64,000 bases of DNA, from contig AP024629.1 in NCBI GenBank assembly GCA_019670725.1, positions 4,278,001 through 4,342,000 of the forward strand, given 5' to 3'. The notes below the pieces were generated by a model. The model searched no databases, had not been told where the DNA came from, and saw only the letters and a program-made list of their open reading frames with translations. How positions within the stretch are numbered: position 1 is the stretch's first letter; every line of letters begins with the position of its first letter. Positions 1 through 64,000 of the stretch are shown in pieces. The translations under genes were made by a program, and so were the position numbers. This DNA comes from Alphaproteobacteria bacterium SO-S41. Lineage in GTDB: Bacteria > Pseudomonadota > Alphaproteobacteria > Micropepsales > Micropepsaceae.

Positions 1-28
1 TCGCCATCAAATCACTCGCGGGCGCCAT
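1..28 (-). CDS. Possible start of a leftward gene cut by the window edge
   Basis: Only nine codons are visible (Met-Ala-Pro-Ala-Ser-Asp-Leu-Met-Ala). The reason to consider it is a Shine-Dalgarno-like GGAGAG about 10 bases before the ATG on the minus strand, very like the one before the TadG gene nearby. No function can be assigned. It may be spurious, since the plus strand also has a short open frame ending at 59 that could be the tail of an upstream gene. Confidence 0.25.
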
Positions 29-71
29 GATCCGTGCTCTCCGGTCTGGCGTGGAGTAAACGCGCTGCTCT

Positions 72-87
72 TTAAGGATCGCTAAAC
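72..87 (+). promoter_or_regulatory. CtrA-like box (TTAA-N7-TAAAC)
   Basis: Seen: TTAA at 72-75, seven bases, then TAAA-C at 83-87. This is one base off the TTAA-N7-TTAA consensus of the alphaproteobacterial cell-cycle regulator CtrA. It lies about 140 bases before the first pilus-domain gene, and CtrA controls Tad pilus genes in Caulobacter. Binding here is inference. Confidence 0.3.
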
Positions 88-225
88 CCGGCTTACCAAA
101 TCGTGCAGATCTTCCCTGCCGATTGGTAAGACCCGGCGGCCGGCGTTCAGACTTATTTCAAACCTAGAGGGGCAAACTGGCGACAAGGACCGCGCCGAGC
201 GGCGCTGTCTCATGGAGCAGATGCG

Positions 226-609
226 ATGAACCGAGTCATAGTGAGCCTCGCTTTTGCGGCCCTCGCCGCCAGCCCGGCGCTGGCCGACGATCTGTCGGTC
301 GCCAAGGACCAGTCGAAAGTCATCAAGCTGACGGCGGCGGCGACGACGGTCGTGGTGGGCAATCCAGGGATCGCCGACGTCACGATGCAGGACGGTTCGA
401 CCGCCTTCGTGACCGGCAAGAGCTTCGGCACGACCAATGTCATCGCCATGGACGCGCAGGGCCACCAGATCGCGAGCTTTCGCGTGCTCGTGACCGGCGA
501 CCAGAACCGCTCGGTCACGCTGATGCGCGGTGGCCAGGTCGTGACGCTGAGCTGCGCGCCGCGCTGTGAAACCGTCGCGGCGGCCGGCGAACCCGCGGCG
601 TCGAAGTGA
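226..609 (+). CDS. Periplasmic pilus/secretin N-terminal-domain protein
   Basis: A 127-aa exported protein with an N-terminal signal peptide (residues 1-20, ending Ala-Leu-Ala). The mature part matches the short domain at the N-terminus of Tad secretins such as CpaC (T2SS/T3SS pil_N type): an alternating beta pattern with VVVGNPGIADV and TGKSFGTTNVIAMD. There is no secretin barrel, so it is a free-standing domain. A pair of cysteines (LSCAPRC) near the C-terminus could form a disulfide. The next gene is a close paralogue starting 39 bases downstream. Presumably it works in the periplasm with the pilus machinery encoded next door. The exact role is unknown. Confidence 0.8.
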   Translation: MNRVIVSLAFAALAASPALADDLSVAKDQSKVIKLTAAATTVVVGNPGIADVTMQDGSTAFVTGKSFGTTNVIAMDAQGHQIASFRVLVTGDQNRSVTLMRGGQVVTLSCAPRCETVAAAGEPAASK

Positions 610-647
610 GCGACGCGACGCCGGCATCTCTCAAGGGATATGTTCGC

Positions 648-1124
648 ATGAAAAAGCTGATGATGAGCGTCGCCCTTGCGGCCTTCGCGACCTTCCCGGC
701 GCTGGCCGAAGATCTCTCGGTCGCCAAGGACCAGTCTAAGGTCGTCAAGCTGACCACCGCGGCCTCGACCGTCGTCGTCGGCAATCCGGCCATCGCCGAT
801 GTCGCGATGCAGGACGGGACCACCGCGGTCGTGACCGGCAAGGGCTTCGGCGCCACGAATGTCATCGCGATGGACAGCGGGGGCCGCCAGATCGCCAGCT
901 TCCGCATCCTCGTCACCGGCGATTACAGCCGCTCGGTCACGCTGGTGCGCGGCGGCCAGGTCGTGACGCTGACCTGCGCGCCGCGCTGTGAAATGGTTTC
1001 GGCCGTCGGCGATCCCGGCGGCATCGCGGAATCCTCGACCGGGATGAAGGCCGCGCCGGCCGAGGCGGCGCCGGTGGTGCCCGCGCCGGTCGCGCCGCCC
1101 GCGCCCCCCGCCTCCATCGACTGA
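648..1124 (+). CDS. Periplasmic pilus/secretin N-terminal-domain protein, tandem paralogue
   Basis: 158 aa with signal peptide MKKLMMSVALAAFA. Nearly every motif of the preceding gene is repeated in order (LSVAKDQSKVVKL, VVVGNPAIADV, GATNVIAMD, LTCAPRC), so the two arose by tandem duplication. This copy adds a C-terminal tail of about 35 residues rich in Ala and Pro. The ATG at 648 is preferred over the GTG at 606 because it starts the signal peptide directly. Likely co-transcribed with the upstream copy and ended by the hairpin at 1146-1180. Confidence 0.8.
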   Translation: MKKLMMSVALAAFATFPALAEDLSVAKDQSKVVKLTTAASTVVVGNPAIADVAMQDGTTAVVTGKGFGATNVIAMDSGGRQIASFRILVTGDYSRSVTLVRGGQVVTLTCAPRCEMVSAVGDPGGIAESSTGMKAAPAEAAPVVPAPVAPPAPPASID

Positions 1125-1145
1125 TCCGCCAGACATCCGAAAACG

Positions 1146-1180
1146 AAAAGGGCCGGGGAATTTCCCCGGCCCTTTTGTTT
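1146..1180. terminator. Bidirectional rho-independent terminator
   Basis: A near-perfect stem (AAAAGGGCCGGGGAA pairing with TTTCCCCGGCCCTTTT) is followed by a T-rich run. It lies between the convergent pilus-domain gene and the TadG-like gene, so it can serve both. Confidence 0.85.
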
Positions 1181-1214
1181 TTTCGCCGGCAGGCGCCGGC
1201 GGCGACGCCGCCCG

Positions 1215-3062
1215 CTAGTGCGAGAGGCGCAGGCTGGAGATGTCGACCGCGATGGCGCGGAACGCGGCGCGCAGGGCCGCGCCGTTGTCGGCGAGATAGG
1301 CGTGCGCGGTGTCGGTCGCGCAGTTGCGCAGCTGGGTGACGAGCGCCGGCGTGTCGGCAATGTCGAAGCCGACCGTATAGACGATGACGCCGGCGGCCTT
1401 CATCGCCGTGCACTGCGCCGCGGCCTGCGCGAGCGCGTTGCCGTTGGTCGCGTTGCAATTGATATGGTCGGCGGCCGCGCCGCTGCCCGTGCCGGCATCG
1501 GCGGAGATGACGCCGTTGCAGTAGGACGTATTGAAGTCACCGTCCGTCATGAAGACGGCGATCTTGATGAGCTCCTCGGTGCCATAGGGCCTGGGCTGGC
1601 TGGCGACCGGCCACAGCGAGGCGAAGTTCGGCGAGATCATGTACCAGCCCCAGGCCGCACCGATCTGGCCCGCCGTCGAGCCGGTCGCGGCCAGGGCGTT
1701 GATGCGGGTCGTCAGCAGCGCCTTGTCGCTGGTGAGCGGCACGATCGTGTTGCCGAGGCAGGGATTGGAACTGGCCGGGTAGTTGCGGCCGACGAAAGCG
1801 GTGGCCGGTGCAACGTCGTCATATTTGTGGACGCCGATGCGTTCGGTGACGCAGGTGCTGATCTGCTGCACGCGCGCGTTCCCTTCGGCATTCGTGAAGG
1901 CGTAGTACTGGCAACCCGCCGTCGTGCAGAAGGCCTGTCCGCCGGAAGAATAGGTCGTGAAGTTGGGACCGAGCGAGCCCGACAGCGAGTAGCTGTTGGT
2001 GCTGGCATTCGCCACCGTCCAGGTGGTGTTCGCGGCGCTGTTGATCTGCGTCGTGCCGACCGTGCTGGTGATGAAGACCTTGTCGCCGTTGGCGAAGCCG
2101 TGGCTGTTCGAGGTGATCACGGCCTCGCAGCCCGCGACCAGGCACTTCCGCACCGTGCCGCCCGACGAATAGGTGGAGTAGCTGGAGCTGTTCACACCGT
2201 TGAGGCTGAACTTGTTCGCGTCGATCTTGGTGATCGTGTAGGGCTTGGCGTTCAATGTCGTCATGCCGCCAACACTGGCGATCCACACGACATCGCCGGT
2301 TGCGAAGCCATGCGCGGTGGAGGTGATGACGGCGGGGTTTGCCTTGGTCGCGGCGGTGATGGTCTTCGCCGTGCTGCCCACCGCCCACCAGGCGACACCG
2401 GTGATCGCCCGGCTGGCCGGCACCGCGCCGCGCACCGCGGCCGCGTAGGTGGCCGACACGTTGACGCCGACCGAGAACGGAATCAAGGCGACCTTGGACG
2501 TGAACTGCGCCTGGTCGTCCCATACGACGATGTTGACGAGATCCGCGGCGGCGGCCCGGAGATCGGTGATCCGGCTGCCGCTCATCGAGCCCGTGACGTC
2601 GAGCACCATCGCGATTTCGAGACTGTTCGAGCTGCGGACCACGCGCGCTTCGGCGGTGACCGACATTTCGTCGAAGCCGATCAGCCCCATGATAACGGTA
2701 TCGACGGTCGCATCGGCGGCGACCCGGACTTCCCGGTCGTTGAAGGTCAGCCGCAGGGCGCTCGGCCGGCCGATTTCGCCGGTCGCGTAGTTCGCCCTAA
2801 AGAAGGCGTTGGCCGAGGCGGTGAGCTGGGCCTCGGTCAGGCCGGTCTGGCCGCCGACGGCGAGCGCCGTCGCGTCGAGCGCGGCGGCGAGCCGGTTCTT
2901 GACCATCATGGCGCGGCTGAAATCGACGGCGAGGCCGCCGAAGGCAAAGAAGGGGATGGCCGCGATGCCGAACATCATCGCGATATTGCCGGAACGGCTG
3001 CCCCAGAATCCCGCGAGCCTGCGGACGGACTTCCAAAGGCGCGTCGGTCGTGAATCGGACAT
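1215..3062 (-). CDS. TadG-like pilus assembly protein with von Willebrand domain and two inserted repeats
   Basis: 615 aa. The N-terminus has the TadG/TadE-type membrane segment (about residues 24-46, RSGNIAMMFGIAAIPFFAFG), followed by a Tad domain. A von Willebrand A fold starts at about 150 with an intact MIDAS metal site (DVTGSMS, 155-161) and ends near the C-terminus. Inserted in this fold, at about 235-303 and 308-375, are two related repeats with 'HGFA-GD-V' and 'YSTYSSGG/FTTYSSGG' hallmarks. These resemble the FCCH-type modules known from phage tail proteins. The ATG at 3062 has GGAGAG 9 bases upstream, so the longer open frame to 3164 is not needed. It is divergent from the TadE pair across an AT-rich spacer. 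Probably an envelope protein tied to Flp pilus biogenesis. Confidence 0.8.
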   Translation of the reverse strand: MSDSRPTRLWKSVRRLAGFWGSRSGNIAMMFGIAAIPFFAFGGLAVDFSRAMMVKNRLAAALDATALAVGGQTGLTEAQLTASANAFFRANYATGEIGRPSALRLTFNDREVRVAADATVDTVIMGLIGFDEMSVTAEARVVRSSNSLEIAMVLDVTGSMSGSRITDLRAAAADLVNIVVWDDQAQFTSKVALIPFSVGVNVSATYAAAVRGAVPASRAITGVAWWAVGSTAKTITAATKANPAVITSTAHGFATGDVVWIASVGGMTTLNAKPYTITKIDANKFSLNGVNSSSYSTYSSGGTVRKCLVAGCEAVITSNSHGFANGDKVFITSTVGTTQINSAANTTWTVANASTNSYSLSGSLGPNFTTYSSGGQAFCTTAGCQYYAFTNAEGNARVQQISTCVTERIGVHKYDDVAPATAFVGRNYPASSNPCLGNTIVPLTSDKALLTTRINALAATGSTAGQIGAAWGWYMISPNFASLWPVASQPRPYGTEELIKIAVFMTDGDFNTSYCNGVISADAGTGSGAAADHINCNATNGNALAQAAAQCTAMKAAGVIVYTVGFDIADTPALVTQLRNCATDTAHAYLADNGAALRAAFRAIAVDISSLRLSH

Positions 3063-3376
3063 TCCAGCAGCTCTCCGCAAGGCGCACGCGGACGGACGCC
3101 CGCCCCGCACACGCGCCGGGCCGCACATTGCCTCGGCGCAGTTAACAAATTGCAAAATATACAATTTTATACAAATTATCTTTATTCAAATTTTATGAGA
3201 ATTATCGAAGGATGTTCGCTGTTTCTGTTTCACATCATTAGAGTTAACGCTCGATAATCACTGTTTTTACTTGAACTGTTGTGTTATCCATGAACCGTAT
3301 TCGAGCGGGGACTGATACGTCGATGGTTCGCCTTCATCGCTTCTGGCCGTTTCGTTCCAGGACACTGGACACGGAG
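3063..3376. promoter_or_regulatory. AT-rich divergent promoter region of the tad genes
   Basis: Between the TadG-like gene and the first TadE-like gene, positions 3138-3290 are strikingly AT-rich in an otherwise GC-rich window. GTTAAC half-sites (CtrA half-box type) occur at 3141 and 3243. No complete TTAA-N7-TTAA box is present. The region presumably holds both divergent promoters. No sigma-70 hexamer pair stands out clearly. Part of the 3' half may be coding if TadE starts earlier. Confidence 0.45.
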
Positions 3377-3940
3377 ATGACGCACGCCCCGCAAGGACCG
3401 GGCCGCGTGCGGCGTTTCCTGCGCGATATCCGCGGTGTCGCGGCGCTGGAATTCGCCATGCTGGGGCCGCCCTTCTTCCTGATCCTGTTCTCGATGTTCG
3501 AAGTCGGGATGACCTATACGGCCGACACGCTGCTGCAGAACGCGGTGAACGAGACGGCGCGGCTGATCCGCACCGGCGAGGTCAACGTCGCCAACACGAC
3601 GCGCGAGCAGTTCCGGCAGATGGTCTGCGACCGGATCAACGTTTTGCTCGCCTGCGACGACCATCTGAAGATCGACGTGCGCGAGTTCACCAATTTCGCC
3701 GGCTCGGGCTTTACCAGCCCGCTGACCCCGGGCGGCACGTACCGGCCCGATTCCGATTTCCGCTTCCAGCCCGGCGCGCCCTGCTCGGTGGTGCTGGTGC
3801 GCGCCTTCTATGCCTGGGATCCCATCACGCCGGGCCTCGGCGAGGCGATGGGCAATATGAACAGCGGCAGCCAGCAGCTGCTGCAGGGCACAACCGCCGT
3901 CCGCAATGAACCCTTCGACCGAGCCCGTCCGGTATGCTGA
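3377..3940 (+). CDS. TadE-like pseudopilin
   Basis: About 187 aa. A TadE signature follows a short basic N-terminus: DIRGVAALEFAMLGPPFF then a hydrophobic stretch, with the Glu of the pseudopilin processing motif. The remainder is extracytoplasmic with several cysteines. The start is uncertain: ATG 3377 gives the usual TadE length before the membrane segment, but in-frame ATGs at 3290 and 3323 and a GTG at 3281 are possible, none with a strong ribosome binding site. It overlaps the next TadE-like gene by 7 bases (ATGCTGA), so the two are translationally coupled. Confidence 0.8.
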   Translation: MTHAPQGPGRVRRFLRDIRGVAALEFAMLGPPFFLILFSMFEVGMTYTADTLLQNAVNETARLIRTGEVNVANTTREQFRQMVCDRINVLLACDDHLKIDVREFTNFAGSGFTSPLTPGGTYRPDSDFRFQPGAPCSVVLVRAFYAWDPITPGLGEAMGNMNSGSQQLLQGTTAVRNEPFDRARPVC

Positions 3941-4479
3941 TCATGATCCGCTCCTTCCTCAACCGCTTCCGGCGCGACGAGTCCGGTCTTTCGGCCGTCG
4001 AATTCGCGATCGTCGTGCCGATCATGCTCGGCTTCCTGCTCGGCTCGGTCGAGATCTCCAATGGCCAGCTTGCCAATCGCAAGGTGACGCAGACCACCTC
4101 GACCCTCGCGGACCTCGTGGCGCAGGACAACTCGATCACCAATGCGGAGATCAACGACATCTTCGCCGCGGGGATCGCGGTGATGTATCCGACCAACACC
4201 TCGACCATGAAGATGCGCATTACCGCCATCAACGCCGATCTGAACGGCGTCACCACGGTCGGCTGGAGCGACGGCCGCAATATGCCGGCGCGCACGGTGA
4301 ACGGCGCGATCACGGTGCCCGCCGGCATGATCACGCCCGGCGGCAGCGTGATCCTGACGGAGATCGAGCTCGACTACACCTCGCCGCTGGGCGAGGTCCT
4401 CACCGGGCCGCTGCACCTGAAGGACCAGTTCTACCTGCGTCCGCGCCGCAGCCTGAGGGTCGCCCGCGTCCCGAGCTGA
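3934..4479 (+). CDS. Second TadE/TadG-like pseudopilin
   Basis: 181 aa with the same architecture as its upstream neighbour: basic N-terminus (NRFRRDESGLSAVEFAIVVPIM), one membrane helix at about 18-40 and an extracytoplasmic domain. The Glu of VEFA matches the prepilin-type motif. It begins inside the last codons of the first TadE gene, which indicates an operon. TadE and TadF/G proteins are minor pseudopilins of the Flp/Tad system. The core genes (tadA, B, C, secretin, flp) are not in this window. Confidence 0.8.
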   Translation: MLIMIRSFLNRFRRDESGLSAVEFAIVVPIMLGFLLGSVEISNGQLANRKVTQTTSTLADLVAQDNSITNAEINDIFAAGIAVMYPTNTSTMKMRITAINADLNGVTTVGWSDGRNMPARTVNGAITVPAGMITPGGSVILTEIELDYTSPLGEVLTGPLHLKDQFYLRPRRSLRVARVPS

Positions 4480-4495
4480 CGGGAGGTTTTCAGGG

Positions 4496-4511
4496 TTTAC
4501 CGATCCTTAAC
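4496..4511 (+). promoter_or_regulatory. CtrA-like box (TTTA-N7-TTAAC)
   Basis: TTTA at 4496-4499, seven bases, then TTAAC at 4507-4511: one mismatch from the CtrA consensus. It sits about 100 bases before the gene at 4610. Functional binding is inferred only. Confidence 0.35.
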
Positions 4512-4609
4512 GCCCGGCGCGCGATCACGGTCGCGCCAGGGCCGCTCGCACCGGTCCGCCGAACCTGTTAAGGACGGCCTGTTCATCCGGCCAGGCCCGC
4601 GAGGAAACC

Positions 4610-5263
4610 ATGAAAATCACCGCCCGCGCCGCGGCTGTTCTTACAGCCGCTTGTATCGCCGTCACCGGCGTCGCCGCCGCCGCCAAGAAGGCTCCCGCGG
4701 CTGCCCCGGCCCCGGCCTGCGTCAAGGGTGCCGACGAGATGGCGCTGCAGATCCGCGTCGTCCAGACCGATCTGATGGTCGCCGCGCTCTCGTGCAGCGC
4801 CTCGGCGCGCTACAACGAGTTCGTGAAGGGCAACCAGCCGGTCCTGATGGCCGCCCATACCCAGTTGACCAAGTTCTTCACCGCCAAGCGCGGCGGCGCC
4901 AAGGCGCTCAACGCCTTCATCACCAAGCTCGCCAACGATTCCTCGATGCGCAGCGTCCAGAACATCGCGCTGTTCTGCCAGGAGACCGGCTGGCTCTACG
5001 ACGCGATCCTGAGCCCCACGCGCGGCGACCTGCCGACCTTCATCCAGCCGCTGCTGGTCGCCCAGCGCCATGGTTATCAGCCCTGCGAGCCGCGCCCGAG
5101 CTATGTCGTGCTTGGCCCCAAGGGCCCGACCGAGGTCGCCGCGGCGGCCCCTGCCCCCGCCGCGCCTGCGCCCGCCGCAGCCCCCGGCGCCGCCCCGGCG
5201 CCTGCCGACACCAGCGGCGTGCCCTCCCCGCGTCCCAAGCCCGCGACGATCGCCTCGCGCTAG
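4610..5263 (+). CDS. Secreted protein of unknown function with Ala/Pro-rich tail
   Basis: 217 aa with a signal peptide ending near residue 24 (VTGVAAAAK) and a good ribosome site (GAGGAAACC before ATG). The mature domain of about 130 residues is helical and carries four cysteines (PACVKG, LSCSAS, LFCQET, QPCEPR), suggesting two periplasmic disulfides. The final 60 residues are low-complexity Ala-Pro. I do not recognise a characterised family. It stands alone between the tad genes and a terminator, with a CtrA-like box upstream. Confidence 0.75.
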   Translation: MKITARAAAVLTAACIAVTGVAAAAKKAPAAAPAPACVKGADEMALQIRVVQTDLMVAALSCSASARYNEFVKGNQPVLMAAHTQLTKFFTAKRGGAKALNAFITKLANDSSMRSVQNIALFCQETGWLYDAILSPTRGDLPTFIQPLLVAQRHGYQPCEPRPSYVVLGPKGPTEVAAAAPAPAAPAPAAAPGAAPAPADTSGVPSPRPKPATIASR

Positions 5264-5311
5264 GCTTTCCGCGCGCCGGGCCCTTCGGCGCCTCACCCCG
5301 ATTGCACAACG

Positions 5312-5343
5312 AAAAAGGGCGGCCCGAGGGCCGCCCTTTCCGC
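5312..5343. terminator. Bidirectional rho-independent terminator
   Basis: Perfect 12-base arms AAAGGGCGGCCC and GGGCCGCCCTTT around GA, flanked by A/T runs, between the convergent secreted-protein gene and the OmpA-family gene. Confidence 0.85.
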
Positions 5344-5363
5344 ATCCTCCGTGAGGAGGTTGA

Positions 5364-6368
5364 TTACATCGCAGAGCCCGACAGATCGATCGTGGCGCGG
5401 CGGTTCTGGGGTTCCTTCACGCCGGGGCCCGTGGGGACCAGCGGCTCGCTGAAGCCCTTGCCCGAGGTCGAGATCGTGTCGCCGGGGACGCCATTGGCAA
5501 CCAGGCCGGACTTCACGCTGGCAGCGCGACGCTCGGAGAGCGGCTGGTTGTAGGCGGCCGAACCGACCGTATCGGTGTGACCGATGACGGAGATCGAGAC
5601 CGAACCGGTCGACTTGTAGGCGGCGGCGGCTTCGGCGATCACGGCCTGGGCTTCCGGCGTCAGGTCGGACTTGTCGAAGTTGAAGAAGACGATGAACGTC
5701 TTGGCGGCAACCGGCGGCGGCGGCGGCGGGGGCTGCTCGACGACCGGCGCTTCCTCGAGGAAGTGGAAGCGGACGCCGACATAGGCGCTGTGCGCGTCGT
5801 AGTCGTCCTTGAACTGGGTGAGGCCGCCGGTCGGGATCTCGAAGCCGTCGGCAACGAAGTAGTTGTAGCCGGCGAACACGCCGACATCATCGCTCACCAT
5901 GGCTTCGAACTCGACGATGCCCTGATAGGCGAACACGTAGTCGCGGCCATCGAGGCCGTTGATAGCGTCATCTTCGGTGCCGATGCGGGCGCCACCGATG
6001 CCGGCGCCCAGCGACAGGGCGTAGCCCGGGCCGAGGTCGAAGTCATAAAGGACGTTGACCATTTCCGAGAGCGAGGTGGTCGTGCCGGCGCGCTGAACCG
6101 CAGCCGCGCCCGTGATGGTGCGGGTGTAGTCGTTCGAGCGCCAGGCGGTCTCGAGCTCGATGCGCAGGCCCATGTCCAGCTTATAGCCGGCCGAACCGTT
6201 CAGGACGAAGCCCGTGTCGTAGTCGAAGGAGGGAGCGGTCTCGTAGTCGCCGACCCAGTTACCGCCGGCGCCGAAGTCGAGATAGAAGCCGGTGGGCGTT
6301 CCCGCCGCAGCGGCGCCGGTCAGGGCGATCGCCGCCGCGCCAGCCAGCATGATATTCTTGAGCGTCAT
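5364..6368 (-). CDS. OmpA-family outer membrane protein
   Basis: 334 aa. Signal peptide 1-23 (MTLKNIMLAGAAAIALTGAAAAG), then a beta-barrel of about 190 residues with alternating aromatic/hydrophobic strands. A short hinge (EAPVVEQPPPPPPPVAAK) leads to a C-terminal OmpA peptidoglycan-binding domain: IGHTDTVG, NQPLSERRA and the NRR motif near the end. It anchors the outer membrane to the cell wall. The start is supported by GAGAGG 7 bases upstream. The 266-base gap upstream holds its promoter, which I could not pin down. The protein is monocistronic, ending at the shared terminator. Confidence 0.93.
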   Translation of the reverse strand: MTLKNIMLAGAAAIALTGAAAAGTPTGFYLDFGAGGNWVGDYETAPSFDYDTGFVLNGSAGYKLDMGLRIELETAWRSNDYTRTITGAAAVQRAGTTTSLSEMVNVLYDFDLGPGYALSLGAGIGGARIGTEDDAINGLDGRDYVFAYQGIVEFEAMVSDDVGVFAGYNYFVADGFEIPTGGLTQFKDDYDAHSAYVGVRFHFLEEAPVVEQPPPPPPPVAAKTFIVFFNFDKSDLTPEAQAVIAEAAAAYKSTGSVSISVIGHTDTVGSAAYNQPLSERRAASVKSGLVANGVPGDTISTSGKGFSEPLVPTGPGVKEPQNRRATIDLSGSAM

Positions 6369-6634
6369 TATGAAGCCTCTCTTGTGACAGCTTGCAGGCG
6401 CGCCGTGCGGCGCCGCCCCAGTCGACGGGTTTGCCCCCCATCGCCTCCGATGTGTGAGGTAACACGGAGGTATGTTTCAAACCATAGGACACAAGGCTTG
6501 TCGGCATCGCTGCACGGCCGTTGTTGCAGATATGTCACGAGACACAAGACGTGCCCGAAAGCCGTGCAAACACTGCGGATTCCTGCGCCGGTCGCGGGTT
6601 TGAGAGCGTGGCGTTTCAGCCGCGTAAGGAAACG

Positions 6635-7423
6635 TCAGCGCACCTGGACGAGGACGAGGTCGAACCGCTCGGCGGGGTCGCCCGTGAGCGCCGGGACGCG
6701 CGTATCGGTCGTGAACAGCAGCGTCTTGCCTGCATAGATCGCGGCCCGGATCGCATAGCTGTGGCCCTTGACCCGGCGGGCCGGGTCGACGGTGAGGGCG
6801 AAGGCGATGGGGACCTGACCGGCCGGTGAGACGGTCTGCTCGGCGATGACAGCGGCCGGGGCATCGGCGAGGCTGACATCCTCGATCCGGACTTCCAGCC
6901 GCGCGTCCGGCGGCAGCGCGATGCGCTGGCGATAGGTGGCGGTGCCGGAAATCTTGATGTCGGTCACGGGATCGGGGGCAAAGCGCGTCGGCTTGGCGGC
7001 GCCGGTGCTGGTGAGCTCAAAAAAGCCGTTGGCGTCGAGCGCCACCCGCTCCACCTTGCCGAGAACAGCGAGATAGCGCCCTTCCTGCTCCATCAATGCC
7101 GGGGCGGCGCAGGCCATCTGGGTGGTGGCGAGCGGGGCGAAGGTCAGCTTGTCGCCGGCCAGCGTCGCCTGGCCGACATAGCGGTTGCAGCTCGCGGACC
7201 CGCTGACCGAGCCGTCGGCCTGGAAGACCAGCGTGACGTGGCTGTTGTCGATGATCCCCGCCCCGGCAATGTCCTCGGCGATCCAGCGGCTGGGAAACAG
7301 GCTCGCGGCCGTGGGCGCCGCAGCGGCGGGTGACGGCGACATCTCGGCCTTGGGGGTTTGCGTACAGGCAGACAGGGCGGCGGCGAGCAGGGCAGCCAGT
7401 GCGGCGTGGACCATCGTCTTCAT
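6635..7423 (-). CDS. META-domain/YbaY-like lipoprotein
   Basis: 262 aa lipoprotein: lipobox ALSAC with Cys20 after a hydrophobic signal. Residues of about 45-150 form a META/HslJ-like domain (SRWIAEDI, SGSASCNRYVG, ATTQMACA). The second half resembles the YbaY/type III secretion-pilotin-like domain (SGTATYRQRIALPPDARLEVRIEDVSLADAPA). Such proteins are envelope lipoproteins linked to stress or antibiotic tolerance in other bacteria. The role here is inferred. A strong Shine-Dalgarno (GGAGGA) lies 8 bases before the ATG. It follows the drug-exporter gene by 24 bases, so probably one transcript. Confidence 0.8.
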   Translation of the reverse strand: MKTMVHAALAALLAAALSACTQTPKAEMSPSPAAAAPTAASLFPSRWIAEDIAGAGIIDNSHVTLVFQADGSVSGSASCNRYVGQATLAGDKLTFAPLATTQMACAAPALMEQEGRYLAVLGKVERVALDANGFFELTSTGAAKPTRFAPDPVTDIKISGTATYRQRIALPPDARLEVRIEDVSLADAPAAVIAEQTVSPAGQVPIAFALTVDPARRVKGHSYAIRAAIYAGKTLLFTTDTRVPALTGDPAERFDLVLVQVR

Positions 7424-7447
7424 GGCGTGTCCTCCGTTTTCTTTGCC

Positions 7448-8692
7448 CTACCCTAGTCGAGTTTGGGTGGGCCGGAACAGGCGGCCCCGCTCGGTCACCA
7501 GAACGATGACGAAGGCGGCCAGCCCGCACAGCGCAAAGCCAAAGGTGAGCGGGATGACGGTGCCGTCGAAGTTCTGACCGATCGCGAAGCCGAGCAGGGC
7601 GCCGGTCACGGTGGTGATGAACCCCTGCACCGAGGATGCCGTGCCCGCGATATGGCCGAGCGGCTCCATCGCCATCGAGCCGAAATTCGAGCCGACCAGG
7701 CCGAAGCAGAACATCATGGCACCCTGGAGCGCGATGAAGCTCCAGATCGTCTCGTAGCCCGTCCACGCGACGATCGCGTGCACAACGGCGAAGCCGATAT
7801 AGGCAAGGATCGCCGAATGGGAGACGAAGCGCGTCCCCAGCCGTTCGACGATGCTGGCGTTCAGGAACGACGACAGGCCCATGAAGACGGCGATCGAGGC
7901 GAACAAAGCGGGGAACAGGGTTTCTTCGTCGAAGACATCGACGAAAACCTGCTGCGCCGAGGTCACGAAGCCGAAGAGGCCGCCCATGATGACGGCCTGG
8001 GCGAGCATGTAACCGACTGAAATGCGCTGGGTCAGCGTGAAGCGCACGGCGGCCGCGATGCTGGCGACCGAGATGGGCCGGCGATCCTCGGTATGGAGCG
8101 TCTCGGGGAGTTTCAGGAACGCCCAGAACGCCACAACGCCGCCGAAGATCGCCAGCACGCCGAAGATCCAGGGCCAGGGCGCGAACAGCAGGACGAGCTG
8201 GCCGATCGACGGCGCAAAGATCGGGATCGTCAGGAAGACGATGAAGGCCAGCGACATGACCCGCGCCATGCGGCGGCCCGAATAGCTGTCGCGCACGATG
8301 GAGACCGCGAGCACGCGGGTCGCGGCCGTGCCGACGCCCTGGAGGACGCGGGCGAGGAGCAGCATGGGAAAGGTCGTCGCAAAAGCGGCGGCAACGGAGA
8401 AAACGACGAAGATGCCAAGCCCCCACAGCAACACGGGCTTACGGCCATAACGATCGGAGAGCGGACCGTAGATGAGCTGGGAGACACCGAAGCCGAGCAG
8501 ATAGGCGGTGACCACCCATTGCCGCTCGTTCTCGGTGACGACGCCGAGCGCATGCCCGATGGCCGGCAAAGCGGGCAGCATGGCGTCGATCGACAGCGCG
8601 TTGACCGCCATCAGCAGGGCGATCAGGGCGACGAACTGGCGAAAGCCCATGCCCGGATGCGGGACACGGGCGGAAGTCGGCGATGCGGACAT
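7448..8692 (-). CDS. MFS drug-resistance transporter, Bcr/CflA type
   Basis: 414 aa, twelve predicted helices. The MFS loop motif GPLSDRYGRKPVLLWG follows helix 2, and the Asp of MAVNALSIDAMLPALPAIG in helix 1 is characteristic of DHA1 (Bcr/CflA) drug/H+ antiporters. It exports small toxic compounds using the proton gradient; the substrate cannot be told. The lipoprotein gene downstream is close enough to share its message. The divergent neighbour is a CocE-type hydrolase. Confidence 0.87.
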   Translation of the reverse strand: MSASPTSARVPHPGMGFRQFVALIALLMAVNALSIDAMLPALPAIGHALGVVTENERQWVVTAYLLGFGVSQLIYGPLSDRYGRKPVLLWGLGIFVVFSVAAAFATTFPMLLLARVLQGVGTAATRVLAVSIVRDSYSGRRMARVMSLAFIVFLTIPIFAPSIGQLVLLFAPWPWIFGVLAIFGGVVAFWAFLKLPETLHTEDRRPISVASIAAAVRFTLTQRISVGYMLAQAVIMGGLFGFVTSAQQVFVDVFDEETLFPALFASIAVFMGLSSFLNASIVERLGTRFVSHSAILAYIGFAVVHAIVAWTGYETIWSFIALQGAMMFCFGLVGSNFGSMAMEPLGHIAGTASSVQGFITTVTGALLGFAIGQNFDGTVIPLTFGFALCGLAAFVIVLVTERGRLFRPTQTRLG

Positions 8693-8804
8693 GAATAACT
8701 CGATTGCGATGCCCCGGACATGGCACCGCCGGAGGGCGATGCCAACCTTTGGCGGGCATTATCCCGCGCGCTGCGGGAAAATTGTCTCGCCACCGCCCGG
8801 CCGC

Positions 8805-8833
8805 TTGACTCCCGTCGCGGCAATTTGAAATAT
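8805..8833 (+). promoter_or_regulatory. Candidate sigma-70 promoter for the CocE-type hydrolase
   Basis: TTGACT (8805-8810), 17 bases, then AAATAT (8828-8833). It lies 26 bases before the ATG at 8860, with GGGAGG at 8849-8854 as ribosome site. Confidence 0.5.
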
Positions 8834-8859
8834 GAACACCGTTAACATGGGAGGCGCCG

Positions 8860-10716
8860 ATGTCCGCCGCGGACAGCCCGCCAGGCAGTAATCCGAGCGT
8901 CACGCGCGACGTCATGGTGCCGATGCGCGACGGCGTGCGGCTGGCGACGGATATCTATCGCCCCGCCGATGCAGGTGACGAAACCCTGCCCATCCTCTTC
9001 TACCGCACACCCTACGACAAGGACGAGACGGCCCGGCTCTATGGCTTTGCGTCGTTCCTGGCCGCGCACGGCTATACGGTCATCGCGCAGGATTGCCGCG
9101 GCTGCTTCAAGTCCGAGGGGGACGTCGACTTCCTGCGGCCGGAGGCGACGGACGGCTTCGACACGCTGCAATGGATCGCCGCCCAGCCCTGGGGCGATGC
9201 GGATGTCGGGAGCTGGGGGACATCCTGGTCGGGCTGGACGCAGACCGCGATGGCGGCGCTCGGCCCCACGCGGCTGAAGACGATCGTGCCCAATATGAGC
9301 GGCAGCGACGGCTGGACGAGCTCCATCCGCCATAGCGGCGCGCTGGAGCTGCGCTGGATCGCCTGGGCGTTCTGGCATGCGGCCGAGAACACGCAACGCG
9401 CCCTCGCCAAGGACGAGGCGATGGAGGCGGCGTTGATCCGCCCCGCCAAGCGCTTCAGCGACTGGCTCCGCGACTGGCCGATCAAGCGCGGCGAAACGCA
9501 GCTCGCGCTGACGCCCGCCTATGAGCGCTGGGCGCTCGAGGTGATGGCCGAAGCGGACCGCTCGGCGTTCTGGGATCACCCCTCTTACGCGCCGGCGCTG
9601 CATCAGCGCGCCGCACCGGACCAGTCGGCGCTGATCATGGGGTCCTGGTACGACTCCTACACGCGCGGCACGTTCGAGGCATGGCAGGCGCGGCGGGAGT
9701 CAGGCGCCGGGCGCGTGCAGCTGATGGTCGGGCCGTGGCTGCACGGGACCCAGACACTGGAAGCAGCGTCCGCCGGCGGGATCGCGTTTCCCGCCGATGC
9801 GGCCATCGCCGACTACAAGCGCTTCCTCCTCGCCTGGTTCGACCGGGAGTTGAAAGGCCAGGGCGCAGGGCCGACCGGCGCGGCGCCGCTGCGGCTGTTC
9901 GTGATGGGCGGCGGGTCCGGCAAGATAAATGCCGCGGGGCAGGTCGAGCATGGCGGCGTGTGGCGCGACGAGCAGGACTGGCCGCTCGTCCGCACGGACT
10001 TCCAGCGCTTCTATCTGCAACCGGACGGCGTCCTGTCGAGGACCCCACCGACGCTGAGCGAAGCCAGCTTCACCTATCGCTACGACCCCGCCGATCCAGT
10101 GCCGACGATCGGAGGCAGCATCTCGTCGATGAACGATACCGTCGCCGATCCGCCGCCGCCCGCGGCCTATCACGCCGCGATACCCAAGGAGCGCAAGACG
10201 GCGATCGTCGCGCCCGGCGGGTTCGACCAGCGCGTGACGGCGGCGACCTTCCGGCTCGACCCGCGCACCGGGCCGCTCGCCGCGCGCGCCGACGTGCTGG
10301 TCTTCGAGAGCGCACCGCTGGCCGCGCCGGTCGAGGTGACAGGGCCGATCCAGGCGCATCTGTGGGTGCGCACGGATGCCGCCGATACCGACATCACCGC
10401 CAAGCTGATCGACGTCTATCCGCCCTCGCCCGACCTGCCGGACGGCTTCGCGCTCAACCTCACCGACTCGATCCAGCGCCTGTCCTATCGCGACGGCGCA
10501 ACCAAGGCCGGGCCGGTGCCGCGCGGCGAGATTATCCCCGTCTCGATCACGCTCTACCCCACCAGCAATGTGTTCGCGGCGGGACATCGCATCCGTGTCG
10601 ATATCTCCAGCTCGAACTTCCCGCGTTTCGATCCCAATCCGCATGCGGCCGTGAACACCGTGTTCTGCGACGCCGCCCATCCTTCGCATATCGTCCTTCC
10701 GGTGATCCCGTCATGA
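8860..10716 (+). CDS. CocE/NonD family hydrolase (X-Pro dipeptidyl-peptidase S15 fold)
   Basis: 618 aa. The N-terminal alpha/beta-hydrolase domain (about 1-290) has VPMRDGVRLATDIYRP and the nucleophile motif GTSWSG, with Ser122 in the GxSxxG position. The oxyanion region is near YRTPYDKD. A C-terminal jelly-roll (about 390-610) ends with the family's RIRVDISSSNFPRFDPNPH. Members hydrolyse acyl esters or amides (cocaine esterase, X-Pro peptidases, glutaryl-acylase). The substrate is unknown. No signal peptide is seen, so probably cytoplasmic. Its stop overlaps the ATG of an aldehyde dehydrogenase (ATGA), suggesting a shared pathway in which an acid or amine released is further oxidised. Confidence 0.9.
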   Translation: MSAADSPPGSNPSVTRDVMVPMRDGVRLATDIYRPADAGDETLPILFYRTPYDKDETARLYGFASFLAAHGYTVIAQDCRGCFKSEGDVDFLRPEATDGFDTLQWIAAQPWGDADVGSWGTSWSGWTQTAMAALGPTRLKTIVPNMSGSDGWTSSIRHSGALELRWIAWAFWHAAENTQRALAKDEAMEAALIRPAKRFSDWLRDWPIKRGETQLALTPAYERWALEVMAEADRSAFWDHPSYAPALHQRAAPDQSALIMGSWYDSYTRGTFEAWQARRESGAGRVQLMVGPWLHGTQTLEAASAGGIAFPADAAIADYKRFLLAWFDRELKGQGAGPTGAAPLRLFVMGGGSGKINAAGQVEHGGVWRDEQDWPLVRTDFQRFYLQPDGVLSRTPPTLSEASFTYRYDPADPVPTIGGSISSMNDTVADPPPPAAYHAAIPKERKTAIVAPGGFDQRVTAATFRLDPRTGPLAARADVLVFESAPLAAPVEVTGPIQAHLWVRTDAADTDITAKLIDVYPPSPDLPDGFALNLTDSIQRLSYRDGATKAGPVPRGEIIPVSITLYPTSNVFAAGHRIRVDISSSNFPRFDPNPHAAVNTVFCDAAHPSHIVLPVIPS

Positions 10717-12173
10717 CCACGCTCAGCTCCATCGCCGCCCTGCAGACGCGCCACTTCTATATCGACGGCGCCTGGGTCGAGCCGATCGGCCGCGGCACCG
10801 GCGCGGTCGTCGATCCGTCCACGGAGGAAACGATCGCCACCATCGCGCTCGGCGAGGCCGCCGACGTGGATCGCGCCGTCGCCGCGGCGCGCAAGGCGTT
10901 CGAGAGCTTCTCGACGACGAGCGTCGCCGAGCGCATCGCGCTGCTGGAGCGCATTGCCGCCATCTACGAGACGCGCATGGAGGAGATCGCGCAGGCGGTC
11001 AGCCACGAGATGGGTGCGCCCATCTCCATCGCGCGCGGCTCGCATGCGCCGCAGGGCCTCGCGCATCTCAACGAGATGATCGTGGTGCTGCGCAACTTCC
11101 CCTTCGCCAAGCAGCGCGAGGCGACGCGGATCGTCCGCGAGCCCATCGGGGTGTGCGGGCTGATCACGCCGTGGAACTGGCCGCTCAACCAGATCGCCTG
11201 CAAGGTCGCGCCGGCGCTGGCGGCGGGCTGCACGGTGGTGCTGAAGCCGAGCGAGATGGCGCCGCTGAACGCGCTGATCTTCGCGGAGATCGTGCACGAG
11301 GCGGGCGTGCCGCCCGGCGTCTTCAATCTCGTCAACGGCGCAGGGCCGGCGGTCGGCGAGGCGCTGGCACGTCATCCCGACATCGACTTCATCTCGATCA
11401 CCGGATCGAACCGCGCCGGCGTCGCGGTGGCCAAGGCCGCCGCCGACACCGTCAAGCGCGTGGCGCAGGAGCTGGGCGGCAAGTCGGCCTGCATCGTGCT
11501 GGGCGATGCCGATGTCGGCGCCATCGCGCACGAGATCACGCTGCGCACCCTGCGCAATAGTGGCCAGTCCTGCGCGGCGCTGACGCGGCTGCTGGTGCCG
11601 GCCGGCCGCGAAGCCGAGGCGATGGCGGCGGCGCGCGAGGCGGCGTCGAGCGTGCTGGTCGGCGATCCCCGGCTGGAGGCAACGCAGATGGGTCCGGTCG
11701 CCAGCCTGGCGCAGTATCAGCGGGTGCAGGGCTTCATCGCCGGCGGCATCGAAGAGGGCGCCAAGCTGGTGGCGGGCGGTCCGGGACGGCCGGACGGCAT
11801 GACGCGCGGCGCCTTCGTGCGCCCGACCGTCTTCGCCGGTGTCACCCCCGCGATGCGCATCGCGCAGGAAGAGATCTTCGGACCCGTACTCTGCATCATG
11901 CCCTATGCCGATGAGGACGATGCGGTGCGGATCGCCAACGGTACGCGCTATGGCCTCTCCGGCGCCGTGCGCTCGCCCGACCGCGACCGCGCGGTCCGCG
12001 TCGCGCGGCGGCTGCGCACCGGCATGGTGCATGTGAATGCGACCCAGCCCGACTACGGCGCGCCCTTCGGCGGCTACAAGCAGTCGGGCAATGGCCGCGA
12101 GTGGAGCGCTTATGGTCTCGAAGAATTCCTCGAGACCAAGGCGCTGTTCGGGGTGACGGCGAGCGATCCCTGA
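10713..12173 (+). CDS. NAD(P)-dependent aldehyde dehydrogenase
   Basis: 486 aa, normal length. Catalytic Cys287 (NSGQSCAAL), general base Glu253 (QELGGKSA), Asn156 in TPWNWPLNQ and the GSNRAG nucleotide-binding turn are all present. It closes with PFGGYKQSGNGREWSAYGLEEFLETK. It oxidises an aldehyde to an acid. The Thr-Arg after the cysteine region resembles broad-range ALDHs, but the substrate is undetermined. Translationally coupled to the upstream hydrolase by a 4-base overlap. A longer open frame reaching back to 9681 is not coding, because it runs through the hydrolase in another frame. Confidence 0.93.
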   Translation: MTTLSSIAALQTRHFYIDGAWVEPIGRGTGAVVDPSTEETIATIALGEAADVDRAVAAARKAFESFSTTSVAERIALLERIAAIYETRMEEIAQAVSHEMGAPISIARGSHAPQGLAHLNEMIVVLRNFPFAKQREATRIVREPIGVCGLITPWNWPLNQIACKVAPALAAGCTVVLKPSEMAPLNALIFAEIVHEAGVPPGVFNLVNGAGPAVGEALARHPDIDFISITGSNRAGVAVAKAAADTVKRVAQELGGKSACIVLGDADVGAIAHEITLRTLRNSGQSCAALTRLLVPAGREAEAMAAAREAASSVLVGDPRLEATQMGPVASLAQYQRVQGFIAGGIEEGAKLVAGGPGRPDGMTRGAFVRPTVFAGVTPAMRIAQEEIFGPVLCIMPYADEDDAVRIANGTRYGLSGAVRSPDRDRAVRVARRLRTGMVHVNATQPDYGAPFGGYKQSGNGREWSAYGLEEFLETKALFGVTASDP

Positions 12174-12192
12174 AGGACCGCCCGCCGCGGTC

Positions 12193-14046
12193 TCAGCGCA
12201 TGAGCTCGTAGAGCGTGACCTTCAATTTGCCGTCGGGCCGCGCATCGTCGGGGTGCAGCATCGCGTGGAAGTCCGAGCCGACGAAGATCAATTGCTGATG
12301 CGCCGCCAGCTTGTCGGAATAGTAGGTCACGCCGGCAATCCCGTCTGACGTCACCAGGCGGCTGTCAATGACGACGCCGGCCTGAACGGGCCGGTTGTCG
12401 TCCGACTGGACGACGAAGACATATTGCGCGGCATCCGGCACTTCGAGGCCGTGGATCAGATTCTTGGGCGAATTCAGTTCGGGAATCGCCTCCGCCATCA
12501 TGCCCTCGAACTCCGCGACCTTCTTCACCTTGTCGGCGCCGCCGGCATCGTGCGCCATGGCGTCCATGATGTTCTTGAGCTGAACCTCGGGGGTCAGCGC
12601 CAGACGCGCATCGGCCTCGGCGAACTGCTTTTCGATCTGCGGCATCTGGGCGTCGACCTTGCCCTCCATGAGATCGAGCATCAGGTCGGCCCTCTGGGCG
12701 TAGTTGATCATGGCGGTGCTGCCGACACGGTGCACCTTGCCGTCGGTGTCCTTGAAGAAGTTCATGTTGCCGGCATTGTGAAAGGCGACGATTTCGCCCT
12801 TGGCGTTGAAGATGGCGCTGCCCGAGGCGCCGCCCGCGGACGGCACGGAGTGCTGCACGAGCTGCTCCTGCTCGACCGGACCCGGCGTCAGGAAGAAGGT
12901 GGTCAGCGAGGTGATGCGGCCGGTCTCGGCGGTCGGTTCGGGCATCATCACGTTGGTGCCGGCGACGCCTTCGCTGGGATAGCCGACATAGACGAGACCG
13001 TCGCCGGCCCGGAGGGCCGCCATCGTTTCACGCGAGGCGAGCTTCGCGGGCGGTCCCAGTTTGTCGGGCTCGGTGACGAACAGCAGCGCCACGTCATAGG
13101 CCGGAATGTAATAATTCCAGTCCTGGTTCGCGGCCCCGCCCATCACCTTCTGGCGGCTGTCGTTCAGGAACACCCATTCCTGGAAACGATCAAAGCCGGG
13201 ATGGACGCGCACGGCGTTGATCTCGACGAACGGATGGTCGAGGCCCTTGGACTGCCGGGCGATGAGCTTGCCGCCTGCCAGTTTCGGCTCGGTCGAGAGT
13301 TCGGTGAACATTTCCGCGACATGGGCATTGGTGGCGAGCGCCTTGGTGCCGTCGGGCATCAGCACCGAGGTGGCGGTGGCGACGCCCACCACATTGCCGG
13401 CGGCATCCAGCTGCTGCACGTAATAGACCGACTCCTTGTTCGCCGCGATGATCGTGGCCGCGTCGATGTTGGAGTTGCTGAGATTGGCGAGTTCCTTGCG
13501 GACGGCCGGCAGGTCGGTCTGGATGTCCTTCACCTGGCCTTGAACCGCGACGACGTCTTCCTTGAGGCTGTTGGTGATCAGCCAGCCGAGGCCGCCGAGA
13601 ACGAGGACCAGCGCAGCGATCGCCGCCACGATGCCGAGCGTCCGGTTGCCCTTGACGGAGGTCGCGTGCAGGTCGTGCGCCAGCTCGCGCTGGGGCTTGA
13701 GGATTTCGGTCTTTGCCTGGTTGGAGCCGCGGCCATCGATGCGCTCCAGCTTCAGGCGCGGGCCTTCCAGACTGCCGAGCTGGATTTCCGCGTCCTTGGG
13801 GACCGCCTGGTCGTCATAGAGCGGGCGGCCGTTCATGAAGACCGGCTTCTCGGGATTGATGACGAATTTGTAGCCGCCATACTCCTTGCGCAGCCCGAAA
13901 TGCTCGCGGCTGACCAGAGTGAGGTCGTCGGGAAAGCTTACATCGGCGTCGATGCCGCGCCCGAAATGGATCTGGCTCTTGTCGTCGTCGAAATCGAGTT
14001 CACGGCCGGCGAGCGGTCCGGTCACGTAGCGGATCTTCAAAGCCAT
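12193..14046 (-). CDS. Membrane-anchored FHA-trypsin-like serine protease fusion
   Basis: 617 aa. Residues 1-105 form a forkhead-associated phosphothreonine-binding domain (FGR at 28-30; VSREHF at 45-50; NGRPLYDD). One membrane helix spans about 138-157 (GIVAAIAALVLVLGGLGWLI). A coiled stretch follows (165-195), then a chymotrypsin-fold protease: His242 in TNAHVAEM, Asp318 in AYDVALLFV and Ser408 in GGASGSAIF complete the triad. An extra 130-residue C-terminal part is unassigned. Predicted topology is cytoplasmic FHA, periplasmic protease. This would link Ser/Thr phosphorylation inside to proteolysis outside. No Ser/Thr kinase is in the window. A GGGGGA ribosome site precedes the ATG. It lies 106 bases downstream of an acyltransferase gene on the same strand. 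Confidence 0.83.
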   Translation of the reverse strand: MALKIRYVTGPLAGRELDFDDDKSQIHFGRGIDADVSFPDDLTLVSREHFGLRKEYGGYKFVINPEKPVFMNGRPLYDDQAVPKDAEIQLGSLEGPRLKLERIDGRGSNQAKTEILKPQRELAHDLHATSVKGNRTLGIVAAIAALVLVLGGLGWLITNSLKEDVVAVQGQVKDIQTDLPAVRKELANLSNSNIDAATIIAANKESVYYVQQLDAAGNVVGVATATSVLMPDGTKALATNAHVAEMFTELSTEPKLAGGKLIARQSKGLDHPFVEINAVRVHPGFDRFQEWVFLNDSRQKVMGGAANQDWNYYIPAYDVALLFVTEPDKLGPPAKLASRETMAALRAGDGLVYVGYPSEGVAGTNVMMPEPTAETGRITSLTTFFLTPGPVEQEQLVQHSVPSAGGASGSAIFNAKGEIVAFHNAGNMNFFKDTDGKVHRVGSTAMINYAQRADLMLDLMEGKVDAQMPQIEKQFAEADARLALTPEVQLKNIMDAMAHDAGGADKVKKVAEFEGMMAEAIPELNSPKNLIHGLEVPDAAQYVFVVQSDDNRPVQAGVVIDSRLVTSDGIAGVTYYSDKLAAHQQLIFVGSDFHAMLHPDDARPDGKLKVTLYELMR

Positions 14047-14152
14047 CGTTGTCCCCCAGGCGGCAGGCGTCCATCGCCGTGCCGAGCGTCATCGCCGCGC
14101 GGATGCGGACGAGCGCTGGAGGAAAGCCATTCGGCGATTTCGCCGCCATCAC

Positions 14153-14938
14153 CTATTTGGGTGAGTGCGCCGTCCTGGCCGGTTTCGCGGCCTCTTCGGG
14201 GGAGGGCACCAGCACCGCCGGCGTCACCGGCCGGCCGGTCGCCGCGGCGACGAGTTCGGCGGTCTTGGCTTCGACCACGCCTTCAAGGCGCGCGAGGAAT
14301 TCGTCCTTCTCCAGCCCCGTCGGGATGGGATCGAGGAATTCGAGCGTCGCCGTGCCCGGCTTCTTCGCGGTGAAGCGCGGCCAGAAGAGGCCGAGATTCG
14401 TCGCGAGCGGCACGACGGGGAGATCGAAGTCGCGATACATGTGCCAGACGCCGGAGCGATAGCGGTACTTCTCGCCGATATTGGCGAGCGCGCCTTCCGG
14501 GAAGATCAGGATCTTGCGGCCTTCCTTGTGTGCATCGGCGGCGCGGTGCTTCAGCGCATCGCGCGCCTCCTGGCCGCCGCAGCTATTGACGACGATGGCG
14601 CCCAGTTTCTTCAGCACCGTGCCGAGCAGTGGCAGCTTCTCAAGATGATCGCCGGTGACGAAGGCGAGATCGTCGAACTGGTCGTAGGTGGCGAAGCCGT
14701 CGCCCCAGCTTTGATGCTTGGAGGCGACGATGAAGGCGCCCTGCGGCAGGCGCTCGCGGCCGCGCACGTCGAGCTTGATGCCGGCGAAGAACCGCATCGC
14801 CTGCACCATGCGGCGGACATAGCGGCGGATGATCCAGGCGGTGACGTTCCGCCCCGGCCAGAGCGCGCCGAAGGCGGCGCCGAGGCCGTAGAAGATGGAG
14901 AGCGCCCAATAGGCGACGGCGAAGGCGAAGTTGCGCAT
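14153..14938 (-). CDS. 1-acyl-sn-glycerol-3-phosphate acyltransferase (PlsC family)
   Basis: 261 aa. The N-terminal amphipathic/membrane segment (1-30) is followed by the acyltransferase motifs: HQSWGD (HX4D, catalytic), FPEGALANIG (motif III) and the VVPLATNLG region (motif IV). It acylates lysophosphatidic acid to phosphatidic acid at the inner membrane during phospholipid synthesis. The tail of about 35 residues is Ala/Pro-rich. It is followed by the FHA-protease gene. Several PlsC paralogues are common in alphaproteobacteria, so whether this is the housekeeping copy is not known. Confidence 0.88.
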   Translation of the reverse strand: MRNFAFAVAYWALSIFYGLGAAFGALWPGRNVTAWIIRRYVRRMVQAMRFFAGIKLDVRGRERLPQGAFIVASKHQSWGDGFATYDQFDDLAFVTGDHLEKLPLLGTVLKKLGAIVVNSCGGQEARDALKHRAADAHKEGRKILIFPEGALANIGEKYRYRSGVWHMYRDFDLPVVPLATNLGLFWPRFTAKKPGTATLEFLDPIPTGLEKDEFLARLEGVVEAKTAELVAAATGRPVTPAVLVPSPEEAAKPARTAHSPK

Positions 14939-15010
14939 GGCGCGACTATGGCGCGGGAGACGGGGTCGGCGCCAATGGTCTGTACGCCCCGGACGATTTA
15001 ACGCGGGGGA

Positions 15011-15484
15011 CTAGCCGCGGACGGCGGCTTCGATCTTGGCGACGTCGATCTTGCCCATGTCCATCATCGCGTCGAAGGCGCGCTTCGCCGTCGCGCCGCC
15101 CGCCGCCATCGCCTCGGTCAAGACGCGCGGCGTGATCTGCCAGGAGAGGCCCCATTTGTCCTTGCACCAACCGCAGGCGCTCTCCGCGCCGCCATTGCCG
15201 ACGATCGCATTCCACAGACGATCGGTTTCGGCCTGGTCCTCGGTCGCGATCTGGAAGGAGAAGGCTTCGCTGTGCTTGAACGTGTCGCCGCCGTTGAGGC
15301 CAATGCAGGGGATGCCGCAGACCGTGAACTCGACGGTGAGAACATCGCCTGCCTTGCCGTCCGGATAGTCGGACGGCGCGCGACGCACCGCGCCGACGGC
15401 GCTGTCGGGGAACGTCTTCGCATAAAACCGCGCGGCGTCTTCCGCGTCGTGGCTGTACCAGAGGCAGATCGTGTTCTTGTTCAT
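15011..15484 (-). CDS. VOC-family protein (3-demethylubiquinone-methyltransferase-like/PhnB-like)
   Basis: 157 aa. Matches the small '3-dmu-9_3-mt' branch of the vicinal oxygen chelate superfamily: NTICLWYSHDAEDAARFYAKTFP at the start, GIPCIGLNGGDTFKHSEAFSFQI in the middle and CGWCKDKWGLSWQITP. Despite the domain name these are not methyltransferases and their activity is unknown. A strong GGAGAGGAG lies upstream of the ATG. Single gene, with 72 bases before plsC downstream. Confidence 0.85.
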   Translation of the reverse strand: MNKNTICLWYSHDAEDAARFYAKTFPDSAVGAVRRAPSDYPDGKAGDVLTVEFTVCGIPCIGLNGGDTFKHSEAFSFQIATEDQAETDRLWNAIVGNGGAESACGWCKDKWGLSWQITPRVLTEAMAAGGATAKRAFDAMMDMGKIDVAKIEAAVRG

Positions 15485-15546
15485 GGCAAGGCTCCTCTCC
15501 TCGGCTGACGTAAAAAAAATCGGCGCGCCGCGCTTCGGTTCCGCTG

Positions 15547-15930
15547 CTAGGTGGGTGGGGTCTGCGCAGCCGCGGGCAGGCCGGTGACGCAGGCGTCCAG
15601 CGTAGGCGCGAAGGTCGCCTCGAGATGGCTTGCAAACATGACGGCGTCGATCTCGACCTTTGCGCCGCCGGTGGCGACCGGCGTGAAGACGAGCCGCGTC
15701 GCGGCCTTGTTGGGCACATCCTGTTCGATGACGGCCTTGTTCTTCCCCGCGCCGGGGTCGAAGCGGGGCGGCGTTCCCGCCCAGGGGTGTTTCTCATAGA
15801 CGCAGGCGGCGAGCGCGTCATAGGCGACGGGCATCGTCCGCCAATAGGTCGCGCCGCCCTGCAGCATGACGCAGCCCGAAAGCATCACGCACGCCGCCGT
15901 CCCGAGCCCGGCCAAGAGAGGTTTCCGCAT
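15547..15930 (-). CDS. Small lipoprotein of unknown function
   Basis: 127 aa from ATG 15930, which has AAGGAG 7 bases upstream. The lipobox is LSGC. The mature protein of about 107 residues has two further cysteines and no family I recognise. The longer open frame to 16026 runs into the tRNA gene and is rejected. Likely envelope-anchored. Confidence 0.7.
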   Translation of the reverse strand: MRKPLLAGLGTAACVMLSGCVMLQGGATYWRTMPVAYDALAACVYEKHPWAGTPPRFDPGAGKNKAVIEQDVPNKAATRLVFTPVATGGAKVEIDAVMFASHLEATFAPTLDACVTGLPAAAQTPPT

Positions 15931-16018
15931 GCGCTGCTCCTTGTCCGGGCAGCGTAGAGCGTTCGCGCGAGGCCACAATAGGCTCGCCGCGGGCCTCGAT
16001 GTCACATTGACGGTTGAA

Positions 16019-16095
<77 letters not shown>

Positions 16096-16190
16096 GCGAC
16101 GGGGGTGTCCTTAGACGAAACGAGGCTTGCGATCAAACGCCTCGCGAAGCATGGTCCGGCTCGAACGCGCGAGCCCCAATCCAGTCAGCC

Positions 16191-16391
16191 ATGACCCAGA
16201 CCGCACCCGGCCCCAAGACCCCCACGACCCCGCCCCCCGAGGTCATCCATGTCCACGACCACCGCGTCGCCTGCGACGGCGGCGGCGGGGCGCTGGGGCA
16301 CCCCCGCGTCTTCCTGGAGATCGGCGAGGACGGCCAGGCGACCTGCGGCTATTGCGACCGGCTGTTCGTGCTGGACGGCGACGGCCATTAG
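16191..16391 (+). CDS. CHCC zinc-finger protein (NDUFS6-like)
   Basis: 66 aa. A small zinc-binding domain with ligands Cys28, His37, Cys52 and Cys55 in [19 protein letters not shown] and TCGYCDRLF. It is homologous to the C-terminal part of the mitochondrial complex I subunit NDUFS6, and alphaproteobacterial members accompany complex I. The ATG at 16191 is the first sensible start, since the longer open frame begins inside the tRNA. It ends tail-to-tail with the MFS gene, overlapping by 4 bases. Confidence 0.87.
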
Positions 16392-17590
16392 AGGCTGACC
16401 CCTTCGGTGGGGTCGACGACCAGCGGCTGCTCGGCGACCACTTTCACCTGCGGGTTGGCGGCGTAGTAGCGCCGCAGCAGCACGTAGACGAAGGCGAGCC
16501 CCGCCAGCGCCAGCAGGATGCCGGTCCAGAGCGGTGCCCCCAGCGACACGATCAGCGCGGCGATCAGCAGACCCGTCGCGCCGCCGATATCCCAGCCGCC
16601 CTCCGCCGCCACGTAGAAGCGGAATGTGCAGGGCGCGCGCTTGCCGATCGTATAGACCGCCGACATGACCGCGGGGATGTAGAGGCACGCGGCCAGCGCG
16701 CCCAACGCATTGGCCGCCACGGCCAGCGTGGGATCGCCGGTCGCGACCGCGCGGAAGAGCACGACGAGGGCGAGCGTCCCGACGCCGATGACGACCGCGC
16801 GGGCGCCATTGCCCTGGTCGATGAAGCGCCCGAGGGCGAGACCGCCCGCCGCGCCGGCCAGCGCCGCCAAGGCAAGCGCCCCGCCGAACGCGATGAGATC
16901 GGCCCCGAGCGCGACGAAGAGGGCGATCTGCCAGACGAAGTGGAAACCGGCGGCGGCGAGACCGTCGCCCATGAAGACCAGCACGCCCGGCAGCGACGCG
17001 CGGAAGGTCCCCTCCGGCGCCTTGGCGACGACGGGCACGTCGGGTGTCCAGCGCAGCGGCACAGCGGAGAGCGCGACCACCAGCGCCGTGATGCCGAACG
17101 CGACCTGAGGCCCGAAATTCGTCAGCATCCAGCCCGCCGCGAGCGGACTGACAATGCCGATGCTGGCGGCGATCGCCTCGCGCGTGCCGACATGCTTGCC
17201 GCGATGCTCGTCATCGCCGACCGAGGCGAAATAGGAGTGGTAGCTGGACCAGTAGACGGTGTCGCCGAGCGCGGCGGCGAAGCAGAACGCGAGCAGCAGC
17301 GCGCCGACGTCATGAACCTGAGCCAGGACGGGATACTGGATGGCCGAGAGCAGCGAGCCGGCGATCAGCAGGCGGCGGAGGCCGTAGCGGATCGCGAAAC
17401 CGATCGCGATGGGCCGGAGGATGAAGCGCAGTCCCAGGACGAGCGCGAGCGCGCCAAGCACGGTGGGCGGCGCCACGCCCTCCTTCAGCAGGAAGGCCGA
17501 GACGAAGGCCGCGCCGCCGCCAAGGGCCACGGAGTGGATGCCGTAATGGAGATTGAGGAGATTGACGGTGCGGTTGCTGAGGAAAGCCAT
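16388..17590 (-). CDS. MFS transporter
   Basis: 400 aa, twelve hydrophobic segments, beginning FLSNRTVNLLNLHYGIHSVALGGGAAF. It looks like the divergent MFS proteins with a weak GxxxD loop (GTREAIAASIG; GRFIDQGNG), whose substrate is not known. No operon partner: the zinc-finger gene converges on it and polA diverges upstream. A very stable inverted repeat (17631-17682) lies 41 bases upstream of its start and would be in the leader of its message. Confidence 0.8.
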   Translation of the reverse strand: MAFLSNRTVNLLNLHYGIHSVALGGGAAFVSAFLLKEGVAPPTVLGALALVLGLRFILRPIAIGFAIRYGLRRLLIAGSLLSAIQYPVLAQVHDVGALLLAFCFAAALGDTVYWSSYHSYFASVGDDEHRGKHVGTREAIAASIGIVSPLAAGWMLTNFGPQVAFGITALVVALSAVPLRWTPDVPVVAKAPEGTFRASLPGVLVFMGDGLAAAGFHFVWQIALFVALGADLIAFGGALALAALAGAAGGLALGRFIDQGNGARAVVIGVGTLALVVLFRAVATGDPTLAVAANALGALAACLYIPAVMSAVYTIGKRAPCTFRFYVAAEGGWDIGGATGLLIAALIVSLGAPLWTGILLALAGLAFVYVLLRRYYAANPQVKVVAEQPLVVDPTEGVSL

Positions 17591-17630
17591 GGGCGTGCCC
17601 GGAAATTTGCGTTGAGGAACGGCTGAAGGG

Positions 17631-17682
17631 CAGACGGCGGCGGGCCGCGCCGTCGGCGCGGCCGCTGACGCCGAAGCGTCTG
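17631..17682. repeat. Long hairpin-forming inverted repeat in the MFS/polA divergent spacer
   Basis: The inner perfect stem GGCCGCGCC-GTC-GGCGCGGCC (17643-17663) is nested in outer arms CAGACG (17631-17636) and CGTCTG (17677-17682). There is no T tract, so it is not a standard terminator. It could be a structured leader of the MFS gene or a protein-binding palindrome. Confidence 0.5.
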
Positions 17683-17823
17683 CTCAAATCAGTCGATCAA
17701 CTCACGCACACGGCACCTCTGGCTGAAGCGCGGGCAACCTACTCCACGGGCGACGGATTGCAACCGGGCGGGCGGCGAACGGGGCGGTTGATTTCGAGGG
17801 GTGCAAAGCGCTTCACTCCGCCC

Positions 17824-20763
17824 ATGACCGCCAAGAAAACGGATGCCCAGATCGCCAAGACCGGCGCGCCCTTCGGCAAGGGCGACCATCTCTATCTGAT
17901 CGATGCGTCGGGCTATATCTTCCGCGCCTATCACGCGCTGCCGCCTTTGACCCGCAAGTCCGACGGCACGCCGGTCGGCGCGGTCAGCGGCTATGCCAAC
18001 ATGATGCACAAGCTGCTGCGCGAACTGCGCGACGGCGAGCGTCCGACGCATCTGGCGGCCATCTTCGACCAGTCGGAAAAGACGTTCCGCAGCGACTTCT
18101 ATCCCGACTACAAGGCCCACCGGCCGCCGCCGCCCGAGGACCTGATCCCGCAATTCCCGCTGATCCGCGACACGACCAAGGCGTTCAATGTCGATTGCGT
18201 GGAGCTGGCGGGTTACGAGGCCGACGACCTGATCGCCGCCTATGCCTGCCTGGCGCGCGACAAGGGCGGGCGCGTCACCATCGTCTCGTCCGACAAGGAC
18301 CTGATGCAGCTCGTCGAGGACGGCAAGATCGAACTCTACGACACGATGAAGAACAAGCGCATCGCGTCGCCCGAAGTGTTCGAGAAGTTCGGCGTAACGC
18401 CGGACAAGGTGATCGACGTGCAGTCCCTTGCCGGCGACAGCGTCGACAACGTGCCGGGCGTGCCGGGCATCGGCATCAAGACGGCGGCCGAGCTGATCAA
18501 CACCTACGGTAATCTCGAAACCCTCCTGGAGCGGGCCGGCGAGATCAAGCAGAACAAGCGGCGCGAGAACCTGATCGAGCATGCCGAGAAGGCGCGCATC
18601 TCAAAGCGCCTCGTGACGCTGGACTGCAACACGCCGGTGCCGACCGAACTCGACGATCTGCGTGTCGAGGCGATCGATGCGGCGAAGCTGATCGGCTTCC
18701 TGAAGGCGATGGAGTTCTCGTCCCTCACGAAGCGGATCGCGGCCGAGTTCGAGGTCGGCGATACCGGCGAGATCGCCGCGACCGATGTCGCCGTCATCCG
18801 GGTGCCGGGCGCCGCGGCGCCGAAGCCCGCCAAGGCGCCGGTCACGACCGACGAAGCCTGGGTGCCGACGGCCCGTCCGGGCGCCGCGGCGATCGAGAGC
18901 GCCCTGAAAGCCAAGTTCGACGTGAAGGCGTATCGCGCGCTGACGGCGGCGGACGACTTGAAGGCCTATGTCGCGCGCGCCATGGCACAGGGCTGGATCG
19001 CCTTCGATACCGAGACCACCGGGCCCGATCCGATGAAGGCGGAGCTGGTGGGCGTGTCGCTGGCACTCAGCCCGGGCGATGCCGTCTATGTCCCGCTGCG
19101 TCATGGGCTGCTCAGCCGCGACCTCATGTCGAGCGGTGAGGCGCCGGTGCAGATCGCGGTCGCCGAGGCGATGGCGATCCTGCGCCCGATGCTGGAGGAC
19201 CCGAGCATCCTCAAGATCGCACACGACGCCAAATACGACATCACCATCCTGGCCGAAGCCGGGATTGCCGTCGCGCCGGTCGATGACACGATGCTGATGT
19301 CCTATGCGCTGGACGCCGGGCTGCACGGCCACGGCATGGACGAAATCGCCAAGCTGCAGCTTGGCCATGACCCGATCTCGTACAAGGAGGTCGTCGGCAG
19401 CGGCAAAAAGATGATGACGTTCGACGCCATCGAGATTCCCCGCGCGACCGAATATGCGGCCGAGGATGCGGATGTTGCGCTGCGCCTGCACGGACTGCTG
19501 AAGCCGCAACTCACGGCGAAGCGCGTGACCACGGTCTACGAGACGCTGGAGCGGCCGTTGATTCCGGTGCTGGCGGCGATGGAGCGCGCGGGCATCCTGG
19601 TCGACCGCGAAACGCTGTCGCGCCTGTCGGGCCGATTCGCCCAGAAGATGGCCGCGTTGGAAGAGGAGATTCACGAACTCGCCGGCGAAAAGTTCAATCT
19701 CGGCAGTCCCAAGCAGCTCGGCGATATCCTGTTCGGACGGATGGGCCTGCCCGGCGGGCGCAAGACGGCGACCGGCGCGTGGTCGACCGATGCGGACGTG
19801 CTCGACGAATTGGCCGCGCAGGGCCACGCTTTGCCGCAGCGCATTCTCGACTGGCGCCAGCTTTCCAAGCTGAAGGGCACCTATACGGACGCGCTGCCCA
19901 CCTACATCAACGCGCATACGGGCCGCGTCCACACCAACTTCCAGCTGGCGGCGACGCCGACCGGGCGCCTCGCCTCGACCGAGCCCAACCTGCAGAACAT
20001 TCCGATCCGTACTGAAGAGGGCCGCTCGATCCGGACCGCTTTCATCGCGCCGCCGGGCCATGTGCTCATCAGTGCCGACTACAGCCAGATCGAGCTGCGT
20101 CTGCTTGCCCATGTCGCGGATATCCCGACGCTGAAGCAGGCCTTCACCGACGGGCTCGACATTCATGCGATGACGGCGTCGGAAATGTTCGGCGTGCCGC
20201 TCGCCGAGATGACCAGCGATGTCCGCCGCCGCGCCAAGGCGATCAATTTCGGCATCATCTACGGCATTTCGGCCTTCGGGCTCGCCAACAACCTGTCGAT
20301 CCCGCGCGGCGAGGCCGACGCCTATATCAAGAAGTACTTCGAACGCTTCCCCGGCATTCGCGACTATATGGAGCGCTACAAGCAGCTCTCGCGCGACAAC
20401 GGCTATGTCGAGACGATCTTCGGGCGGCGCATCCACTATCCCAACATCAAGGCGTCCAATCCCTCGCTGCGGGCATTCAGCGAGCGGGCCTCGATCAACG
20501 CGCCGCTCCAGGGGTCGGCCGCCGACATCGTGCGCCGCGCCATGATCCGCGTACCGCCGGCGCTGGCGAAGGCGGGGCTATCGGCGCGGATGCTGCTGCA
20601 GGTGCATGACGAACTCGTCTTCGAGGCGCCCGAGAAGGAAGCAGCCCAGACGATGAAGATCGTCAAGGACGTGATGGAGAATGCGGCCCACCCTGCGGTG
20701 CAGATGAGCCTGCCGCTGACGGTTGAGGTGAAGTCCGGCAAGAACTGGGACGAGGCACACTAG
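17824..20763 (+). CDS. polA: DNA polymerase I
   Basis: 979 aa with three domains in order. The 5'-3' exonuclease (about 22-310) has YLIDASGYIFRAYHAL, GYEADDLIA and SSDKDLMQL. The 3'-5' proofreading exonuclease (about 380-580) has active-site acids intact (FDTETTGPD; AHDAKYDI; YAAEDADV). The polymerase (about 600-979) shows motif A DYSQIELRLLAHV, motif B RRRAKAINFGIIYG and motif C VHDEL. It fills gaps in repair and removes RNA primers. The ATG 17824 is chosen over an upstream frame start at 17758, which would add 22 residues with no homology. Its stop TAG shares the palindrome CTAG with the stop of the convergent gene. Confidence 0.97.
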   Translation: MTAKKTDAQIAKTGAPFGKGDHLYLIDASGYIFRAYHALPPLTRKSDGTPVGAVSGYANMMHKLLRELRDGERPTHLAAIFDQSEKTFRSDFYPDYKAHRPPPPEDLIPQFPLIRDTTKAFNVDCVELAGYEADDLIAAYACLARDKGGRVTIVSSDKDLMQLVEDGKIELYDTMKNKRIASPEVFEKFGVTPDKVIDVQSLAGDSVDNVPGVPGIGIKTAAELINTYGNLETLLERAGEIKQNKRRENLIEHAEKARISKRLVTLDCNTPVPTELDDLRVEAIDAAKLIGFLKAMEFSSLTKRIAAEFEVGDTGEIAATDVAVIRVPGAAAPKPAKAPVTTDEAWVPTARPGAAAIESALKAKFDVKAYRALTAADDLKAYVARAMAQGWIAFDTETTGPDPMKAELVGVSLALSPGDAVYVPLRHGLLSRDLMSSGEAPVQIAVAEAMAILRPMLEDPSILKIAHDAKYDITILAEAGIAVAPVDDTMLMSYALDAGLHGHGMDEIAKLQLGHDPISYKEVVGSGKKMMTFDAIEIPRATEYAAEDADVALRLHGLLKPQLTAKRVTTVYETLERPLIPVLAAMERAGILVDRETLSRLSGRFAQKMAALEEEIHELAGEKFNLGSPKQLGDILFGRMGLPGGRKTATGAWSTDADVLDELAAQGHALPQRILDWRQLSKLKGTYTDALPTYINAHTGRVHTNFQLAATPTGRLASTEPNLQNIPIRTEEGRSIRTAFIAPPGHVLISADYSQIELRLLAHVADIPTLKQAFTDGLDIHAMTASEMFGVPLAEMTSDVRRRAKAINFGIIYGISAFGLANNLSIPRGEADAYIKKYFERFPGIRDYMERYKQLSRDNGYVETIFGRRIHYPNIKASNPSLRAFSERASINAPLQGSAADIVRRAMIRVPPALAKAGLSARMLLQVHDELVFEAPEKEAAQTMKIVKDVMENAAHPAVQMSLPLTVEVKSGKNWDEAH

Positions 20764-22337
20764 GCGGCGCGGGCGACCTTTTTCAGCAGTTCGCGGAGCA
20801 GCGTATCGCAAGCGCCCTTGGGGATATGGCCTGAGTCAAGCGCGGTCTGCATGGTCTGGATCACCCCGCCGCCCTTGGCGAGCACGGCGGCGAAGCGTCC
20901 GGGCTCGATGCTCTTGCGGGCCAGCGCATCGACAAGCGCGCCGCCTTCATGGCGGGCGACTTCGGGAAGGCCCGATTTCATGATCCGCGTCTGCAGTTCC
21001 GCGGCGCGCGCGAGGCGCACCAGCGGCGAGGCGGCGCCGTCGCCCAGCGTCGCCTCAAAGGCGGCCGAGGCGAGGATCGGCTTGATGTTGTCCCAGATGC
21101 GCCGCTTGTTCTCGGCGCCGACGATGTTTTCCTCCAGCGCGAGCAGGCGGAGAATCCGCTCGGTCGGCTGGGGCGTGTCCTTCAGGAATTCCTCGATCGG
21201 CGCGGACTGCACGAGATGGCGCGAGCGCAGCGTGACGGCGCCGACGATGTCCTCGTGCGGCACGAGCCGCGAGGGCCCGAGCACCAGACGCGAGGTGATG
21301 GCGCGGAGATGCCGCATCTCGATCTCGACGGTCGCGCCGAGCCGCTTGTGGGTTTTCAACTCCGCGAGGACGCGGCGGCCGAGCGCCGTGCGCGCATCGA
21401 GCAGGCGGTCCTTGCCGAACATCGCGGAGAGCCGCATGAGGCTGGCATTGACGGCGCCGGGCGGCAGGCGGGCGATATAGAGATCGCTCATCGCAAGCAG
21501 GGCGTTGCCGAGATCGGGCAGCGGGCCGATCAATTGCTGGAGCGCGGCGGAGCCGCCGAGGATCTCGCTGACGACGGCGTCGGCAAGGGCGCTGAGCATG
21601 GCGCGGGCGGGCCCGTCCGGCGGCAGCGCCTCCAGCACCTCCAGCGCGCGGTCGAGCTTGTCGTTCCAGTTCGTGGCGGGCGCGAGATATTTGGCGAGCG
21701 CCATGCCGACGAGAAAGGAGGCTTCGGGCTGGCCGGCCTTGGCCATGGCGAAAGCGGCGAGCTCCTCGGCATTGGCGCAGGCGACGACACGCTTGCCGGC
21801 CTCCTCGCGATAGACGCGCTGGATGGCGCGATCGGCGAGATCGTTGAGCGCGCGGATCAGCGTCACCACGCTGTCGCCGGTATCGCCGGCCTGGGCGAGC
21901 GCGACCTTCTGTACGGCATGCTGGAAGAGCGTGCCGGTCGCTTCCAGCTTCTCCAGCATGTCGGCGCGGTGGATGAGTTCGGTGACCGTCAGCTTCCAGC
22001 GCGCGAGCGTGTCGGCGAAGAGGCGGCCCAGCGTCACGCGGGCATGGACGGAATAAAGATCCTCGGGCGTCCGGCAGGGCAGTGTCGGCGGGGAATCTTC
22101 GGCCTCGCGGCGCAGCTTCACCTTGCGGGTGCCGTCCTCGAAAATGGTGAGGCCCATGAAGTCGCCGGTGGCGTCGTCATAGGTTTCCTTGACGACCTTC
22201 ACGCCGCTGAAGCCGCGGCCGAGCGCCTGCTTGGCGAATTCGAGCGCTTCGTCGCGGCGGTCCTGCGCTTCGAGCAGGCTCCAGCCCGGCGAGTTGCCGC
22301 GCCGGCCGAAGATTTCGTAATGAACTTGCTTCGCCAT
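20760..22337 (-). CDS. Conserved protein of unknown function, 525 aa
   Basis: Soluble, helical, no signal peptide or membrane segment. The N-terminal 80 residues (MAKQVHYEIFGRRGNSPGWSLLEAQDRRDEALEFA) look like a compact alpha/beta domain. The remaining 440 residues are nearly all helix and may form repeats. I recognise no catalytic motif. It is convergent with polA, sharing four bases (CTAG) that provide both stop codons. It starts 48 bases after the D-2-hydroxyacid dehydrogenase gene ends on the same strand and could be co-transcribed with it. Confidence 0.7.
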   Translation of the reverse strand: MAKQVHYEIFGRRGNSPGWSLLEAQDRRDEALEFAKQALGRGFSGVKVVKETYDDATGDFMGLTIFEDGTRKVKLRREAEDSPPTLPCRTPEDLYSVHARVTLGRLFADTLARWKLTVTELIHRADMLEKLEATGTLFQHAVQKVALAQAGDTGDSVVTLIRALNDLADRAIQRVYREEAGKRVVACANAEELAAFAMAKAGQPEASFLVGMALAKYLAPATNWNDKLDRALEVLEALPPDGPARAMLSALADAVVSEILGGSAALQQLIGPLPDLGNALLAMSDLYIARLPPGAVNASLMRLSAMFGKDRLLDARTALGRRVLAELKTHKRLGATVEIEMRHLRAITSRLVLGPSRLVPHEDIVGAVTLRSRHLVQSAPIEEFLKDTPQPTERILRLLALEENIVGAENKRRIWDNIKPILASAAFEATLGDGAASPLVRLARAAELQTRIMKSGLPEVARHEGGALVDALARKSIEPGRFAAVLAKGGGVIQTMQTALDSGHIPKGACDTLLRELLKKVARAA

Positions 22338-22385
22338 GAGGTCGGCGCAGCTCCCAGCTATCGCGGCAGACTGCCCATGGCGGGG

Positions 22386-23816
22386 TTAACCGCGGGTTGA
22401 AGGGGCCAGGATCTTGCCGGGATTCATGATGCCCAGCGGGTCGAGCATCGCCTTCACGCGGCGCATCAGGTCCATCTCGACCGCGGATTTGACGCCGGGC
22501 AGCAGGTCGCGCTTGGCGGCGCCGATGCCGTGCTCGGCGGAGAGCGAGCCGCCGAAGCGGGCGACGAGGCCGTGGATCGCCGCGTTCATCGTCTCCCACT
22601 GCGCCAGGAAGGCGGCGGTCTCGGCGCCGAGCGGCTGGGTGATGTTGAAGTGGATATTGCCGTCGCCGAGATGGCCGAACGGCACGGGCCGCGCGCCAGG
22701 GATCAACGCGGTCGCAAGGGCGATGCCTTCCGCGATGAAGGCGGGGACGGACGCGACGGGCACGGAGACGTCGTGCTTGATCGAACCGCCCTCGCCTTTC
22801 TGCGCGCCCGACATTGATTCACGGAGGTGCCAGAAGGCGCGGGCCTGGGTGTCCGACGAGGCCGGCACCGCGTCGGTGAGCGCACCGCCCTCCAGCGCCT
22901 CGGCCAGAGCGGACTCGACGCCCTCGTCGAAACCAGCAGCGGTCTGCGATGAAATCTCGATGAGGACGTACCAAGGCGACGCCGTGCTCAGCGGATCGCG
23001 CGTGCCGGGGACATGGCGCAGCACGAAGTCGAGGCCGATGCGCGGCATCAGTTCGAACGAGGTGACGGTGCCGGGCGCGGCGTCGCGGATGAGCGCGAGC
23101 GCATCCAGCGCGTGTTGCGGCGAGGGCGTCGCGGCGATGATGGTGGCGCGGCGGCGCGGGCGCGGGAAGAGCTTCAGCGATGCCGCGGTGATGAAGCCGA
23201 GCGTCCCCTCCGCGCCGATGAAGAGGTTCTTGAGGTCGTAGCCGGTGTTGTCCTTGCGCAGGGTGCGCAGCCCGTTCCAGATTTCACCGTCGGGCAGGAC
23301 AAGCTCCAGCCCCAGCGCGAGATCGCGGGCATTGCCGTAGGCGAGCACCGCGGTGCCGCCGGCATTGGTGGAGAGATTGCCGCCGATCGTCGCGGTGCCC
23401 TCAGCTCCCAACGAGAGCGGGAAGAGGAGCCCGGCGGCTTCGGCGGCGTCCTGCACCGCCTTCAGCGTCACGCCGGCTTCGGCGATAAGCGTGAGGCTGG
23501 GCGCATCCACCGCGCGGATGCGGTTCAGCCGGGTGAGCGAGACGACGACCTGGTCGCCAGTCATGTCGGGGATCTGGCCGCCGACGAGGCCGGTATTGCC
23601 GCCCTGGGGCACCAGCGCCACGCGGTGCGCGGCCGCAAGCTTCACAATGGCGGCGAGTTCGGCGGTGTCCGCAGGACGCAGGACCAGCGCCGCCCGGCCC
23701 GTCCAGCGGTCACGCCATTCATGGACATAAGGCGCGGTGTCGGCGTCCGCCGTGAAAGCGTTTGCCGGGCCGGTGACGGCTGCGAAGCGGGCGAGGAGGT
23801 CAGGCGCGAGGGTCAC
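22386..23816 (-). CDS. FAD-linked D-2-hydroxyacid dehydrogenase (D-lactate/D-2-hydroxyglutarate type)
   Basis: 476 aa. The PCMH-type FAD domain (about 40-220) carries LVPQGGNTGLVGGQ and GAEGTATIGGNLSTNAGG. The C-terminal cap domain has PFGHLGDGNIHFNI and SAEHGIGAAKRD with metal- and substrate-binding His residues, ending DPLGIMNPGKIL. It matches the D2HGDH/GlcD/Dld branch that oxidises D-2-hydroxyacids and passes electrons to a flavoprotein or quinone. The start is GTG (23814-23816) because no in-frame ATG precedes it. The specific substrate cannot be read from sequence. Confidence 0.9.
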   Translation of the reverse strand: MTLAPDLLARFAAVTGPANAFTADADTAPYVHEWRDRWTGRAALVLRPADTAELAAIVKLAAAHRVALVPQGGNTGLVGGQIPDMTGDQVVVSLTRLNRIRAVDAPSLTLIAEAGVTLKAVQDAAEAAGLLFPLSLGAEGTATIGGNLSTNAGGTAVLAYGNARDLALGLELVLPDGEIWNGLRTLRKDNTGYDLKNLFIGAEGTLGFITAASLKLFPRPRRRATIIAATPSPQHALDALALIRDAAPGTVTSFELMPRIGLDFVLRHVPGTRDPLSTASPWYVLIEISSQTAAGFDEGVESALAEALEGGALTDAVPASSDTQARAFWHLRESMSGAQKGEGGSIKHDVSVPVASVPAFIAEGIALATALIPGARPVPFGHLGDGNIHFNITQPLGAETAAFLAQWETMNAAIHGLVARFGGSLSAEHGIGAAKRDLLPGVKSAVEMDLMRRVKAMLDPLGIMNPGKILAPSTRG

Positions 23817-23851
23817 GGCTCCGACGATAGCATGGCCCAGGCGGCCAGACG

Positions 23852-24244
23852 CTAGGCCTCGGGCGGCACGAGGCGTGCGGCGAGGGTGACGAGTTCGGAT
23901 GGCAAAAAGGGTTTCTGCATGACGGCATCGGCACCGATGGCGCGGGCGGCGTTGAGCAGCAATTGCGATTCGAGCGCCCCGCCGCCGCTGATCGCGATGA
24001 CCTTGGAAACGCGGTCAATGCGACGGATGCCGCGAATGATATCGAGCCCGTCGACATCGGGCATCACGAGATCCGCGACGACCAGTGAATGATGGGTGCG
24101 CTCGAAAAGGCGTAGGCCCGCCACACCGCCATAGGCGACTTCGGCCTCATACCCCTCGTCACGAAACGCTTCAGTGATGATGTCAGCCAGGAGTTCCTGG
24201 TCGTCGATAACGAGTACACGCTGGCCCACGTGGGTATCCTTCAT
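23852..24244 (-). CDS. Single-domain response regulator (CheY-like)
   Basis: 130 aa, a receiver domain only: acidic pair Asp14-Asp15 (VIDDQ), phospho-acceptor Asp58 (VVADLVMPDVDG), AISGGGA and Lys in QKPFLP. There is no output domain, so it acts by protein contact or as a phosphate relay. It lies directly downstream of a paralogue sharing the unusual AISGGG and KPFLPSELV motifs, with a 27-base gap. The cognate kinase is unknown. Confidence 0.88.
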   Translation of the reverse strand: MKDTHVGQRVLVIDDQELLADIITEAFRDEGYEAEVAYGGVAGLRLFERTHHSLVVADLVMPDVDGLDIIRGIRRIDRVSKVIAISGGGALESQLLLNAARAIGADAVMQKPFLPSELVTLAARLVPPEA

Positions 24245-24271
24245 CCACGTGATGCGGCTGGACGCTCACGC

Positions 24272-24661
24272 TCAGTGTTTCGTACGCAGCAGGGTGCTGG
24301 CCAGGTTGACAAGCTTCGAGGGTAGAAACGGCTTCTCCATACCGGCATCGGCCCCAAGGGCGCAGGCGACGTCCAAAAGCTGCCGGGAATCAAACTTCCC
24401 ACCACCGCTGATTGCAACAACTTTTGGAACAATCTTGTGCTTGCGGATCGAGCGGATCATCTCCAGCCCGTCAAATTCGGGCATCAGGATATCGGTGACG
24501 ACGAGATCATGATCATGCTGTTCAAGCATCTTGAGACCAGCGCGACCGTCATACGCAATGTCGGTTTCATAACCGTCGTCGCGAAAGGCCTGACCGATGA
24601 TTTCGGCGAGGGCAGGTTGATCGTCGATAACCAGAACACGTTGTGCCACGGGAGCCTCCAT
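24272..24661 (-). CDS. Single-domain response regulator (CheY-like), paralogue with lower GC
   Basis: 129 aa receiver: Asp13-Asp14, Asp57 (VVTDILMPEFDG), AISGGG and Lys in EKPFLPSELV. Protein similarity to the downstream paralogue is high (about half of positions identical by eye), yet its DNA is visibly less GC-rich. It is the first gene of the two-gene unit and is separated from pckA by two terminator-like hairpins. The function is presumably phosphorelay or sequestration. Confidence 0.87.
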   Translation of the reverse strand: MEAPVAQRVLVIDDQPALAEIIGQAFRDDGYETDIAYDGRAGLKMLEQHDHDLVVTDILMPEFDGLEMIRSIRKHKIVPKVVAISGGGKFDSRQLLDVACALGADAGMEKPFLPSKLVNLASTLLRTKH

Positions 24662-24729
24662 CTTCCGCGCCGCCCCCCATTGGCCTGGGCCGGCACTTCA
24701 TCCAAGCCGTATCGATCGGCTCAGCAGCA

Positions 24730-24750
24730 AAACCCCGCATGGCGGGATTT
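24730..24750. terminator. Second, weaker hairpin downstream of pckA
   Basis: CCCGC-ATG-GCGGG with flanking A/T runs on both sides (TTTT in minus-strand reading). It may back up the terminator at 24779-24803. Confidence 0.5.
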
Positions 24751-24778
24751 AGTTCCTGAAGATGTGGATAGACACTGA

Positions 24779-24803
24779 AAAACCCCGGCAGTGCCAGGGT
24801 TTT
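24779..24803 (-). terminator. Rho-independent terminator of pckA
   Basis: On the minus strand: arms AAAACCC/GGGTTTT with inner GGC-ACT-GCC, followed by a T run. It lies about 85 bases after the pckA stop and insulates the response-regulator pair. Confidence 0.75.
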
Positions 24804-24885
24804 AGCCAGTCTTCGTAGTTAGCGAGAGGTTAATAGTCCCAAGCAGACGGCCGGCCCGCCAAGCGGCAGGCCGGCACAGAGGTAC

Positions 24886-26502
<1,617 letters not shown>

Positions 26503-26824
26503 AATCGTCTCCTGACGCGCACATCTCCGGCGGCGCACGGGCGCGGGCCGGGCTTTTTGTTTGACGGGCCGTCGTTGGCCTTTGAGTCTGATCGCGTCCG
26601 TTCGACCGGACTTGTTGCAGCGATCAAATCCCCGCGACTGCCGCCTCTTGCGCAGCAAAAGGCAGCGGCAGAATACGCGATCGGCCTGCCGCGATGCAAT
26701 CGGCTCGCAATCGAGATTCGTGCGACGCGGTAAAGGGTTAGTCTGACACCGGTGTCATTAGGGTTGACTTGATGTACCCGCGCAGCCCGTCCACGGCCCA
26801 TGCCGGGAACGGGCTGGATCTGAA
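26503..26824. other. 322-base spacer upstream of pckA
   Basis: No credible gene. It holds a palindrome at 26744-26757. A possible minus-strand promoter reads TTGCAT, 18 bases, TATTCT, with -10 near 26670. The rest is a leader of about 165 bases before pckA with no riboswitch fold I recognise. Confidence 0.5.
26744..26757. promoter_or_regulatory. Perfect 14-base palindrome TGACACCGGTGTCA, LacI-type operator candidate
   Basis: Exact dyad with central CG, the layout of LacI/GalR-family operators. It lies about 240 bases upstream of the pckA start codon and upstream of the candidate promoter. The regulator is not in the window. Confidence 0.5.
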
Positions 26825-28564
26825 TCAGCCCTGCGCGCCGCGCAGGAGCGAACCGGGGGTTTCGCCGGTCCAGACGCCGTTTTCGAAGGTCACCGTGCCG
26901 GCCTTGATCGTGTTGCGGTAGCCGCGCGGGGCCTGGAGCAGGCGGGTGCCGCCGGCCGGCAGATCGGCGACGATCTCGGGCGGGCTGAGCGACAGGCGGC
27001 CGAGATCGATGATGTTGAGGTCGGCCTTGAGGCCCGGCTTCACCGCGCCGCGGTCGCGCCAGCCGACATGGTGGGCGTTGCGCTGGGTGTAGCCGTGCAC
27101 CAGCGATTCGATCGACATGGCGCGGCCGGCCTTGTTGCCCCGCGACCAGAGCGCGATGGTCGAGGTCGGGAACGAGCCGTCGCAGATCGTGCCGCAATGC
27201 GCGCCGCCGTCGGAGAGGCCGTAGAGCGTGTGCGCGCCGGTCATCATGCCATGCACGTCGTTGAGGTTGCCGTAGAAGTAGTTGTTGATGGGAAGATAGA
27301 CGAGGCGGCGCCCGCCCTCCTCCAGCATCACGTCGTAGACATAGTCGGCGACGTCGCGGCCGGCGCGGTCGGCTTCGGCCTGCAGCGAGTTCTCGGCGCT
27401 CGGCTCGTAGTCCACCGGATCGGTCAGGCGGAACATGCGCGTGTAGCCCTTGGTCAGCACGCCGCCATTGCCGGTGAGATTGACATGGGCGTGTTCGGCG
27501 AGGATCTGCGCCTTCACTTCGGGATCGCGCAAAGCGGCGAGACGCTCTTCGATTCTGCCGTCGGTCTGCTTCGCGATGCGGCGATAGGTCGGGGTCGCGA
27601 CGAAGGGGTTGGAGGTCGAGGCAAAGGTCAGGATCGCGCCGATGGGACGCGGCGCGACCTGGGCGCTGACATCGAGCCCGTCGGCGCGCATCGCCTCGAT
27701 CTCGTTGAAGATGAAGCGCCAGCGATCGGGCGCGTCGTCGTTCTGCTGTACCGTGAAGGAAAGCTTGCGGCCGGTCGATTGAGCAAGGCCGCGGATAAGA
27801 CGGAGTTCGGTGGACGCGAAGTCGTCGTCATTGGTGAGATAGGCATCGGAGATCATCTGGATGACGCCCTTGCCCGCTTTCTTCAGCGCCGCGGTGATGC
27901 CGTGGAGTTCGGCTTCCGACGCGGTGAGCGTGCCGATATTCTGGCCGTCCTTGCTGCGGTGGAAGGTGGTGCGCGTGGTGGAGAAGCCGAGCGCGCCGGC
28001 CTCCAGCGCCTCGAAGGTGAGGGCCGACATGCGCGCGATCTCGTCGGCTGACGGCACCGCGGTGTGGTCGGCGCCGCGGTCGCCCATGACGTAGGAGCGC
28101 AGCGCCGCGTGCGGCATGTGGGCGCCGATATCCATCGTGTAGTTGCGGCGGGCGATGGCATCGAGATAGTCGGGGAAGGTTTCCCAGTCCCAGGTGAGGC
28201 CCTCGGCGAGCGCGGTGCCGGGAATGTCCTCGACGCCCTCGAGCAGGTTGATCAGCCAGTCATGCTTGTCGGCGCGGGCGGGCGCGAAGCCGACGCCGCA
28301 ATTGCCCATGGCCGTCGAGGTGACGCCGTTGGTCGAGGACGGCGCGAGCACGCTGTCCCAGGAGACCTGGCCGTCATAATGGGTGTGGATGTCGACGAAG
28401 CCCGGCGTGACGATGGCGCCCTCGGCATCGAGCGTGCGCGCGGCGCTGCCGGAGACTTTGCCCACTTCGGCGATCTTGCCATCCTTCACCGCGACGTCGC
28501 CGCGATATTTCGGGTTGCCGGTGCCGTCGACGATCTCGCCGTTCTTGATGATGAGGTCGAACAT
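26825..28564 (-). CDS. Amidohydrolase, N-acyl-D-amino-acid deacylase family
   Basis: 579 aa. Amidohydrolase superfamily: [20 protein letters not shown], metal ligands in [11 protein letters not shown], and [17 protein letters not shown], which is typical of D-aminoacylases. [15 protein letters not shown] carries the late metal-binding Asp. It closes with [10 protein letters not shown] and [10 protein letters not shown]. It would hydrolyse an N-acyl-D-amino acid or a related cyclic amide in the cytoplasm; the substrate is unknown. The start at 28564 has GGGAGA upstream. Transcribed alone, following the divergent MerR gene. Confidence 0.88.
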
Positions 28565-28642
28565 GGGCGTCTCCCGCGATGGCTTATGATTTTGTGGCGC
28601 CATTGTGCGCCCGATCGGCGCGCGCGCAAAGTGCCGCGCGCG

Positions 28643-29047
28643 TCAGGCCGCGCGCCGTTTGGGCGCGTAGTCCGCGCGGGGCGGCGCGCACTCCTCGACC
28701 GCGCAATCGTCGAACTCGCGAATGAAGGCGGCGAGCTGGGTGCGCACCTTGCGGGTGGCGGCGAGATGGCGATCGACCTCGGCGAGCTTGGCCTTCAGCC
28801 CCACGAGAATGGCCATGCCCGACGGCAGCTGCGCGTAGGGATCGGGCAGCGCGCTGCCGATTTCGCGCAGCGAGAAGCCCAGTTGCTGCGCCCGTTCGAT
28901 AAAGCCGATCGCCTCGACCGCGCCGGGCGGATAGCTGCGATAGCCGTTCGCCTCGCGGGGCGCGGGCGGCAGGATGCCTTCGTCCTCGTAGAAACGGATG
29001 CGCGAGGTGGTGACTCCCGCGGCTTTCGCGACATCGCCGATCCGCAT
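28643..29047 (-). CDS. MerR-family transcriptional regulator
   Basis: 134 aa. N-terminal winged helix MRIGDVAKAAGVTTSRIRFYEDEGILPP with the second half YRSYPPGAVEAIGFIERAQQLGFSLREI. A coiled dimerisation helix follows (LKAKLAEVDRHLA), then a short effector tail with Cys-Ala-Val-Glu-Glu-Cys, a possible metal or thiol sensor. The ATG at 29047 is chosen; the TTG at 29068 would lie inside the operator. It reads away from the Lnt-like gene and the two share a palindrome in between, the usual MerR arrangement. Confidence 0.9.
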   Translation of the reverse strand: MRIGDVAKAAGVTTSRIRFYEDEGILPPAPREANGYRSYPPGAVEAIGFIERAQQLGFSLREIGSALPDPYAQLPSGMAILVGLKAKLAEVDRHLAATRKVRTQLAAFIREFDDCAVEECAPPRADYAPKRRAA

Positions 29048-29057
29048 TGCGAGCCTC

Positions 29058-29089
29058 TTGACCTTCAACCTTGGTTGAAGGTGTAGCAG
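29058..29089 (+). promoter_or_regulatory. MerR operator in a long-spacer promoter
   Basis: A perfect dyad at 29061-29082: arms ACCTTCAACC and GGTTGAAGGT around TT. It overlaps a -35-like TTGACC (29058-29063) and a -10-like TAGCAG (29084-29089), a 20-base spacing. This fits MerR activation by DNA twisting. It drives the Lnt-like gene rightward and probably the regulator itself leftward. Confidence 0.75.
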
Positions 29090-29119
29090 GGTTGCGAGGG
29101 TTCAGCAAAGGACGATCGC

Positions 29120-30643
29120 ATGACCGCCATTCCGCACGACGCCGCCGCATCTCCATCGCGCGACAGCCAGCAGCGCTTCCTTTGGCTCGGCGCCGGCGCG
29201 CTGCTATCGCTGTTCGCAGTAGGCGGGCGCTGGGACATCCCGCTGGCGGCGTGGCTGTTCTCGATCTTCCTGCTGCGCTTCGTGCGGACCAGCCGCGTGC
29301 TGCCGGGGGTCGGCCTCGTCTGGCTGGTCTCGATCGCCAGTGCGCTGTTCTGGGTGTGGCAGGTCGCGGTGCCCGTCGTGCCCGCCACCTATGTCGCCTG
29401 CCTTGCCTTCGGGACCGTGTTCACCCTGCCCTATCTGCTGGACCGGCTGCTGACGCCGCGGCTCTCGGGCACGGCGCGGCTGTTGCTGTTTCCGGCGGCG
29501 CTCGCGGCCTGCGAATTCTTCATGGGGACTTTCAGCCCGCTTGGCGCGGCCTATGGCCTGCTGGCGGCGACACAGCGGGCGAACCTGCCGCTGCTGCAGG
29601 TGATTTCGGTACTGGGGCCGTATGCGATCGGGTTCCTGATCGGGGCGCTGGCGACGGTGGCGAACCACGCCTGGGAACAGGACTGGTCCTGGCAGCGCAG
29701 CCGGCGCATCGCCACGATCTATGCGGCGGTGCTGGGTGTCGTGCTGATGGGCGGCGAGGCGCGCATCGCTTTCTTCCCGGTCTCGCACGCGACGACGGTG
29801 CGCATCGCCGGCATCAGCCCCAGCCGGGGGGCGGCGGCGCCGCTCTTCCAGTTGATCGGCGGCCAGGCGTCACGCGACGAAGACGCGGCGCGCACCGATC
29901 CCGCAGCGTTCCGGGCAGCGTCCGGGATCGCGATCGCCGAACTGCTGGCGAGCACGCGGCGCGCGGCGCAAGCGGGCGCAAAGATCGTGCTGTGGTCGGA
30001 GAATGCGGCGACTGTGCTGGCGGCCGACGAGCCGGCGCTGCTCGCCGCCGCGGCGGCGCTGGCCAAGGAGGAACAGATCTATCTGAGCGTCGCGGACAAG
30101 GTCTATCTGCCCGAAGCGCCCTATGGCCGCGACGAGACGCATCTGATCGGGCCGGATGGAGCGGTCCTGTGGACCTATCGCAAGGCGCGGCCGATTCCGG
30201 GGTTGGAGACCTATATCCCCGGCGGGGCGCCGGCGACCGTGGTGGACACCCCTTACGGGCGGCTCGCCAACGTCATCTGCTACGACGCCGACTTCCCTGC
30301 CGTCGCCAGGATCGATGCCGACATCCTGCTGGTGCCCGGCGGCGACTGGCCTGAGATCGGCCGGGTCCATACGGGGATGGCGAGCCTGCGCGCGATTGAG
30401 AACGGCTATGCGCTGGTACGGCAGGACTTTATCGGCCTCTCCGCCGCGTTCGATCACCAGGGCCATGTCCTCGCGGCCCAGGACACGACCGGGCCGGACG
30501 CCTATGTCATGCTCGCCGACGTGCCGACGAAGGGTGTCGCCACGCTCTATCGCACGACCGGCGATCTCTTCGCCTGGGCGTGCCTTGCCGCGGTGCTCGC
30601 GCTTGCCGGACTGGCCATCGTCCGGCCGCGCGCCGTCAGTTGA
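29120..30643 (+). CDS. Apolipoprotein N-acyltransferase-like membrane nitrilase
   Basis: 507 aa. Six to seven hydrophobic helices (residues about 20-215) are followed by a carbon-nitrogen hydrolase domain and one terminal helix, the topology of Lnt. The catalytic triad is complete: Glu294 (WSENA), Lys355 (YRKARPIPG) and Cys387 (VICYDADFP). Lnt adds the third acyl chain to lipoproteins at the periplasmic face. Because this copy is under a MerR-type operator rather than in the usual housekeeping setting, it may be a conditional paralogue or act on another substrate. It overlaps the convergent hydrolase by 8 bases. Confidence 0.8.
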   Translation: MTAIPHDAAASPSRDSQQRFLWLGAGALLSLFAVGGRWDIPLAAWLFSIFLLRFVRTSRVLPGVGLVWLVSIASALFWVWQVAVPVVPATYVACLAFGTVFTLPYLLDRLLTPRLSGTARLLLFPAALAACEFFMGTFSPLGAAYGLLAATQRANLPLLQVISVLGPYAIGFLIGALATVANHAWEQDWSWQRSRRIATIYAAVLGVVLMGGEARIAFFPVSHATTVRIAGISPSRGAAAPLFQLIGGQASRDEDAARTDPAAFRAASGIAIAELLASTRRAAQAGAKIVLWSENAATVLAADEPALLAAAAALAKEEQIYLSVADKVYLPEAPYGRDETHLIGPDGAVLWTYRKARPIPGLETYIPGGAPATVVDTPYGRLANVICYDADFPAVARIDADILLVPGGDWPEIGRVHTGMASLRAIENGYALVRQDFIGLSAAFDHQGHVLAAQDTTGPDAYVMLADVPTKGVATLYRTTGDLFAWACLAAVLALAGLAIVRPRAVS

Positions 30644-31787
30644 AGCCGCGTTCGTCGAGCCAGCTGCTCAGCGTCGAGACCGCCGTCGGCAGCAGGTCGC
30701 GGCGGCTGGTGTAGTAGTGGTCGGCGCCCTGGATCTGCACGAGCGTCTTGTCCTTGGAACCCGTCGCGTCGAACAGGCGCTGGGCATGGCTGGGCGTGCA
30801 GGCGAGGTCGGCGGTGTTGTTGAGCGCGAGCAGCGGCACCGAGATACCGGCGGCGTTCTTCAGCCCGTTCGCGTTGCTCGCGTCATAGCTCCATTGCGAG
30901 AGCCACGAGCGCAGCGTCGTGAAGCGGCCGAGGCCCACCGGGCCATCGTTCGCGATGCGGGGATCGCCGAGATAGCAGGTGCCGGCCGGACGATCGGACG
31001 GGTCTTGCGCCGGGTCGAGCCAGCGCACGTCGCACATCGTGCCCTGCACGACGAAGCAGCGCTCGGCGTCGGGATCACCCTTGGCCTTCAGCTCGGCGAG
31101 CGAGGTCTTCGCCCATTCCGTGATGCGGCGGTTGCGGGCGATCTGCGCGGCGCGGAAGCGGGCGACGAACTCGTCGGTATAAGGCGGCTGCGCGGGGCAT
31201 TTGGGATCGTAGATGTTGAGCTCGACGTCGCGCTCGAACGGCCGCGTCTCGTCGAGGATCGAGGGGTCGAGCCATTCCGTCATGGTAACGCCGCGGCTGA
31301 TATGGGCGGCGAGCAGCAGGACGGCATCGGCGGCAATGTGGCCGGCGCCTTTCAGGTTCACTTCGTCGCCCGCGGGCGTGTGGGTGATCGAGGGGTTCTC
31401 GGCCTGGTCTTGATAGAAGAGCGACAGCGAGCCGCCGCCCGACCAGCCGCCGAGGATCACCTTTTCATAGCCGAAGCGCTGCTTCAGATCGGTGACGCAG
31501 GCGCCGAGATCCATCGCGCATTTTTCCATGATGAGCGCGGTGTCGTTGCCGCGATAGCGCGGGTTGCAATAGATGACGTGCCGCCCGGCCCGCGCGAGCG
31601 CGTTGACCAGCGGCAGGAAGGCGCCGCCGCCGATCGGGTGGCTGAAGAGGATGACCGATTTGGAGGGCGTGTCCGGTTTCAGCCGCATGCATTCGACAAA
31701 GACCTGGCCGGTCGGTCCGCCATAGACCTCTTTCAGGCGGCTATTGTCGGCATGGACGAAGCCGTAGGATTCGCGCTCGAAGGCCAT
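30636..31787 (-). CDS. Alpha/beta hydrolase
   Basis: 383 aa. LFSHPIGGGAFLPLVNALARAG marks the oxyanion region, the nucleophile elbow is GGWSGGGSL, the late acid is near LNNTADLACTPSHAQ and the catalytic His lies in QGADHYYTSR. No signal peptide. The substrate is unknown. The ATG at 31787 has GGAGAGGGAA upstream, whereas the open frame to 31859 lacks one. Divergent from a VOC-family gene, a pairing that might reflect a shared catabolic pathway (inference). Confidence 0.82.
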   Translation of the reverse strand: MAFERESYGFVHADNSRLKEVYGGPTGQVFVECMRLKPDTPSKSVILFSHPIGGGAFLPLVNALARAGRHVIYCNPRYRGNDTALIMEKCAMDLGACVTDLKQRFGYEKVILGGWSGGGSLSLFYQDQAENPSITHTPAGDEVNLKGAGHIAADAVLLLAAHISRGVTMTEWLDPSILDETRPFERDVELNIYDPKCPAQPPYTDEFVARFRAAQIARNRRITEWAKTSLAELKAKGDPDAERCFVVQGTMCDVRWLDPAQDPSDRPAGTCYLGDPRIANDGPVGLGRFTTLRSWLSQWSYDASNANGLKNAAGISVPLLALNNTADLACTPSHAQRLFDATGSKDKTLVQIQGADHYYTSRRDLLPTAVSTLSSWLDERGFN

Positions 31788-31888
31788 CAGTTCCCTCTCC
31801 GTGACTTGATTTGTCAGCTTTCTTGACGATACCATCGGCGAAACGAGGCGAGAGTGCAACGCCCGCGAAACGCGACAGGGAGAGTCCG

Positions 31889-32578
31889 ATGACCCAGCAA
31901 CCCAATGGCGTCCACCACCTCGCGGTGATGGCAGGCGACATCAAGAAGCACATCCAGTTCTTCAGCGAAGTGATGGGCTGTCCGCTCGTCGCGATCTTCG
32001 ACATGCACGGCGTGCCCGGCGCGCTGCATGCGTTCCTGAAGCTGAACGACCACTGCTATTTCACGATCGTCCAGATGGAAGGGAATGACGAGATTCCCCA
32101 GACGATCGGCCAGACCCATGCCGGCAGCGGCGGCGGCCGCAGCGCCTCGGGCACGATGCAGCATCTCGCCTTCAAGGTGGATACCGAGGAAGATCTGCTG
32201 GCGATGCGCGACCGCATCCGCAGCCACGGTGTGCCGGTGTTCGGCCCGCTGGACCACGGCATGTGCAAGTCGATGTATTTCGCCGGCCCCGACAATCTGG
32301 CGCTGGAAGTCGCGACGTCGGCCGAGACGATCGATCCCCGCCTGTGGATCGACCCCACCACGCTCGCCAAGTGCAACATCTCGCCCGAGGAAGCGGCCCG
32401 CTTCAAGGCGCCGGCGGCCTTCACCGGTGCCAGCCCCGTCAAGCAGCCCGCCTATGACCCGTCGAAGCCGCACATGGCCTATCCGAAGGAGCGCTATCAG
32501 GCGATGCTGGGGATGACCGACGAGGAATACAACAAGCGCGGCTATTCCAACCCGCCGGTCTCGCTCGCCGCCGAATAA
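31889..32578 (+). CDS. VOC-family (glyoxalase/dioxygenase-like) protein
   Basis: 229 aa. A glyoxalase fold of two halves: GVHHLAVMAGDIKKHIQFFSEVMG (first metal His) and QHLAFKVDTEEDLLAMRDR. The motif YFAGPDNLALEVA near the end carries the Glu ligand. The C-terminal 60 residues (ISPEEAARFKAPAAF, PHMAYPKERYQ) are an extension seen in some aromatic-degradation relatives. The reaction is unknown. The start has GGGAGA five bases upstream. Divergent from the alpha/beta hydrolase. Confidence 0.82.
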   Translation: MTQQPNGVHHLAVMAGDIKKHIQFFSEVMGCPLVAIFDMHGVPGALHAFLKLNDHCYFTIVQMEGNDEIPQTIGQTHAGSGGGRSASGTMQHLAFKVDTEEDLLAMRDRIRSHGVPVFGPLDHGMCKSMYFAGPDNLALEVATSAETIDPRLWIDPTTLAKCNISPEEAARFKAPAAFTGASPVKQPAYDPSKPHMAYPKERYQAMLGMTDEEYNKRGYSNPPVSLAAE

Positions 32579-32597
32579 TCGCGAAGACGGCCGCCGC

Positions 32598-33257
32598 CTA
32601 ACCGGGCGGCGGCGGCGGGGTGCCGATGTCGAGCGATCCCGCGGGCGCCGGGTCCTTGCTGTAGACATAGATGAAGCGCAGTTCCCGCTCCGAGCCCGGG
32701 ATGACGACGCGTACCTGGAAATAGGCGTAGGGCTTGCCCGGCAGCGGATCGGCGGCGACCAGCATGAGCCGACGCTGGCTGCCGGTTTTCTCGGCCGGAT
32801 AGGACCGATCGTCGTCGCCGACCGTGATGAAGCGACGCGTATCGACCGCCTTCATCGTCTTCGCCGACAACGGGGGTGGCAGTTTAGTGTCGCTGCCCGC
32901 AGCAGTCACATAGGCCTTGGCGCCGATCAGCTTCATGCAGGGCGTGTCTGTCAGCTCGTTCGACGACAGAAGGATCGGAATGACGGCGCCTTCGAATATT
33001 TCCCTGGAATCTATGCCCCAGAAGAAATTCATGGTCGCGCCATCGCCGGGGCAGATGCTGCCCAGCGCGCCGTCGACCTGGACGACCGCATGGCCGCCAT
33101 AGGTATCGGCGTAGTGGTCGATCACCTCCGCCTTCTCATCCAGCTTGTCGACCATCACGATCTTCTGGAGGTGCCAGACGTCGCCCGGCGCGGCGTGTGC
33201 GGGAATGGTGGAGAGCGTCGCAGTCAGAACCAGCGCCGTCATGACTCGATGCAACAT
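32598..33257 (-). CDS. Secreted protein of unknown function
   Basis: 219 aa with a signal peptide (MLHRVMTALVLTATLSTIPAHA). The mature domain has two cysteines (SICPGDG, TPCMKL) and mainly beta character, ending in a proline/glycine tail. No recognised family. It stands alone, convergent with the VOC gene. Confidence 0.65.
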   Translation of the reverse strand: MLHRVMTALVLTATLSTIPAHAAPGDVWHLQKIVMVDKLDEKAEVIDHYADTYGGHAVVQVDGALGSICPGDGATMNFFWGIDSREIFEGAVIPILLSSNELTDTPCMKLIGAKAYVTAAGSDTKLPPPLSAKTMKAVDTRRFITVGDDDRSYPAEKTGSQRRLMLVAADPLPGKPYAYFQVRVVIPGSERELRFIYVYSKDPAPAGSLDIGTPPPPPG

Positions 33258-33360
33258 GGCAGGACCTCATTCCCTGACCGGCGCGGCTGACCGTGCGTTA
33301 AGTTGATCTCCCCTGCCGAAGGGCCGACACTAGGGCGTCTCGCATTCCGCGCCTAGGTTC

Positions 33361-34749
33361 ATGGACATTTCCCCCGAAGAGGCCGCGCCGCCGCCCCGGC
33401 AGCGGCGCCAGGACGCGTTGCGCGAAACCGGCGCGATGCTGCGCCTCGCCGGACCGGTGATCGTGGCGCGCGCCGGCCTCGTCGTCATGCTGACGGTCGA
33501 TACGCTGATGACCGGCATGGCCGACCCGCACCAGATCGCCTATCTGGGCCTTGGCCTGTCGCCCGTCATGGTCTTCATGCTGATGACGGTCGGCCTGCTG
33601 CAGGGCGCGCTGGTGCTGGTGGCGCAGGCGAACGGGGCCGGCGACTTCCAGCGCTGCGGCCAGATCTGGCGCGTCGCGCTGATCCACGCGCTCGGCCTCA
33701 GCCTCGTCTTCGGCCTGATCGGTTTCTTCGCGGAGGACATCTTCCTCGCCGTCGGCCAGGCGCCGGAGCTCGCGCACGGCGCGGCGGAGGTTACGTTCCA
33801 CTTCGCCTGGGGCATGGGCGGGGTGATGCTCTATGTCGCCAGCGGTTATCTGATGGAGGGGATCGGGCGGCCGCGGGCCGGCATGATCATCATGCTCGTC
33901 GCCAATATCGTGAACGTCTTCGCCGACGGCATTTTCGCGGTGGGCTGGTGGGGTTTCGTCGAACCGATGGGCGCGGTCGGCGCGACCATCACCACCAGCG
34001 CGATCCGCTGGGGCATCTTCATCGCCATGCTGGCCGTGGTGCTGAGCCAGAAGGACCGGGTCAAATACGGGATCATCGGGGTCGCGACGCCCATCAAGGC
34101 GATCGCCGGGCGGTTGTGGCGGCTGGGCTCGCCCATCGCGGCGACCGGGTTCATGGAGAACGCCACCTACGCGGTGCTGGCGCAGATGGCGGGGCTGATC
34201 AGCCTGACGGCGCTCGCGGCGCACCAGGTGACGGTCAACCTGCTGACCCTCGCTTATATGGGCGCTAACGGCATGGCGGCGGCGACCAGCGTGCGGGTCG
34301 GCTTTGCCGTCGGGCGGCACGACCGGGCCGGGGTGGCGATCAGCGGGTGGACCGGGATCGCGCTGGGCGTCGCGCTGATGTCGTCGCTGGCGCTCGCCTT
34401 CGTGGTGATTCCGCGGACGATCGGCGATGTCTTTCTGCACGGTGACGCACCCTCGCTGGAGATTGCGGGCGCGACCATCCTCGCCGCGGGGTTGTTCATG
34501 CCGTTCGCGGGCGGGATGGCGGTCTCGATGGGAGCGCTGCGCGGTGCGGGCGACATGCTGACCGCGATGGGTGCCTATGCGCTGGGGTTCCTCGCCATCG
34601 GCATTCCCGCGGCGTGGACCTTTGCGTTCCATTTCGGACTGGGCGCGCCCGGACTCATCTATGGGTTGATGACCGGGGTGAGCATGGCGCTGGTGGTCTT
34701 GCTGCTCCGTTTCCGCCTCATCGCAGGGCGCGACGTGCGGCGAGCGTGA
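33361..34749 (+). CDS. MATE-family efflux transporter
   Basis: 462 aa, twelve predicted helices in two homologous halves. Characteristic segments are [32 protein letters not shown]-type loops ([15 protein letters not shown]) and the second-half [21 protein letters not shown]. It exports drugs or organic cations in exchange for H+ or Na+. Monocistronic. The stop precedes chvI by 73 bases on the same strand, so partial read-through is possible. Confidence 0.93.
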
Positions 34750-34822
34750 GACATCAAGGCCGGTTGCGTCGCAGCGCGCTGTCCCGCACTCTAGCGTGAA
34801 TCACGGACGGACCCGCCCGAGC

Positions 34823-35536
34823 ATGCCTACCATCGCCCTCGTCGACGACGACAAGAACATCCTGACCTCGGTCTCCATGGCTTTGGAGCAGGAGGGCTAT
34901 CACGTCCGGACCTATACGGACGGGGCCGCGGCCCTCGCCGCCTTCGCCTCGACGCCGCCCGATCTCGCCGTGCTCGACATCAAGATGCCGCGCATGGACG
35001 GGATGGAGGTGCTGCGGCGGCTGCGCCAGAAGAGCGAATTGCCGGTGATCTTCCTCACCTCCAAGGACGAGGAGATCGACGAGCTGATGGCGCTGAACGC
35101 GGGCGCCGACGACTATATCAAGAAGCCGTTCTCGCAGCGCCTGCTGCTGGAGCGCGTGCGCGCTGTGCTGCGCCGCGCCGAAGCGCGCGCCGGCGGCGGG
35201 GCGAAGGACGGCACGCCCGCCGATCCCGCGCAGGCCGCCTTCAGCCGCGGCAAGCTGATGATGGACCCGCAGCGCCACGCGACGAGCTGGATGGGCAAGC
35301 AGGTGACGCTGACCGTCACGGAGTTCCTGATCCTGCAGGCGCTGGCCCAGCGCCCCGGTTTCGTGAAGAGCCGCGACCACCTGATGGACGCGGCCTATGA
35401 CGACCAGGTCTATGTCGACGACCGCACCATCGACAGCCACATCAAGCGGCTGCGCAAGAAGTTCAAGGTGGTGGACGACGACTTCGATTCGATCGAGACG
35501 CTCTACGGCGTCGGCTATCGCTTCAAGGAAGCCTGA
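34823..35536 (+). CDS. chvI: ChvI-type response regulator
   Basis: 237 aa, OmpR/PhoB class. The receiver has Asp8-Asp9-Asp10, phospho-acceptor Asp52 ([13 protein letters not shown]), a Thr/Ser switch ([11 protein letters not shown]) and Lys in YIKKPF. The winged-helix output ends [10 protein letters not shown]. In Rhizobium and Agrobacterium, ChvI with ChvG controls envelope and acid-stress genes and is essential or nearly so. The start is ATG 34823; the longer frame at 34796 lacks the family N-terminus. Assignment rests on similarity plus the chvG-hprK-PTS neighbours. Confidence 0.9.
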
Positions 35537-35548
35537 GCTGCGTCCCGC

Positions 35549-35953
35549 CTAGAGCACGAACGAGAAGGGCAGGAGCTCGCTCATGGGGCGTTCGATCGCG
35601 CGGCCTTCCCAGCGGAACATGACATGCGCGCCGTAGCCGTGCTCGGCGATCACCTGCCGGCAAGCGCCGCAGGGCGGGGCGTCGCGGTCAACGCCGGTCG
35701 CATCGCGCGCCGAAACCGCGATACGCTTCAACCGCGCCGTGGGTCCGAGCTTCGCCATGCCCGCCGCAATGGCGTTGCGTTCGGCGCAGATGCCCGACGG
35801 GAAGGCGCCGTTTTCGACATTGGCGCCGGTAACGATGTGGCCGCCTTCGAACTCCGCGGCCGCCCCGACCTGAAACTTCGAGTAGGGCGCATAAGCCCCG
35901 TCGCGCGCGGCGTCGGCCAGCGCCATCAGGCGATCAATCGGGTCGTTGCTCAT
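35549..35953 (-). CDS. cdd: Cytidine deaminase
   Basis: 134 aa. Zinc-site motifs GICAERNAIAAG (Cys plus catalytic Glu) and PPCGACRQVIAEH (two Cys) are intact, and the substrate loop SKFQVGAAAE is present. It deaminates cytidine and deoxycytidine to uridine forms in pyrimidine salvage. It lies on the opposite strand between chvI and chvG, an unexpected place, and is divergent from chvG with only 17 bases between start codons. Confidence 0.93.
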   Translation of the reverse strand: MSNDPIDRLMALADAARDGAYAPYSKFQVGAAAEFEGGHIVTGANVENGAFPSGICAERNAIAAGMAKLGPTARLKRIAVSARDATGVDRDAPPCGACRQVIAEHGYGAHVMFRWEGRAIERPMSELLPFSFVL

Positions 35954-35970
35954 CGTCCCACGATAGGCCG

Positions 35971-37581
35971 TTGAGCGCGCGCCGCAACCAGAGCCCTGCC
36001 CCGCCCCCCGCCGCGCATCGCCGGCGACGCGGCCTGACGCGCCTCATCATCGCGCTCAACCTCATCGCCGTGCTGGTGCTGATCGGCGGCTCGTTCTGGC
36101 TGAACCTCCGCCGCGTCGGGATGATCGACGAGCGGATCCTCAGCCTCAAGACGCAGGGCGCGATCATCGCGGCGGCGTTGGCGGAGAGTGCGACGGACGG
36201 GCCGGAGGCGACGGGGATCGACGACCAGCTCGCCGTGCCGCTGCTGCGCCGTCTCGTCGCGCAGACCAATGCGCGAGTCCGGCTGTTCGACCGCAAGGGC
36301 CAGCTCCAGCTCGACAGCCGCGTCATCGTGCCTTCGAACGAGGTGGTGACCAACCGCCTGCCTGCGCCCGATAGCTGGCTGGCGGCGGAATGGGTGACCG
36401 AGGTGTATGAATGGCTCGCGCGCTGGGCGCCGGGTCAGGACTATCCGCCCTATCAGGAATTGCAGGGGCTCGACGGCACGTTCTATGGCGAGGTCGCGGA
36501 AGCCCTGCAGGCGACGCCATCGAGCGCGGTGCGGGTGAATTCGACGGGCGACCTCATCCTCTCCGTCGCCGTGCCGGTGCAGCGCTACCAGCTCGTGCTC
36601 GGCGTGCTGCATCTAACCAATGAAGGCGGCGATATCGGCGCGATCCTGAGGCAGGAGCGGCTGGCGATCCTGCAGCTCTCGCTGATCGCCATCGCCGTGA
36701 TGATCGCGACCTCGGTGCTGATGGCGCGCAATATCGCGCAGCCCATCCGCGCCCTCGCCGACGCCGCCGACGATGCCCGCCAGCGCGTGAAGGGCCGCAC
36801 CGCCATTCCCGATTTCAGCGCGCGGCGCGACGAGATCGGCGATCTCTCCGGCTCGCTGCTGGCGATGACCGATGCGCTCTATGACCGGATCGATGCGATC
36901 GAGCAGTTCGCCGCCGATGTCGCGCACGAGATCAAGAACCCGCTGACCTCGCTCAAAAGCGCGGTCGAGACCATGCGGCGCGCGACGCCCGAGCAACGCG
37001 AGCGGCTGATGGCGGTGATCCAGGACGACGTAAACCGGGTTAACCGCCTCGTCACCGACATTTCCGACGCCTCGCGCCTCGATGCCGAGCTGGCGCGGGA
37101 GAATGCCGGGGCGGTCGATCTCCTCAGGCTCGCCAACGATGTCGCGGCGCTCTGCCAGAAGGAGACGGGGCCGCGCGTCACCGTCAGCGCCGATCTCGGC
37201 GTGCAGCGCGCCGGCCTCACCGTCACCGGGCTCGACGGGCCGCTGGGACAGGTGCTGCGCAATCTCATCGACAACGCACTCTCCTTCTCGCCGCCGGAGG
37301 GCACGGTGCGGGTCGGCCTCGCGCGCGAGCACCGCTTCGCCCTCATGACCGTCGCCGATGACGGACCGGGCATTCCGCCGGAGCACCTCACCGACGTCTT
37401 CAAGCGCTTCTACACCTCGCGTCCCGATGAGCATTTCGGACAGAATTCGGGTCTGGGGCTTTCGATCTCCAAGCAGATCGTCGATGTTCACGGCGGTACG
37501 ATCGAAGCCGCCAACCAGCCGGGCGATGGACCCGACGGCCATGGCGGCGCGATCTTCACCATCCGACTGCCGCTGCCGTGA
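35971..37581 (+). CDS. chvG: ChvG-type sensor histidine kinase
   Basis: 536 aa. Transmembrane helix 1 at about 22-43, a periplasmic sensor loop of about 190 residues, helix 2 at about 232-250, HAMP, then HisKA with phospho-acceptor His319 (ADVAHEIKNPLTSL). The ATPase boxes are NLIDNALSFSPPEG, DDGPGIP and SGLGLSIS. The start is TTG 35971; no ATG is near, and stops or the cdd promoter lie just upstream. It senses envelope conditions and phosphorylates ChvI. The stop is immediately followed by hprK. Confidence 0.9.
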   Translation: MSARRNQSPAPPPAAHRRRRGLTRLIIALNLIAVLVLIGGSFWLNLRRVGMIDERILSLKTQGAIIAAALAESATDGPEATGIDDQLAVPLLRRLVAQTNARVRLFDRKGQLQLDSRVIVPSNEVVTNRLPAPDSWLAAEWVTEVYEWLARWAPGQDYPPYQELQGLDGTFYGEVAEALQATPSSAVRVNSTGDLILSVAVPVQRYQLVLGVLHLTNEGGDIGAILRQERLAILQLSLIAIAVMIATSVLMARNIAQPIRALADAADDARQRVKGRTAIPDFSARRDEIGDLSGSLLAMTDALYDRIDAIEQFAADVAHEIKNPLTSLKSAVETMRRATPEQRERLMAVIQDDVNRVNRLVTDISDASRLDAELARENAGAVDLLRLANDVAALCQKETGPRVTVSADLGVQRAGLTVTGLDGPLGQVLRNLIDNALSFSPPEGTVRVGLAREHRFALMTVADDGPGIPPEHLTDVFKRFYTSRPDEHFGQNSGLGLSISKQIVDVHGGTIEAANQPGDGPDGHGGAIFTIRLPLP

Positions 37582-37592
37582 TAGAAAGACCT

Positions 37593-38069
37593 ATGACCGC
37601 ACCCGACGCCCAGGCCCGCATCCACGCCTCGCTCGTCGCGCTCGAACGCGAGGATGGCGGGCGCGGCGGCGTGCTGCTTTTCGGTGCGCCGGGCGCCGGC
37701 AAGTCGGACGTGGCCATCCGGCTCATCGACAATGGCGGCGTGCTGGTCGCGGACGACCAGGTCGATCTCGTCTTCGGCGAGGGCGGCCTCTGGGGTTCGG
37801 CCCCCGCCACGATCGCGGGGCTGATCGAGGCGCGCGGCATCGGCCTCATCCGCCTGCCCTTCGAGCCGCGCGTACGGGTCGCGCTGGCGGTGACGCTGAA
37901 AGCCGGCGGCGCGACCGAGCGCATGCCCAAGCGCGAATGGTACCAGCCGCCCGACGCCTTCCGCGCCCGGGGCGGCGCGCTGCGCATTCCCCATGTCGTG
38001 CTGGATGCCCGCGAGGCCTCGACGCCCGCGAAGATCGCGCTTGCGGTCTACGGCAAGATCGAAGGCTGA
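37593..38069 (+). CDS. hprK: HPr kinase/phosphorylase, short alphaproteobacterial form
   Basis: 158 aa. Walker A GAPGAGKSD (31-39), then VLVADDQVDLVF and the C-terminal helix region. It lacks the N-terminal domain of Firmicutes HprK, as is normal in alphaproteobacteria. It phosphorylates and dephosphorylates a serine of HPr (Ser48 in this window). ATG 37593 is preferred over GTG 37578, which overlaps the chvG stop. It belongs to the chvG-hprK-EIIA-HPr regulatory cluster linking the phosphotransfer state to ChvGI. Confidence 0.9.
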   Translation: MTAPDAQARIHASLVALEREDGGRGGVLLFGAPGAGKSDVAIRLIDNGGVLVADDQVDLVFGEGGLWGSAPATIAGLIEARGIGLIRLPFEPRVRVALAVTLKAGGATERMPKREWYQPPDAFRARGGALRIPHVVLDAREASTPAKIALAVYGKIEG

Positions 38070-38149
38070 GACTGCATCCCATGCCCTTGAGGCGAGGCCT
38101 GCGCCGTGATGTGGTGCGCCACCGAAACCAACACTCCAGGGAAACGTCC

Positions 38150-38431
38150 ATGGCTGCCTATGCTCTCTTCATCCGTAACTCCACCTCGGACGCCGAGGGG
38201 ATGAAAACCTACGGCGCGCTCGCCGCCAAGGCGCGCGGAACGTTCAAGCCGCTCGCCGTCTATGGCCCCATCGAGACGCTGGAAGGCGAGACATCGGAAG
38301 GCGTCGTGCTGTTGGAGTTCCCTGACATGGACGCGGCGAAGGCCTGGTACAACAGCCCCGCCTATCAGGAGGCGCTGCCGCACCGGAAGCGCAGCGCAGA
38401 CTACCGCGTCCTGTTCTTCCAGGGCCTCTGA
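38150..38431 (+). CDS. DUF1330-like small protein
   Basis: 93 aa, ferredoxin-like alpha/beta fold. AYALFIRNSTSDAEGMKTYGALAA and EFPDMDAAKAWYNSPAYQEALPHRKR match the DUF1330 family. No catalytic residue is known. A GGGAAA ribosome site precedes the ATG. It sits between hprK and the EIIA gene and is likely an accessory insertion, since this family is not part of the PTS. A large hairpin follows. Confidence 0.8.
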   Translation: MAAYALFIRNSTSDAEGMKTYGALAAKARGTFKPLAVYGPIETLEGETSEGVVLLEFPDMDAAKAWYNSPAYQEALPHRKRSADYRVLFFQGL

Positions 38432-38442
38432 CGCATCGGCGC

Positions 38443-38484
38443 GGCAGCCCGAGACCCTTAAAATGCGAAGGGACTTGGGCTGCC
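38443..38484. terminator. Large hairpin between the DUF1330 gene and the EIIA gene
   Basis: Arms GGCAGCCC (38443-38450) and GGGCTGCC (38477-38484) continue inward with CCCTT/AAGGG, about 16 pairs in all. A second small hairpin GGGTC-TTT-GACCC with six T follows at 38518-38538, ending 10 bases before the EIIA start. Together they could stop or attenuate transcription into the PTS genes. Confidence 0.55.
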
Positions 38485-38548
38485 TCGCGCTTCCTGCTAG
38501 AACCCCGCGCTCCGGCAGGGTCTTTGACCCGCTTTTTTGCGTTTAGAG

Positions 38549-38953
38549 ATGATCGGTCTCGTCCTCGTTACTCATGGCGGTCTTGCCGCCGAACTCATTG
38601 CCGCCATGGAACACGTCGTGGGTCCCCAGACCCACGTGAAGGGCATCTGCATCGGCCCCGACGACGACATGGACCGGCGGCGCAAGGAAATCCTGGAGGC
38701 CGCCAAGGCGGTCAATCTGGGCGACGGCGTCATCATCCTGACCGACATGTTCGGGGGCACGCCCTCGAATCTCGCGATCTCCGTGATGGACAAGGCCAAG
38801 GGCGAAGTCATCGCCGGGGTCAACCTGCCGATGCTGATCAAGCTGGCGGGCTGCCGCATCACCGGCAAGCTGAACGAGGTGGCGCTGAAGGCCCAGGAAG
38901 CCGGACGCAAATACATCATCGTGGCGAGCCAAGAACTCGCGGGCAGCGTCTAG
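38549..38953 (+). CDS. PTS EIIA component, mannose family
   Basis: 134 aa. The active-site His9 is in MIGLVLVTHGGLA, and TDMFGGTPSNLAISVMDK and VNLPMLIKLA are typical of ManX-type EIIA. No membrane EIIC or EIID is present, so it is a regulatory rather than transport PTS protein. The ATG at 38549 is chosen because it starts the conserved GLVLVTHG. Followed after 3 bases by HPr. Confidence 0.92.
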   Translation: MIGLVLVTHGGLAAELIAAMEHVVGPQTHVKGICIGPDDDMDRRRKEILEAAKAVNLGDGVIILTDMFGGTPSNLAISVMDKAKGEVIAGVNLPMLIKLAGCRITGKLNEVALKAQEAGRKYIIVASQELAGSV

Positions 38954-38956
38954 CCG

Positions 38957-39229
38957 ATGACGAAGCTGGCGCAGGAGATGCTGATCGTCAATCAGCGCGG
39001 ACTGCACGCCAGGGCATCGGCCAAGTTCGTCAAGCTCGCCTCGACCTTCGAGAGCGCCATCAAGGTGACGCGCGGCGACGACACCGTGAACGGCACCTCG
39101 ATCATGAGCCTCCTCACCCTCGGCGCCGCGCCCGGCTCGACCATTCTGGTGGAAGCCGACGGCCCCGACGCGCGCGAGGCGCTGGAGGCCATCAACAAGA
39201 TGATCTGCGCCAAGTTTGACGAGGAATAG
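38957..39229 (+). CDS. ptsH: Phosphocarrier protein HPr
   Basis: 90 aa. The EI-phosphorylated His17 (QRGLHARAS) and the HPr-kinase serine Ser48 (NGTSIMSLLTLG) are both intact. Coupled to the EIIA gene. With HprK in the same cluster it forms the regulatory PTS; EI (ptsP) is not in this window. Confidence 0.95.
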   Translation: MTKLAQEMLIVNQRGLHARASAKFVKLASTFESAIKVTRGDDTVNGTSIMSLLTLGAAPGSTILVEADGPDAREALEAINKMICAKFDEE

Positions 39230-39230
39230 G

Positions 39231-39551
39231 CTAGCGGATTTCGATGATCCGTACGCCGCTGGCCAACTGCGCACAGATCTCGTCCCAGAGCGGCTCGATG
39301 ACCGCGATCAGCGCCGTGTTCGAAGCATTTCCGATGCGAACCCAGACAATCTGAAGCTGCTCGTATCCAAGCCGCCCGAAATCGTCGTCCTTGGTAATCA
39401 CCGCCGCGTTCGCGTTGATCGCCCATCGCGCGATGGCAGCATCGTCCGCATCTTCCAGATTGAGATCGAAGACGTGGTTCGCATCAGAGCCGCGCCGGCG
39501 TATCCAGGCCGCCAGAGCTGGCGGCAACTGGGCGTCGACGACAAACCTCAC
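39231..39551 (-). CDS. DUF5615 PIN-like toxin candidate
   Basis: 106 aa. Early acidic residue in VVDAQLPPAL, EDADDAAIARWA in the middle and TKDDDFGRL carry the PIN-like acidic cluster of the DUF5615 (VapC-related) group. This would be an RNase-type toxin. It starts GTG within the last bases of the partner antitoxin gene (GTGA overlap). Low-GC character relative to neighbours hints at acquisition. Confidence 0.8.
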   Translation of the reverse strand: MRFVVDAQLPPALAAWIRRRGSDANHVFDLNLEDADDAAIARWAINANAAVITKDDDFGRLGYEQLQIVWVRIGNASNTALIAVIEPLWDEICAQLASGVRIIEIR

Positions 39552-39784
39552 TCAGCCGCCCGGACAGACAGAACCGGATGATCGGACGCCTGCGAAGCAT
39601 AGGCCAGCGACGCGCGGATATCTGCCAGTTCCAGATAAGGGAAATCCGCCAAAATCTGCTGCTCCGTCACGCCCTCGGCAAGCATCCCCAGCACGTCGCT
39701 GACGCGGATGCGCATACCGCGAATACAGGGCTTGCCGCCGCACTGGGCGGGATTGAAGGTGATGCGGTCGAGCAAGGCTGTCAT
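39548..39784 (-). CDS. DUF433 antitoxin candidate
   Basis: 78 aa. DUF433 signature: RITFNPAQCGGKPCIRGMRIRVSDVLGMLAEG, then an LxxxFPYLxxxDIRASLAYA helix-turn-helix. DUF433 proteins pair with DUF5615 toxins in bacterial type II-like modules. It is first in the operon and the toxin follows with a 4-base overlap. It probably autoregulates the pair, but no operator is evident. Confidence 0.85.
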   Translation of the reverse strand: MTALLDRITFNPAQCGGKPCIRGMRIRVSDVLGMLAEGVTEQQILADFPYLELADIRASLAYASQASDHPVLSVRAAE

Positions 39785-39815
39785 TTGGTCAGCCTAGCAC
39801 GAAACCGGGCAGAGG

Positions 39816-40991
39816 TCAGCCGCGCGGCATGCGCAGGGTGAAGCGGGTTTCTTCAGGGCTTGAGGCGACGCTAAGCGCGCCGTTATGGGCGCGGGCGATT
39901 TCCGACGCGATGTAGAGGCCGAGCCCGAGGCCTTCCTTGTGCTGCTGGATCTCGCCGCGCGTGAAGGGCTGAAAGAGCTTCGCCTGTGTCGCCTCGGGGA
40001 TCGGCGTCCCGCCATTGGCGACGGAGAGTTCGAAGACCTCGCCCTCCGTCGCGGCGCGCACGCGGATCGGCCCGTCCACGGCGCCGTGGGTCAGCGCATT
40101 GCCGATGAGGTTGGAGAGCAACTGGGCGATGCGGCCCTCGTCGCAGCGGACCGGCAGGTCGATGGCGATCTCCGCATCGATCGTACGATCCGGCGTGCCG
40201 GAGCGGAATTCGGCGATGACCTGCTCCAGCAGCGGCGCCAGCGGCGCGGCCGCGTGGCGCTCGACGGCGAGGCCGCCGCCCAGCCGGCCGCGCGCGAAAT
40301 CGAGCACATTGTTGATCAGCGCCGACATGCGCGACACGCTGGTCTGCATGAGCTTCAGGATGCCCGCCGTCTTGGGATCGAGCTTTTCGCGCTCTAGCAG
40401 GCGCGCGCCCGCATCGATCGCCGCGAGGGGATTGCGGAGGTCGTGGCCGAGCACGGCGATGAATTCGTCGCGGAGTTGCGACTGCGTGCGCTCACCGGCG
40501 AGGCTCGCCTCGCTGGCCGCCAGGCTGTCATGCGCGTCGAGGTGGAAGGCGATCAGTTCGGCGAACAGCTTGAACATGCCGACGATCTCAGGCGTTTCCA
40601 GCCGCGCGGGATTCGGATCGATCGCGCAGAGCGTGCCGAAGAAGCTGCCGTCGGCGCGCACGATCGGCATCGAGATATAGCTTTGGAAACCGTATTGCAG
40701 CGGCGTGTGATGGGTGCGCCAGGCCGCGTTTTCGGCGACATGATCGATGACGACCGCATCGCCCGAGGCGCGGATTTCGTGGCAGATCGTGGTTTCGACC
40801 TTGAGTTCACCGCCGGGCACCAGGCCGAAGGCGATATCGTCCTTGACGCTGCAGGCGATCCAGCGGTCTTCCGTCACCCGGGCGACGGCGGCGAAGCCCA
40901 TGCCGGTGGTGCGGCAGACGACGTCGAGAATGGTCGGCACCGCGGAGATCCGCCCGACGGCCTCGATATCCGCCTGAAAATGCTGCTCCAC
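39816..40991 (-). CDS. Soluble GAF-domain sensor histidine kinase
   Basis: 391 aa without membrane segments. A GAF domain (about 15-150) with ISMPIVRADGSFFGTLCAIDP is followed by HisKA with His183 (AVLGHDLRNPLAAID). The ATPase has NLIGNALTHG and GLGLGLYIASEI. GTG start (40989-40991). A cytoplasmic sensor with unknown ligand (GAF may bind a nucleotide, tetrapyrrole or redox cofactor). No cognate regulator adjoins, so an orphan. Confidence 0.88.
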   Translation of the reverse strand: MEQHFQADIEAVGRISAVPTILDVVCRTTGMGFAAVARVTEDRWIACSVKDDIAFGLVPGGELKVETTICHEIRASGDAVVIDHVAENAAWRTHHTPLQYGFQSYISMPIVRADGSFFGTLCAIDPNPARLETPEIVGMFKLFAELIAFHLDAHDSLAASEASLAGERTQSQLRDEFIAVLGHDLRNPLAAIDAGARLLEREKLDPKTAGILKLMQTSVSRMSALINNVLDFARGRLGGGLAVERHAAAPLAPLLEQVIAEFRSGTPDRTIDAEIAIDLPVRCDEGRIAQLLSNLIGNALTHGAVDGPIRVRAATEGEVFELSVANGGTPIPEATQAKLFQPFTRGEIQQHKEGLGLGLYIASEIARAHNGALSVASSPEETRFTLRMPRG

Positions 40992-41121
40992 GTCGCGCCG
41001 CTACTCGTCTGGAAATCGCCCTGCCGCTGCACATGGACCGCCGCGTTCCCGTTTGCAACTGGAGCAAGCGTGAACGCGGCGGGGCTGACTTTGCGGCCCG
41101 GGCCCTCTAATCTCGCAGCGC

Positions 41122-41895
41122 ATGGAGAACAAAGACGACATCGTCCGCAACTGGCTGCCGCGCTATACGGGGCTGGAGCTTGAGGAATTCGGCCAGTACA
41201 TCCTGCTGACCAATTTCGACAATTACGTCCACAAATTCGCCGAATGGCACAAGGTCGAGGTCAAGGGCCTCGACCGCGCGATGCATTCGGCGACCGCCGA
41301 CGGCATCACCATCGTGAACTTCTCGATGGGCAGTCCGATGGCCGCGACCATGATGGACCTCTTGACCGCCATCATGCCCAAGGCCGTGCTGTTCCTGGGC
41401 AAATGCGGGGGCCTGAAGAAGAAGAACCAGATCGGCGATTTCGTGCTGCCGATCGCGGCGATCCGCGGCGAGGGCACCTCGAACGACTATTTCCCGCCGG
41501 AAGTGCCGGCCTTGCCCGCCTTCACGCTGCAGCGCGCGATCTCATCGACCATCCGCGACCACGGCTTCGATTATTGGACCGGCACGGTCTACACGACCAA
41601 TCGCCGGGTCTGGGAGCACGACACGGCGTTCAAGGAATACCTTCGCAAGGTGCGCGTGATGGCGATCGACATGGAGACGGCGACGCTGTTCTCGGTCGGC
41701 TTCGCCAACCGCATCCCGACCGGCGCGCTGCTGCTGGTCAGCGACCAGCCGATGATCCCGGCCGGCGTCAAGACGACGGAAAGCGACCGCAAGGTTTCCA
41801 GCCAGTTCCTGGAGCCGCATATCCGCATCGGTATCGATGCGTTGAAGGAAATCCAGAATGACGGCCGTTCGGTCCGTCACCTCAAATGGGATTAA
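41122..41895 (+). CDS. amn: AMP nucleosidase (short form)
   Basis: 257 aa. Nucleoside phosphorylase-like fold: SMGSPMAATMMDLLTAIMPK, GKCGGLKKKNQIGDFVLPIAA and DMETATLFSVGFAN match the short AMP nucleosidase family that hydrolyses AMP to adenine and ribose-5-phosphate. First gene of a likely three-gene operon (10-base gaps to the TraB-like and amidoligase genes). Confidence 0.9.
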   Translation: MENKDDIVRNWLPRYTGLELEEFGQYILLTNFDNYVHKFAEWHKVEVKGLDRAMHSATADGITIVNFSMGSPMAATMMDLLTAIMPKAVLFLGKCGGLKKKNQIGDFVLPIAAIRGEGTSNDYFPPEVPALPAFTLQRAISSTIRDHGFDYWTGTVYTTNRRVWEHDTAFKEYLRKVRVMAIDMETATLFSVGFANRIPTGALLLVSDQPMIPAGVKTTESDRKVSSQFLEPHIRIGIDALKEIQNDGRSVRHLKWD

Positions 41896-41905
41896 GGACA
41901 CGCGC

Positions 41906-42826
41906 ATGAGCATGGGATTTTGGCGCCGGGCGGCGGGCTGGATCGCCGCGGCGGCGCTGCTGACGGGCGCCTCGGTCGCGCAGACCGAAGCGGCGGCGAG
42001 CGCCACGGCGGCCAAGGCCGAGCCCGCGATCTGGTCGATCGAGAAGCCGAATGGCGGAACGATCACGCTGTTCGGCTCCGTCCACCTGCTGCCCGACGGG
42101 GATAGCTGGCGCACCGCCGCGCTGACCGCCGCCTACAAGGCGTCCGACGTCATCGTGCTGGAGACCGATCTCGATGCGATGCAGGATTCGGGGCTCCAGG
42201 CCTATCTCGCCAAGAACGCGCTGAACCCGCCGGGCGTCACGCTGACGACGCTGCTGACGCCTGAGCAGAAGGAAGCCGTGACCAAGGGCGCCGCGGTTGC
42301 GGGCGTCAGCTTCAGTTCGATGGACGGCTTCAAGCCATGGTTCGCGGCGCTGCAGATTTCGGTCGCCTATGCGGTCAGCCAGGGCTTCTCGCCCGACCAG
42401 GGCGTCGACAAGACGATCGAGGCCGAAGGCAAGGCCGACGGCAAGGCGTTCGACTATTTCGAGAAGGCGCGCGAGCAGCTCGACCTCTTCATCGAGCTGG
42501 AGGAGAAGCAGCAGATCGACTTCCTGGTGCTGGGTGCGCAGGAAATCCTTGAAAAGCCGGATGCGCTGAAGAAGCTGGTCGACGCCTGGGCGCGCGGTGA
42601 CGTCACCGCGATCGACGATCTGATGAACGAGGGCATGGAGGATTCGCCCGAAGTCGCCAAGGCGCTGCTGGAAGACCGCAATGCGCGCTGGGTGAAGAAG
42701 ATCCAGGACTTCTACATGAAGGACAAGAACTCCTACCTCATCATTGTCGGCGCCGGGCATCTGGCGGGCGACAAGGGCGTGCCCACCATGCTGCGCGGTG
42801 CGGGCATCGAGGTCGCCGGACCCTAA
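41906..42826 (+). CDS. TraB/GumN-family protein
   Basis: 306 aa with a signal peptide (MSMGFWRRAAGWIAAAALLTGASVA). The family hallmark GSVHLLPDG is near residue 56, VIVLETDLDAM follows, and the C-terminal IVGAGHLAGDKGVPTMLRGAG retains the second conserved GxxH. The ATG at 41906 is preceded by AGGA. Families of this fold are putative metal-dependent proteases. Function unproven. Likely co-transcribed with amn and the amidoligase gene. Confidence 0.82.
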   Translation: MSMGFWRRAAGWIAAAALLTGASVAQTEAAASATAAKAEPAIWSIEKPNGGTITLFGSVHLLPDGDSWRTAALTAAYKASDVIVLETDLDAMQDSGLQAYLAKNALNPPGVTLTTLLTPEQKEAVTKGAAVAGVSFSSMDGFKPWFAALQISVAYAVSQGFSPDQGVDKTIEAEGKADGKAFDYFEKAREQLDLFIELEEKQQIDFLVLGAQEILEKPDALKKLVDAWARGDVTAIDDLMNEGMEDSPEVAKALLEDRNARWVKKIQDFYMKDKNSYLIIVGAGHLAGDKGVPTMLRGAGIEVAGP

Positions 42827-42836
42827 GGCCGCGCCG

Positions 42837-43916
42837 ATGCCCCTCGACTGGAAGATGGGGTTCGAGATCGAGCTGATGGCGCCGCCGGGGCGCTCGCGGC
42901 GCGATCTCGCCGACCGCGTGGCGAAGCGGCATGGCGGGCGGGTCAGGCGCTTCTTTCATCCCCAGTCCGAGCCGAGCGCCGTCCAGGGGCTGCCGACCTT
43001 CGAGAACCTGACGCTGGGCTTCGAGGCGCTGGATGCCGAAGGCCGCCCGCTCGGCCGCTTCGTCGACGACCTCACCCTGCAGGACGGGCTCGACAAGGCG
43101 AAGCCGCCGCAACCCGGCTGGTACCGCATCGTCGCCGACGACGCGCGGCTGCTGCGCCTCGTCATGCACAATTGCGACGCGGAGGCGCAGCTCGCCCATA
43201 CGCTGGTGCCGCTCGCCCGCCTCTTCGGCACGGAGGCCGCGCCGCATGTCTCGGGCATGGTCCGCATCAGCGACGATCGCGGTGTCTCGGTCGCGATCGG
43301 CGCGCCGCTGCCGGGCGAACGCGAGCGGCCCTGCGAGGTCGTGACGCCGCCGCTGCCCGACCATCAAGCGACAGCGCTGGAGATGCTGCTGAGCGAAGCG
43401 CGGACCATGGGCTGCAGCGTGCCGGCGGAGGCCGCGACGCATATCCATTTCGACGGCGAACGCCTTTGTTCGGCACCCGCCATCGCCAATCTGGTGAACG
43501 CGCTGCAGCGCCACGGGCCGGCGCTGAAGGCGCTGGTGAAGACCAATCCGCGCTGTGTCAGGCTCGGCGCCTGGCCGGAGGCGCTGATCGCGCTCGTCAA
43601 CGGCGCGCATTTCGCCGAGCTCGCCTGGCCGCAGGCGCGCGAGGCGCTGACCAAGGTGGGGCTGACGAAGTTCTGCGACTTCAACCTGTTGAACATCGCG
43701 TCCGGCAATCCCGCCAAGCACACCTTCGAGGTGCGCATCCTGCCGGTCGCGCTGGAGGTGGCGCCGGCGCTCGAAGCGGCGGCGCTGTTCGAGGCGATCC
43801 TGCAATGGAGCGTCCGGCCGGGCCTGCGCACCGCGCCCGAAACGCTGCCCGCATGGCTCGCCGAACTGCCGCTCGCGCCCGAAGGTGCGATGTGGCGAAA
43901 TCGCGCGGCGGCCTAG
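42837..43916 (+). CDS. Putative amidoligase
   Basis: 359 aa. It begins MGFEIELMAPPG, the Glu-x-Glu metal-binding strand of the amidoligase family (glutamine-synthetase/carboxylate-amine ligase fold). EAATHIHFDG gives the conserved His pair and a late EVRILPVALEV strand completes the fold. Members form an amide bond to a carboxylate, often on peptides or cell-wall fragments. The substrate is unknown. The long open frame from 42744 is shortened to ATG 42837, which starts at the conserved fold. Confidence 0.82.
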   Translation: MPLDWKMGFEIELMAPPGRSRRDLADRVAKRHGGRVRRFFHPQSEPSAVQGLPTFENLTLGFEALDAEGRPLGRFVDDLTLQDGLDKAKPPQPGWYRIVADDARLLRLVMHNCDAEAQLAHTLVPLARLFGTEAAPHVSGMVRISDDRGVSVAIGAPLPGERERPCEVVTPPLPDHQATALEMLLSEARTMGCSVPAEAATHIHFDGERLCSAPAIANLVNALQRHGPALKALVKTNPRCVRLGAWPEALIALVNGAHFAELAWPQAREALTKVGLTKFCDFNLLNIASGNPAKHTFEVRILPVALEVAPALEAAALFEAILQWSVRPGLRTAPETLPAWLAELPLAPEGAMWRNRAAA

Positions 43917-43998
43917 GCATCGTTCCGCCGCAATTGGCCTTTACCGGCTTCGGCCCACGGGCTCATAGTCCCGCGCACTGATCCGAGGGGAACCACCA

Positions 43999-44361
43999 AT
44001 GTCCATCACATCGCGCGGCCTGCTGCCCCGCATCGCGGCCGCCTTCCTGATGACGAGTTCGATGACCGTCGCGGCGGTGTCGCTGACCCAGTCGGCCTAT
44101 GCCTTTACCCAGGCGCAGCAGGAAGCCGCCTTCTGGAAAGCCGGCTACGCCTATTGCGACGCCGAGAAGCTCGGCCAGTACTGGGGGATGGACACGTATT
44201 CGGCGAAGCTGAATGCCGGCAACAAGATCCTGATCGGCGACCAGCGTTATCTCGACGAAGCGATCGCCGTCGCCATCCAGTCCTATACCTGCCCCAACGG
44301 CTTCAACTTCGACGACTCCAAGGATGTCGCGGCGCTGTGGGACAGCCTCGGCCAGAGCTGA
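43999..44361 (+). CDS. Small secreted protein of unknown function
   Basis: 120 aa with a long signal peptide (to about residue 35, ending SAYA). The mature domain of 85 residues has two cysteines (YCDAEK, TCPNGF), consistent with one disulfide, and many aromatics. No family recognised. GGGGAACCACC precedes the ATG. It lies 82 bases after the amidoligase gene and before ahcY. Confidence 0.68.
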   Translation: MSITSRGLLPRIAAAFLMTSSMTVAAVSLTQSAYAFTQAQQEAAFWKAGYAYCDAEKLGQYWGMDTYSAKLNAGNKILIGDQRYLDEAIAVAIQSYTCPNGFNFDDSKDVAALWDSLGQS

Positions 44362-44391
44362 GGCGAGATCATCGCAACACCGCCGATCATT

Positions 44392-44411
44392 ACATAAAGA
44401 AGTCCTTATAT
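44392..44411. promoter_or_regulatory. Imperfect palindrome upstream of ahcY
   Basis: Centred on ATAAAGAAGTCCTTATAT: seven of ten base pairs match. Similar ATAAAG-type dyads occur before methionine and SAH-cycle genes in alphaproteobacteria and are attributed to ArsR-type regulators, but I recall this only in general terms. It lies 100 bases before the ahcY start. Confidence 0.35.
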
Positions 44412-44511
44412 AGAGCTTGCAGGCTGCGGGCGCGGCTGCTAGAGACGCGCCCATTGCGGCGGGGTACCGGTGAGCGGGCCTCTAGCCGTCATTCCATTGC
44501 CCTGAGGCCCT

Positions 44512-45915
44512 ATGTCATCCCACGACTACCACGTCGCCGATATCAAGCTGGCCGCCTTCGGCCGCAAGGAAATCGACCTCGCCGAAACCGAGATGCCGGG
44601 CCTGATGGCGACCCGCGAGGAATTCGGCAAGTCGCAGCCGCTGAAGGGCGCGCGCATCGCCGGCTCGCTGCACATGACGATCCAGACCGCCGTCCTCATC
44701 GAGACGCTGAAGGCGCTCGGCGCCGACGTGCGCTGGGTCTCGTGCAACATCTATTCGACCCAGGACCACGCCGCCGCCGCGATCGCCGAAGGCGGCACGC
44801 CCGTCTACGCCTATAAGGGCGAGACGCTGACCGAGTACTGGGACTACACCGCCAAGCTGTTCGACTGGCACGGCGGCGGCATGCCCAACATGATCCTGGA
44901 CGACGGCGGCGACGCCACCATGTTCGTCCATCTCGGCCTCCGCGCCGAGCAGGGCGACACGGCGTTCCTCGACACGCCCCATTCGGAAGAAGAAGAGATC
45001 TTCTTCGCGCTGCTGAAGAAGACGCTGAAGGCGAAGCCCCAAGGCTGGTTCGCCCAGCTCGCCGCCTCGATCAAGGGCGTCAGCGAAGAGACCACTACCG
45101 GCGTCAACCGCCTCTACCAGCTCGCGGCGCAGAACAAGCTGCTCTTCCCCGCGATCAACGTGAACGACAGCGTCACCAAGTCGAAGTTCGACAACCTCTA
45201 TGGCTGCCGCGAGTCGCTGGTCGACGCGATCCGCCGCGGCACCGACGTGATGATGTCGGGCAAGACGGCGTTCGTCGCCGGCTTCGGCGATGTGGGCAAG
45301 GGCTCGGCGGCGTCGCTGCGCCAGGCCGGCTGCCGCGTGCTCGTCTCGGAAGTCGATCCGATCTGCGCGCTGCAGGCGGCGATGGAAGGCTATGAGGTCG
45401 TGACGACCGAAGACGCGCTGACCCGCGCCGACATCTTCGTCACCGCGACCGGCAACAAGGACATCATCACGATCGAACACATGCGCGGCATGAAGGATCG
45501 GGCGATCGTCTGCAATATCGGCCACTTCGACAACGAGATCGATGTCGCGGGCCTCAAGAACTACAAGTGGAACAACATCAAGCCGCAGGTCGACGAGATT
45601 GAACTCGCGTCGGGCCGCCGCATCATCCTGCTGTCGGAAGGCCGTCTGGTGAATCTCGGCAATGCGATGGGCCACCCGTCCTTCGTCATGTCGGCCTCGT
45701 TCACCAACCAGACGATCGCGCAGATCGAGCTGTGGACCAACCCCGGCAAGTACGCCAAGCAGGTCTACACGCTGCCCAAGCACCTCGACGAGAAGGTCGC
45801 GCGCCTGCACCTCGAAAAGATCGGCGTGAAGCTGACGAAGCTTTCGACTTCGCAGGCCGACTATATCGGCGTGAAGACCGAAGGCCCGTTCAAGTCCGAT
45901 CACTACCGCTACTAG
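44512..45915 (+). CDS. ahcY: Adenosylhomocysteinase
   Basis: 467 aa, full length. It hydrolyses S-adenosylhomocysteine to adenosine and homocysteine in the methyl cycle. NAD-binding [14 protein letters not shown], the adenosine-site [13 protein letters not shown], and C-terminal [11 protein letters not shown] and SDHYRY are present. A conserved neighbour of the ChvGI/PTS cluster. A possible operator lies upstream and a terminator follows. Confidence 0.97.
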
Positions 45916-45950
45916 CAGTTCCGCCTGCGGGCGGAGGGGGCGATGGGAAG

Positions 45951-45980
45951 CGCCGGTCCATGGGGCCGGCGTTTTCTTTT
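45951..45980 (+). terminator. ahcY terminator
   Basis: CGCCGGTCC-ATG-GGGCCGGCG stem (one G-T pair) followed by GTTTTCTTTT. Confidence 0.85.
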
Positions 45981-46018
45981 GGGCGATTGTGAGTGTCCGT
46001 CCTTCCACCTATCCCGTT

Positions 46019-46100
46019 CGTCATGGCCGCCCTTGAGGCGGCCATCCATGTCAGCGGCGCGCGCCCCTGCTGGATGGCCGGGTCAGGCCCGGCCATGACG
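46019..46100. repeat. Palindromic intergenic repeat, copy 1
   Basis: 82 bases. Left arm CGTCATGGCCGCCCTTGAGG... and right arm ...GGTCAGGCCCGGCCATGACG are imperfect inverted repeats, each with its own internal hairpin. It is nearly identical in the arms to copy 2 at 62539-62619, but the central segment is in the opposite orientation. Lies just after the ahcY terminator. Confidence 0.85.
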
Positions 46101-46278
46101 ATGAAGTGAGGAATGGAAATTAAAGCCCCGCTCCATCCCCTCCGCCCGGCGCCTGCCCGACAATCGTTAACCAAATAGCTGGGGACTCTTTCGCGGCGAG
46201 TCTTGCGCGCTTATCGTGACGGGGGGACGATTCGCGCGGCGGCGGGCGACGCGGATCGCCGAGGGCAACACAGTACCA

Positions 46279-48750
46279 ATGACGAATCCGGCGACGCGAT
46301 GGCTGCGGCGGCGCAGGGGGATTCCCCTGGCGGCCAGCCTCTATGCGTCCACCTTCCTGCAGAGCGCGGTCGCTCAGGAGACGCGCAGTCCCTTCGATCC
46401 CGGGTCCTATGTCGGACCGCTGGCGGCGATCGGGCTGATCGCGCTCGCCGTCGCCGGCGTCCTCTTCGCGATCGGCGCGATGCAGCGCTCGCGGGCCCGC
46501 GAGCAGCGCTTGAGCGGCGAACTCGCGGCGGCGCGACGCAGCGCGGCGGAACGGAGCGCTTTGCTCCTCTCGACCGACACCCCGCTTTATCTCTATCCGA
46601 CCGGCGCGGCGCGCCCGCGCATCTTCGGGCCCGACCAGGGCCGGCTGGAGCGCGTGCTGCGCGGCCCCGACGGGCTCGCGCTCGCCGAGGCGATCAAGCG
46701 GCTGCGGGCAAGCGGCGAGCCCTTCACCATGCAGGTCAACGACGCGCAGAGCGGCCTCCTCAAGGCGCGCGGCCGGGCGGCGGGGCGCGAGACCGCGATC
46801 TTCCTGGAAAGCGCCGACGACAGCGGCGAGCGCCACGCGCCGGCGCCGGAAGTCTCGACCGACGATCTGCGCCTGCGCGGTCTCTTCGACGCCATCCCCC
46901 TGCCGCTGGCGGCGCGCGCCAAGGACGGCAAACTGATCTACGCCAACCCCGCCTATGCCGAGGCCGCCGGCGCGGCGAGCCCGGCCGCCGCCATCGCGGC
47001 GCAGGCGAAGCTGTTCTCCGACGAACCCGCGCTCGCGGAATCCGCGATGTCCGCGGGCAGCCCCGTCACCGAACGGCGCTTCGCGGTCATCGGCGGCCAG
47101 CGCCGTGCGCTGGAAGTGACCGCCGCACCGGCGGGCGACACGGTGGCGATCGCCGTCGCCGACGAGAGCGGCGCGGCCGAAGCCCGCGACAAGCTGCAGC
47201 GCCATATCGGCGCCTATGAGGAGACGCTCAACCGCCTGAAGACCGCGGTCGCGGTGTTCGGCGCGGATCAGAAGCTCTCGTTCTACAACAAGGCCTATGT
47301 CGATCTCTGGCGGCTCGATCCCACCTGGCTCGCGATGCGGCCGTCGGAAGGCGAGATTCTGGAGCGGCTGCGCGAGGCGCGGCTGGTGCCGGAGGAAAAG
47401 AGCTTCGCGGCCTTCAAACGGGCGCGCGCCGAACTCTATGCCTCGATGACCGCGCCGCAGGAGGAGATCTGGCACCTGCCCGACGGTACGACGCTGCGCA
47501 TCGCGGGCCAGCCCCATCCGTTCGGCGGCCTTCTCTATCTCTACGAGGACATGACCGAGCAGCTCAGCCTCGAGCGCCGCTATAACGACCTTTTCAACGT
47601 CCAGCGCTCGACCCTCGACCACCTGCACGAAGGCGTCGCCTTCTTCGGTACGGACGGACGGCTGAAGCTGTGGAACGTTGCCTTCGCCGATCTCTGGGGC
47701 CTCGAGCCGCACCAGCTGGAAAACGAGCCGCATTTCGAGAAGGTGGCTTTGCTCTGCGCCGCGCTCGGCGGCGACGGCGCGGACTGGGACAAGGTACGCG
47801 GCCAGGTGACGGGCGCGGCCGAGCGCACCGAGATCAGCGGCGACATGGAACGCAGCGACGACGTCACGCTGCGCTATGCCGCCGTCCCGATGCCCGACGG
47901 CGCGACGCTGATGAGCTTCGTCGACATGACCGACGCGGTGCGCGCCGAACAGAGCCTCTTGGAAAAGAACGAAGCGCTCGTCACTGCGGCGCGGCTGAAG
48001 ACCGACTTCATCGGCCACGTCTCCTACCAGCTCATCGTGCCGCTGACCTCGATCATCGGCTTCACCGAAGCCGTGCAGGCCGGCATTGCCGGGCCGCTGA
48101 ACGCCAAGCAGGACGAATATCTCGGCAGCGTGCTCGCCGCCTCCGCCGAGCTGAAGACCCAGATCGACAACATGGTCGATCTCGCGGCGATCGATGCGGG
48201 GGAACTCAAGCTCGATCTCCATCCGATCGAGCCGGTGGAGTTCCTGACAAACCTCAAATCGATGGTTCAGGAACGCTGCAACAAGGCCGGGTTGGAGCTC
48301 GTGATGATCGCGCCCGACGATCTCGGCACGCTGATCGCCGACCCCGCACGCATGAAGCAGGTGATGTTCAACCTGCTGACCAACGCCATCACCTACACGC
48401 CGTCAGGCGAAAAGATCGAGTTCGGCGCGGCGGCGGAAGGCGCGGGCCTGCGCTTCTGGGTGCGCGACACCGGCCCCGGTTTCGAACCCGAACAGCAGGC
48501 GCGCGCCTTCGAGCGTTTCGAGAGCAGCCGGGTCGGCGAGGCGCCGCGCGGGCCGGGCCTCGGCCTCGCGCTGGTGCGCTCGATCGTGCAGCTCCATGGC
48601 GGCTGGGTGTCGCTCAGGTCCCGCAAGGGCGAAGGCACGGAGGTGACGTGCCATCTGCCGCGCTCGGGGGAGTCCCCGGCCCTGCCGGGCTTTGAGGGCT
48701 TCGGCGATACCGTGTTGACGCCGCCGGCCATCGACAGCTTCGAACCTTGA
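46279..48750 (+). CDS. divL: DivL-like PAS sensor with Tyr at the phospho-acceptor position
   Basis: 823 aa from ATG 46279 (GAGGGC about 12 bases before; a GTG at 46216 would add 21 residues). Membrane helix at about 46-66. Several PAS-like regions run from about 200 to 560. HisKA region: GHVSYQLIVPLTSI, where Tyr583 stands where kinases have His. ATP boxes NLLTNAITYTP, DTGPGF and GPGLGLALV are intact. DivL of Caulobacter has this same Tyr substitution and modulates the CckA-CtrA phosphorelay with DivK. Orthology is supported by the gene order ahcY-divL with tsaE further on. Kinase activity is doubtful. Confidence 0.85.
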   Translation: MTNPATRWLRRRRGIPLAASLYASTFLQSAVAQETRSPFDPGSYVGPLAAIGLIALAVAGVLFAIGAMQRSRAREQRLSGELAAARRSAAERSALLLSTDTPLYLYPTGAARPRIFGPDQGRLERVLRGPDGLALAEAIKRLRASGEPFTMQVNDAQSGLLKARGRAAGRETAIFLESADDSGERHAPAPEVSTDDLRLRGLFDAIPLPLAARAKDGKLIYANPAYAEAAGAASPAAAIAAQAKLFSDEPALAESAMSAGSPVTERRFAVIGGQRRALEVTAAPAGDTVAIAVADESGAAEARDKLQRHIGAYEETLNRLKTAVAVFGADQKLSFYNKAYVDLWRLDPTWLAMRPSEGEILERLREARLVPEEKSFAAFKRARAELYASMTAPQEEIWHLPDGTTLRIAGQPHPFGGLLYLYEDMTEQLSLERRYNDLFNVQRSTLDHLHEGVAFFGTDGRLKLWNVAFADLWGLEPHQLENEPHFEKVALLCAALGGDGADWDKVRGQVTGAAERTEISGDMERSDDVTLRYAAVPMPDGATLMSFVDMTDAVRAEQSLLEKNEALVTAARLKTDFIGHVSYQLIVPLTSIIGFTEAVQAGIAGPLNAKQDEYLGSVLAASAELKTQIDNMVDLAAIDAGELKLDLHPIEPVEFLTNLKSMVQERCNKAGLELVMIAPDDLGTLIADPARMKQVMFNLLTNAITYTPSGEKIEFGAAAEGAGLRFWVRDTGPGFEPEQQARAFERFESSRVGEAPRGPGLGLALVRSIVQLHGGWVSLRSRKGEGTEVTCHLPRSGESPALPGFEGFGDTVLTPPAIDSFEP

Positions 48751-48762
48751 GCTGCCGCTAGG

Positions 48763-49236
<474 letters not shown>

Positions 49237-49260
49237 TCATCCATATTGCGTAGAGTATGC

Positions 49261-49923
49261 ATGACCCCGCCAACCGTCTGCGTTGTTGACGACGATCCAT
49301 CGATGCGCGACGCGCTCGACAGTCTTCTGCGGTCCATCGGCCTCAATGTCGAACTGTTCCGCTCGCCCGGCGATTTCCTGGCGCGTCATCGTCCCGCAGC
49401 GCCCGAATGCCTCGTCCTCGATGTCCGCATGCCCGGGATGAGCGGGCTCGATTTCCAGCGCCGCCTGACCGAAGACGGCAACGACATCCCGATCGTCTTC
49501 ATCTCAGGCCACGCCGACGTACCCATCGCGGTGCAGGCGATGAAAGCGGGCGCGATCGAGTTCCTGACCAAGCCGTTCCGCGAACAGGACCTGCTCGACG
49601 CCATCCAGAACGCGCTCGACCGCGACCGCCAACGCCGCGCCTCGCTGGCGCACGACGCCGTCATCCACGCCGCCTATAACCGCCTGACGGCGCGCGAGCA
49701 GGAGGTCATGGGCCTCGTCGTCGCGGGCCAGATGAACAAGCAGATCGCGGGGCGCCTCGCGCTCAGCGAGGTCACCGTGAAGATGCATCGCGGCCGCGTC
49801 ATGCGGAAGATGAGCGCCATGTCGATCGCCGATCTGGTGCGCATGGCCGACCGCCTGGCGCTGTCGCTGCCGACGCCGCTGCCCGTCGCGGCCCCGCTCA
49901 GGGCGACGAGCGCGGGATCGTAA
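49261..49923 (+). CDS. FixJ/LuxR-type response regulator
   Basis: 220 aa. Receiver: Asp-Asp-Asp near 11 (VVDDDPS), phospho-acceptor LVLDVRMPGMSG, Thr/Ser switch FISGHADV and Lys in LTKPFREQD. LuxR helix-turn-helix: LTAREQEVMGLVVAGQMNKQIA, SEVTVKMHRGRVMRKM. The start ATG 49261 is chosen over 49171. Its end overlaps the 3' end of the opposite-strand kinase by 26 bases; probably its cognate partner. Confidence 0.9.
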   Translation: MTPPTVCVVDDDPSMRDALDSLLRSIGLNVELFRSPGDFLARHRPAAPECLVLDVRMPGMSGLDFQRRLTEDGNDIPIVFISGHADVPIAVQAMKAGAIEFLTKPFREQDLLDAIQNALDRDRQRRASLAHDAVIHAAYNRLTAREQEVMGLVVAGQMNKQIAGRLALSEVTVKMHRGRVMRKMSAMSIADLVRMADRLALSLPTPLPVAAPLRATSAGS

Positions 49924-51292
49924 ACGACATCCGTGTACCGCGCGGCGTCAGCCGGGTCGCGGCGATGCGCCCGCCATGCGCCTGCACGATGGTCTGGCAG
50001 ATCGCGAGGCCAAGCCCCATGCCGCTCGGCTTCGTCGTATAGAACGCCTCGAACAGGCGCGCCGCGCTTTCCGTGCTGAGCCCTTCGCCGCGATCCTCGA
50101 CCGCGAATTCGACGGCGTCCGCGCCCTCGCCCTGCACGGCGATGCGGATGGGCCGCGCGCCCTGCGGCTGGCCGTGGCTCGCCTCGATCGCGTTGAGCAC
50201 GAGGTTGATGACGACCTGCTGGATCTGCACGCGGTCGGCGGCGACGGCCGGCAGGTCCGGCGCATAGTCGACGGTGAGCTGCGCGCCCTGGGCCAGCGCC
50301 TCGCTCTGCATGATCGTCCTGATATCCTCGACGAGGCCGCGCGGCTCGACGGCGGTACGCACCGTCTTGCCGCGCTGCAGGAGATCGCGCATCGAGATGA
50401 CGATCTCGCTGGCGCGCGAGGCGTCCTTGATGATGCGCTCGTTCAGGATCTGCGCCTCGTGCACCACCGGTTCGGCGCGGGCGAGCCAGTTGATGCTGGC
50501 ATTGCCGCTGGTGATGATCGCCGACAGCGGCTGCTTGATCTCGTGCGCGATCGAGGCGGCGAGCGCGCTGATGGTGAGCGAGCGGTTGATATAGGCGAGC
50601 TCCAGCCGCGCGGCGGCGAGTTCGCTCTCGATGCGCGCGCGATCCTCCGACGCGGCAAGCTCCGCCTCCGCCCGGGCGCGCGAGGCGAGATGCATCTCGC
50701 GCCGCGTCGCGACATTGTAGAGCATGGCGATCAGCGTCATCTGCAGCAGCGCGGCGGCGATCAGCACGTCGAATTCGGGCATGCCGAAATGGAGGTCGCG
50801 ATAGATCGCGTAAGGCGCCAGCGCGACGAGCGACAGGCAGAAGATGACCGAGGAGATCACCAGCGCGATATGCGGGCGGAAGACGCCGGCATTCTGCACA
50901 TACATCACGATCAGCCAGGGCAGCCAAAGCAGGACGCGGATCGTCGCGCCGCCTTCCCAGAAATTGTTCAGCGTGCAGCCAAGGATGAAGAGCAGCGTGA
51001 TCGTCTGGGCGATGAGCCAGGTGATGAAGTGGCGTTTCACCCCGACCACCGCGATCGTCGCCGTCGCGGTCAGCAGCGCGGCGATGAGCGCGAGATTGAG
51101 CCAGATCTCCATCGAGCTCGGCGCATCGGGCCGCGCCGAAACGAACAGATTGTAGAGCGTGGCCGCGATCAGCATCACGGTCACGAAGCCCCGGCTGAAA
51201 CGCGTGGTGCCGGCCGGCGCGCGGCGCCACTCGTCGATCTTGTGGAGATCCAGCGTAAGCCTGGACAGCCCCTCCACCTCTACGTTCGTCAT
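49898..51292 (-). CDS. Membrane sensor histidine kinase, probable partner of the FixJ regulator
   Basis: 464 aa from ATG 51292 (an ATG at 51367 is possible). Six hydrophobic helices (residues about 35-210) form a membrane sensor. A coiled coil (RARAEAELAASEDRARIESELAA) leads to HisKA (SIAHEIKQPLSAI) and the ATPase (NLVLNAIEASHGQ, EDRGEGLS, GMGLGLAICQTI). The sensor is unlike known MASE or PutP modules, so its signal is unknown. Convergent with and overlapping the FixJ regulator gene. Confidence 0.85.
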   Translation of the reverse strand: MTNVEVEGLSRLTLDLHKIDEWRRAPAGTTRFSRGFVTVMLIAATLYNLFVSARPDAPSSMEIWLNLALIAALLTATATIAVVGVKRHFITWLIAQTITLLFILGCTLNNFWEGGATIRVLLWLPWLIVMYVQNAGVFRPHIALVISSVIFCLSLVALAPYAIYRDLHFGMPEFDVLIAAALLQMTLIAMLYNVATRREMHLASRARAEAELAASEDRARIESELAAARLELAYINRSLTISALAASIAHEIKQPLSAIITSGNASINWLARAEPVVHEAQILNERIIKDASRASEIVISMRDLLQRGKTVRTAVEPRGLVEDIRTIMQSEALAQGAQLTVDYAPDLPAVAADRVQIQQVVINLVLNAIEASHGQPQGARPIRIAVQGEGADAVEFAVEDRGEGLSTESAARLFEAFYTTKPSGMGLGLAICQTIVQAHGGRIAATRLTPRGTRMSFTIPRSSP

Positions 51293-51527
51293 TCGCCCCG
51301 TATGCCCGTTCTCGTCTGGACCCGCAGCCATCGGCGCAATGACCGCGATTGTCGATCCGGTCAGCATGTTAGCGTTAACGGCACCGCATAAGCGCCCTAT
51401 ACAAAGGTATGCCCGGTCCAGCCGAGAGTTGACTAGGCACGGACGAGGGATCGCCGCATCGTGACGGCGGAATGATCGGGGTTATTCCTTGTACTGACGA
51501 ACGGCCTGTCCCCCCGGTCTGATTCAG

Positions 51528-52082
51528 ATGTCAGCTGCTTTACCTGCGTCCCTGCGCTCCGATCATTCCTCCAATCCCTTCGCGCAGCTGACTGTCCTCG
51601 TCATCGACGGGCAGAAACCGATGCGCCGCTTCCTCGGCGAGCTGCTTGGCGACATGGGCGTGCAGCGCGTCATCACCGAAGGCAGCTGCGAGGCCGCGCT
51701 GGCGCGGCTGGGCGGGCCGGTGCCGATCGGCCTCGCGCTGGTCGACGCAGCGGTCGAGAGCATGGACGGCATCCAGTTCACGCAGCAGGTGCGCCAGGTC
51801 TTCACCGGCGCGCGCCGCGCCCTGCCCATCGTGCTGATGATGACACTGCCGACCGCCGGGCGGATCTGCGAGGCGCGCGATGCGGGGGTCAACGACATCA
51901 TGCTGAAGCCGGTCTCGATCCGCAGCCTCGGCGCGAAGCTGACCCAGGCCGTATCGGGCGCGCGGCCGTTCATCGACAGGCCCGCCTATGTCGGCCCCGA
52001 CCGGCGGCGCGGCCCGCGCCCCGATTATCGCGGACCCCTGCGGCGTCTCGGCGACGGCGTGCGCAGCAACATCTACGTCTAG
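51528..52082 (+). CDS. Atypical receiver-domain protein with basic tail
   Basis: 184 aa. Receiver-like: VLVIDGQKPMRRFL replaces the usual Asp-Asp pair (one Asp remains), the phospho-acceptor candidate is Asp in LVDAAVESMDG, Lys in MLKPVS is kept. The C-terminal tail YVGPDRRRGPRPDYRGPLRR is basic; no recognised DNA-binding domain. Likely a stand-alone signalling or adaptor protein. Follows the kinase divergently and ends at a terminator. Confidence 0.78.
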   Translation: MSAALPASLRSDHSSNPFAQLTVLVIDGQKPMRRFLGELLGDMGVQRVITEGSCEAALARLGGPVPIGLALVDAAVESMDGIQFTQQVRQVFTGARRALPIVLMMTLPTAGRICEARDAGVNDIMLKPVSIRSLGAKLTQAVSGARPFIDRPAYVGPDRRRGPRPDYRGPLRRLGDGVRSNIYV

Positions 52083-52087
52083 AACCT

Positions 52088-52130
52088 GCGGGAGCCCCAA
52101 CCTGCGAGAACAGTGGGGTTCCCGCCTTTT
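52088..52130 (+). terminator. Rho-independent terminator
   Basis: Stem GCGGGAGCCCC (52088-52098) with GGGGTTCCCGC (52115-52125), one G-T pair, then TTTT. Confidence 0.8.
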
Positions 52131-52135
52131 CTTCC

Positions 52136-53350
52136 TCAGCTCATGAAGCTCTTCATGGGCACCGCGAGATCGGCGAGGCGGGCGGGATCGACCGTCTTGT
52201 TCTGCGCGATCATCATGCGGCCGATCATGTATTCCGGCGCCGCATTGATCGCATCGACCGCCGCCACCGCGCCGTTCCGCAGATAGAACGCCGCGAACTT
52301 GCGCGTCGCGGGATCGCCGCGCAGCACGACCTCGTCCTCGGGCTGCGAGATCCCGGCGATCTGCAGCTTCAGCTCATACTGGTCCGACCAGAACCACGGC
52401 ACGTCGTCATAGGGCTTCGGCTTGCCGACGATCGCGAGCGCCGCGGTCTTCGCCTGCTCGATCGCGTTGTGCACGGATTCGAGGCGCAGGCGGCGGCCGA
52501 GCAGTTTGCTCGGCAGGTTGGCGCAGTCGCCGGCGGCATAGACATTGGGGTCGCTGGTGCGCGCGAACTCGTCGACCACAATGCCGTTCTCGCAGACGAG
52601 ACCGGCGCTCTGGGCGAGCGCCTGTTCGGGCAGGATGCCGATGCCGGCGATGACGAGATCGGCGACGAGATCATCGCCCGCGTTCTTGACGACGATCTGG
52701 CCGCCCTCGCCCGCCTCGAAACCGTGCACGCCGGTCGAGGTGAGGATGGTGACGCCGGCCGCGTGGTGCACCTCCTGGAAGAAGTCCGACATCAGCTTCG
52801 AGGTCACGCGCTGGAGGCAGCGCTCCATCGCCTCGACCACGGTGACCTTCAGCCCGCGCTTGGCGGCGACCGCGGCGGTTTCCAGCCCGATATAGCCGCC
52901 GCCGACGATGACGAGATGCTTGCCCGGTTCGAAATGCGGGCGGATCGCGTTCACGTCGGCGATGCCGCGCAGATAGAAGATCCCCGGCAGCTCGGCGCCC
53001 GGCACGGTCAGCTTGCGCACCCGGCTGCCGGTCGCGAAGACCAGCGTCTCGTAGGGAAAGCTGTCGCCATTGGCGAGCGTCACCGTCCTGGGGCCAAGAT
53101 CGACGGCCTCGACCCGGCCACCGAGCACCAGGGTCGTGTCGGCCTGGGCGTAGAATTCCGGCGGCTTGATGTAGAGCCGCTCCTCCTCCAGCTCGCCGGA
53201 GAGGAATTTCTTCGAAAGCGGCGGGCGCTGATAGGGCGGATAGGCCTCGTCGCCGATCACGGTAATGGGCTGGGCATAGCCTTCCGCGCGCAGGCTCGCC
53301 ACGAGCTGCGAGGCCGCCTGGCCGGCGCCAATCACCACGGTTCCCGACAT
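52136..53350 (-). CDS. Ferredoxin/rubredoxin reductase-like FAD oxidoreductase
   Basis: 404 aa. FAD motif VVIGAGQAASQLV (1-20), PPYQRPPLSKKFL, NAD motif VIVGGGYIGLETA near 150-165, and ATG-SRV and GDCANLPS of the second FAD motif. A C-terminal reductase extension follows. It transfers electrons from NAD(P)H to a ferredoxin; the 2Fe-2S ferredoxin 3 kb upstream is a plausible partner (inference). GAGGGT precedes the ATG. Divergent from tsaE. Confidence 0.9.
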   Translation of the reverse strand: MSGTVVIGAGQAASQLVASLRAEGYAQPITVIGDEAYPPYQRPPLSKKFLSGELEEERLYIKPPEFYAQADTTLVLGGRVEAVDLGPRTVTLANGDSFPYETLVFATGSRVRKLTVPGAELPGIFYLRGIADVNAIRPHFEPGKHLVIVGGGYIGLETAAVAAKRGLKVTVVEAMERCLQRVTSKLMSDFFQEVHHAAGVTILTSTGVHGFEAGEGGQIVVKNAGDDLVADLVIAGIGILPEQALAQSAGLVCENGIVVDEFARTSDPNVYAAGDCANLPSKLLGRRLRLESVHNAIEQAKTAALAIVGKPKPYDDVPWFWSDQYELKLQIAGISQPEDEVVLRGDPATRKFAAFYLRNGAVAAVDAINAAPEYMIGRMMIAQNKTVDPARLADLAVPMKSFMS

Positions 53351-53455
53351 GCTCAGACCCTCACCAAAAAGCGCGCGAACCTGCCGGATCGGAGCCGCGG
53401 AATCAACGTCCGCGACGGCGTTGCCCCCTCTCGCCCCATCGGGCACAAGACGCAA

Positions 53456-53935
53456 ATGCAGGCGGCGATTCACAACGGGGCAGCGGAGCTGAAGCTGCCG
53501 GGGCTCGACGCCGTGGCGCGGCTGGGCGCGGCGATCGCGGCGCGGCTGCAACCCGGCGATGCCGTGGCGCTGCGGGGCGACCTGGGCGCGGGCAAGACGA
53601 CGCTGGCCCGGGCGATCCTGACAGCCCTCGGCCACGAAGGCGAAGTGCCCTCGCCCACTTTCACGCTGGTCCAGGGCTACGACCTGCCCGGCCTCACCGT
53701 TGCGCATATGGACCTCTATCGCCTGAAGCAGCCCGAAGAGATCGTGGAACTCGGCTTCGACGATGCGCTGGCGCAGGGCGCAGCGCTGATCGAGTGGCCG
53801 GAGATGGCGGAAGACTACATGCCCGACGAACGGCTGGACGTGATCCTGACGGCGGAACCGGAACGGCGGGCCACGCTGGCCGGCCATGGACGCTGGGCAG
53901 GGCTCGCCCCCCTCATCGCCAACGAGGCGGCATGA
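53456..53935 (+). CDS. tsaE: tRNA threonylcarbamoyladenosine biosynthesis ATPase TsaE
   Basis: 159 aa. P-loop GDLGAGKTTLAR (42-53), PSPTFTLVQGY, MDLYRL and IEWPEMAEDYMP are the family motifs. It acts with TsaB and TsaD on t6A tRNA modification. It starts a tightly coupled operon: its stop overlaps the next ATG (ATGA). Confidence 0.95.
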   Translation: MQAAIHNGAAELKLPGLDAVARLGAAIAARLQPGDAVALRGDLGAGKTTLARAILTALGHEGEVPSPTFTLVQGYDLPGLTVAHMDLYRLKQPEEIVELGFDDALAQGAALIEWPEMAEDYMPDERLDVILTAEPERRATLAGHGRWAGLAPLIANEAA

Positions 53936-55008
53936 CCACGCGCGACGCCGAGATCGATGCCTTTCTCGCGGCCGCCGGCTGGGACGGTGCGGTGCGCACC
54001 CGTCTGCCGGGCGATGCGTCGACGCGCACCTACGAACGGGTGTCACATAACGGCCGTATCGCGATGGTGATGAACCAGCCGCTGAACGCCGAAACCGCAC
54101 CCTGCCCGCCGGGCGCCACGCCCGACGAACGCCTCGCGCTCGGCTACAACGCCGCCGCGCGGCTGGCCGCGGGCCGGGTCGATGCCTTCACGGCGTGCGC
54201 CCGCTACCTCACCGGACTCGGCCTGTCCGCCCCCGCCATCTACGCCGCCGATGCGCCGAACGGGCTCGCGCTGATCGAGGATCTCGGCGATGGGCTCTAT
54301 GCCCGGCTGATCGAGGACGGCGCCGACGAGGGCCAGCTCTACGACGCCGCGATCGACGCGCTGGTCGCGCTGCAGGCCGCAACGCCGCCCGAGACGCTGC
54401 CCGGCGGCTGGCCGCTGCTCACCTATGACGACCTCGCCTACAAGGTCGCGCACGAGATCATCATCGAATGGCTGCCGCAGTACCGGCCGGGCCTCGCCTT
54501 CGACGAGGCGGCGGTCGCGGACTGGGAGACCATCTGGGCGCCGATCCGGGCGCGCGGCGTCGCGGGGGCCAGCGTTTTCTGCCATCGCGACTATCACGCC
54601 GAGAACCTGATCTGGCTGCCCGACCGCCAGGGCGCGGCGCGGGTGGGGATGCTGGATTTCCAGGACGCTCTCCGCGCGCATCCCGCCTGGGATCTCTCGA
54701 TGCTGCTACACGACGCCCGCCGCGACATCGCACCGGCGCTGGAAACCGCGAGCCTCAAGCGCTACCTCGCGCTGACCAAGCCCGCCGATGCGACGGCGTT
54801 CCTGCCCGACTATCACGCGCTGGGCGCGCTCAACATCGTGCGCATTCTCGGCATCTTCGCGCGGCTGGTGACGCGCGACGGCAAGCCGCGCTATGCCGGC
54901 TTCATGCCGCGCATGTGGGCCTATCTGGACAGCTGCCTCGCCGATCCCGCTCTGGCTGATCTGAAGACCTGGTTCGATGCCCACGTCCCCGCGGAGGCGC
55001 GCCGATGA
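53932..55008 (+). CDS. amgK: N-acetylmuramate/N-acetylglucosamine kinase, AmgK-like
   Basis: 358 aa. Aminoglycoside-phosphotransferase fold: FCHRDYHAENLIWLP (catalytic HRDxxxxN) and GMLDFQDAL (metal-binding D). In Pseudomonas putida AmgK phosphorylates MurNAc at the anomeric carbon for peptidoglycan recycling; the tsaE-amgK-murU order supports this here. Overlaps tsaE and murU by 4 bases. Confidence 0.88.
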   Translation: MTTRDAEIDAFLAAAGWDGAVRTRLPGDASTRTYERVSHNGRIAMVMNQPLNAETAPCPPGATPDERLALGYNAAARLAAGRVDAFTACARYLTGLGLSAPAIYAADAPNGLALIEDLGDGLYARLIEDGADEGQLYDAAIDALVALQAATPPETLPGGWPLLTYDDLAYKVAHEIIIEWLPQYRPGLAFDEAAVADWETIWAPIRARGVAGASVFCHRDYHAENLIWLPDRQGAARVGMLDFQDALRAHPAWDLSMLLHDARRDIAPALETASLKRYLALTKPADATAFLPDYHALGALNIVRILGIFARLVTRDGKPRYAGFMPRMWAYLDSCLADPALADLKTWFDAHVPAEARR

Positions 55009-55748
55009 CCATGCCGACCAAGGCGATGGTGCTGGCCGCAGGGCTCGGCACGCGGATGCGGCCGCTGAGCCTCAAGACGCCGAAGCCGATGATCCCGGTC
55101 GCGGGCAAGCCGCTGATCGACCACATGCTCGACCGCCTCGCGGCGGCGGGCGTCACCTTCGCCGTCGTCAATGTCCATCACCTGGGACAGCAGGTGATCG
55201 ACCACGTCATGAAGCGCAAAGACATGGAGATCGTGATCTCCGATGAAAGCGCGCGCCTGCTCGACACCGGCGGCGGCACGGTCACGGCGCTGCATCACTT
55301 CGGCGACGAGCCTTTCTTCTCCGTCAACACCGATGCGCTGTATGTCGATGCGCGCGGCGATGCGCTGCAGCGTCTGGCGCGCTCGTGGGACCCGGCGCGC
55401 ATGGACGCGCTGATGCTGCTCGCCCTCACCGTGCGTTCGGTCGGCTATCACGGCCGCGGCGATTTCACGATGGACGCGGGCGGCCGGCTGAAGCGCCGCG
55501 CGCCGGCCACGGTCTCGCCCTTCGTGTGGACGACGATCCAGATCGTGCATCCCCGTCTCTTCGCCGATCCACCGCCGCCGCCGTTCTCGACCAATGTCGT
55601 GTGGGATCGCGCCATTGCGAAAGGGCGGCTCTTCGGCCAGCGGCTCGACGGCGACTGGCTGGAGATCAACACGCCCGAGGCGATCGAAGAGGCCGAAGAC
55701 TGGCTGCGCGAGCAGGACCTGCTCCAGCCCAAGAGCGCCGCCGCGTGA
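55005..55748 (+). CDS. murU: N-acetylmuramate-1-phosphate uridylyltransferase, MurU-like
   Basis: 247 aa. Nucleotidyltransferase: MVLAAGLGTRMRPLSLKTPKPMIPVAGKPLI (signature G-x-G-T-R-M-R-P), NTDALYVD and DGDWLEINTPEAIEEAE. It would make UDP-MurNAc from MurNAc-1-phosphate, completing the AmgK-MurU salvage route. An in-frame ATG at 55011 is an alternative start. Overlaps addB by 4 bases. Confidence 0.88.
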   Translation: MTMPTKAMVLAAGLGTRMRPLSLKTPKPMIPVAGKPLIDHMLDRLAAAGVTFAVVNVHHLGQQVIDHVMKRKDMEIVISDESARLLDTGGGTVTALHHFGDEPFFSVNTDALYVDARGDALQRLARSWDPARMDALMLLALTVRSVGYHGRGDFTMDAGGRLKRRAPATVSPFVWTTIQIVHPRLFADPPPPPFSTNVVWDRAIAKGRLFGQRLDGDWLEINTPEAIEEAEDWLREQDLLQPKSAAA

Positions 55749-58690
55749 GCGCCGGCCCGTCAGGGCTCTACACGATCGCGCCCGGCCGGGCGTTCCTCAC
55801 CGATCTCGCGCGCGGCATCGTCGATCGCTTCGACGCCAAGGCCAATCCGCTGAGCCTTGCCGGGGTCACCGTCTTCCTGCCGACGCGCCGCGCGGCGCGC
55901 ACGCTGGCGGAAGAACTGACCAAGGCGTCCGGCCGCGCCGCGCTGGTCCTGCCGCGCATCGTGACGCTGGGCGAGGTCGACGAGGACGAGGAGATCATCG
56001 TCCGCGAGGGCGATCTCGACGACGTGCCGGCAGAGATCCCGCGGCTGGAGCGCGATCTGCTGCTTGCGCGTCTCGTTGATCACCTCAGGCAGACCGACGA
56101 GTCCGCCGGCGGTTTCGCGGTGTCGCTGGCGCTCGCCCGCGCGCTCGCCCGGCTGATCGACGACGCCGCGAACGAGGACGTGATGCTGGAGGGCCTCGCG
56201 GCCCTCGCGCCCCCCGATCTCGCGTCGCATTGGCAAAGGACCGTCGCGTTTCTTGAGATCGCCACGGCGGCGTGGCCCGACATCCTCGCTGCGCGCGGCC
56301 GTATGGACCCCGCCGCGCGGCGCAACACGCTGCTGCGCAGTTATGCCCTGCGTCTGGAACGCGAGCGCCCCACCGCGCCGTTCATCGCGGCGGGTTCGTC
56401 GGGCAGCGTCAAGGCGACCGCCGCGCTGCTGAAGGTGATCGCGGGCCTCCCCAACGGCGCGGTCGTGCTGAACGGGCTCGACACCCATCTCGACCAGGCG
56501 AGCTGGGATGTCCTGCCGCCCAGCCATCCGCAATTCGCGCTGAAGGAATTGCTCGACCATCTCGGCGTCACGCGCAGCGCCGCGGGCGGCTGGATCGCCG
56601 GCGCAGAAGCCACCGCATTCTCGCCGCGCGCGGTGTTCCTCTCCGAAGCCATGCGCCCGCCGGAAACCGCCGATGCCTGGGCCGATCCTGCACGGCCCGG
56701 CGCGGCACTGCTGAGCGGCGGCGTCGAGGGCCTCACTTTGCTCGAAGCCGCCAATGAACGCGAGGAAGCGCTCGCCATCGCGCTCGCCATTCGCGAGACG
56801 CTGGAACAACCCGAAGCAAGCGTCGCGCTCGTCACCCATGACCGGATGCTGGCGCGCCGCGTCGCTGCCGATCTGCGCCGCTGGGAGATCGAGGCCGACG
56901 ATTCCGCCGGCCTGCCGCTCGCCAAGACCGAAGCCGGCAGCCTCCTCACCCTCGCGCTGGAGGCCGCCATCGCCGGCGGCACGCCGGTCGCGCTGCTCAG
57001 CCTGTTGAAGCATCCGCGCGTCACGCTAGGCTGGGACCGTGCGCGCGTGCTGCGTACCGCGCGGCGGCTGGAAGAACGCGTGCTGCGGCGTGAGCGCGTC
57101 ACCGGCGGTTTCGATGCGGCGCGCACGGCGCTCGGCGACCGCACGGTCGAGCCGGAGCGCTGGGACCTGCTCGACGCCGTCGAGACTGCACTCGCGCCGC
57201 TTACCGCCCTCGCCCGCACGACACCCAATCTCTCGCGCCTCGTCGCCGCCCACGCCGCGGTTGCGGAAGCGCTGACCCGCGACGCCCAAGGCAAGGCCGG
57301 CGCCTGGAGCGGCGGCGACGGCGAGGCGGCCTTTGCGCTGACACAGGATCTGCTCGACGCCGCGCGGCACGAGGACCAGACGTTGCCGCTGGCCGACTAC
57401 GCCATCGTCTTCGACGGCGCGGCGCGCGGCGCGCCGGTGCGGCCGCAGGGGCCGCGCCATCCCCGCGTCGCGATCTGGGGACCGCTGGAGGCGCGCCTCC
57501 ACAGCGCGGATCTGATGATCCTCGGTGGTCTCAACGAGGGCGTCTGGCCCGCCAATCCCGCCGACGATCCCTGGCTGAGCCGCCCGATGCGCGCGGGGCT
57601 GGGCCTCTCCGCCCCCGAACGGCGCATCGGTCTCGCCGCGCATGACTTCGCGACGCTCGCAGCGCAGCCGAACGTGCTGCTGACCCGCGCGCGGCGGCGC
57701 GAGGGCGCACCGGCCAGTCCCTCGCGTTTCCTGCTGCGGCTCGGCGCGCTCGCCGACGGCATCAGGACGCCGCTGCCGCGCGCCGACATGGTCGATCTCG
57801 CGCGGCGGCTGGACGCGGCAGAGACGGTGATCCCGGCGACGCGTCCCGCGCCTACCCCGCCCGTCACGGCCCGTCCGCGCGAACTCAGTGTCACCCGCAT
57901 CGAGGGCCTGCTGCGCGACCCCTATGCGATCTATGCGGAGTATGTGCTGGGTCTTCGTCCGCTCGACGCGCTGGAGCGCGAGCTGGAAGCGCGCGACCGC
58001 GGCACGATCATCCACAAGGCCGCGGAAAATTTCGCGCGCCTGACGGACGACCAGCGCAGCGGCGATCCCTATGCCGATCTTCTTAGCTGCGGGCGCGCTG
58101 CTTTCGGCGATACGTTGAACGAACCCGACGTCGCCGCCTTCTGGTGGCCGCGCTTCGAACGCGCCGCGCGCTTTCTCGCCGCGCGCGAAACGGAATGGCA
58201 GGCCGATCGCGCGGACAGCGTGATGGAGGAGAAGGGCACGCTGAAGCTTCCTGGTCTCGACTTCACGCTGAAGGGCACGCCCGATCGCATCGACCGCATG
58301 CACAGCGGCGGCATCCGCGTCATCGACTACAAGACCGGCGCCGCGCCCTCGATCAAGCAGGTCGAGACCTTCCTCGCGCCGCAGCTCCCGCTGCTCGCGC
58401 TGATGGCGAAGGGCGGCGCGTTCGGGCCGGGCATGAAGGGCGACGCGGAGGCGCTGATCTACGCCCAGATCGGCGGCGGCCGCACGCCGGGCAAGGTGAC
58501 CGAGCTTGGCGATGCCGGCGCTGTTGTCGCGGAGATCGAACAGAGGCTGCTGAAGCTGATCGCCAAATACGACGACCCCGCGACACCCTATCCCTCGCGC
58601 GCCGGCATGGAATCGACGCGCTATGAGGGCGACTACGATCATCTCGCGCGGCTGGGCGAATGGGGCGAGTTGCAGGAGGGCGAGGGATGA
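55745..58690 (+). CDS. addB: AddB, double-strand-break repair nuclease subunit
   Basis: 981 aa from GTG 55745, which overlaps the murU stop. The N-terminal inactive helicase-like part is followed by GLNEGVWPANPADDPWLSRPMR. A C-terminal PD-(D/E)XK nuclease ends the protein: GTIIHKAAENF, then GTPDRIDRMHSGG and IRVIDYKTGAAP. With AddA it resects double-strand ends for RecA loading. Coupled to addA by a 4-base overlap. Confidence 0.93.
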   Translation: MSAGPSGLYTIAPGRAFLTDLARGIVDRFDAKANPLSLAGVTVFLPTRRAARTLAEELTKASGRAALVLPRIVTLGEVDEDEEIIVREGDLDDVPAEIPRLERDLLLARLVDHLRQTDESAGGFAVSLALARALARLIDDAANEDVMLEGLAALAPPDLASHWQRTVAFLEIATAAWPDILAARGRMDPAARRNTLLRSYALRLERERPTAPFIAAGSSGSVKATAALLKVIAGLPNGAVVLNGLDTHLDQASWDVLPPSHPQFALKELLDHLGVTRSAAGGWIAGAEATAFSPRAVFLSEAMRPPETADAWADPARPGAALLSGGVEGLTLLEAANEREEALAIALAIRETLEQPEASVALVTHDRMLARRVAADLRRWEIEADDSAGLPLAKTEAGSLLTLALEAAIAGGTPVALLSLLKHPRVTLGWDRARVLRTARRLEERVLRRERVTGGFDAARTALGDRTVEPERWDLLDAVETALAPLTALARTTPNLSRLVAAHAAVAEALTRDAQGKAGAWSGGDGEAAFALTQDLLDAARHEDQTLPLADYAIVFDGAARGAPVRPQGPRHPRVAIWGPLEARLHSADLMILGGLNEGVWPANPADDPWLSRPMRAGLGLSAPERRIGLAAHDFATLAAQPNVLLTRARRREGAPASPSRFLLRLGALADGIRTPLPRADMVDLARRLDAAETVIPATRPAPTPPVTARPRELSVTRIEGLLRDPYAIYAEYVLGLRPLDALERELEARDRGTIIHKAAENFARLTDDQRSGDPYADLLSCGRAAFGDTLNEPDVAAFWWPRFERAARFLAARETEWQADRADSVMEEKGTLKLPGLDFTLKGTPDRIDRMHSGGIRVIDYKTGAAPSIKQVETFLAPQLPLLALMAKGGAFGPGMKGDAEALIYAQIGGGRTPGKVTELGDAGAVVAEIEQRLLKLIAKYDDPATPYPSRAGMESTRYEGDYDHLARLGEWGELQEGEG

Positions 58691-61600
58691 GCGAACGCCC
58701 GCCCGCCATCGCCGCCTCCGACCCCGCGGTCTCCGCCTGGGTCAGCGCCAATGCCGGGTCCGGCAAGACCTATGTGCTGACCAACCGGGTGATCCGCCTG
58801 CTGCTCGACGGCGCGACGCCCGACCGCCTGCTCTGCCTCACCTATACCCGTGCCGCCGCGGCCGAAATGCGCGCGCGCGTGTTCGGCACGCTGGGGCGGT
58901 GGACAGTGTTGGACGACACCACGCTCGCCGCCGACATCGCGGAGCGCGAGGGCGAACGGCCCGACGCGGCGCGGCTCGCGCGGGCGCGGCGGCTGTTCGC
59001 GGTGGCGCTGGAAACGCCGGGCGGCCTGAAGATCCAGACCATCCACGCCTTCTGCGAACGGCTGATCGGCCGCTTCCCGGTCGAGGCTAACGTTCCCGTG
59101 CCGTTCGAGGTGCTGACCGACAGCGATGCGCGCGCGCTGAAACGCGAGGCGCGGATCGCCGCCCTTGCCGAACTCGGCGACGATGCGGCCCGCGAGGCGA
59201 TGCGGGCGCTCAGTCCCTATGTCGATGCCGACGGTTTCGCGCGGCTGTTCGACGGGCCGAATGCGAAGACCACCGCAGCGTCCGACGGCGATCCCTGGAC
59301 GGCACTCGGCCTGCCCCGCGGCCTAACGCCCGACGACGTGGTCGCCGACGGCGCTTTCCACAGCGAAGACCTCATCGCCTTCTATCGCGGCGCGGCGGCG
59401 ATCCACGCACAGGGGTCCGCGACCGACATCAAGCTCAGCGAGCGGATCGCCGGCGGCCTTGCGATCACCGACCCTGCCGAGCGCTTCGAAGCGCTGGCCG
59501 GGGCGTTCTTCACCCAGGCTGGCACGCGCACCAAAAGCATCGGCACCAAGAAACTGCGCGGCGCCCATGGCGCGTTCTATGCGGAGTTCGACGCCGAGAT
59601 CGAACGCGCCTCGTCGCTCTACGAACGCCGCCGCGCCGCCGAGTCGGCGCTGATCGTACAATCCGTCGTCACGCTCGGCGGCGCCATATCGCGCGCCTAT
59701 GACAAGGCGAAACGGCTGCACGGCGTGCTCGATTTCGACGATCTCATCGCCGCCGCGCTCTATCTGCTGCGCGACAGCGACGCGGCGCAGTGGGCGCTCT
59801 TCAAGCTCGACGGCGGGCTCGACCACATCCTGATCGACGAGGCGCAGGATACGAGCCCCGATCAGTGGAAGGTCGTCGAGCGCATCGCGGAGGAGTTTTT
59901 CTCCGGCAGCGGCGCACAGGCCGCGCGGTCGGCACGCGTGCGCACGCTGTTTGCGGTCGGTGACGAGAAGCAGTCGATCTTTTCCTTCCAGGGCGCTGAC
60001 CCCGCCGCCTTCGCTGCCTACCGCAAGGAGTTCGGCGGGAAGGTGGAGGAGGCGGGTTGGACGTTCCTCACCCCCATCCTCAACACCTCGCGCCGCTCAG
60101 CGCCCGCCGTGCTGCAGCTTGTCGATGCCGTCTTCGCCGACGAGGCGCTGCGCCGCGCCGCGTCGGAAACACCATGGGCCGGCCACATCGCGCATCGCGA
60201 GACGGCGTCGGGCAGTGTCGAGCTGTGGCCGCTGGTCGAGAAGGAAGAGGAAGAGGCAAGCGATCCCTGGCTCGCCGCGCCCGACCGCGTGAAGGAAAGC
60301 GACCCGCGCGTCATCCTTGCCGGTCATCTCGCCGGCGCCATCAAAGCCTGGGTCGGCCGCGAAAGCGTCGAGGGCGAGCACGGGGTTCGCCCGATGCGCG
60401 CCGGCGACGTGCTGATCCTCGTGCAGCGGCGCGGTGTGCTCAGCCAGGCGATCATCCGTAAGCTGAAGGGCGCCGCGGTGCCGGTCGCCGGCGCCGACCG
60501 TCTCAGCCTGCTTAGTCATATCGCGGTGAAGGACCTCATCGCCTATGGCCGCGCGGCGCTGCTGCCGCAGGACGATCTCACCCTCGCCGCGCTGCTGAAG
60601 AGCCCGTTCTTCGGGCTTGGCGAGGAGGAGCTCTTCACCCTCGCGCATGGCCGCGAGGGTTCGCTGTTCCAGGCGCTGCGCCTGTCGCCCTCGCCCGCCG
60701 CGCAGGCCGCACTCGCGACGCTCAATCTGGCGCTCAACCGGCTCGGCCGCGATGCGCCGTTCGATTTCTATGCGCGGCTGCTGGCCGGCGGCGGGCGGGC
60801 GAAGATCCTCGCGCGCCTCGGGGAGGAGGCGGAGGACGTGATCGACGAATTCCTCGCCGCTGCCGCCGAGTACGAGGAACGCCACGCGCCCTCGCTGGAG
60901 GGGTTCCTGCACTGGCTGGAAAGCGCCGGCGGCGAGGTGAAGCGCGATCCCGACGAGGCCGGCGGCGCGGTGCGCGTGCTGACCGCGCATGGCGCCAAGG
61001 GCCTGGAAGCGCCGGTCGTCATCCTGCCCGATACGACCGTCCTGCCCCGCGCGCAGAACGCGCCGAACCTGCTGGCGACGGCGGACGGGCCCGTCTGGCT
61101 GCCGTCGGGCACGCCCGAGGCCGACGCCGCGAAGGAGGCGTGGATGGCGCGGCAGGATGCCGAGCACAAACGCCTGCTCTATGTCGCGCTGACCCGCCCG
61201 CGCGACCGCCTGGTCGTCTGCGGCGTCAAGGCCGCGCGCCAGAGCAAGACCGGCCAGACCTGGTACGATGCGATCCAGGCCGGCTTCGCGCTGCTCGGCG
61301 GCGACACGATCGATACGCCCGCCGGCCCCGGCACGCGCTTCGGCGGCGCGACGGAAGCGGGCGAACCCGAACTGCCGCTCGCGCCCGTTGCCTCCCCCCG
61401 CCCCGCCTGGAGCCTGACGCCTGCCCGGCACGAGGAACCCATCGGCGTCGTCCGCCCCTCGCGGCTCGCGCCCGAGCTCAGCTTCGGCGACACCGCCGCC
61501 GCTTTCGGCCTGGCACGCGGGCGGCTGATCCATCGCCTGCTGCAAAGCCTGCCCGATCTGCCGCCCGAGCGGCGCGCCGAGGCCGCCCAGCGCTATCTCG

Positions 61601-62025
61601 CCGCGCGCGGGGCGGAGTTCGAGCCGGAGGAGCGCACCGCCATCGCCGAGCGCCTCATCGCCATCCTCGACGATCCCCGCTTCGCCGCCGCCTTCGCCCC
61701 CGGCAGCCGCGCCGAGGCCCAGATCGCCGGGCGGGTGACGGCGCTGGGCGCGACCGGCTTCATCTCCGGCCAGATCGACCGGCTCGCGGTGAACGAGGCC
61801 GGTGTCTTCATCGTCGACTACAAGACCAACCGCGTGCCGCCGTCGCAGCCGGACGAGACTCCCTCGGCCTATCTGAAACAGATGGCGCTCTACCGCGAGG
61901 CGATGCGCGCGGCCTTCCCGGGCCGGGCCGTGCGCTGCGCCCTGCTGTGGACCGAAAGGCCCGCGCTGATGGATCTGCCCGATTCGCTGCTCGACGCCGC
62001 GCTCGCGCGTCTGGTCACGACTTAA
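58687..62025 (+). CDS. addA: AddA, helicase-nuclease subunit
   Basis: 1112 aa. Walker [12 protein letters not shown] (21-31), UvrD-type motif [16 protein letters not shown], helicase motifs [15 protein letters not shown] and [11 protein letters not shown], and a C-terminal PD-(D/E)XK nuclease ([21 protein letters not shown]). ATG 58687 overlaps the addB stop. Final gene of the tsaE-addA operon; trxA follows with its own promoter. Confidence 0.95.
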
Positions 62026-62057
62026 CGGAGCCTGAAGCGGCGGCGAAATTGCTTGCC

Positions 62058-62086
62058 TTGACGCTGGATAGGGCGGTTCCTACCTT
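62058..62086 (+). promoter_or_regulatory. Sigma-70 promoter of trxA
   Basis: TTGACG (62058-62063), 17 bases, TACCTT (62081-62086); the start codon follows 52 bases later, with GGAGG at 62126-62130. Confidence 0.65.
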
Positions 62087-62138
62087 TACGCAGTCAACGT
62101 TTTATCCGGGCGTTCGCGCCCCAACGGAGGACCCTCAA

Positions 62139-62468
62139 ATGGGCCTTAGCAAGATCACCGACCAGAGCTTTTCGGCCGACGTCCTGAAGTCGGACGAGCC
62201 CGTTCTCGTGGATTTCTGGGCGGAATGGTGCGGCCCCTGCCGCCAGATCGCGCCGGCGCTTGAGGAAATCGCCGCGGAAATGGGCGGCAAGGTGAAGATC
62301 GCCAAGCTGAACATCGACGAGAACCCCTCGATCCCCGTCCAGTACGGCGTGAAGGGCATCCCGACCCTGATGATCTTCCACAAGGGCCAGGTCGCGGCGA
62401 CCCGCGTCGGCGCGCTGCCCAAGAGCAAGATCAAGGAATGGATCGAATCGACCGTCGCGTCGGCCTGA
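62139..62468 (+). CDS. trxA: Thioredoxin
   Basis: 109 aa. Active site [10 protein letters not shown] and cis-Pro GIPTLMIF. General disulfide reductase in the cytoplasm. The frame upstream of 62139 overlaps addA out of context and is not coding. Followed by a terminator and repeat copy 2. Confidence 0.96.
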
Positions 62469-62490
62469 TCGCCGCATCAGCGTGATCGAC

Positions 62491-62518
62491 AAAGGCTCCG
62501 GGCAACCGGAGCCTTTTT
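62491..62518 (+). terminator. trxA terminator
   Basis: AAAGGCTCCGG / CCGGAGCCTTT stem with a GCAA loop, then a run of T. Confidence 0.88.
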
Positions 62519-62538
62519 GTTTGCTCTATGCCTTCACC

Positions 62539-62619
62539 CGTCATGGCCGCCCTTGAGGCGGCCATCCAGCAGGGCCGTGCGCGGAGCTGTGGATGGCCGG
62601 GTCAAGCCCGGCCATGACG
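62539..62619. repeat. Palindromic intergenic repeat, copy 2
   Basis: 81 bases. Starts CGTCATGGCCGCCCTTGAGG, ends GTCAAGCCCGGCCATGACG. The first 30 bases are identical to copy 1. The centre (GCAGGGCCGTGCGCGGAGC...) matches the reverse complement of copy 1's centre better than its forward sequence. Sits between convergent trxA and folC. Confidence 0.85.
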
Positions 62620-62647
62620 AAGAGGGGTAGTGGGCAAAGAGAGCGCG

Positions 62648-63964
62648 CTACCCGTTCTGCGCGAGGATGCGTCCCGCGAGATAGAGCGAGCCGCAGATGA
62701 GGATGCGCGGCGGGGCCTCGCCCTCATCCAGCATGGCGCGGGCGGTGATCTGGTCCATGGCATCGCCGAGATCCTCGGCCGGATCGGCCTTGAGGCCCGC
62801 GGCGCGGGCGGCATCGTAAAGCGCGCCGGCCTTCAGCGCGTTCGGTTCGTTCGGGATGTCGATGGTCGAGACATGTCGTGCGAGGCCGCGGAAATGGGCG
62901 AAGAACCCTTCGGGGTCCTTGGTGTTCAGCATGCCCGTTACGAGATAGAGCGGCCGGGGCCGCTTCTCTTCCAGATCCGCCAGTGCGCCCGCAATCGCCG
63001 CCGCGGCGTGCGGGTTGTGCCCGCCATCCAGCCAGATCTCCGCGCCCTCCGGCACATCCTCCAGCAACGGGCCATAGGTCAGGCGCTGCATCCGCGCCGG
63101 CCATGAGACGCTGGCGAGGCCCTTCTCGATCGCGGCATCGTCGATCTCGAACAGGTCCTGCGCGCGCAGGGCCGCGATGGCGGTTGCGGCGTTGGCGATC
63201 TGGTGCGCGCCGATCAGCTTGGGCGGCGTCAGGTCGATCACCCCGCCGGCGTCCTGGAACACCATGCGGCCATGTTCCTCATGCGCCGAGTAATCCTGGC
63301 CCCAGACGATCATGGGCGCGCCCGCGCGCTGGGCGGCCGCCTCGATCACGGCGAACGCCCCATCCTCTTGCGGTCCCACCACGACGGGCCGGCCACGCTT
63401 GATGATGCCCGCCTTCTCGGCCGCGATCAGTTCGATCGTGTCGCCGAGGAAATGCTGGTGATCGAGCCCGATGGGCGTCACGACCGACACCAGCGGCGCC
63501 TCGATCACATTGGTCGCATCGAGAATGCCGCCGAGCCCGACCTCGAGCACCAGCGCATCGGCCGGCACGCGCGCGAAGGCGAGGAAGGCCGCGGCTGTCG
63601 TGATCTCGAAGAAGGTGATCGCCATCCCGTCGGCGGCGCGCTCGCATTCGTCGAGCAAGATCTGCAGCGCATCCTCGCTGATCAGCGCGCCGGCGAGGCG
63701 GATACGTTCGTGAAAGCGGACGAGATGCGGCGAGGTGTAGACATGGACGCGCTTGCCCGCGGCTTCCAAAATCGCGCGCAGCGTCGCGCAGGTCGAGCCT
63801 TTGCCGTTGGTGCCCGCGACATGGAAGACGGGCGGCACGCGCTTTTCGGGGTTGCCGAGCCGCGCGAGCAGCGTGCGCATCCGGTCGAGCGAGAGGTCGA
63901 TCGCCTTCGGATGAAGGCGCATCAGCCGGCTGAGAATGGCGTCGCTGGGCGCCGCGTCGCTCAT
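62648..63964 (-). CDS. folC: Bifunctional folylpolyglutamate/dihydrofolate synthase
   Basis: 438 aa. Mur-ligase fold: HVAGTNGKGSTCATLRAILEA P-loop, YTSPHLVRFHERI, LEVGLGGILDATNV, and C-terminal WLDGGHNPHAAAAIA. It adds glutamate to dihydropteroate and to folates. ATG 63964 overlaps the stop of an upstream gene (ATGA). Confidence 0.95.
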   Translation of the reverse strand: MSDAAPSDAILSRLMRLHPKAIDLSLDRMRTLLARLGNPEKRVPPVFHVAGTNGKGSTCATLRAILEAAGKRVHVYTSPHLVRFHERIRLAGALISEDALQILLDECERAADGMAITFFEITTAAAFLAFARVPADALVLEVGLGGILDATNVIEAPLVSVVTPIGLDHQHFLGDTIELIAAEKAGIIKRGRPVVVGPQEDGAFAVIEAAAQRAGAPMIVWGQDYSAHEEHGRMVFQDAGGVIDLTPPKLIGAHQIANAATAIAALRAQDLFEIDDAAIEKGLASVSWPARMQRLTYGPLLEDVPEGAEIWLDGGHNPHAAAAIAGALADLEEKRPRPLYLVTGMLNTKDPEGFFAHFRGLARHVSTIDIPNEPNALKAGALYDAARAAGLKADPAEDLGDAMDQITARAMLDEGEAPPRILICGSLYLAGRILAQNG

Positions 63965-64000
63965 TGCGCCGCTTGCGGTTCGCTCTCGGGCGGCGGGGGC
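63961..64000 (-). CDS. 3' end of a gene upstream of folC (possibly accD)
   Basis: Only the final residues are seen, ending PPESEPQAAQ-stop, overlapping the folC ATG by 4 bases. In many alphaproteobacteria accD precedes folC, so accD is a guess from synteny, not from sequence. Confidence 0.5.
   Translation of the reverse strand, partial: PPPPESEPQAAQ

Follow-up and report, generated by a model that had tools for sequence, protein, structure and literature searches.

Trypsin-fold proteases of the HtrA/DegS type are controlled by assembly and allostery, and both DegS and RsgI9 are anchored in the membrane. Kinase-dependent behavior of FHA proteins has been described for Rv1747 of Mycobacterium tuberculosis, whose FHA module condenses upon phosphorylation by PknF and which itself forms membrane clusters (PMC9312465), and for OdhI/GarA, onto which the TPR-containing kinase PknG docks and which it phosphorylates (PMC8546545). 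A chain that joins FHA domains to a trypsin-family protease was catalogued in 2008 as FHA-FHA-Tryp, namely NP_811686.1 of Bacteroides thetaiotaomicron (PMC2605481). Furthermore, three sources on conflict systems describe trypsin effectors that accompany nSTAND1 proteins (PMC7159879, PMC8195603, PMC10907252), and one of them sets out the EAD principle, a published theme in which dispersed paralogues carry the same interaction domain as a core system (PMC8195603).

The protein reported here, encoded within a 64,000-nucleotide stretch of DNA (hereafter the window; Table 1), has features in common with each of these systems. As in the B. thetaiotaomicron chain, an FHA domain precedes a trypsin-family protease in a single polypeptide; that chain carries two FHA domains, however, and the accessible portion of the survey names no membrane helix, kinase, nSTAND1 context or PPC-like C-terminus (PMC2605481). 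With Rv1747 it shares an FHA domain followed by a disordered linker before the membrane parts, and kinase-dependent clustering as a model, although Rv1747 is an ABC transporter with two FHA domains and no protease. The PknG–GarA/OdhI pair likewise combines a TPR-containing kinase, an FHA partner and an acceptor threonine beside the FHA domain, but its FHA protein is a soluble metabolic inhibitor lacking a membrane helix or protease, and the TPR region lies C-terminal to the kinase in PknG and N-terminal in the kinase of the family cluster described below. DegS, HtrA and RsgI9 share the trypsin fold, whereas the window protein has no detected PDZ domain and a predicted FHA domain on the cytoplasmic side. 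With NTP-dependent conflict systems (EAD/bDLD, nSTAND1, NucA-trypsin) the common elements are an nSTAND1 or other NTPase paired with a trypsin-like effector, paralogues scattered over the genome, sensor domains that vary (WD40, FGE) and TIR; here, an FHA domain with its kinase would take the adaptor role that an EAD or a death-like domain has there, the protease is predicted to lie outside the cytoplasmic membrane, and the domain shared by dispersed copies under the EAD principle would be FHA. The literature searched, covered in part, held no description of a system combining a kinase, an FHA–membrane helix–trypsin protein and TPR-S/nSTAND1, and one may already exist. The original prediction that no member of this architecture had been characterized therefore stands for the literature searched, although FHA-trypsin chains as such were listed in 2008.

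Table 1. Positions of the gene, its domains and key codons, and its upstream neighbor in the window.
Feature	Positions	Strand	Details
FHA-TM-trypsin-PPC-like protein	12193..14046	(-)	617 aa, ATG start
FHA domain, residues 1-104	13735..14046	(-)	AlphaFold2 pLDDT about 89; Rv1747 FHA 8.5e-8; intact motif residues
Thr113 codon, candidate phosphoacceptor	13708..13710	(-)	22/25 homologues; in the disordered linker
Membrane helix, residues 136-160	13567..13641	(-)	AlphaFold2; flank charges
Helix, possible coiled coil, residues 165-190	13477..13554	(-)	AlphaFold2
Trypsin-fold protease domain, residues 196-460	12667..13461	(-)	PF13365, AlphaFold2, fold matches
Catalytic His242 codon	13321..13323	(-)	position and invariance in 16 family members
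Catalytic Asp318 codon	13093..13095	(-)	position and invariance in 16 family members
Catalytic Ser408 codon	12823..12825	(-)	position and invariance in 16 family members
PPC-like beta-sandwich, residues 507-615	12202..12528	(-)	structure prediction and fold matches
PlsC-type acyltransferase, upstream neighbor	14153..14938	(-)	same strand, 106-base gap; linkage not conserved

The gene has a GGGGGA Shine-Dalgarno-like sequence immediately 5′ of its ATG and a GC3 of 0.86, similar to that of its neighbors. AlphaFold2, run with the family alignment, resolves the domains of Table 1 together with a disordered linker (residues 106–138, pLDDT <50) and a helical segment (464–501) ahead of the C-terminal beta-sandwich. 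The order of FHA domain, membrane helix and protease, first proposed from the letters of the gene, is borne out by the family profile, the structure prediction and the homologues.

The FHA domain is confirmed by profile comparison and modeling despite being missed by Pfam: PF00498 detected nothing on the single window sequence at E values up to 1, short of the Pfam cut-off, and a genome-wide search with the same model likewise passed it over. The NCBIfam TagH and OdhI models match weakly. A profile of 20 relatives, by contrast, matched PDB chains over residues 9–106, with the Rv1747 FHA domain as the best FHA match and GarA also matching (8.5e-5), and relatives built in the same way (loci L060-L064, L074 and L076) do pass the PF00498 cut-off. 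All phosphothreonine-contact residues are present in the window copy (Gly29-Arg30, Ser46-Arg47-x-His49 and Asn72-Gly73). Arg30 and Ser46, the phosphate-holding residues of known FHA domains, are retained in 23 and 22 of 25 homologues, respectively; Arg47 and Asn72 vary among paralogues. In the source genome the standard Pfam model fails to see this domain, so annotation would miss the family. Scanning the genome contigs with the window protein alone returned zero loci, as against 28 with the family alignment.

The linker that follows is variable, yet Thr113 persists within it, mostly in the context K-T-E-I/V-L and as T-E-P in distant relatives; in Bauldia the threonine is shifted by one position. 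The count of 22 out of 25 overstates independence, as the aligned homologues include many close kin. We regard Thr113 as a candidate phosphoswitch, the step from a conserved threonine to a switch being one that we infer.

Beyond the linker, positive charge on the N-terminal side of the membrane helix exceeds that on the C-terminal side in 26 of 27 relatives, and by the positive-inside rule, which is the evidence for the orientation originally suggested, the FHA domain is predicted to be cytoplasmic and the protease to lie outside the cytoplasmic membrane. Members from the same taxonomic family have no cysteine after the helix. The protease matches Trypsin_2 (PF13365; 1.3e-11, residues 236–421, 45.9 bits against a cut-off of 27.6), and its fold matches those of DegP, HtrA1, RsgI9 S1C and V8. 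The His-Asp-Ser triad is complete, exactly at the three residues named beforehand, and marks a trypsin-like peptidase whose activity is predicted. A Pfam search of the window protein found, after the protease, no PDZ domain of the kind that marks HtrA/DegS proteins.

The C-terminal part, left unassigned by the original prediction, can now be modeled. Modeled in isolation from an alignment of 17 sequences, it attains a pLDDT of 94. Among solved structures, its fold best matches the ColG collagen-binding domain and a Bacillus collagenase domain labeled "pre-peptidase C-terminal domain", with GOLD and subtilisin-associated beta-sandwiches ranking lower. Pfam gives no sequence match; at the level of the predicted fold, the domain is PPC-like. 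PPC-type domains accompany secreted peptidases, which fits an outside location of this part of the chain.

The source genome encodes four further family members, of which three, two full paralogues and one shortened, lie consecutively in a cluster at C1:485-491 kb. One flank of this cluster holds a 1806-aa nSTAND1-WD40 protein (3.1e-83), a 205-aa DprA/SLOG-like protein, for which the SLOG assignment is a weak DprA-family match (0.0039), and TPR-S (1e-15); the other holds a TPR-Ser/Thr kinase (7e-35; G000:C1 490747-492831). The cluster occurs in 5/5 genomes of the genus, split across two contigs in one (G002). Catalytic motifs are present in the kinase, which looks active, as is the Walker A motif in nSTAND1. 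In the five nSTAND1 proteins examined there is one strong membrane helix with its positive flank on the NTPase side, so that the sensor part is predicted to lie outside. The N-terminal DUF4062 match of the nSTAND1 protein in the genus falls below the Pfam cut-off (17.8 against 24.7 bits) and is no more than a lead. Pfam, through its general models, listed no EAD or death-like adaptor domain in these chains. In PADLOC the protease matches RT-Protease models weakly and the kinase matches general kinase-domain models alone; we therefore claim no named defense system. The shortened paralogue (L006:8096-9424 (+), equal to G000:C1 485095-486423) has no FHA domain, and its triad is lost, with Leu, Gly and Ala in place of His, Asp and Ser, making it a pseudoprotease that could act as a decoy or regulator.

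The linkage recurs outside the genus. The trio of kinase, TPR-S and FHA-trypsin is found in two other genera of the taxonomic family (G006; G009 and G460), and a further genome (locus L029, G010:C136) combines an FHA-trypsin gene and a TPR/kinase region with a SLOG-like protein and two TIR-nSTAND1-FGE proteins. Beyond the taxonomic family, in Alteromonas arenosi, TIR-nSTAND1-WD40, kinase and FHA-trypsin genes lie within 10 kb, and in Bauldia litoralis nSTAND1, FHA-trypsin and kinase genes stand together; in another Bauldia sp. (L068) nSTAND and FHA-trypsin are present and no kinase was found in the 17.7 kb examined. With 5 kinases in a 4.44 Mb genome, the chance of finding a kinase within 10 kb of any one locus is about 2%. 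Members are rare and patchily distributed, occurring in 9 of the 96 genomes that represent the taxonomic family and in 5 of 385 genomes sampled from the class, and a plasmid search gave no family match. Kinase and FHA-trypsin also go together in a different class of the same phylum, where one genome (L110:6193-10872, G561) carries a four-gene set for a glycine-zipper protein, a Ser/Thr kinase, a PP2C phosphatase and an FHA-trypsin protein.

Sequence comparison places the window gene as a dispersed paralogue of this cluster-linked family; on a circular contig, the shorter arc between it and the main cluster would measure about 0.6 Mb. In the tree it sits alone on a long branch within the genus radiation (support 99/99 for the set of 15, 81/93 for its subgroup). 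No kinase is nearby and no nSTAND1 NTPase is adjacent, as one is for the cluster paralogues, and the gene has no orthologue in four sister genomes; its place in a pathway thus rests on homology. Its FHA motif is complete, and Thr113 and the catalytic residues are retained, so the copy looks functional rather than decaying.

Domain order and topology have computational support; phosphorylation, clustering, proteolysis and role are what we infer from here on. We give roughly even chances to the view that Ser/Thr phosphorylation is the switch for a family of type II membrane proteases, with the window gene as a dispersed member. We favor this kinase switch because the kinase linkage recurs and because Arg30, Ser46 and Thr113 are conserved; the variation of Asn72 among paralogues counts against it. 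The earlier idea of inside-out signaling by proteolysis is strengthened by the same conserved linkage. We envision that an nSTAND1 receptor, with or without a SLOG/TPR-S nucleotide signal, would activate the TPR-kinase, which would then phosphorylate Thr113 and the equivalent site in paralogues. FHA domains would bind the phosphothreonines of adjacent chains, the chains would cluster, and the clustered periplasmic trypsin domains would start to cleave envelope proteins. The main-cluster kinase, acting in trans, would draw in the window copy as well. The likely purpose would be a conflict response (immune or cell-killing) or a response to envelope damage.

As to role, our best reading is a conflict or envelope-stress system of nSTAND1 type in which phosphothreonine-FHA recognition would replace the usual adaptor domains. 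A housekeeping alternative, in which the kinase tunes a DegS/HtrA-like protease to the cytoplasmic state for envelope-stress or quality control and the window copy does the same from its own promoter, is possible if somewhat unlikely. It draws on the trypsin fold, closest to DegP/HtrA1/RsgI9, and on the genomic setting: in four genus genomes the cluster keeps one chromosomal site beside a CP-ATPgrasp/Alpha-E fusion gene (L006:16923-19511 (-); counterparts in L023, L024 and L026), and this fixed place, together with the absence from plasmids, is unlike a mobile defense island and favors a resident pathway. Set against it, TIR, nSTAND1, FGE and the patchy distribution favor a conflict role, and nSTAND1, TIR, SLOG, TPR-S and FGE/WD40 parts characterize such systems (PMC7159879, PMC8195603, PMC10907252). 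The fully immune version of our reading is a tentative proposal that we consider rather unlikely as a whole: a pathway across the membrane running from nSTAND1, with its sensor outside, through the TPR-kinase and linker-threonine clustering of FHA-TM-trypsins, dispersed copies included, to periplasmic proteolysis, with pThr-FHA in place of EAD or death-like adaptors. If our best reading is right, nSTAND1-type conflict NTPases, Ser/Thr kinase-FHA signaling and membrane-anchored trypsin-fold proteases, so far known separately, are joined in one route by which a phosphorylation event in the cytoplasm could trigger proteolysis in the periplasm. The reading singles out testable parts, namely Thr113, one kinase and one FHA domain.

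Much less probable is that the FHA domain serves as a phosphate-independent scaffold while control of the protease comes from the outer side, through its PPC-like domain or its substrate, as it does in DegS; the variation of Asn72 and Arg47 and the presence of a sensor-type PPC-like domain would suit this, but Arg30, Ser46 and the linker threonine are kept, the window FHA motif is complete and the kinase linkage is recurrent. That the window gene has lost an ancestral kinase link and now serves lipid or envelope control, by itself or together with the acyltransferase, could draw on the nearby same-strand PlsC gene, the lack of a local kinase and the solitary branch, but is the most improbable account, as the PlsC orthologue of sister genome G001 (73% identity) has no FHA-protease gene alongside and the conserved neighbors of the family are kinase, TPR-S and nSTAND1 rather than lipid genes.

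We accordingly reject a partnership with the acyltransferase, at which the gene order had seemed to hint; PlsC is the sole window gene in common with the first 12 kb of the G001 contig. A 525-aa protein encoded elsewhere in the window (20760-22337 (-)), adjoining the DNA polymerase I gene, gives no Pfam or NCBIfam match at E values up to 1. The suggested check for a type VI secretion and kinase locus did find one (L112, G000:C1 3655000-3674999), with TagH (FHA plus T6SS_FHA_C), a VgrG-like protein and a 1168-aa frame containing a Ser/Thr kinase. It is separate and unlinked, about 0.6 Mb away, and the window protein has neither the T6SS_FHA_C domain nor the T6SS neighbors of TagH/Fha proteins; we therefore reject T6SS membership. 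Finally, one chain of an uncultured Prevotellaceae (L076:8633-10159 (+)) combines a pair of FHA domains with a membrane helix and a trypsin-like domain. This is the Bacteroides-type layout listed in 2008, and genes for Ser/Thr kinases follow it a few kb downstream.

Follow-up and report, generated by a model that had tools for sequence, protein, structure and literature searches.

The window, a 64,000-nucleotide stretch of DNA from Alphaproteobacteria bacterium SO-S41, lies in a complete 4.44 Mb chromosome. The host is a member of the Micropepsaceae, the same family as Rhizomicrobium, and belongs to a different genus. Between ahcY and tsaE, the window contains a stop-free open reading frame for a protein with the domains of a DivL sensor. 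An alternative GTG start at 46216 is likewise open in the divL frame. The features of the locus are as follows:

44512..45915, forward strand: ahcY (adenosylhomocysteinase), the usual upstream neighbour of divL (Pfam, neighbourhood comparison)
46279..48750, forward strand: divL ortholog, an open reading frame of 823 amino acids with its ATG at 46279 (Pfam, solved-structure match, tree)
46399..46572, forward strand: long N-terminal helix, residues 41-98, predicted membrane anchor and linker (AlphaFold helix, pLDDT about 55-71)
46585..46812, forward strand: degenerate alpha/beta (PAS-like) domain, residues 103-178 (AlphaFold secondary structure)
46858..47163, forward strand: PAS domain, residues 194-295 (Pfam PAS_8, AlphaFold model)
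47167..47550, forward strand: PAS domain, residues 297-424 (Pfam PAS_7, AlphaFold model)
47554..47925, forward strand: PAS domain, residues 426-549 (Pfam PAS_4, AlphaFold model)
47929..48195, forward strand: DHp (HisKA-type) helical hairpin, residues 551-639 (Pfam HisKA 574-641, AlphaFold model)
48025..48027, forward strand: Tyr583, the phospho-acceptor position, equivalent to Caulobacter Tyr550 (translation, alignment, residue counts)
48034..48039, forward strand: Ile586-Val587 in place of Caulobacter DivL Arg553-Thr554 (alignment, comparison of 5/5 genus genomes, residue counts)
48220..48660, forward strand: CA (HATPase_c) domain, residues 648-794, with N702, DTGPG, FERF, and GPGLGL boxes (Pfam, residue counts, AlphaFold model)
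53507..53935, forward strand: tsaE, the usual downstream neighbour of divL (Pfam TsaE in the open reading frame 52469-53932, neighbourhood comparison)

The window protein has the DivL layout of a membrane anchor, PAS repeats, a DHp domain, and a CA domain. The domains are identified by Pfam (HisKA at 35.9 bits against a cut-off of 26.9, HATPase_c at 89.8 bits) and by an AlphaFold model, and the anchor is predicted by hydrophobicity alone, from a hydrophobic stretch at about residues 45-68. The model was built from 30 aligned sequences and has a mean pLDDT of 79.5 and a pTM of 0.39, with an uncertain domain arrangement. From the N-terminus, a long helix is followed in the model by four PAS-like units of alpha/beta type, then by the DHp hairpin and the CA domain. 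Residues 103-178 have no Pfam match.

Active HisKA histidine kinases carry a phospho-acceptor His, an acidic residue at H+1, and Thr or Asn at H+4. In the window DivL these positions are occupied by Tyr583, Gln584, and Val587; the tyrosine lies within KTDFIGHVSYQLIVPLTSIIGFTE, in the motif YQLIVPL. The N, G1, F, and G2 boxes of the CA domain are intact (N702, D730/G732, F747, G758/G760). The first-pass annotation had read both the Tyr at the His position and the intact ATPase boxes correctly, including the residue number. Because the phospho-acceptor His is absent, self-phosphorylation would not be expected, and we infer that the protein has neither kinase nor phosphatase activity and acts by protein contact.

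Sequence, tree, gene neighbourhood, and circuit partners agree that the protein is a true DivL ortholog, and together they uphold the DivL-like identity first proposed for it. Among all solved proteins, Caulobacter DivL 4q20 is its closest match in sequence (E 5.1e-47, 163.6 bits), 65 bits ahead of the second match, a histidine kinase (E 2.1e-27). In a fold search, 4q20 appears at ranks 6 and 7 by E-value, after longer multi-domain proteins, with 36-37 % identity and a target TM of 0.73-0.78. No NCBIfam model listed for the protein is above its cut-off, and no DivL model is among those listed.

The first-pass annotation had suggested a phylogeny as a check, and a quick tree of 143 kinase cores, in which many inner branches are weakly supported, sets the protein outside the ordinary histidine kinases. 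From the 43 HisKA matches in the genome, 31 kinase loci (L001-L030, L076) were offered to this tree; 27 of them gave rows of sufficient length, including two pairs of identical sequences. These 27 kinases of the same genome all fall on one side of a branch with an SH-aLRT of 99, and placement among them is rejected because the window protein stands apart. It groups with the DivLs of its family, and the DivLs of Caulobacter, Maricaulis, and Hirschia lie nearby. In the trees, the window genus has as its nearest relative a DivL (L091, genome G282) that carries Asp in place of the Tyr (QISDKLRTPL).

The gene order ahcY-divL-tsaE-amgK-murU-addB-addA is the usual alphaproteobacterial divL neighbourhood. 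Across 83 divL loci (the best 80 of 575 named loci and 3 from the family), tsaE lies near divL in at least 67, amgK in at least 66, murU in at least 55, and ahcY in at least 51, all lower bounds set by contig ends and 6 kb flanks. Thus, the adjacency to ahcY pointed out in the first-pass annotation is real, but it is the normal place of divL rather than a peculiarity. Genes for a ferredoxin, a two-component pair, a receiver protein, and a ferredoxin reductase lie between divL and tsaE in the window; ferredoxin occurs at 19/83 and ferredoxin reductase at 18/83 divL loci, mainly those nearest in sequence. The two-component pair (49171-51367) consists of a LuxR-type response regulator and a histidine kinase on opposite strands, whose 3' ends overlap by about 25 bases. 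Elsewhere in the window (34796-38431), a histidine kinase (L027) follows an OmpR-type response regulator (L119), and this pair may resemble ChvI/ChvG. A promoter and terminator scan returned 0 sites, and a CtrA-box pattern had 0 matches over the window.

CckA, ChpT, CtrA, and DivK, the partners of DivL, are all encoded in the window genome; the first-pass annotation had asked for the first and the last two, and ChpT was found besides. DivK is 80 % identical to a Caulobacter DivK query, has DivK 1m5t as its best solved match (E 7.5e-60), and is encoded beside a gene for a PleD-like protein. The best solved matches of CckA are 5idj (E 7e-70) and 5idm (1e-40), and NCBIfam CckA models rank best for it, at 664 and 524 bits, under the cut-off of 1000. 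ChpT is above the Pfam cut-off and has the NCBIfam ChpT model as its best match, under cut-off. CtrA is above its curated cut-off (425 versus 350 bits), and its gene lies about 4.6 kb from chpT and beside what is presumably a fliI-like gene. DivJ-like kinases are present as best model matches, all under cut-off, so that no kinase is assigned as DivJ or PleC. DivK is found in 4/5 genus genomes and 80/96 family genomes; the genus genome without a DivK match (G193) is 88 % complete.

Caulobacter crescentus DivL (4q20; PMC4211667) shares with the window DivL a Tyr in place of the His, multiple PAS domains, and a DHp-CA module with all boxes, and both organisms have CckA-ChpT-CtrA and DivK. According to the available passages of PMC4211667, the Caulobacter protein has no autokinase activity, and Y550H alone does not rescue it. 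The same passages report that R553A, T557N, Y562A, and H579E weaken DivK~P binding 8-15-fold, that Y550H has no such effect, that R553A is harmful to Caulobacter cells, and that Arg553 is modelled as touching a backbone oxygen of DivK. The 4q20 alignment pairs Tyr550 with Tyr583, Arg553 with Ile586, and Thr554 with Val587. The window DivL therefore differs from Caulobacter DivL by Ile-Val for Arg553-Thr554 and Gln for Glu551, as well as by Phe for Tyr562 and Tyr for His579, both of which are common in other DivLs. At H+3, where Caulobacter-type DivK~P docking has Arg553, all 5 genus genomes have Ile586.

This change from LRTPL to LIVPL was correctly read in the first-pass annotation, where it received only a brief mention. 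It is what makes the protein truly unusual, since the counterpart of Arg553 is lost through it. In the class set (95 DivL loci from 94 genomes, G184 having two DivLs), the Arg position holds 84 Arg, 8 Lys, 1 His, 1 Asn, and 1 Ile, the last from the window. The family set (84 loci covering the H-box, from 84 of 96 genomes) has 79 Arg and 5 Ile, all five from the window genus, and the named set (best 80 of 575 loci) has 80/80 Arg, so that Ile occurs in the window genus only (1/95, 5/84, and 0/80). Class genomes were left out where the best match fell below about 200 bits or the H-box was not covered; seven of these were PAS-only or fragments (G078, G144, G006, G047, G172, G046, G050), and others, such as G044, G035, G114, G053, G064, and G069, have a DivK match without a clear DivL. 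G099, which has Thr at the Tyr position, keeps Arg, and is not among the DivK-match genomes, lies outside the count.

All five genus genomes carry Y583, I586-V587, and the motif YQLIVPL, with synonymous codon differences at the Tyr (TAC/TAT), Leu585 (CTC/CTG), and Ser582. This rejects a sequencing error, which the first-pass annotation had named as a threat to its reading of the Tyr. Of six domains compared within the genus, DHp shows the lowest dN (0.084, against 0.088 for the third PAS domain and 0.232 for the N-terminus), which rejects relaxed decay of the H-box. Given the shared motif, the synonymous differences, and the low dN, the Ile-Val change looks kept by selection rather than decayed. 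DivL is already known as a dead-kinase regulator of the bacterial cell cycle; what is new here is the replacement of Arg553 by a LIVPL motif fixed in 5/5 genus genomes, in the domain with the lowest dN. No description of an Ile-Val DivL variant was found in the available passages of literature on DivL R553, DivL orthologs and evolution, pseudokinases, and Sphingomonas/CtrA (PMC4211667, PMC8116508, PMC9430884, PMC11500502), and for DivL R553 only PMC4211667 was found.

Loss of the Arg can be set beside the presence of DivK, scored as a match at 1e-40. The comparison covers the 94 class genomes whose H-box is readable. Of the 72 with DivK, 71 keep the Arg, the window genome being the sole exception, and of the 22 without a DivK match, 10 have lost it; the 11 non-Arg genomes are these 10 and the window genome. 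Fisher's test gives p 7e-7 in a plain table that ignores relatedness, and the losses are clustered: the tree has 5 changes and yields 3 independent pairs with support, for which a sign test is not significant. A DivL outside this count (L397, genome G127) has a DHp-CA module so degenerate that no H-box is readable, yet its genome has a DivK match. It is a second kind of exception, and the window genome is the sole one among readable H-boxes only.

Tyr occupies the phospho-acceptor position in 76/95 class, 70/84 family, and 74/80 named loci (best 80 of 575), so that its occurrence in the window DivL is no matter of chance. The 19/95 class loci without it have 4 His, 3 Phe, 2 Val, 2 Thr, 2 Gly, and 1 each of Cys, Ser, Lys, Glu, Gln, and Leu. 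When Tyr versus not-Tyr is mapped on a quick tree made from 134 DivLs with the H-box columns left out, 10 changes are needed. The exception named in the available passages of PMC4211667 is Ala in Magnetospirillum, and the DivL Tyr is less fixed than that text suggests. DivK is absent in 11/19 non-Tyr versus 11/75 Tyr genomes, without tree-aware significance. Four class loci (L058, L244, L245, L275), nested among Tyr DivLs and all from genomes with DivK, have His back at this position, three of them within the full kinase-like motif VSHELRTPLN. They may be natural Y550H cases, perhaps active again.

Within the family, 13/84 loci have Phe for Tyr in the sequence HASFLFRDPL (one HASFLFRNPL): L102, L104, L111, L114, L153, L154, L160, L167, L173, L176, L180, L193, and L203. 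They form a clade of a large genus that includes Rhizomicrobium, and DivK is present in 12/13 of their genomes. These Phe-DivLs share with the window DivL its family, a changed H-box, and a DivK that is mostly present, but they keep Arg and lose Tyr, whereas the window genus keeps Tyr and loses Arg. In six genomes examined from the genus that includes Rhizomicrobium, a second DivL-like gene (L204-L209, 555-610 amino acids) ends after the last PAS domain, without the kinase module, beside a full DivL; matches of this kind are listed for about 20 family genomes. The short DivL of Rhodobacterales resembles the window DivL in that its DivK-reading module is altered or lost; as described in the available passages of PMC9430884, Rhodobacterales have lost DivK and the whole pseudo-kinase module, whereas the window genome keeps both.

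Taken together, these observations are best explained by a dead-kinase DivL of a Micropepsaceae bacterium with a remodelled DivK~P docking face, a reading that is probably correct. By analogy with Caulobacter, the PAS domains of the window DivL would bind and activate CckA, activated CckA would phosphorylate CtrA through ChpT, and DivK~P would dock on the DivL DHp domain and shut this activation off. In the window genus, the docking face would have been remodelled by the change of Arg553-Thr554 to Ile-Val, fixed and apparently under purifying selection, with DivK and its known contact residues remaining unchanged. The published DivK contact residues are identical in 30/30 DivKs examined (of 80 in the family), and the seven genus-specific DivK differences all lie elsewhere in the DivK sequence. 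Compensating changes at the published contacts are rejected on this basis, as is loss of DivK as the cause of the Arg loss, since DivK is found in 4/5 genus genomes. The most likely consequence would be a DivK~P link that is weaker than in Caulobacter or runs over other contacts, a step with about an even chance of being right.

It is quite possible that this is an ordinary DivL that senses DivK~P as Caulobacter does, the Ile-Val change being neutral or locally compensated. The DivK contacts are unchanged, and the remaining protein and its partners are ordinary. In addition, T557N breaks DivK~P binding in Caulobacter (available passages of PMC4211667), yet Asn is the commonest natural residue at 557 (71/95 class and 72/84 family loci). 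Because of this common Asn, and because Phe replaces Tyr562 in most DivLs counted, single Caulobacter mutations do not predict the behaviour of orthologs, and loss of the Arg may therefore be harmless here. The small number of independent events behind the association between Arg and DivK (3 supported pairs) also counts against a remodelled docking face. Against an ordinary DivL stands the near-invariance of the Arg where DivK is kept (71/72 in the class; 79/84 in the family, the other 5 from the window genus). An ordinary DivL is further opposed by the absence of Lys or Arg between K574 and K610, where basic residues are found only around His580.

A DivL uncoupled from DivK~P, activating CckA constitutively or in response to another signal, is an unlikely explanation. 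DivK would then be kept for partners of the PleD, PleC, or DivJ type, and DivJ-like kinases are indeed among the model matches. The key Arg is lost, and elsewhere in the class every genome that has lost it lacks a DivK match. However, the DHp and CA domains of the window DivL are intact and conserved, and in lineages that lack DivK the DivLs reportedly lose both (available passages of PMC4211667 and PMC9430884). A kinase active on the Tyr or on some other residue, or else an ordinary histidine kinase whose Tyr is a sequencing error, is suggested by the intact ATPase boxes and is highly improbable given the Tyr in 5/5 genus genomes and as the common state among DivLs, the Gln at H+1, and the lack of autokinase activity or Y550H rescue in Caulobacter (available passages of PMC4211667).

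For the remodelled dead-kinase DivL, a further step is proposed tentatively: the genus-wide natural R553I/T554V DivL may have cut or rebuilt the DivK~P-to-DivL link, with DivK, CckA, ChpT, and CtrA retained. Input from elsewhere or a new docking surface would then amount to a rewired cell-cycle switch in Micropepsales. The reading of response regulator phosphorylation by a dead kinase is known mainly from one species. The lineage with a swapped Arg and its partner kept, along with its Tyr-swapped relatives, provides natural mutants for testing which contacts matter. These lineages also show that the reading module of DivL can change along more than one route with hardly any change in DivK.
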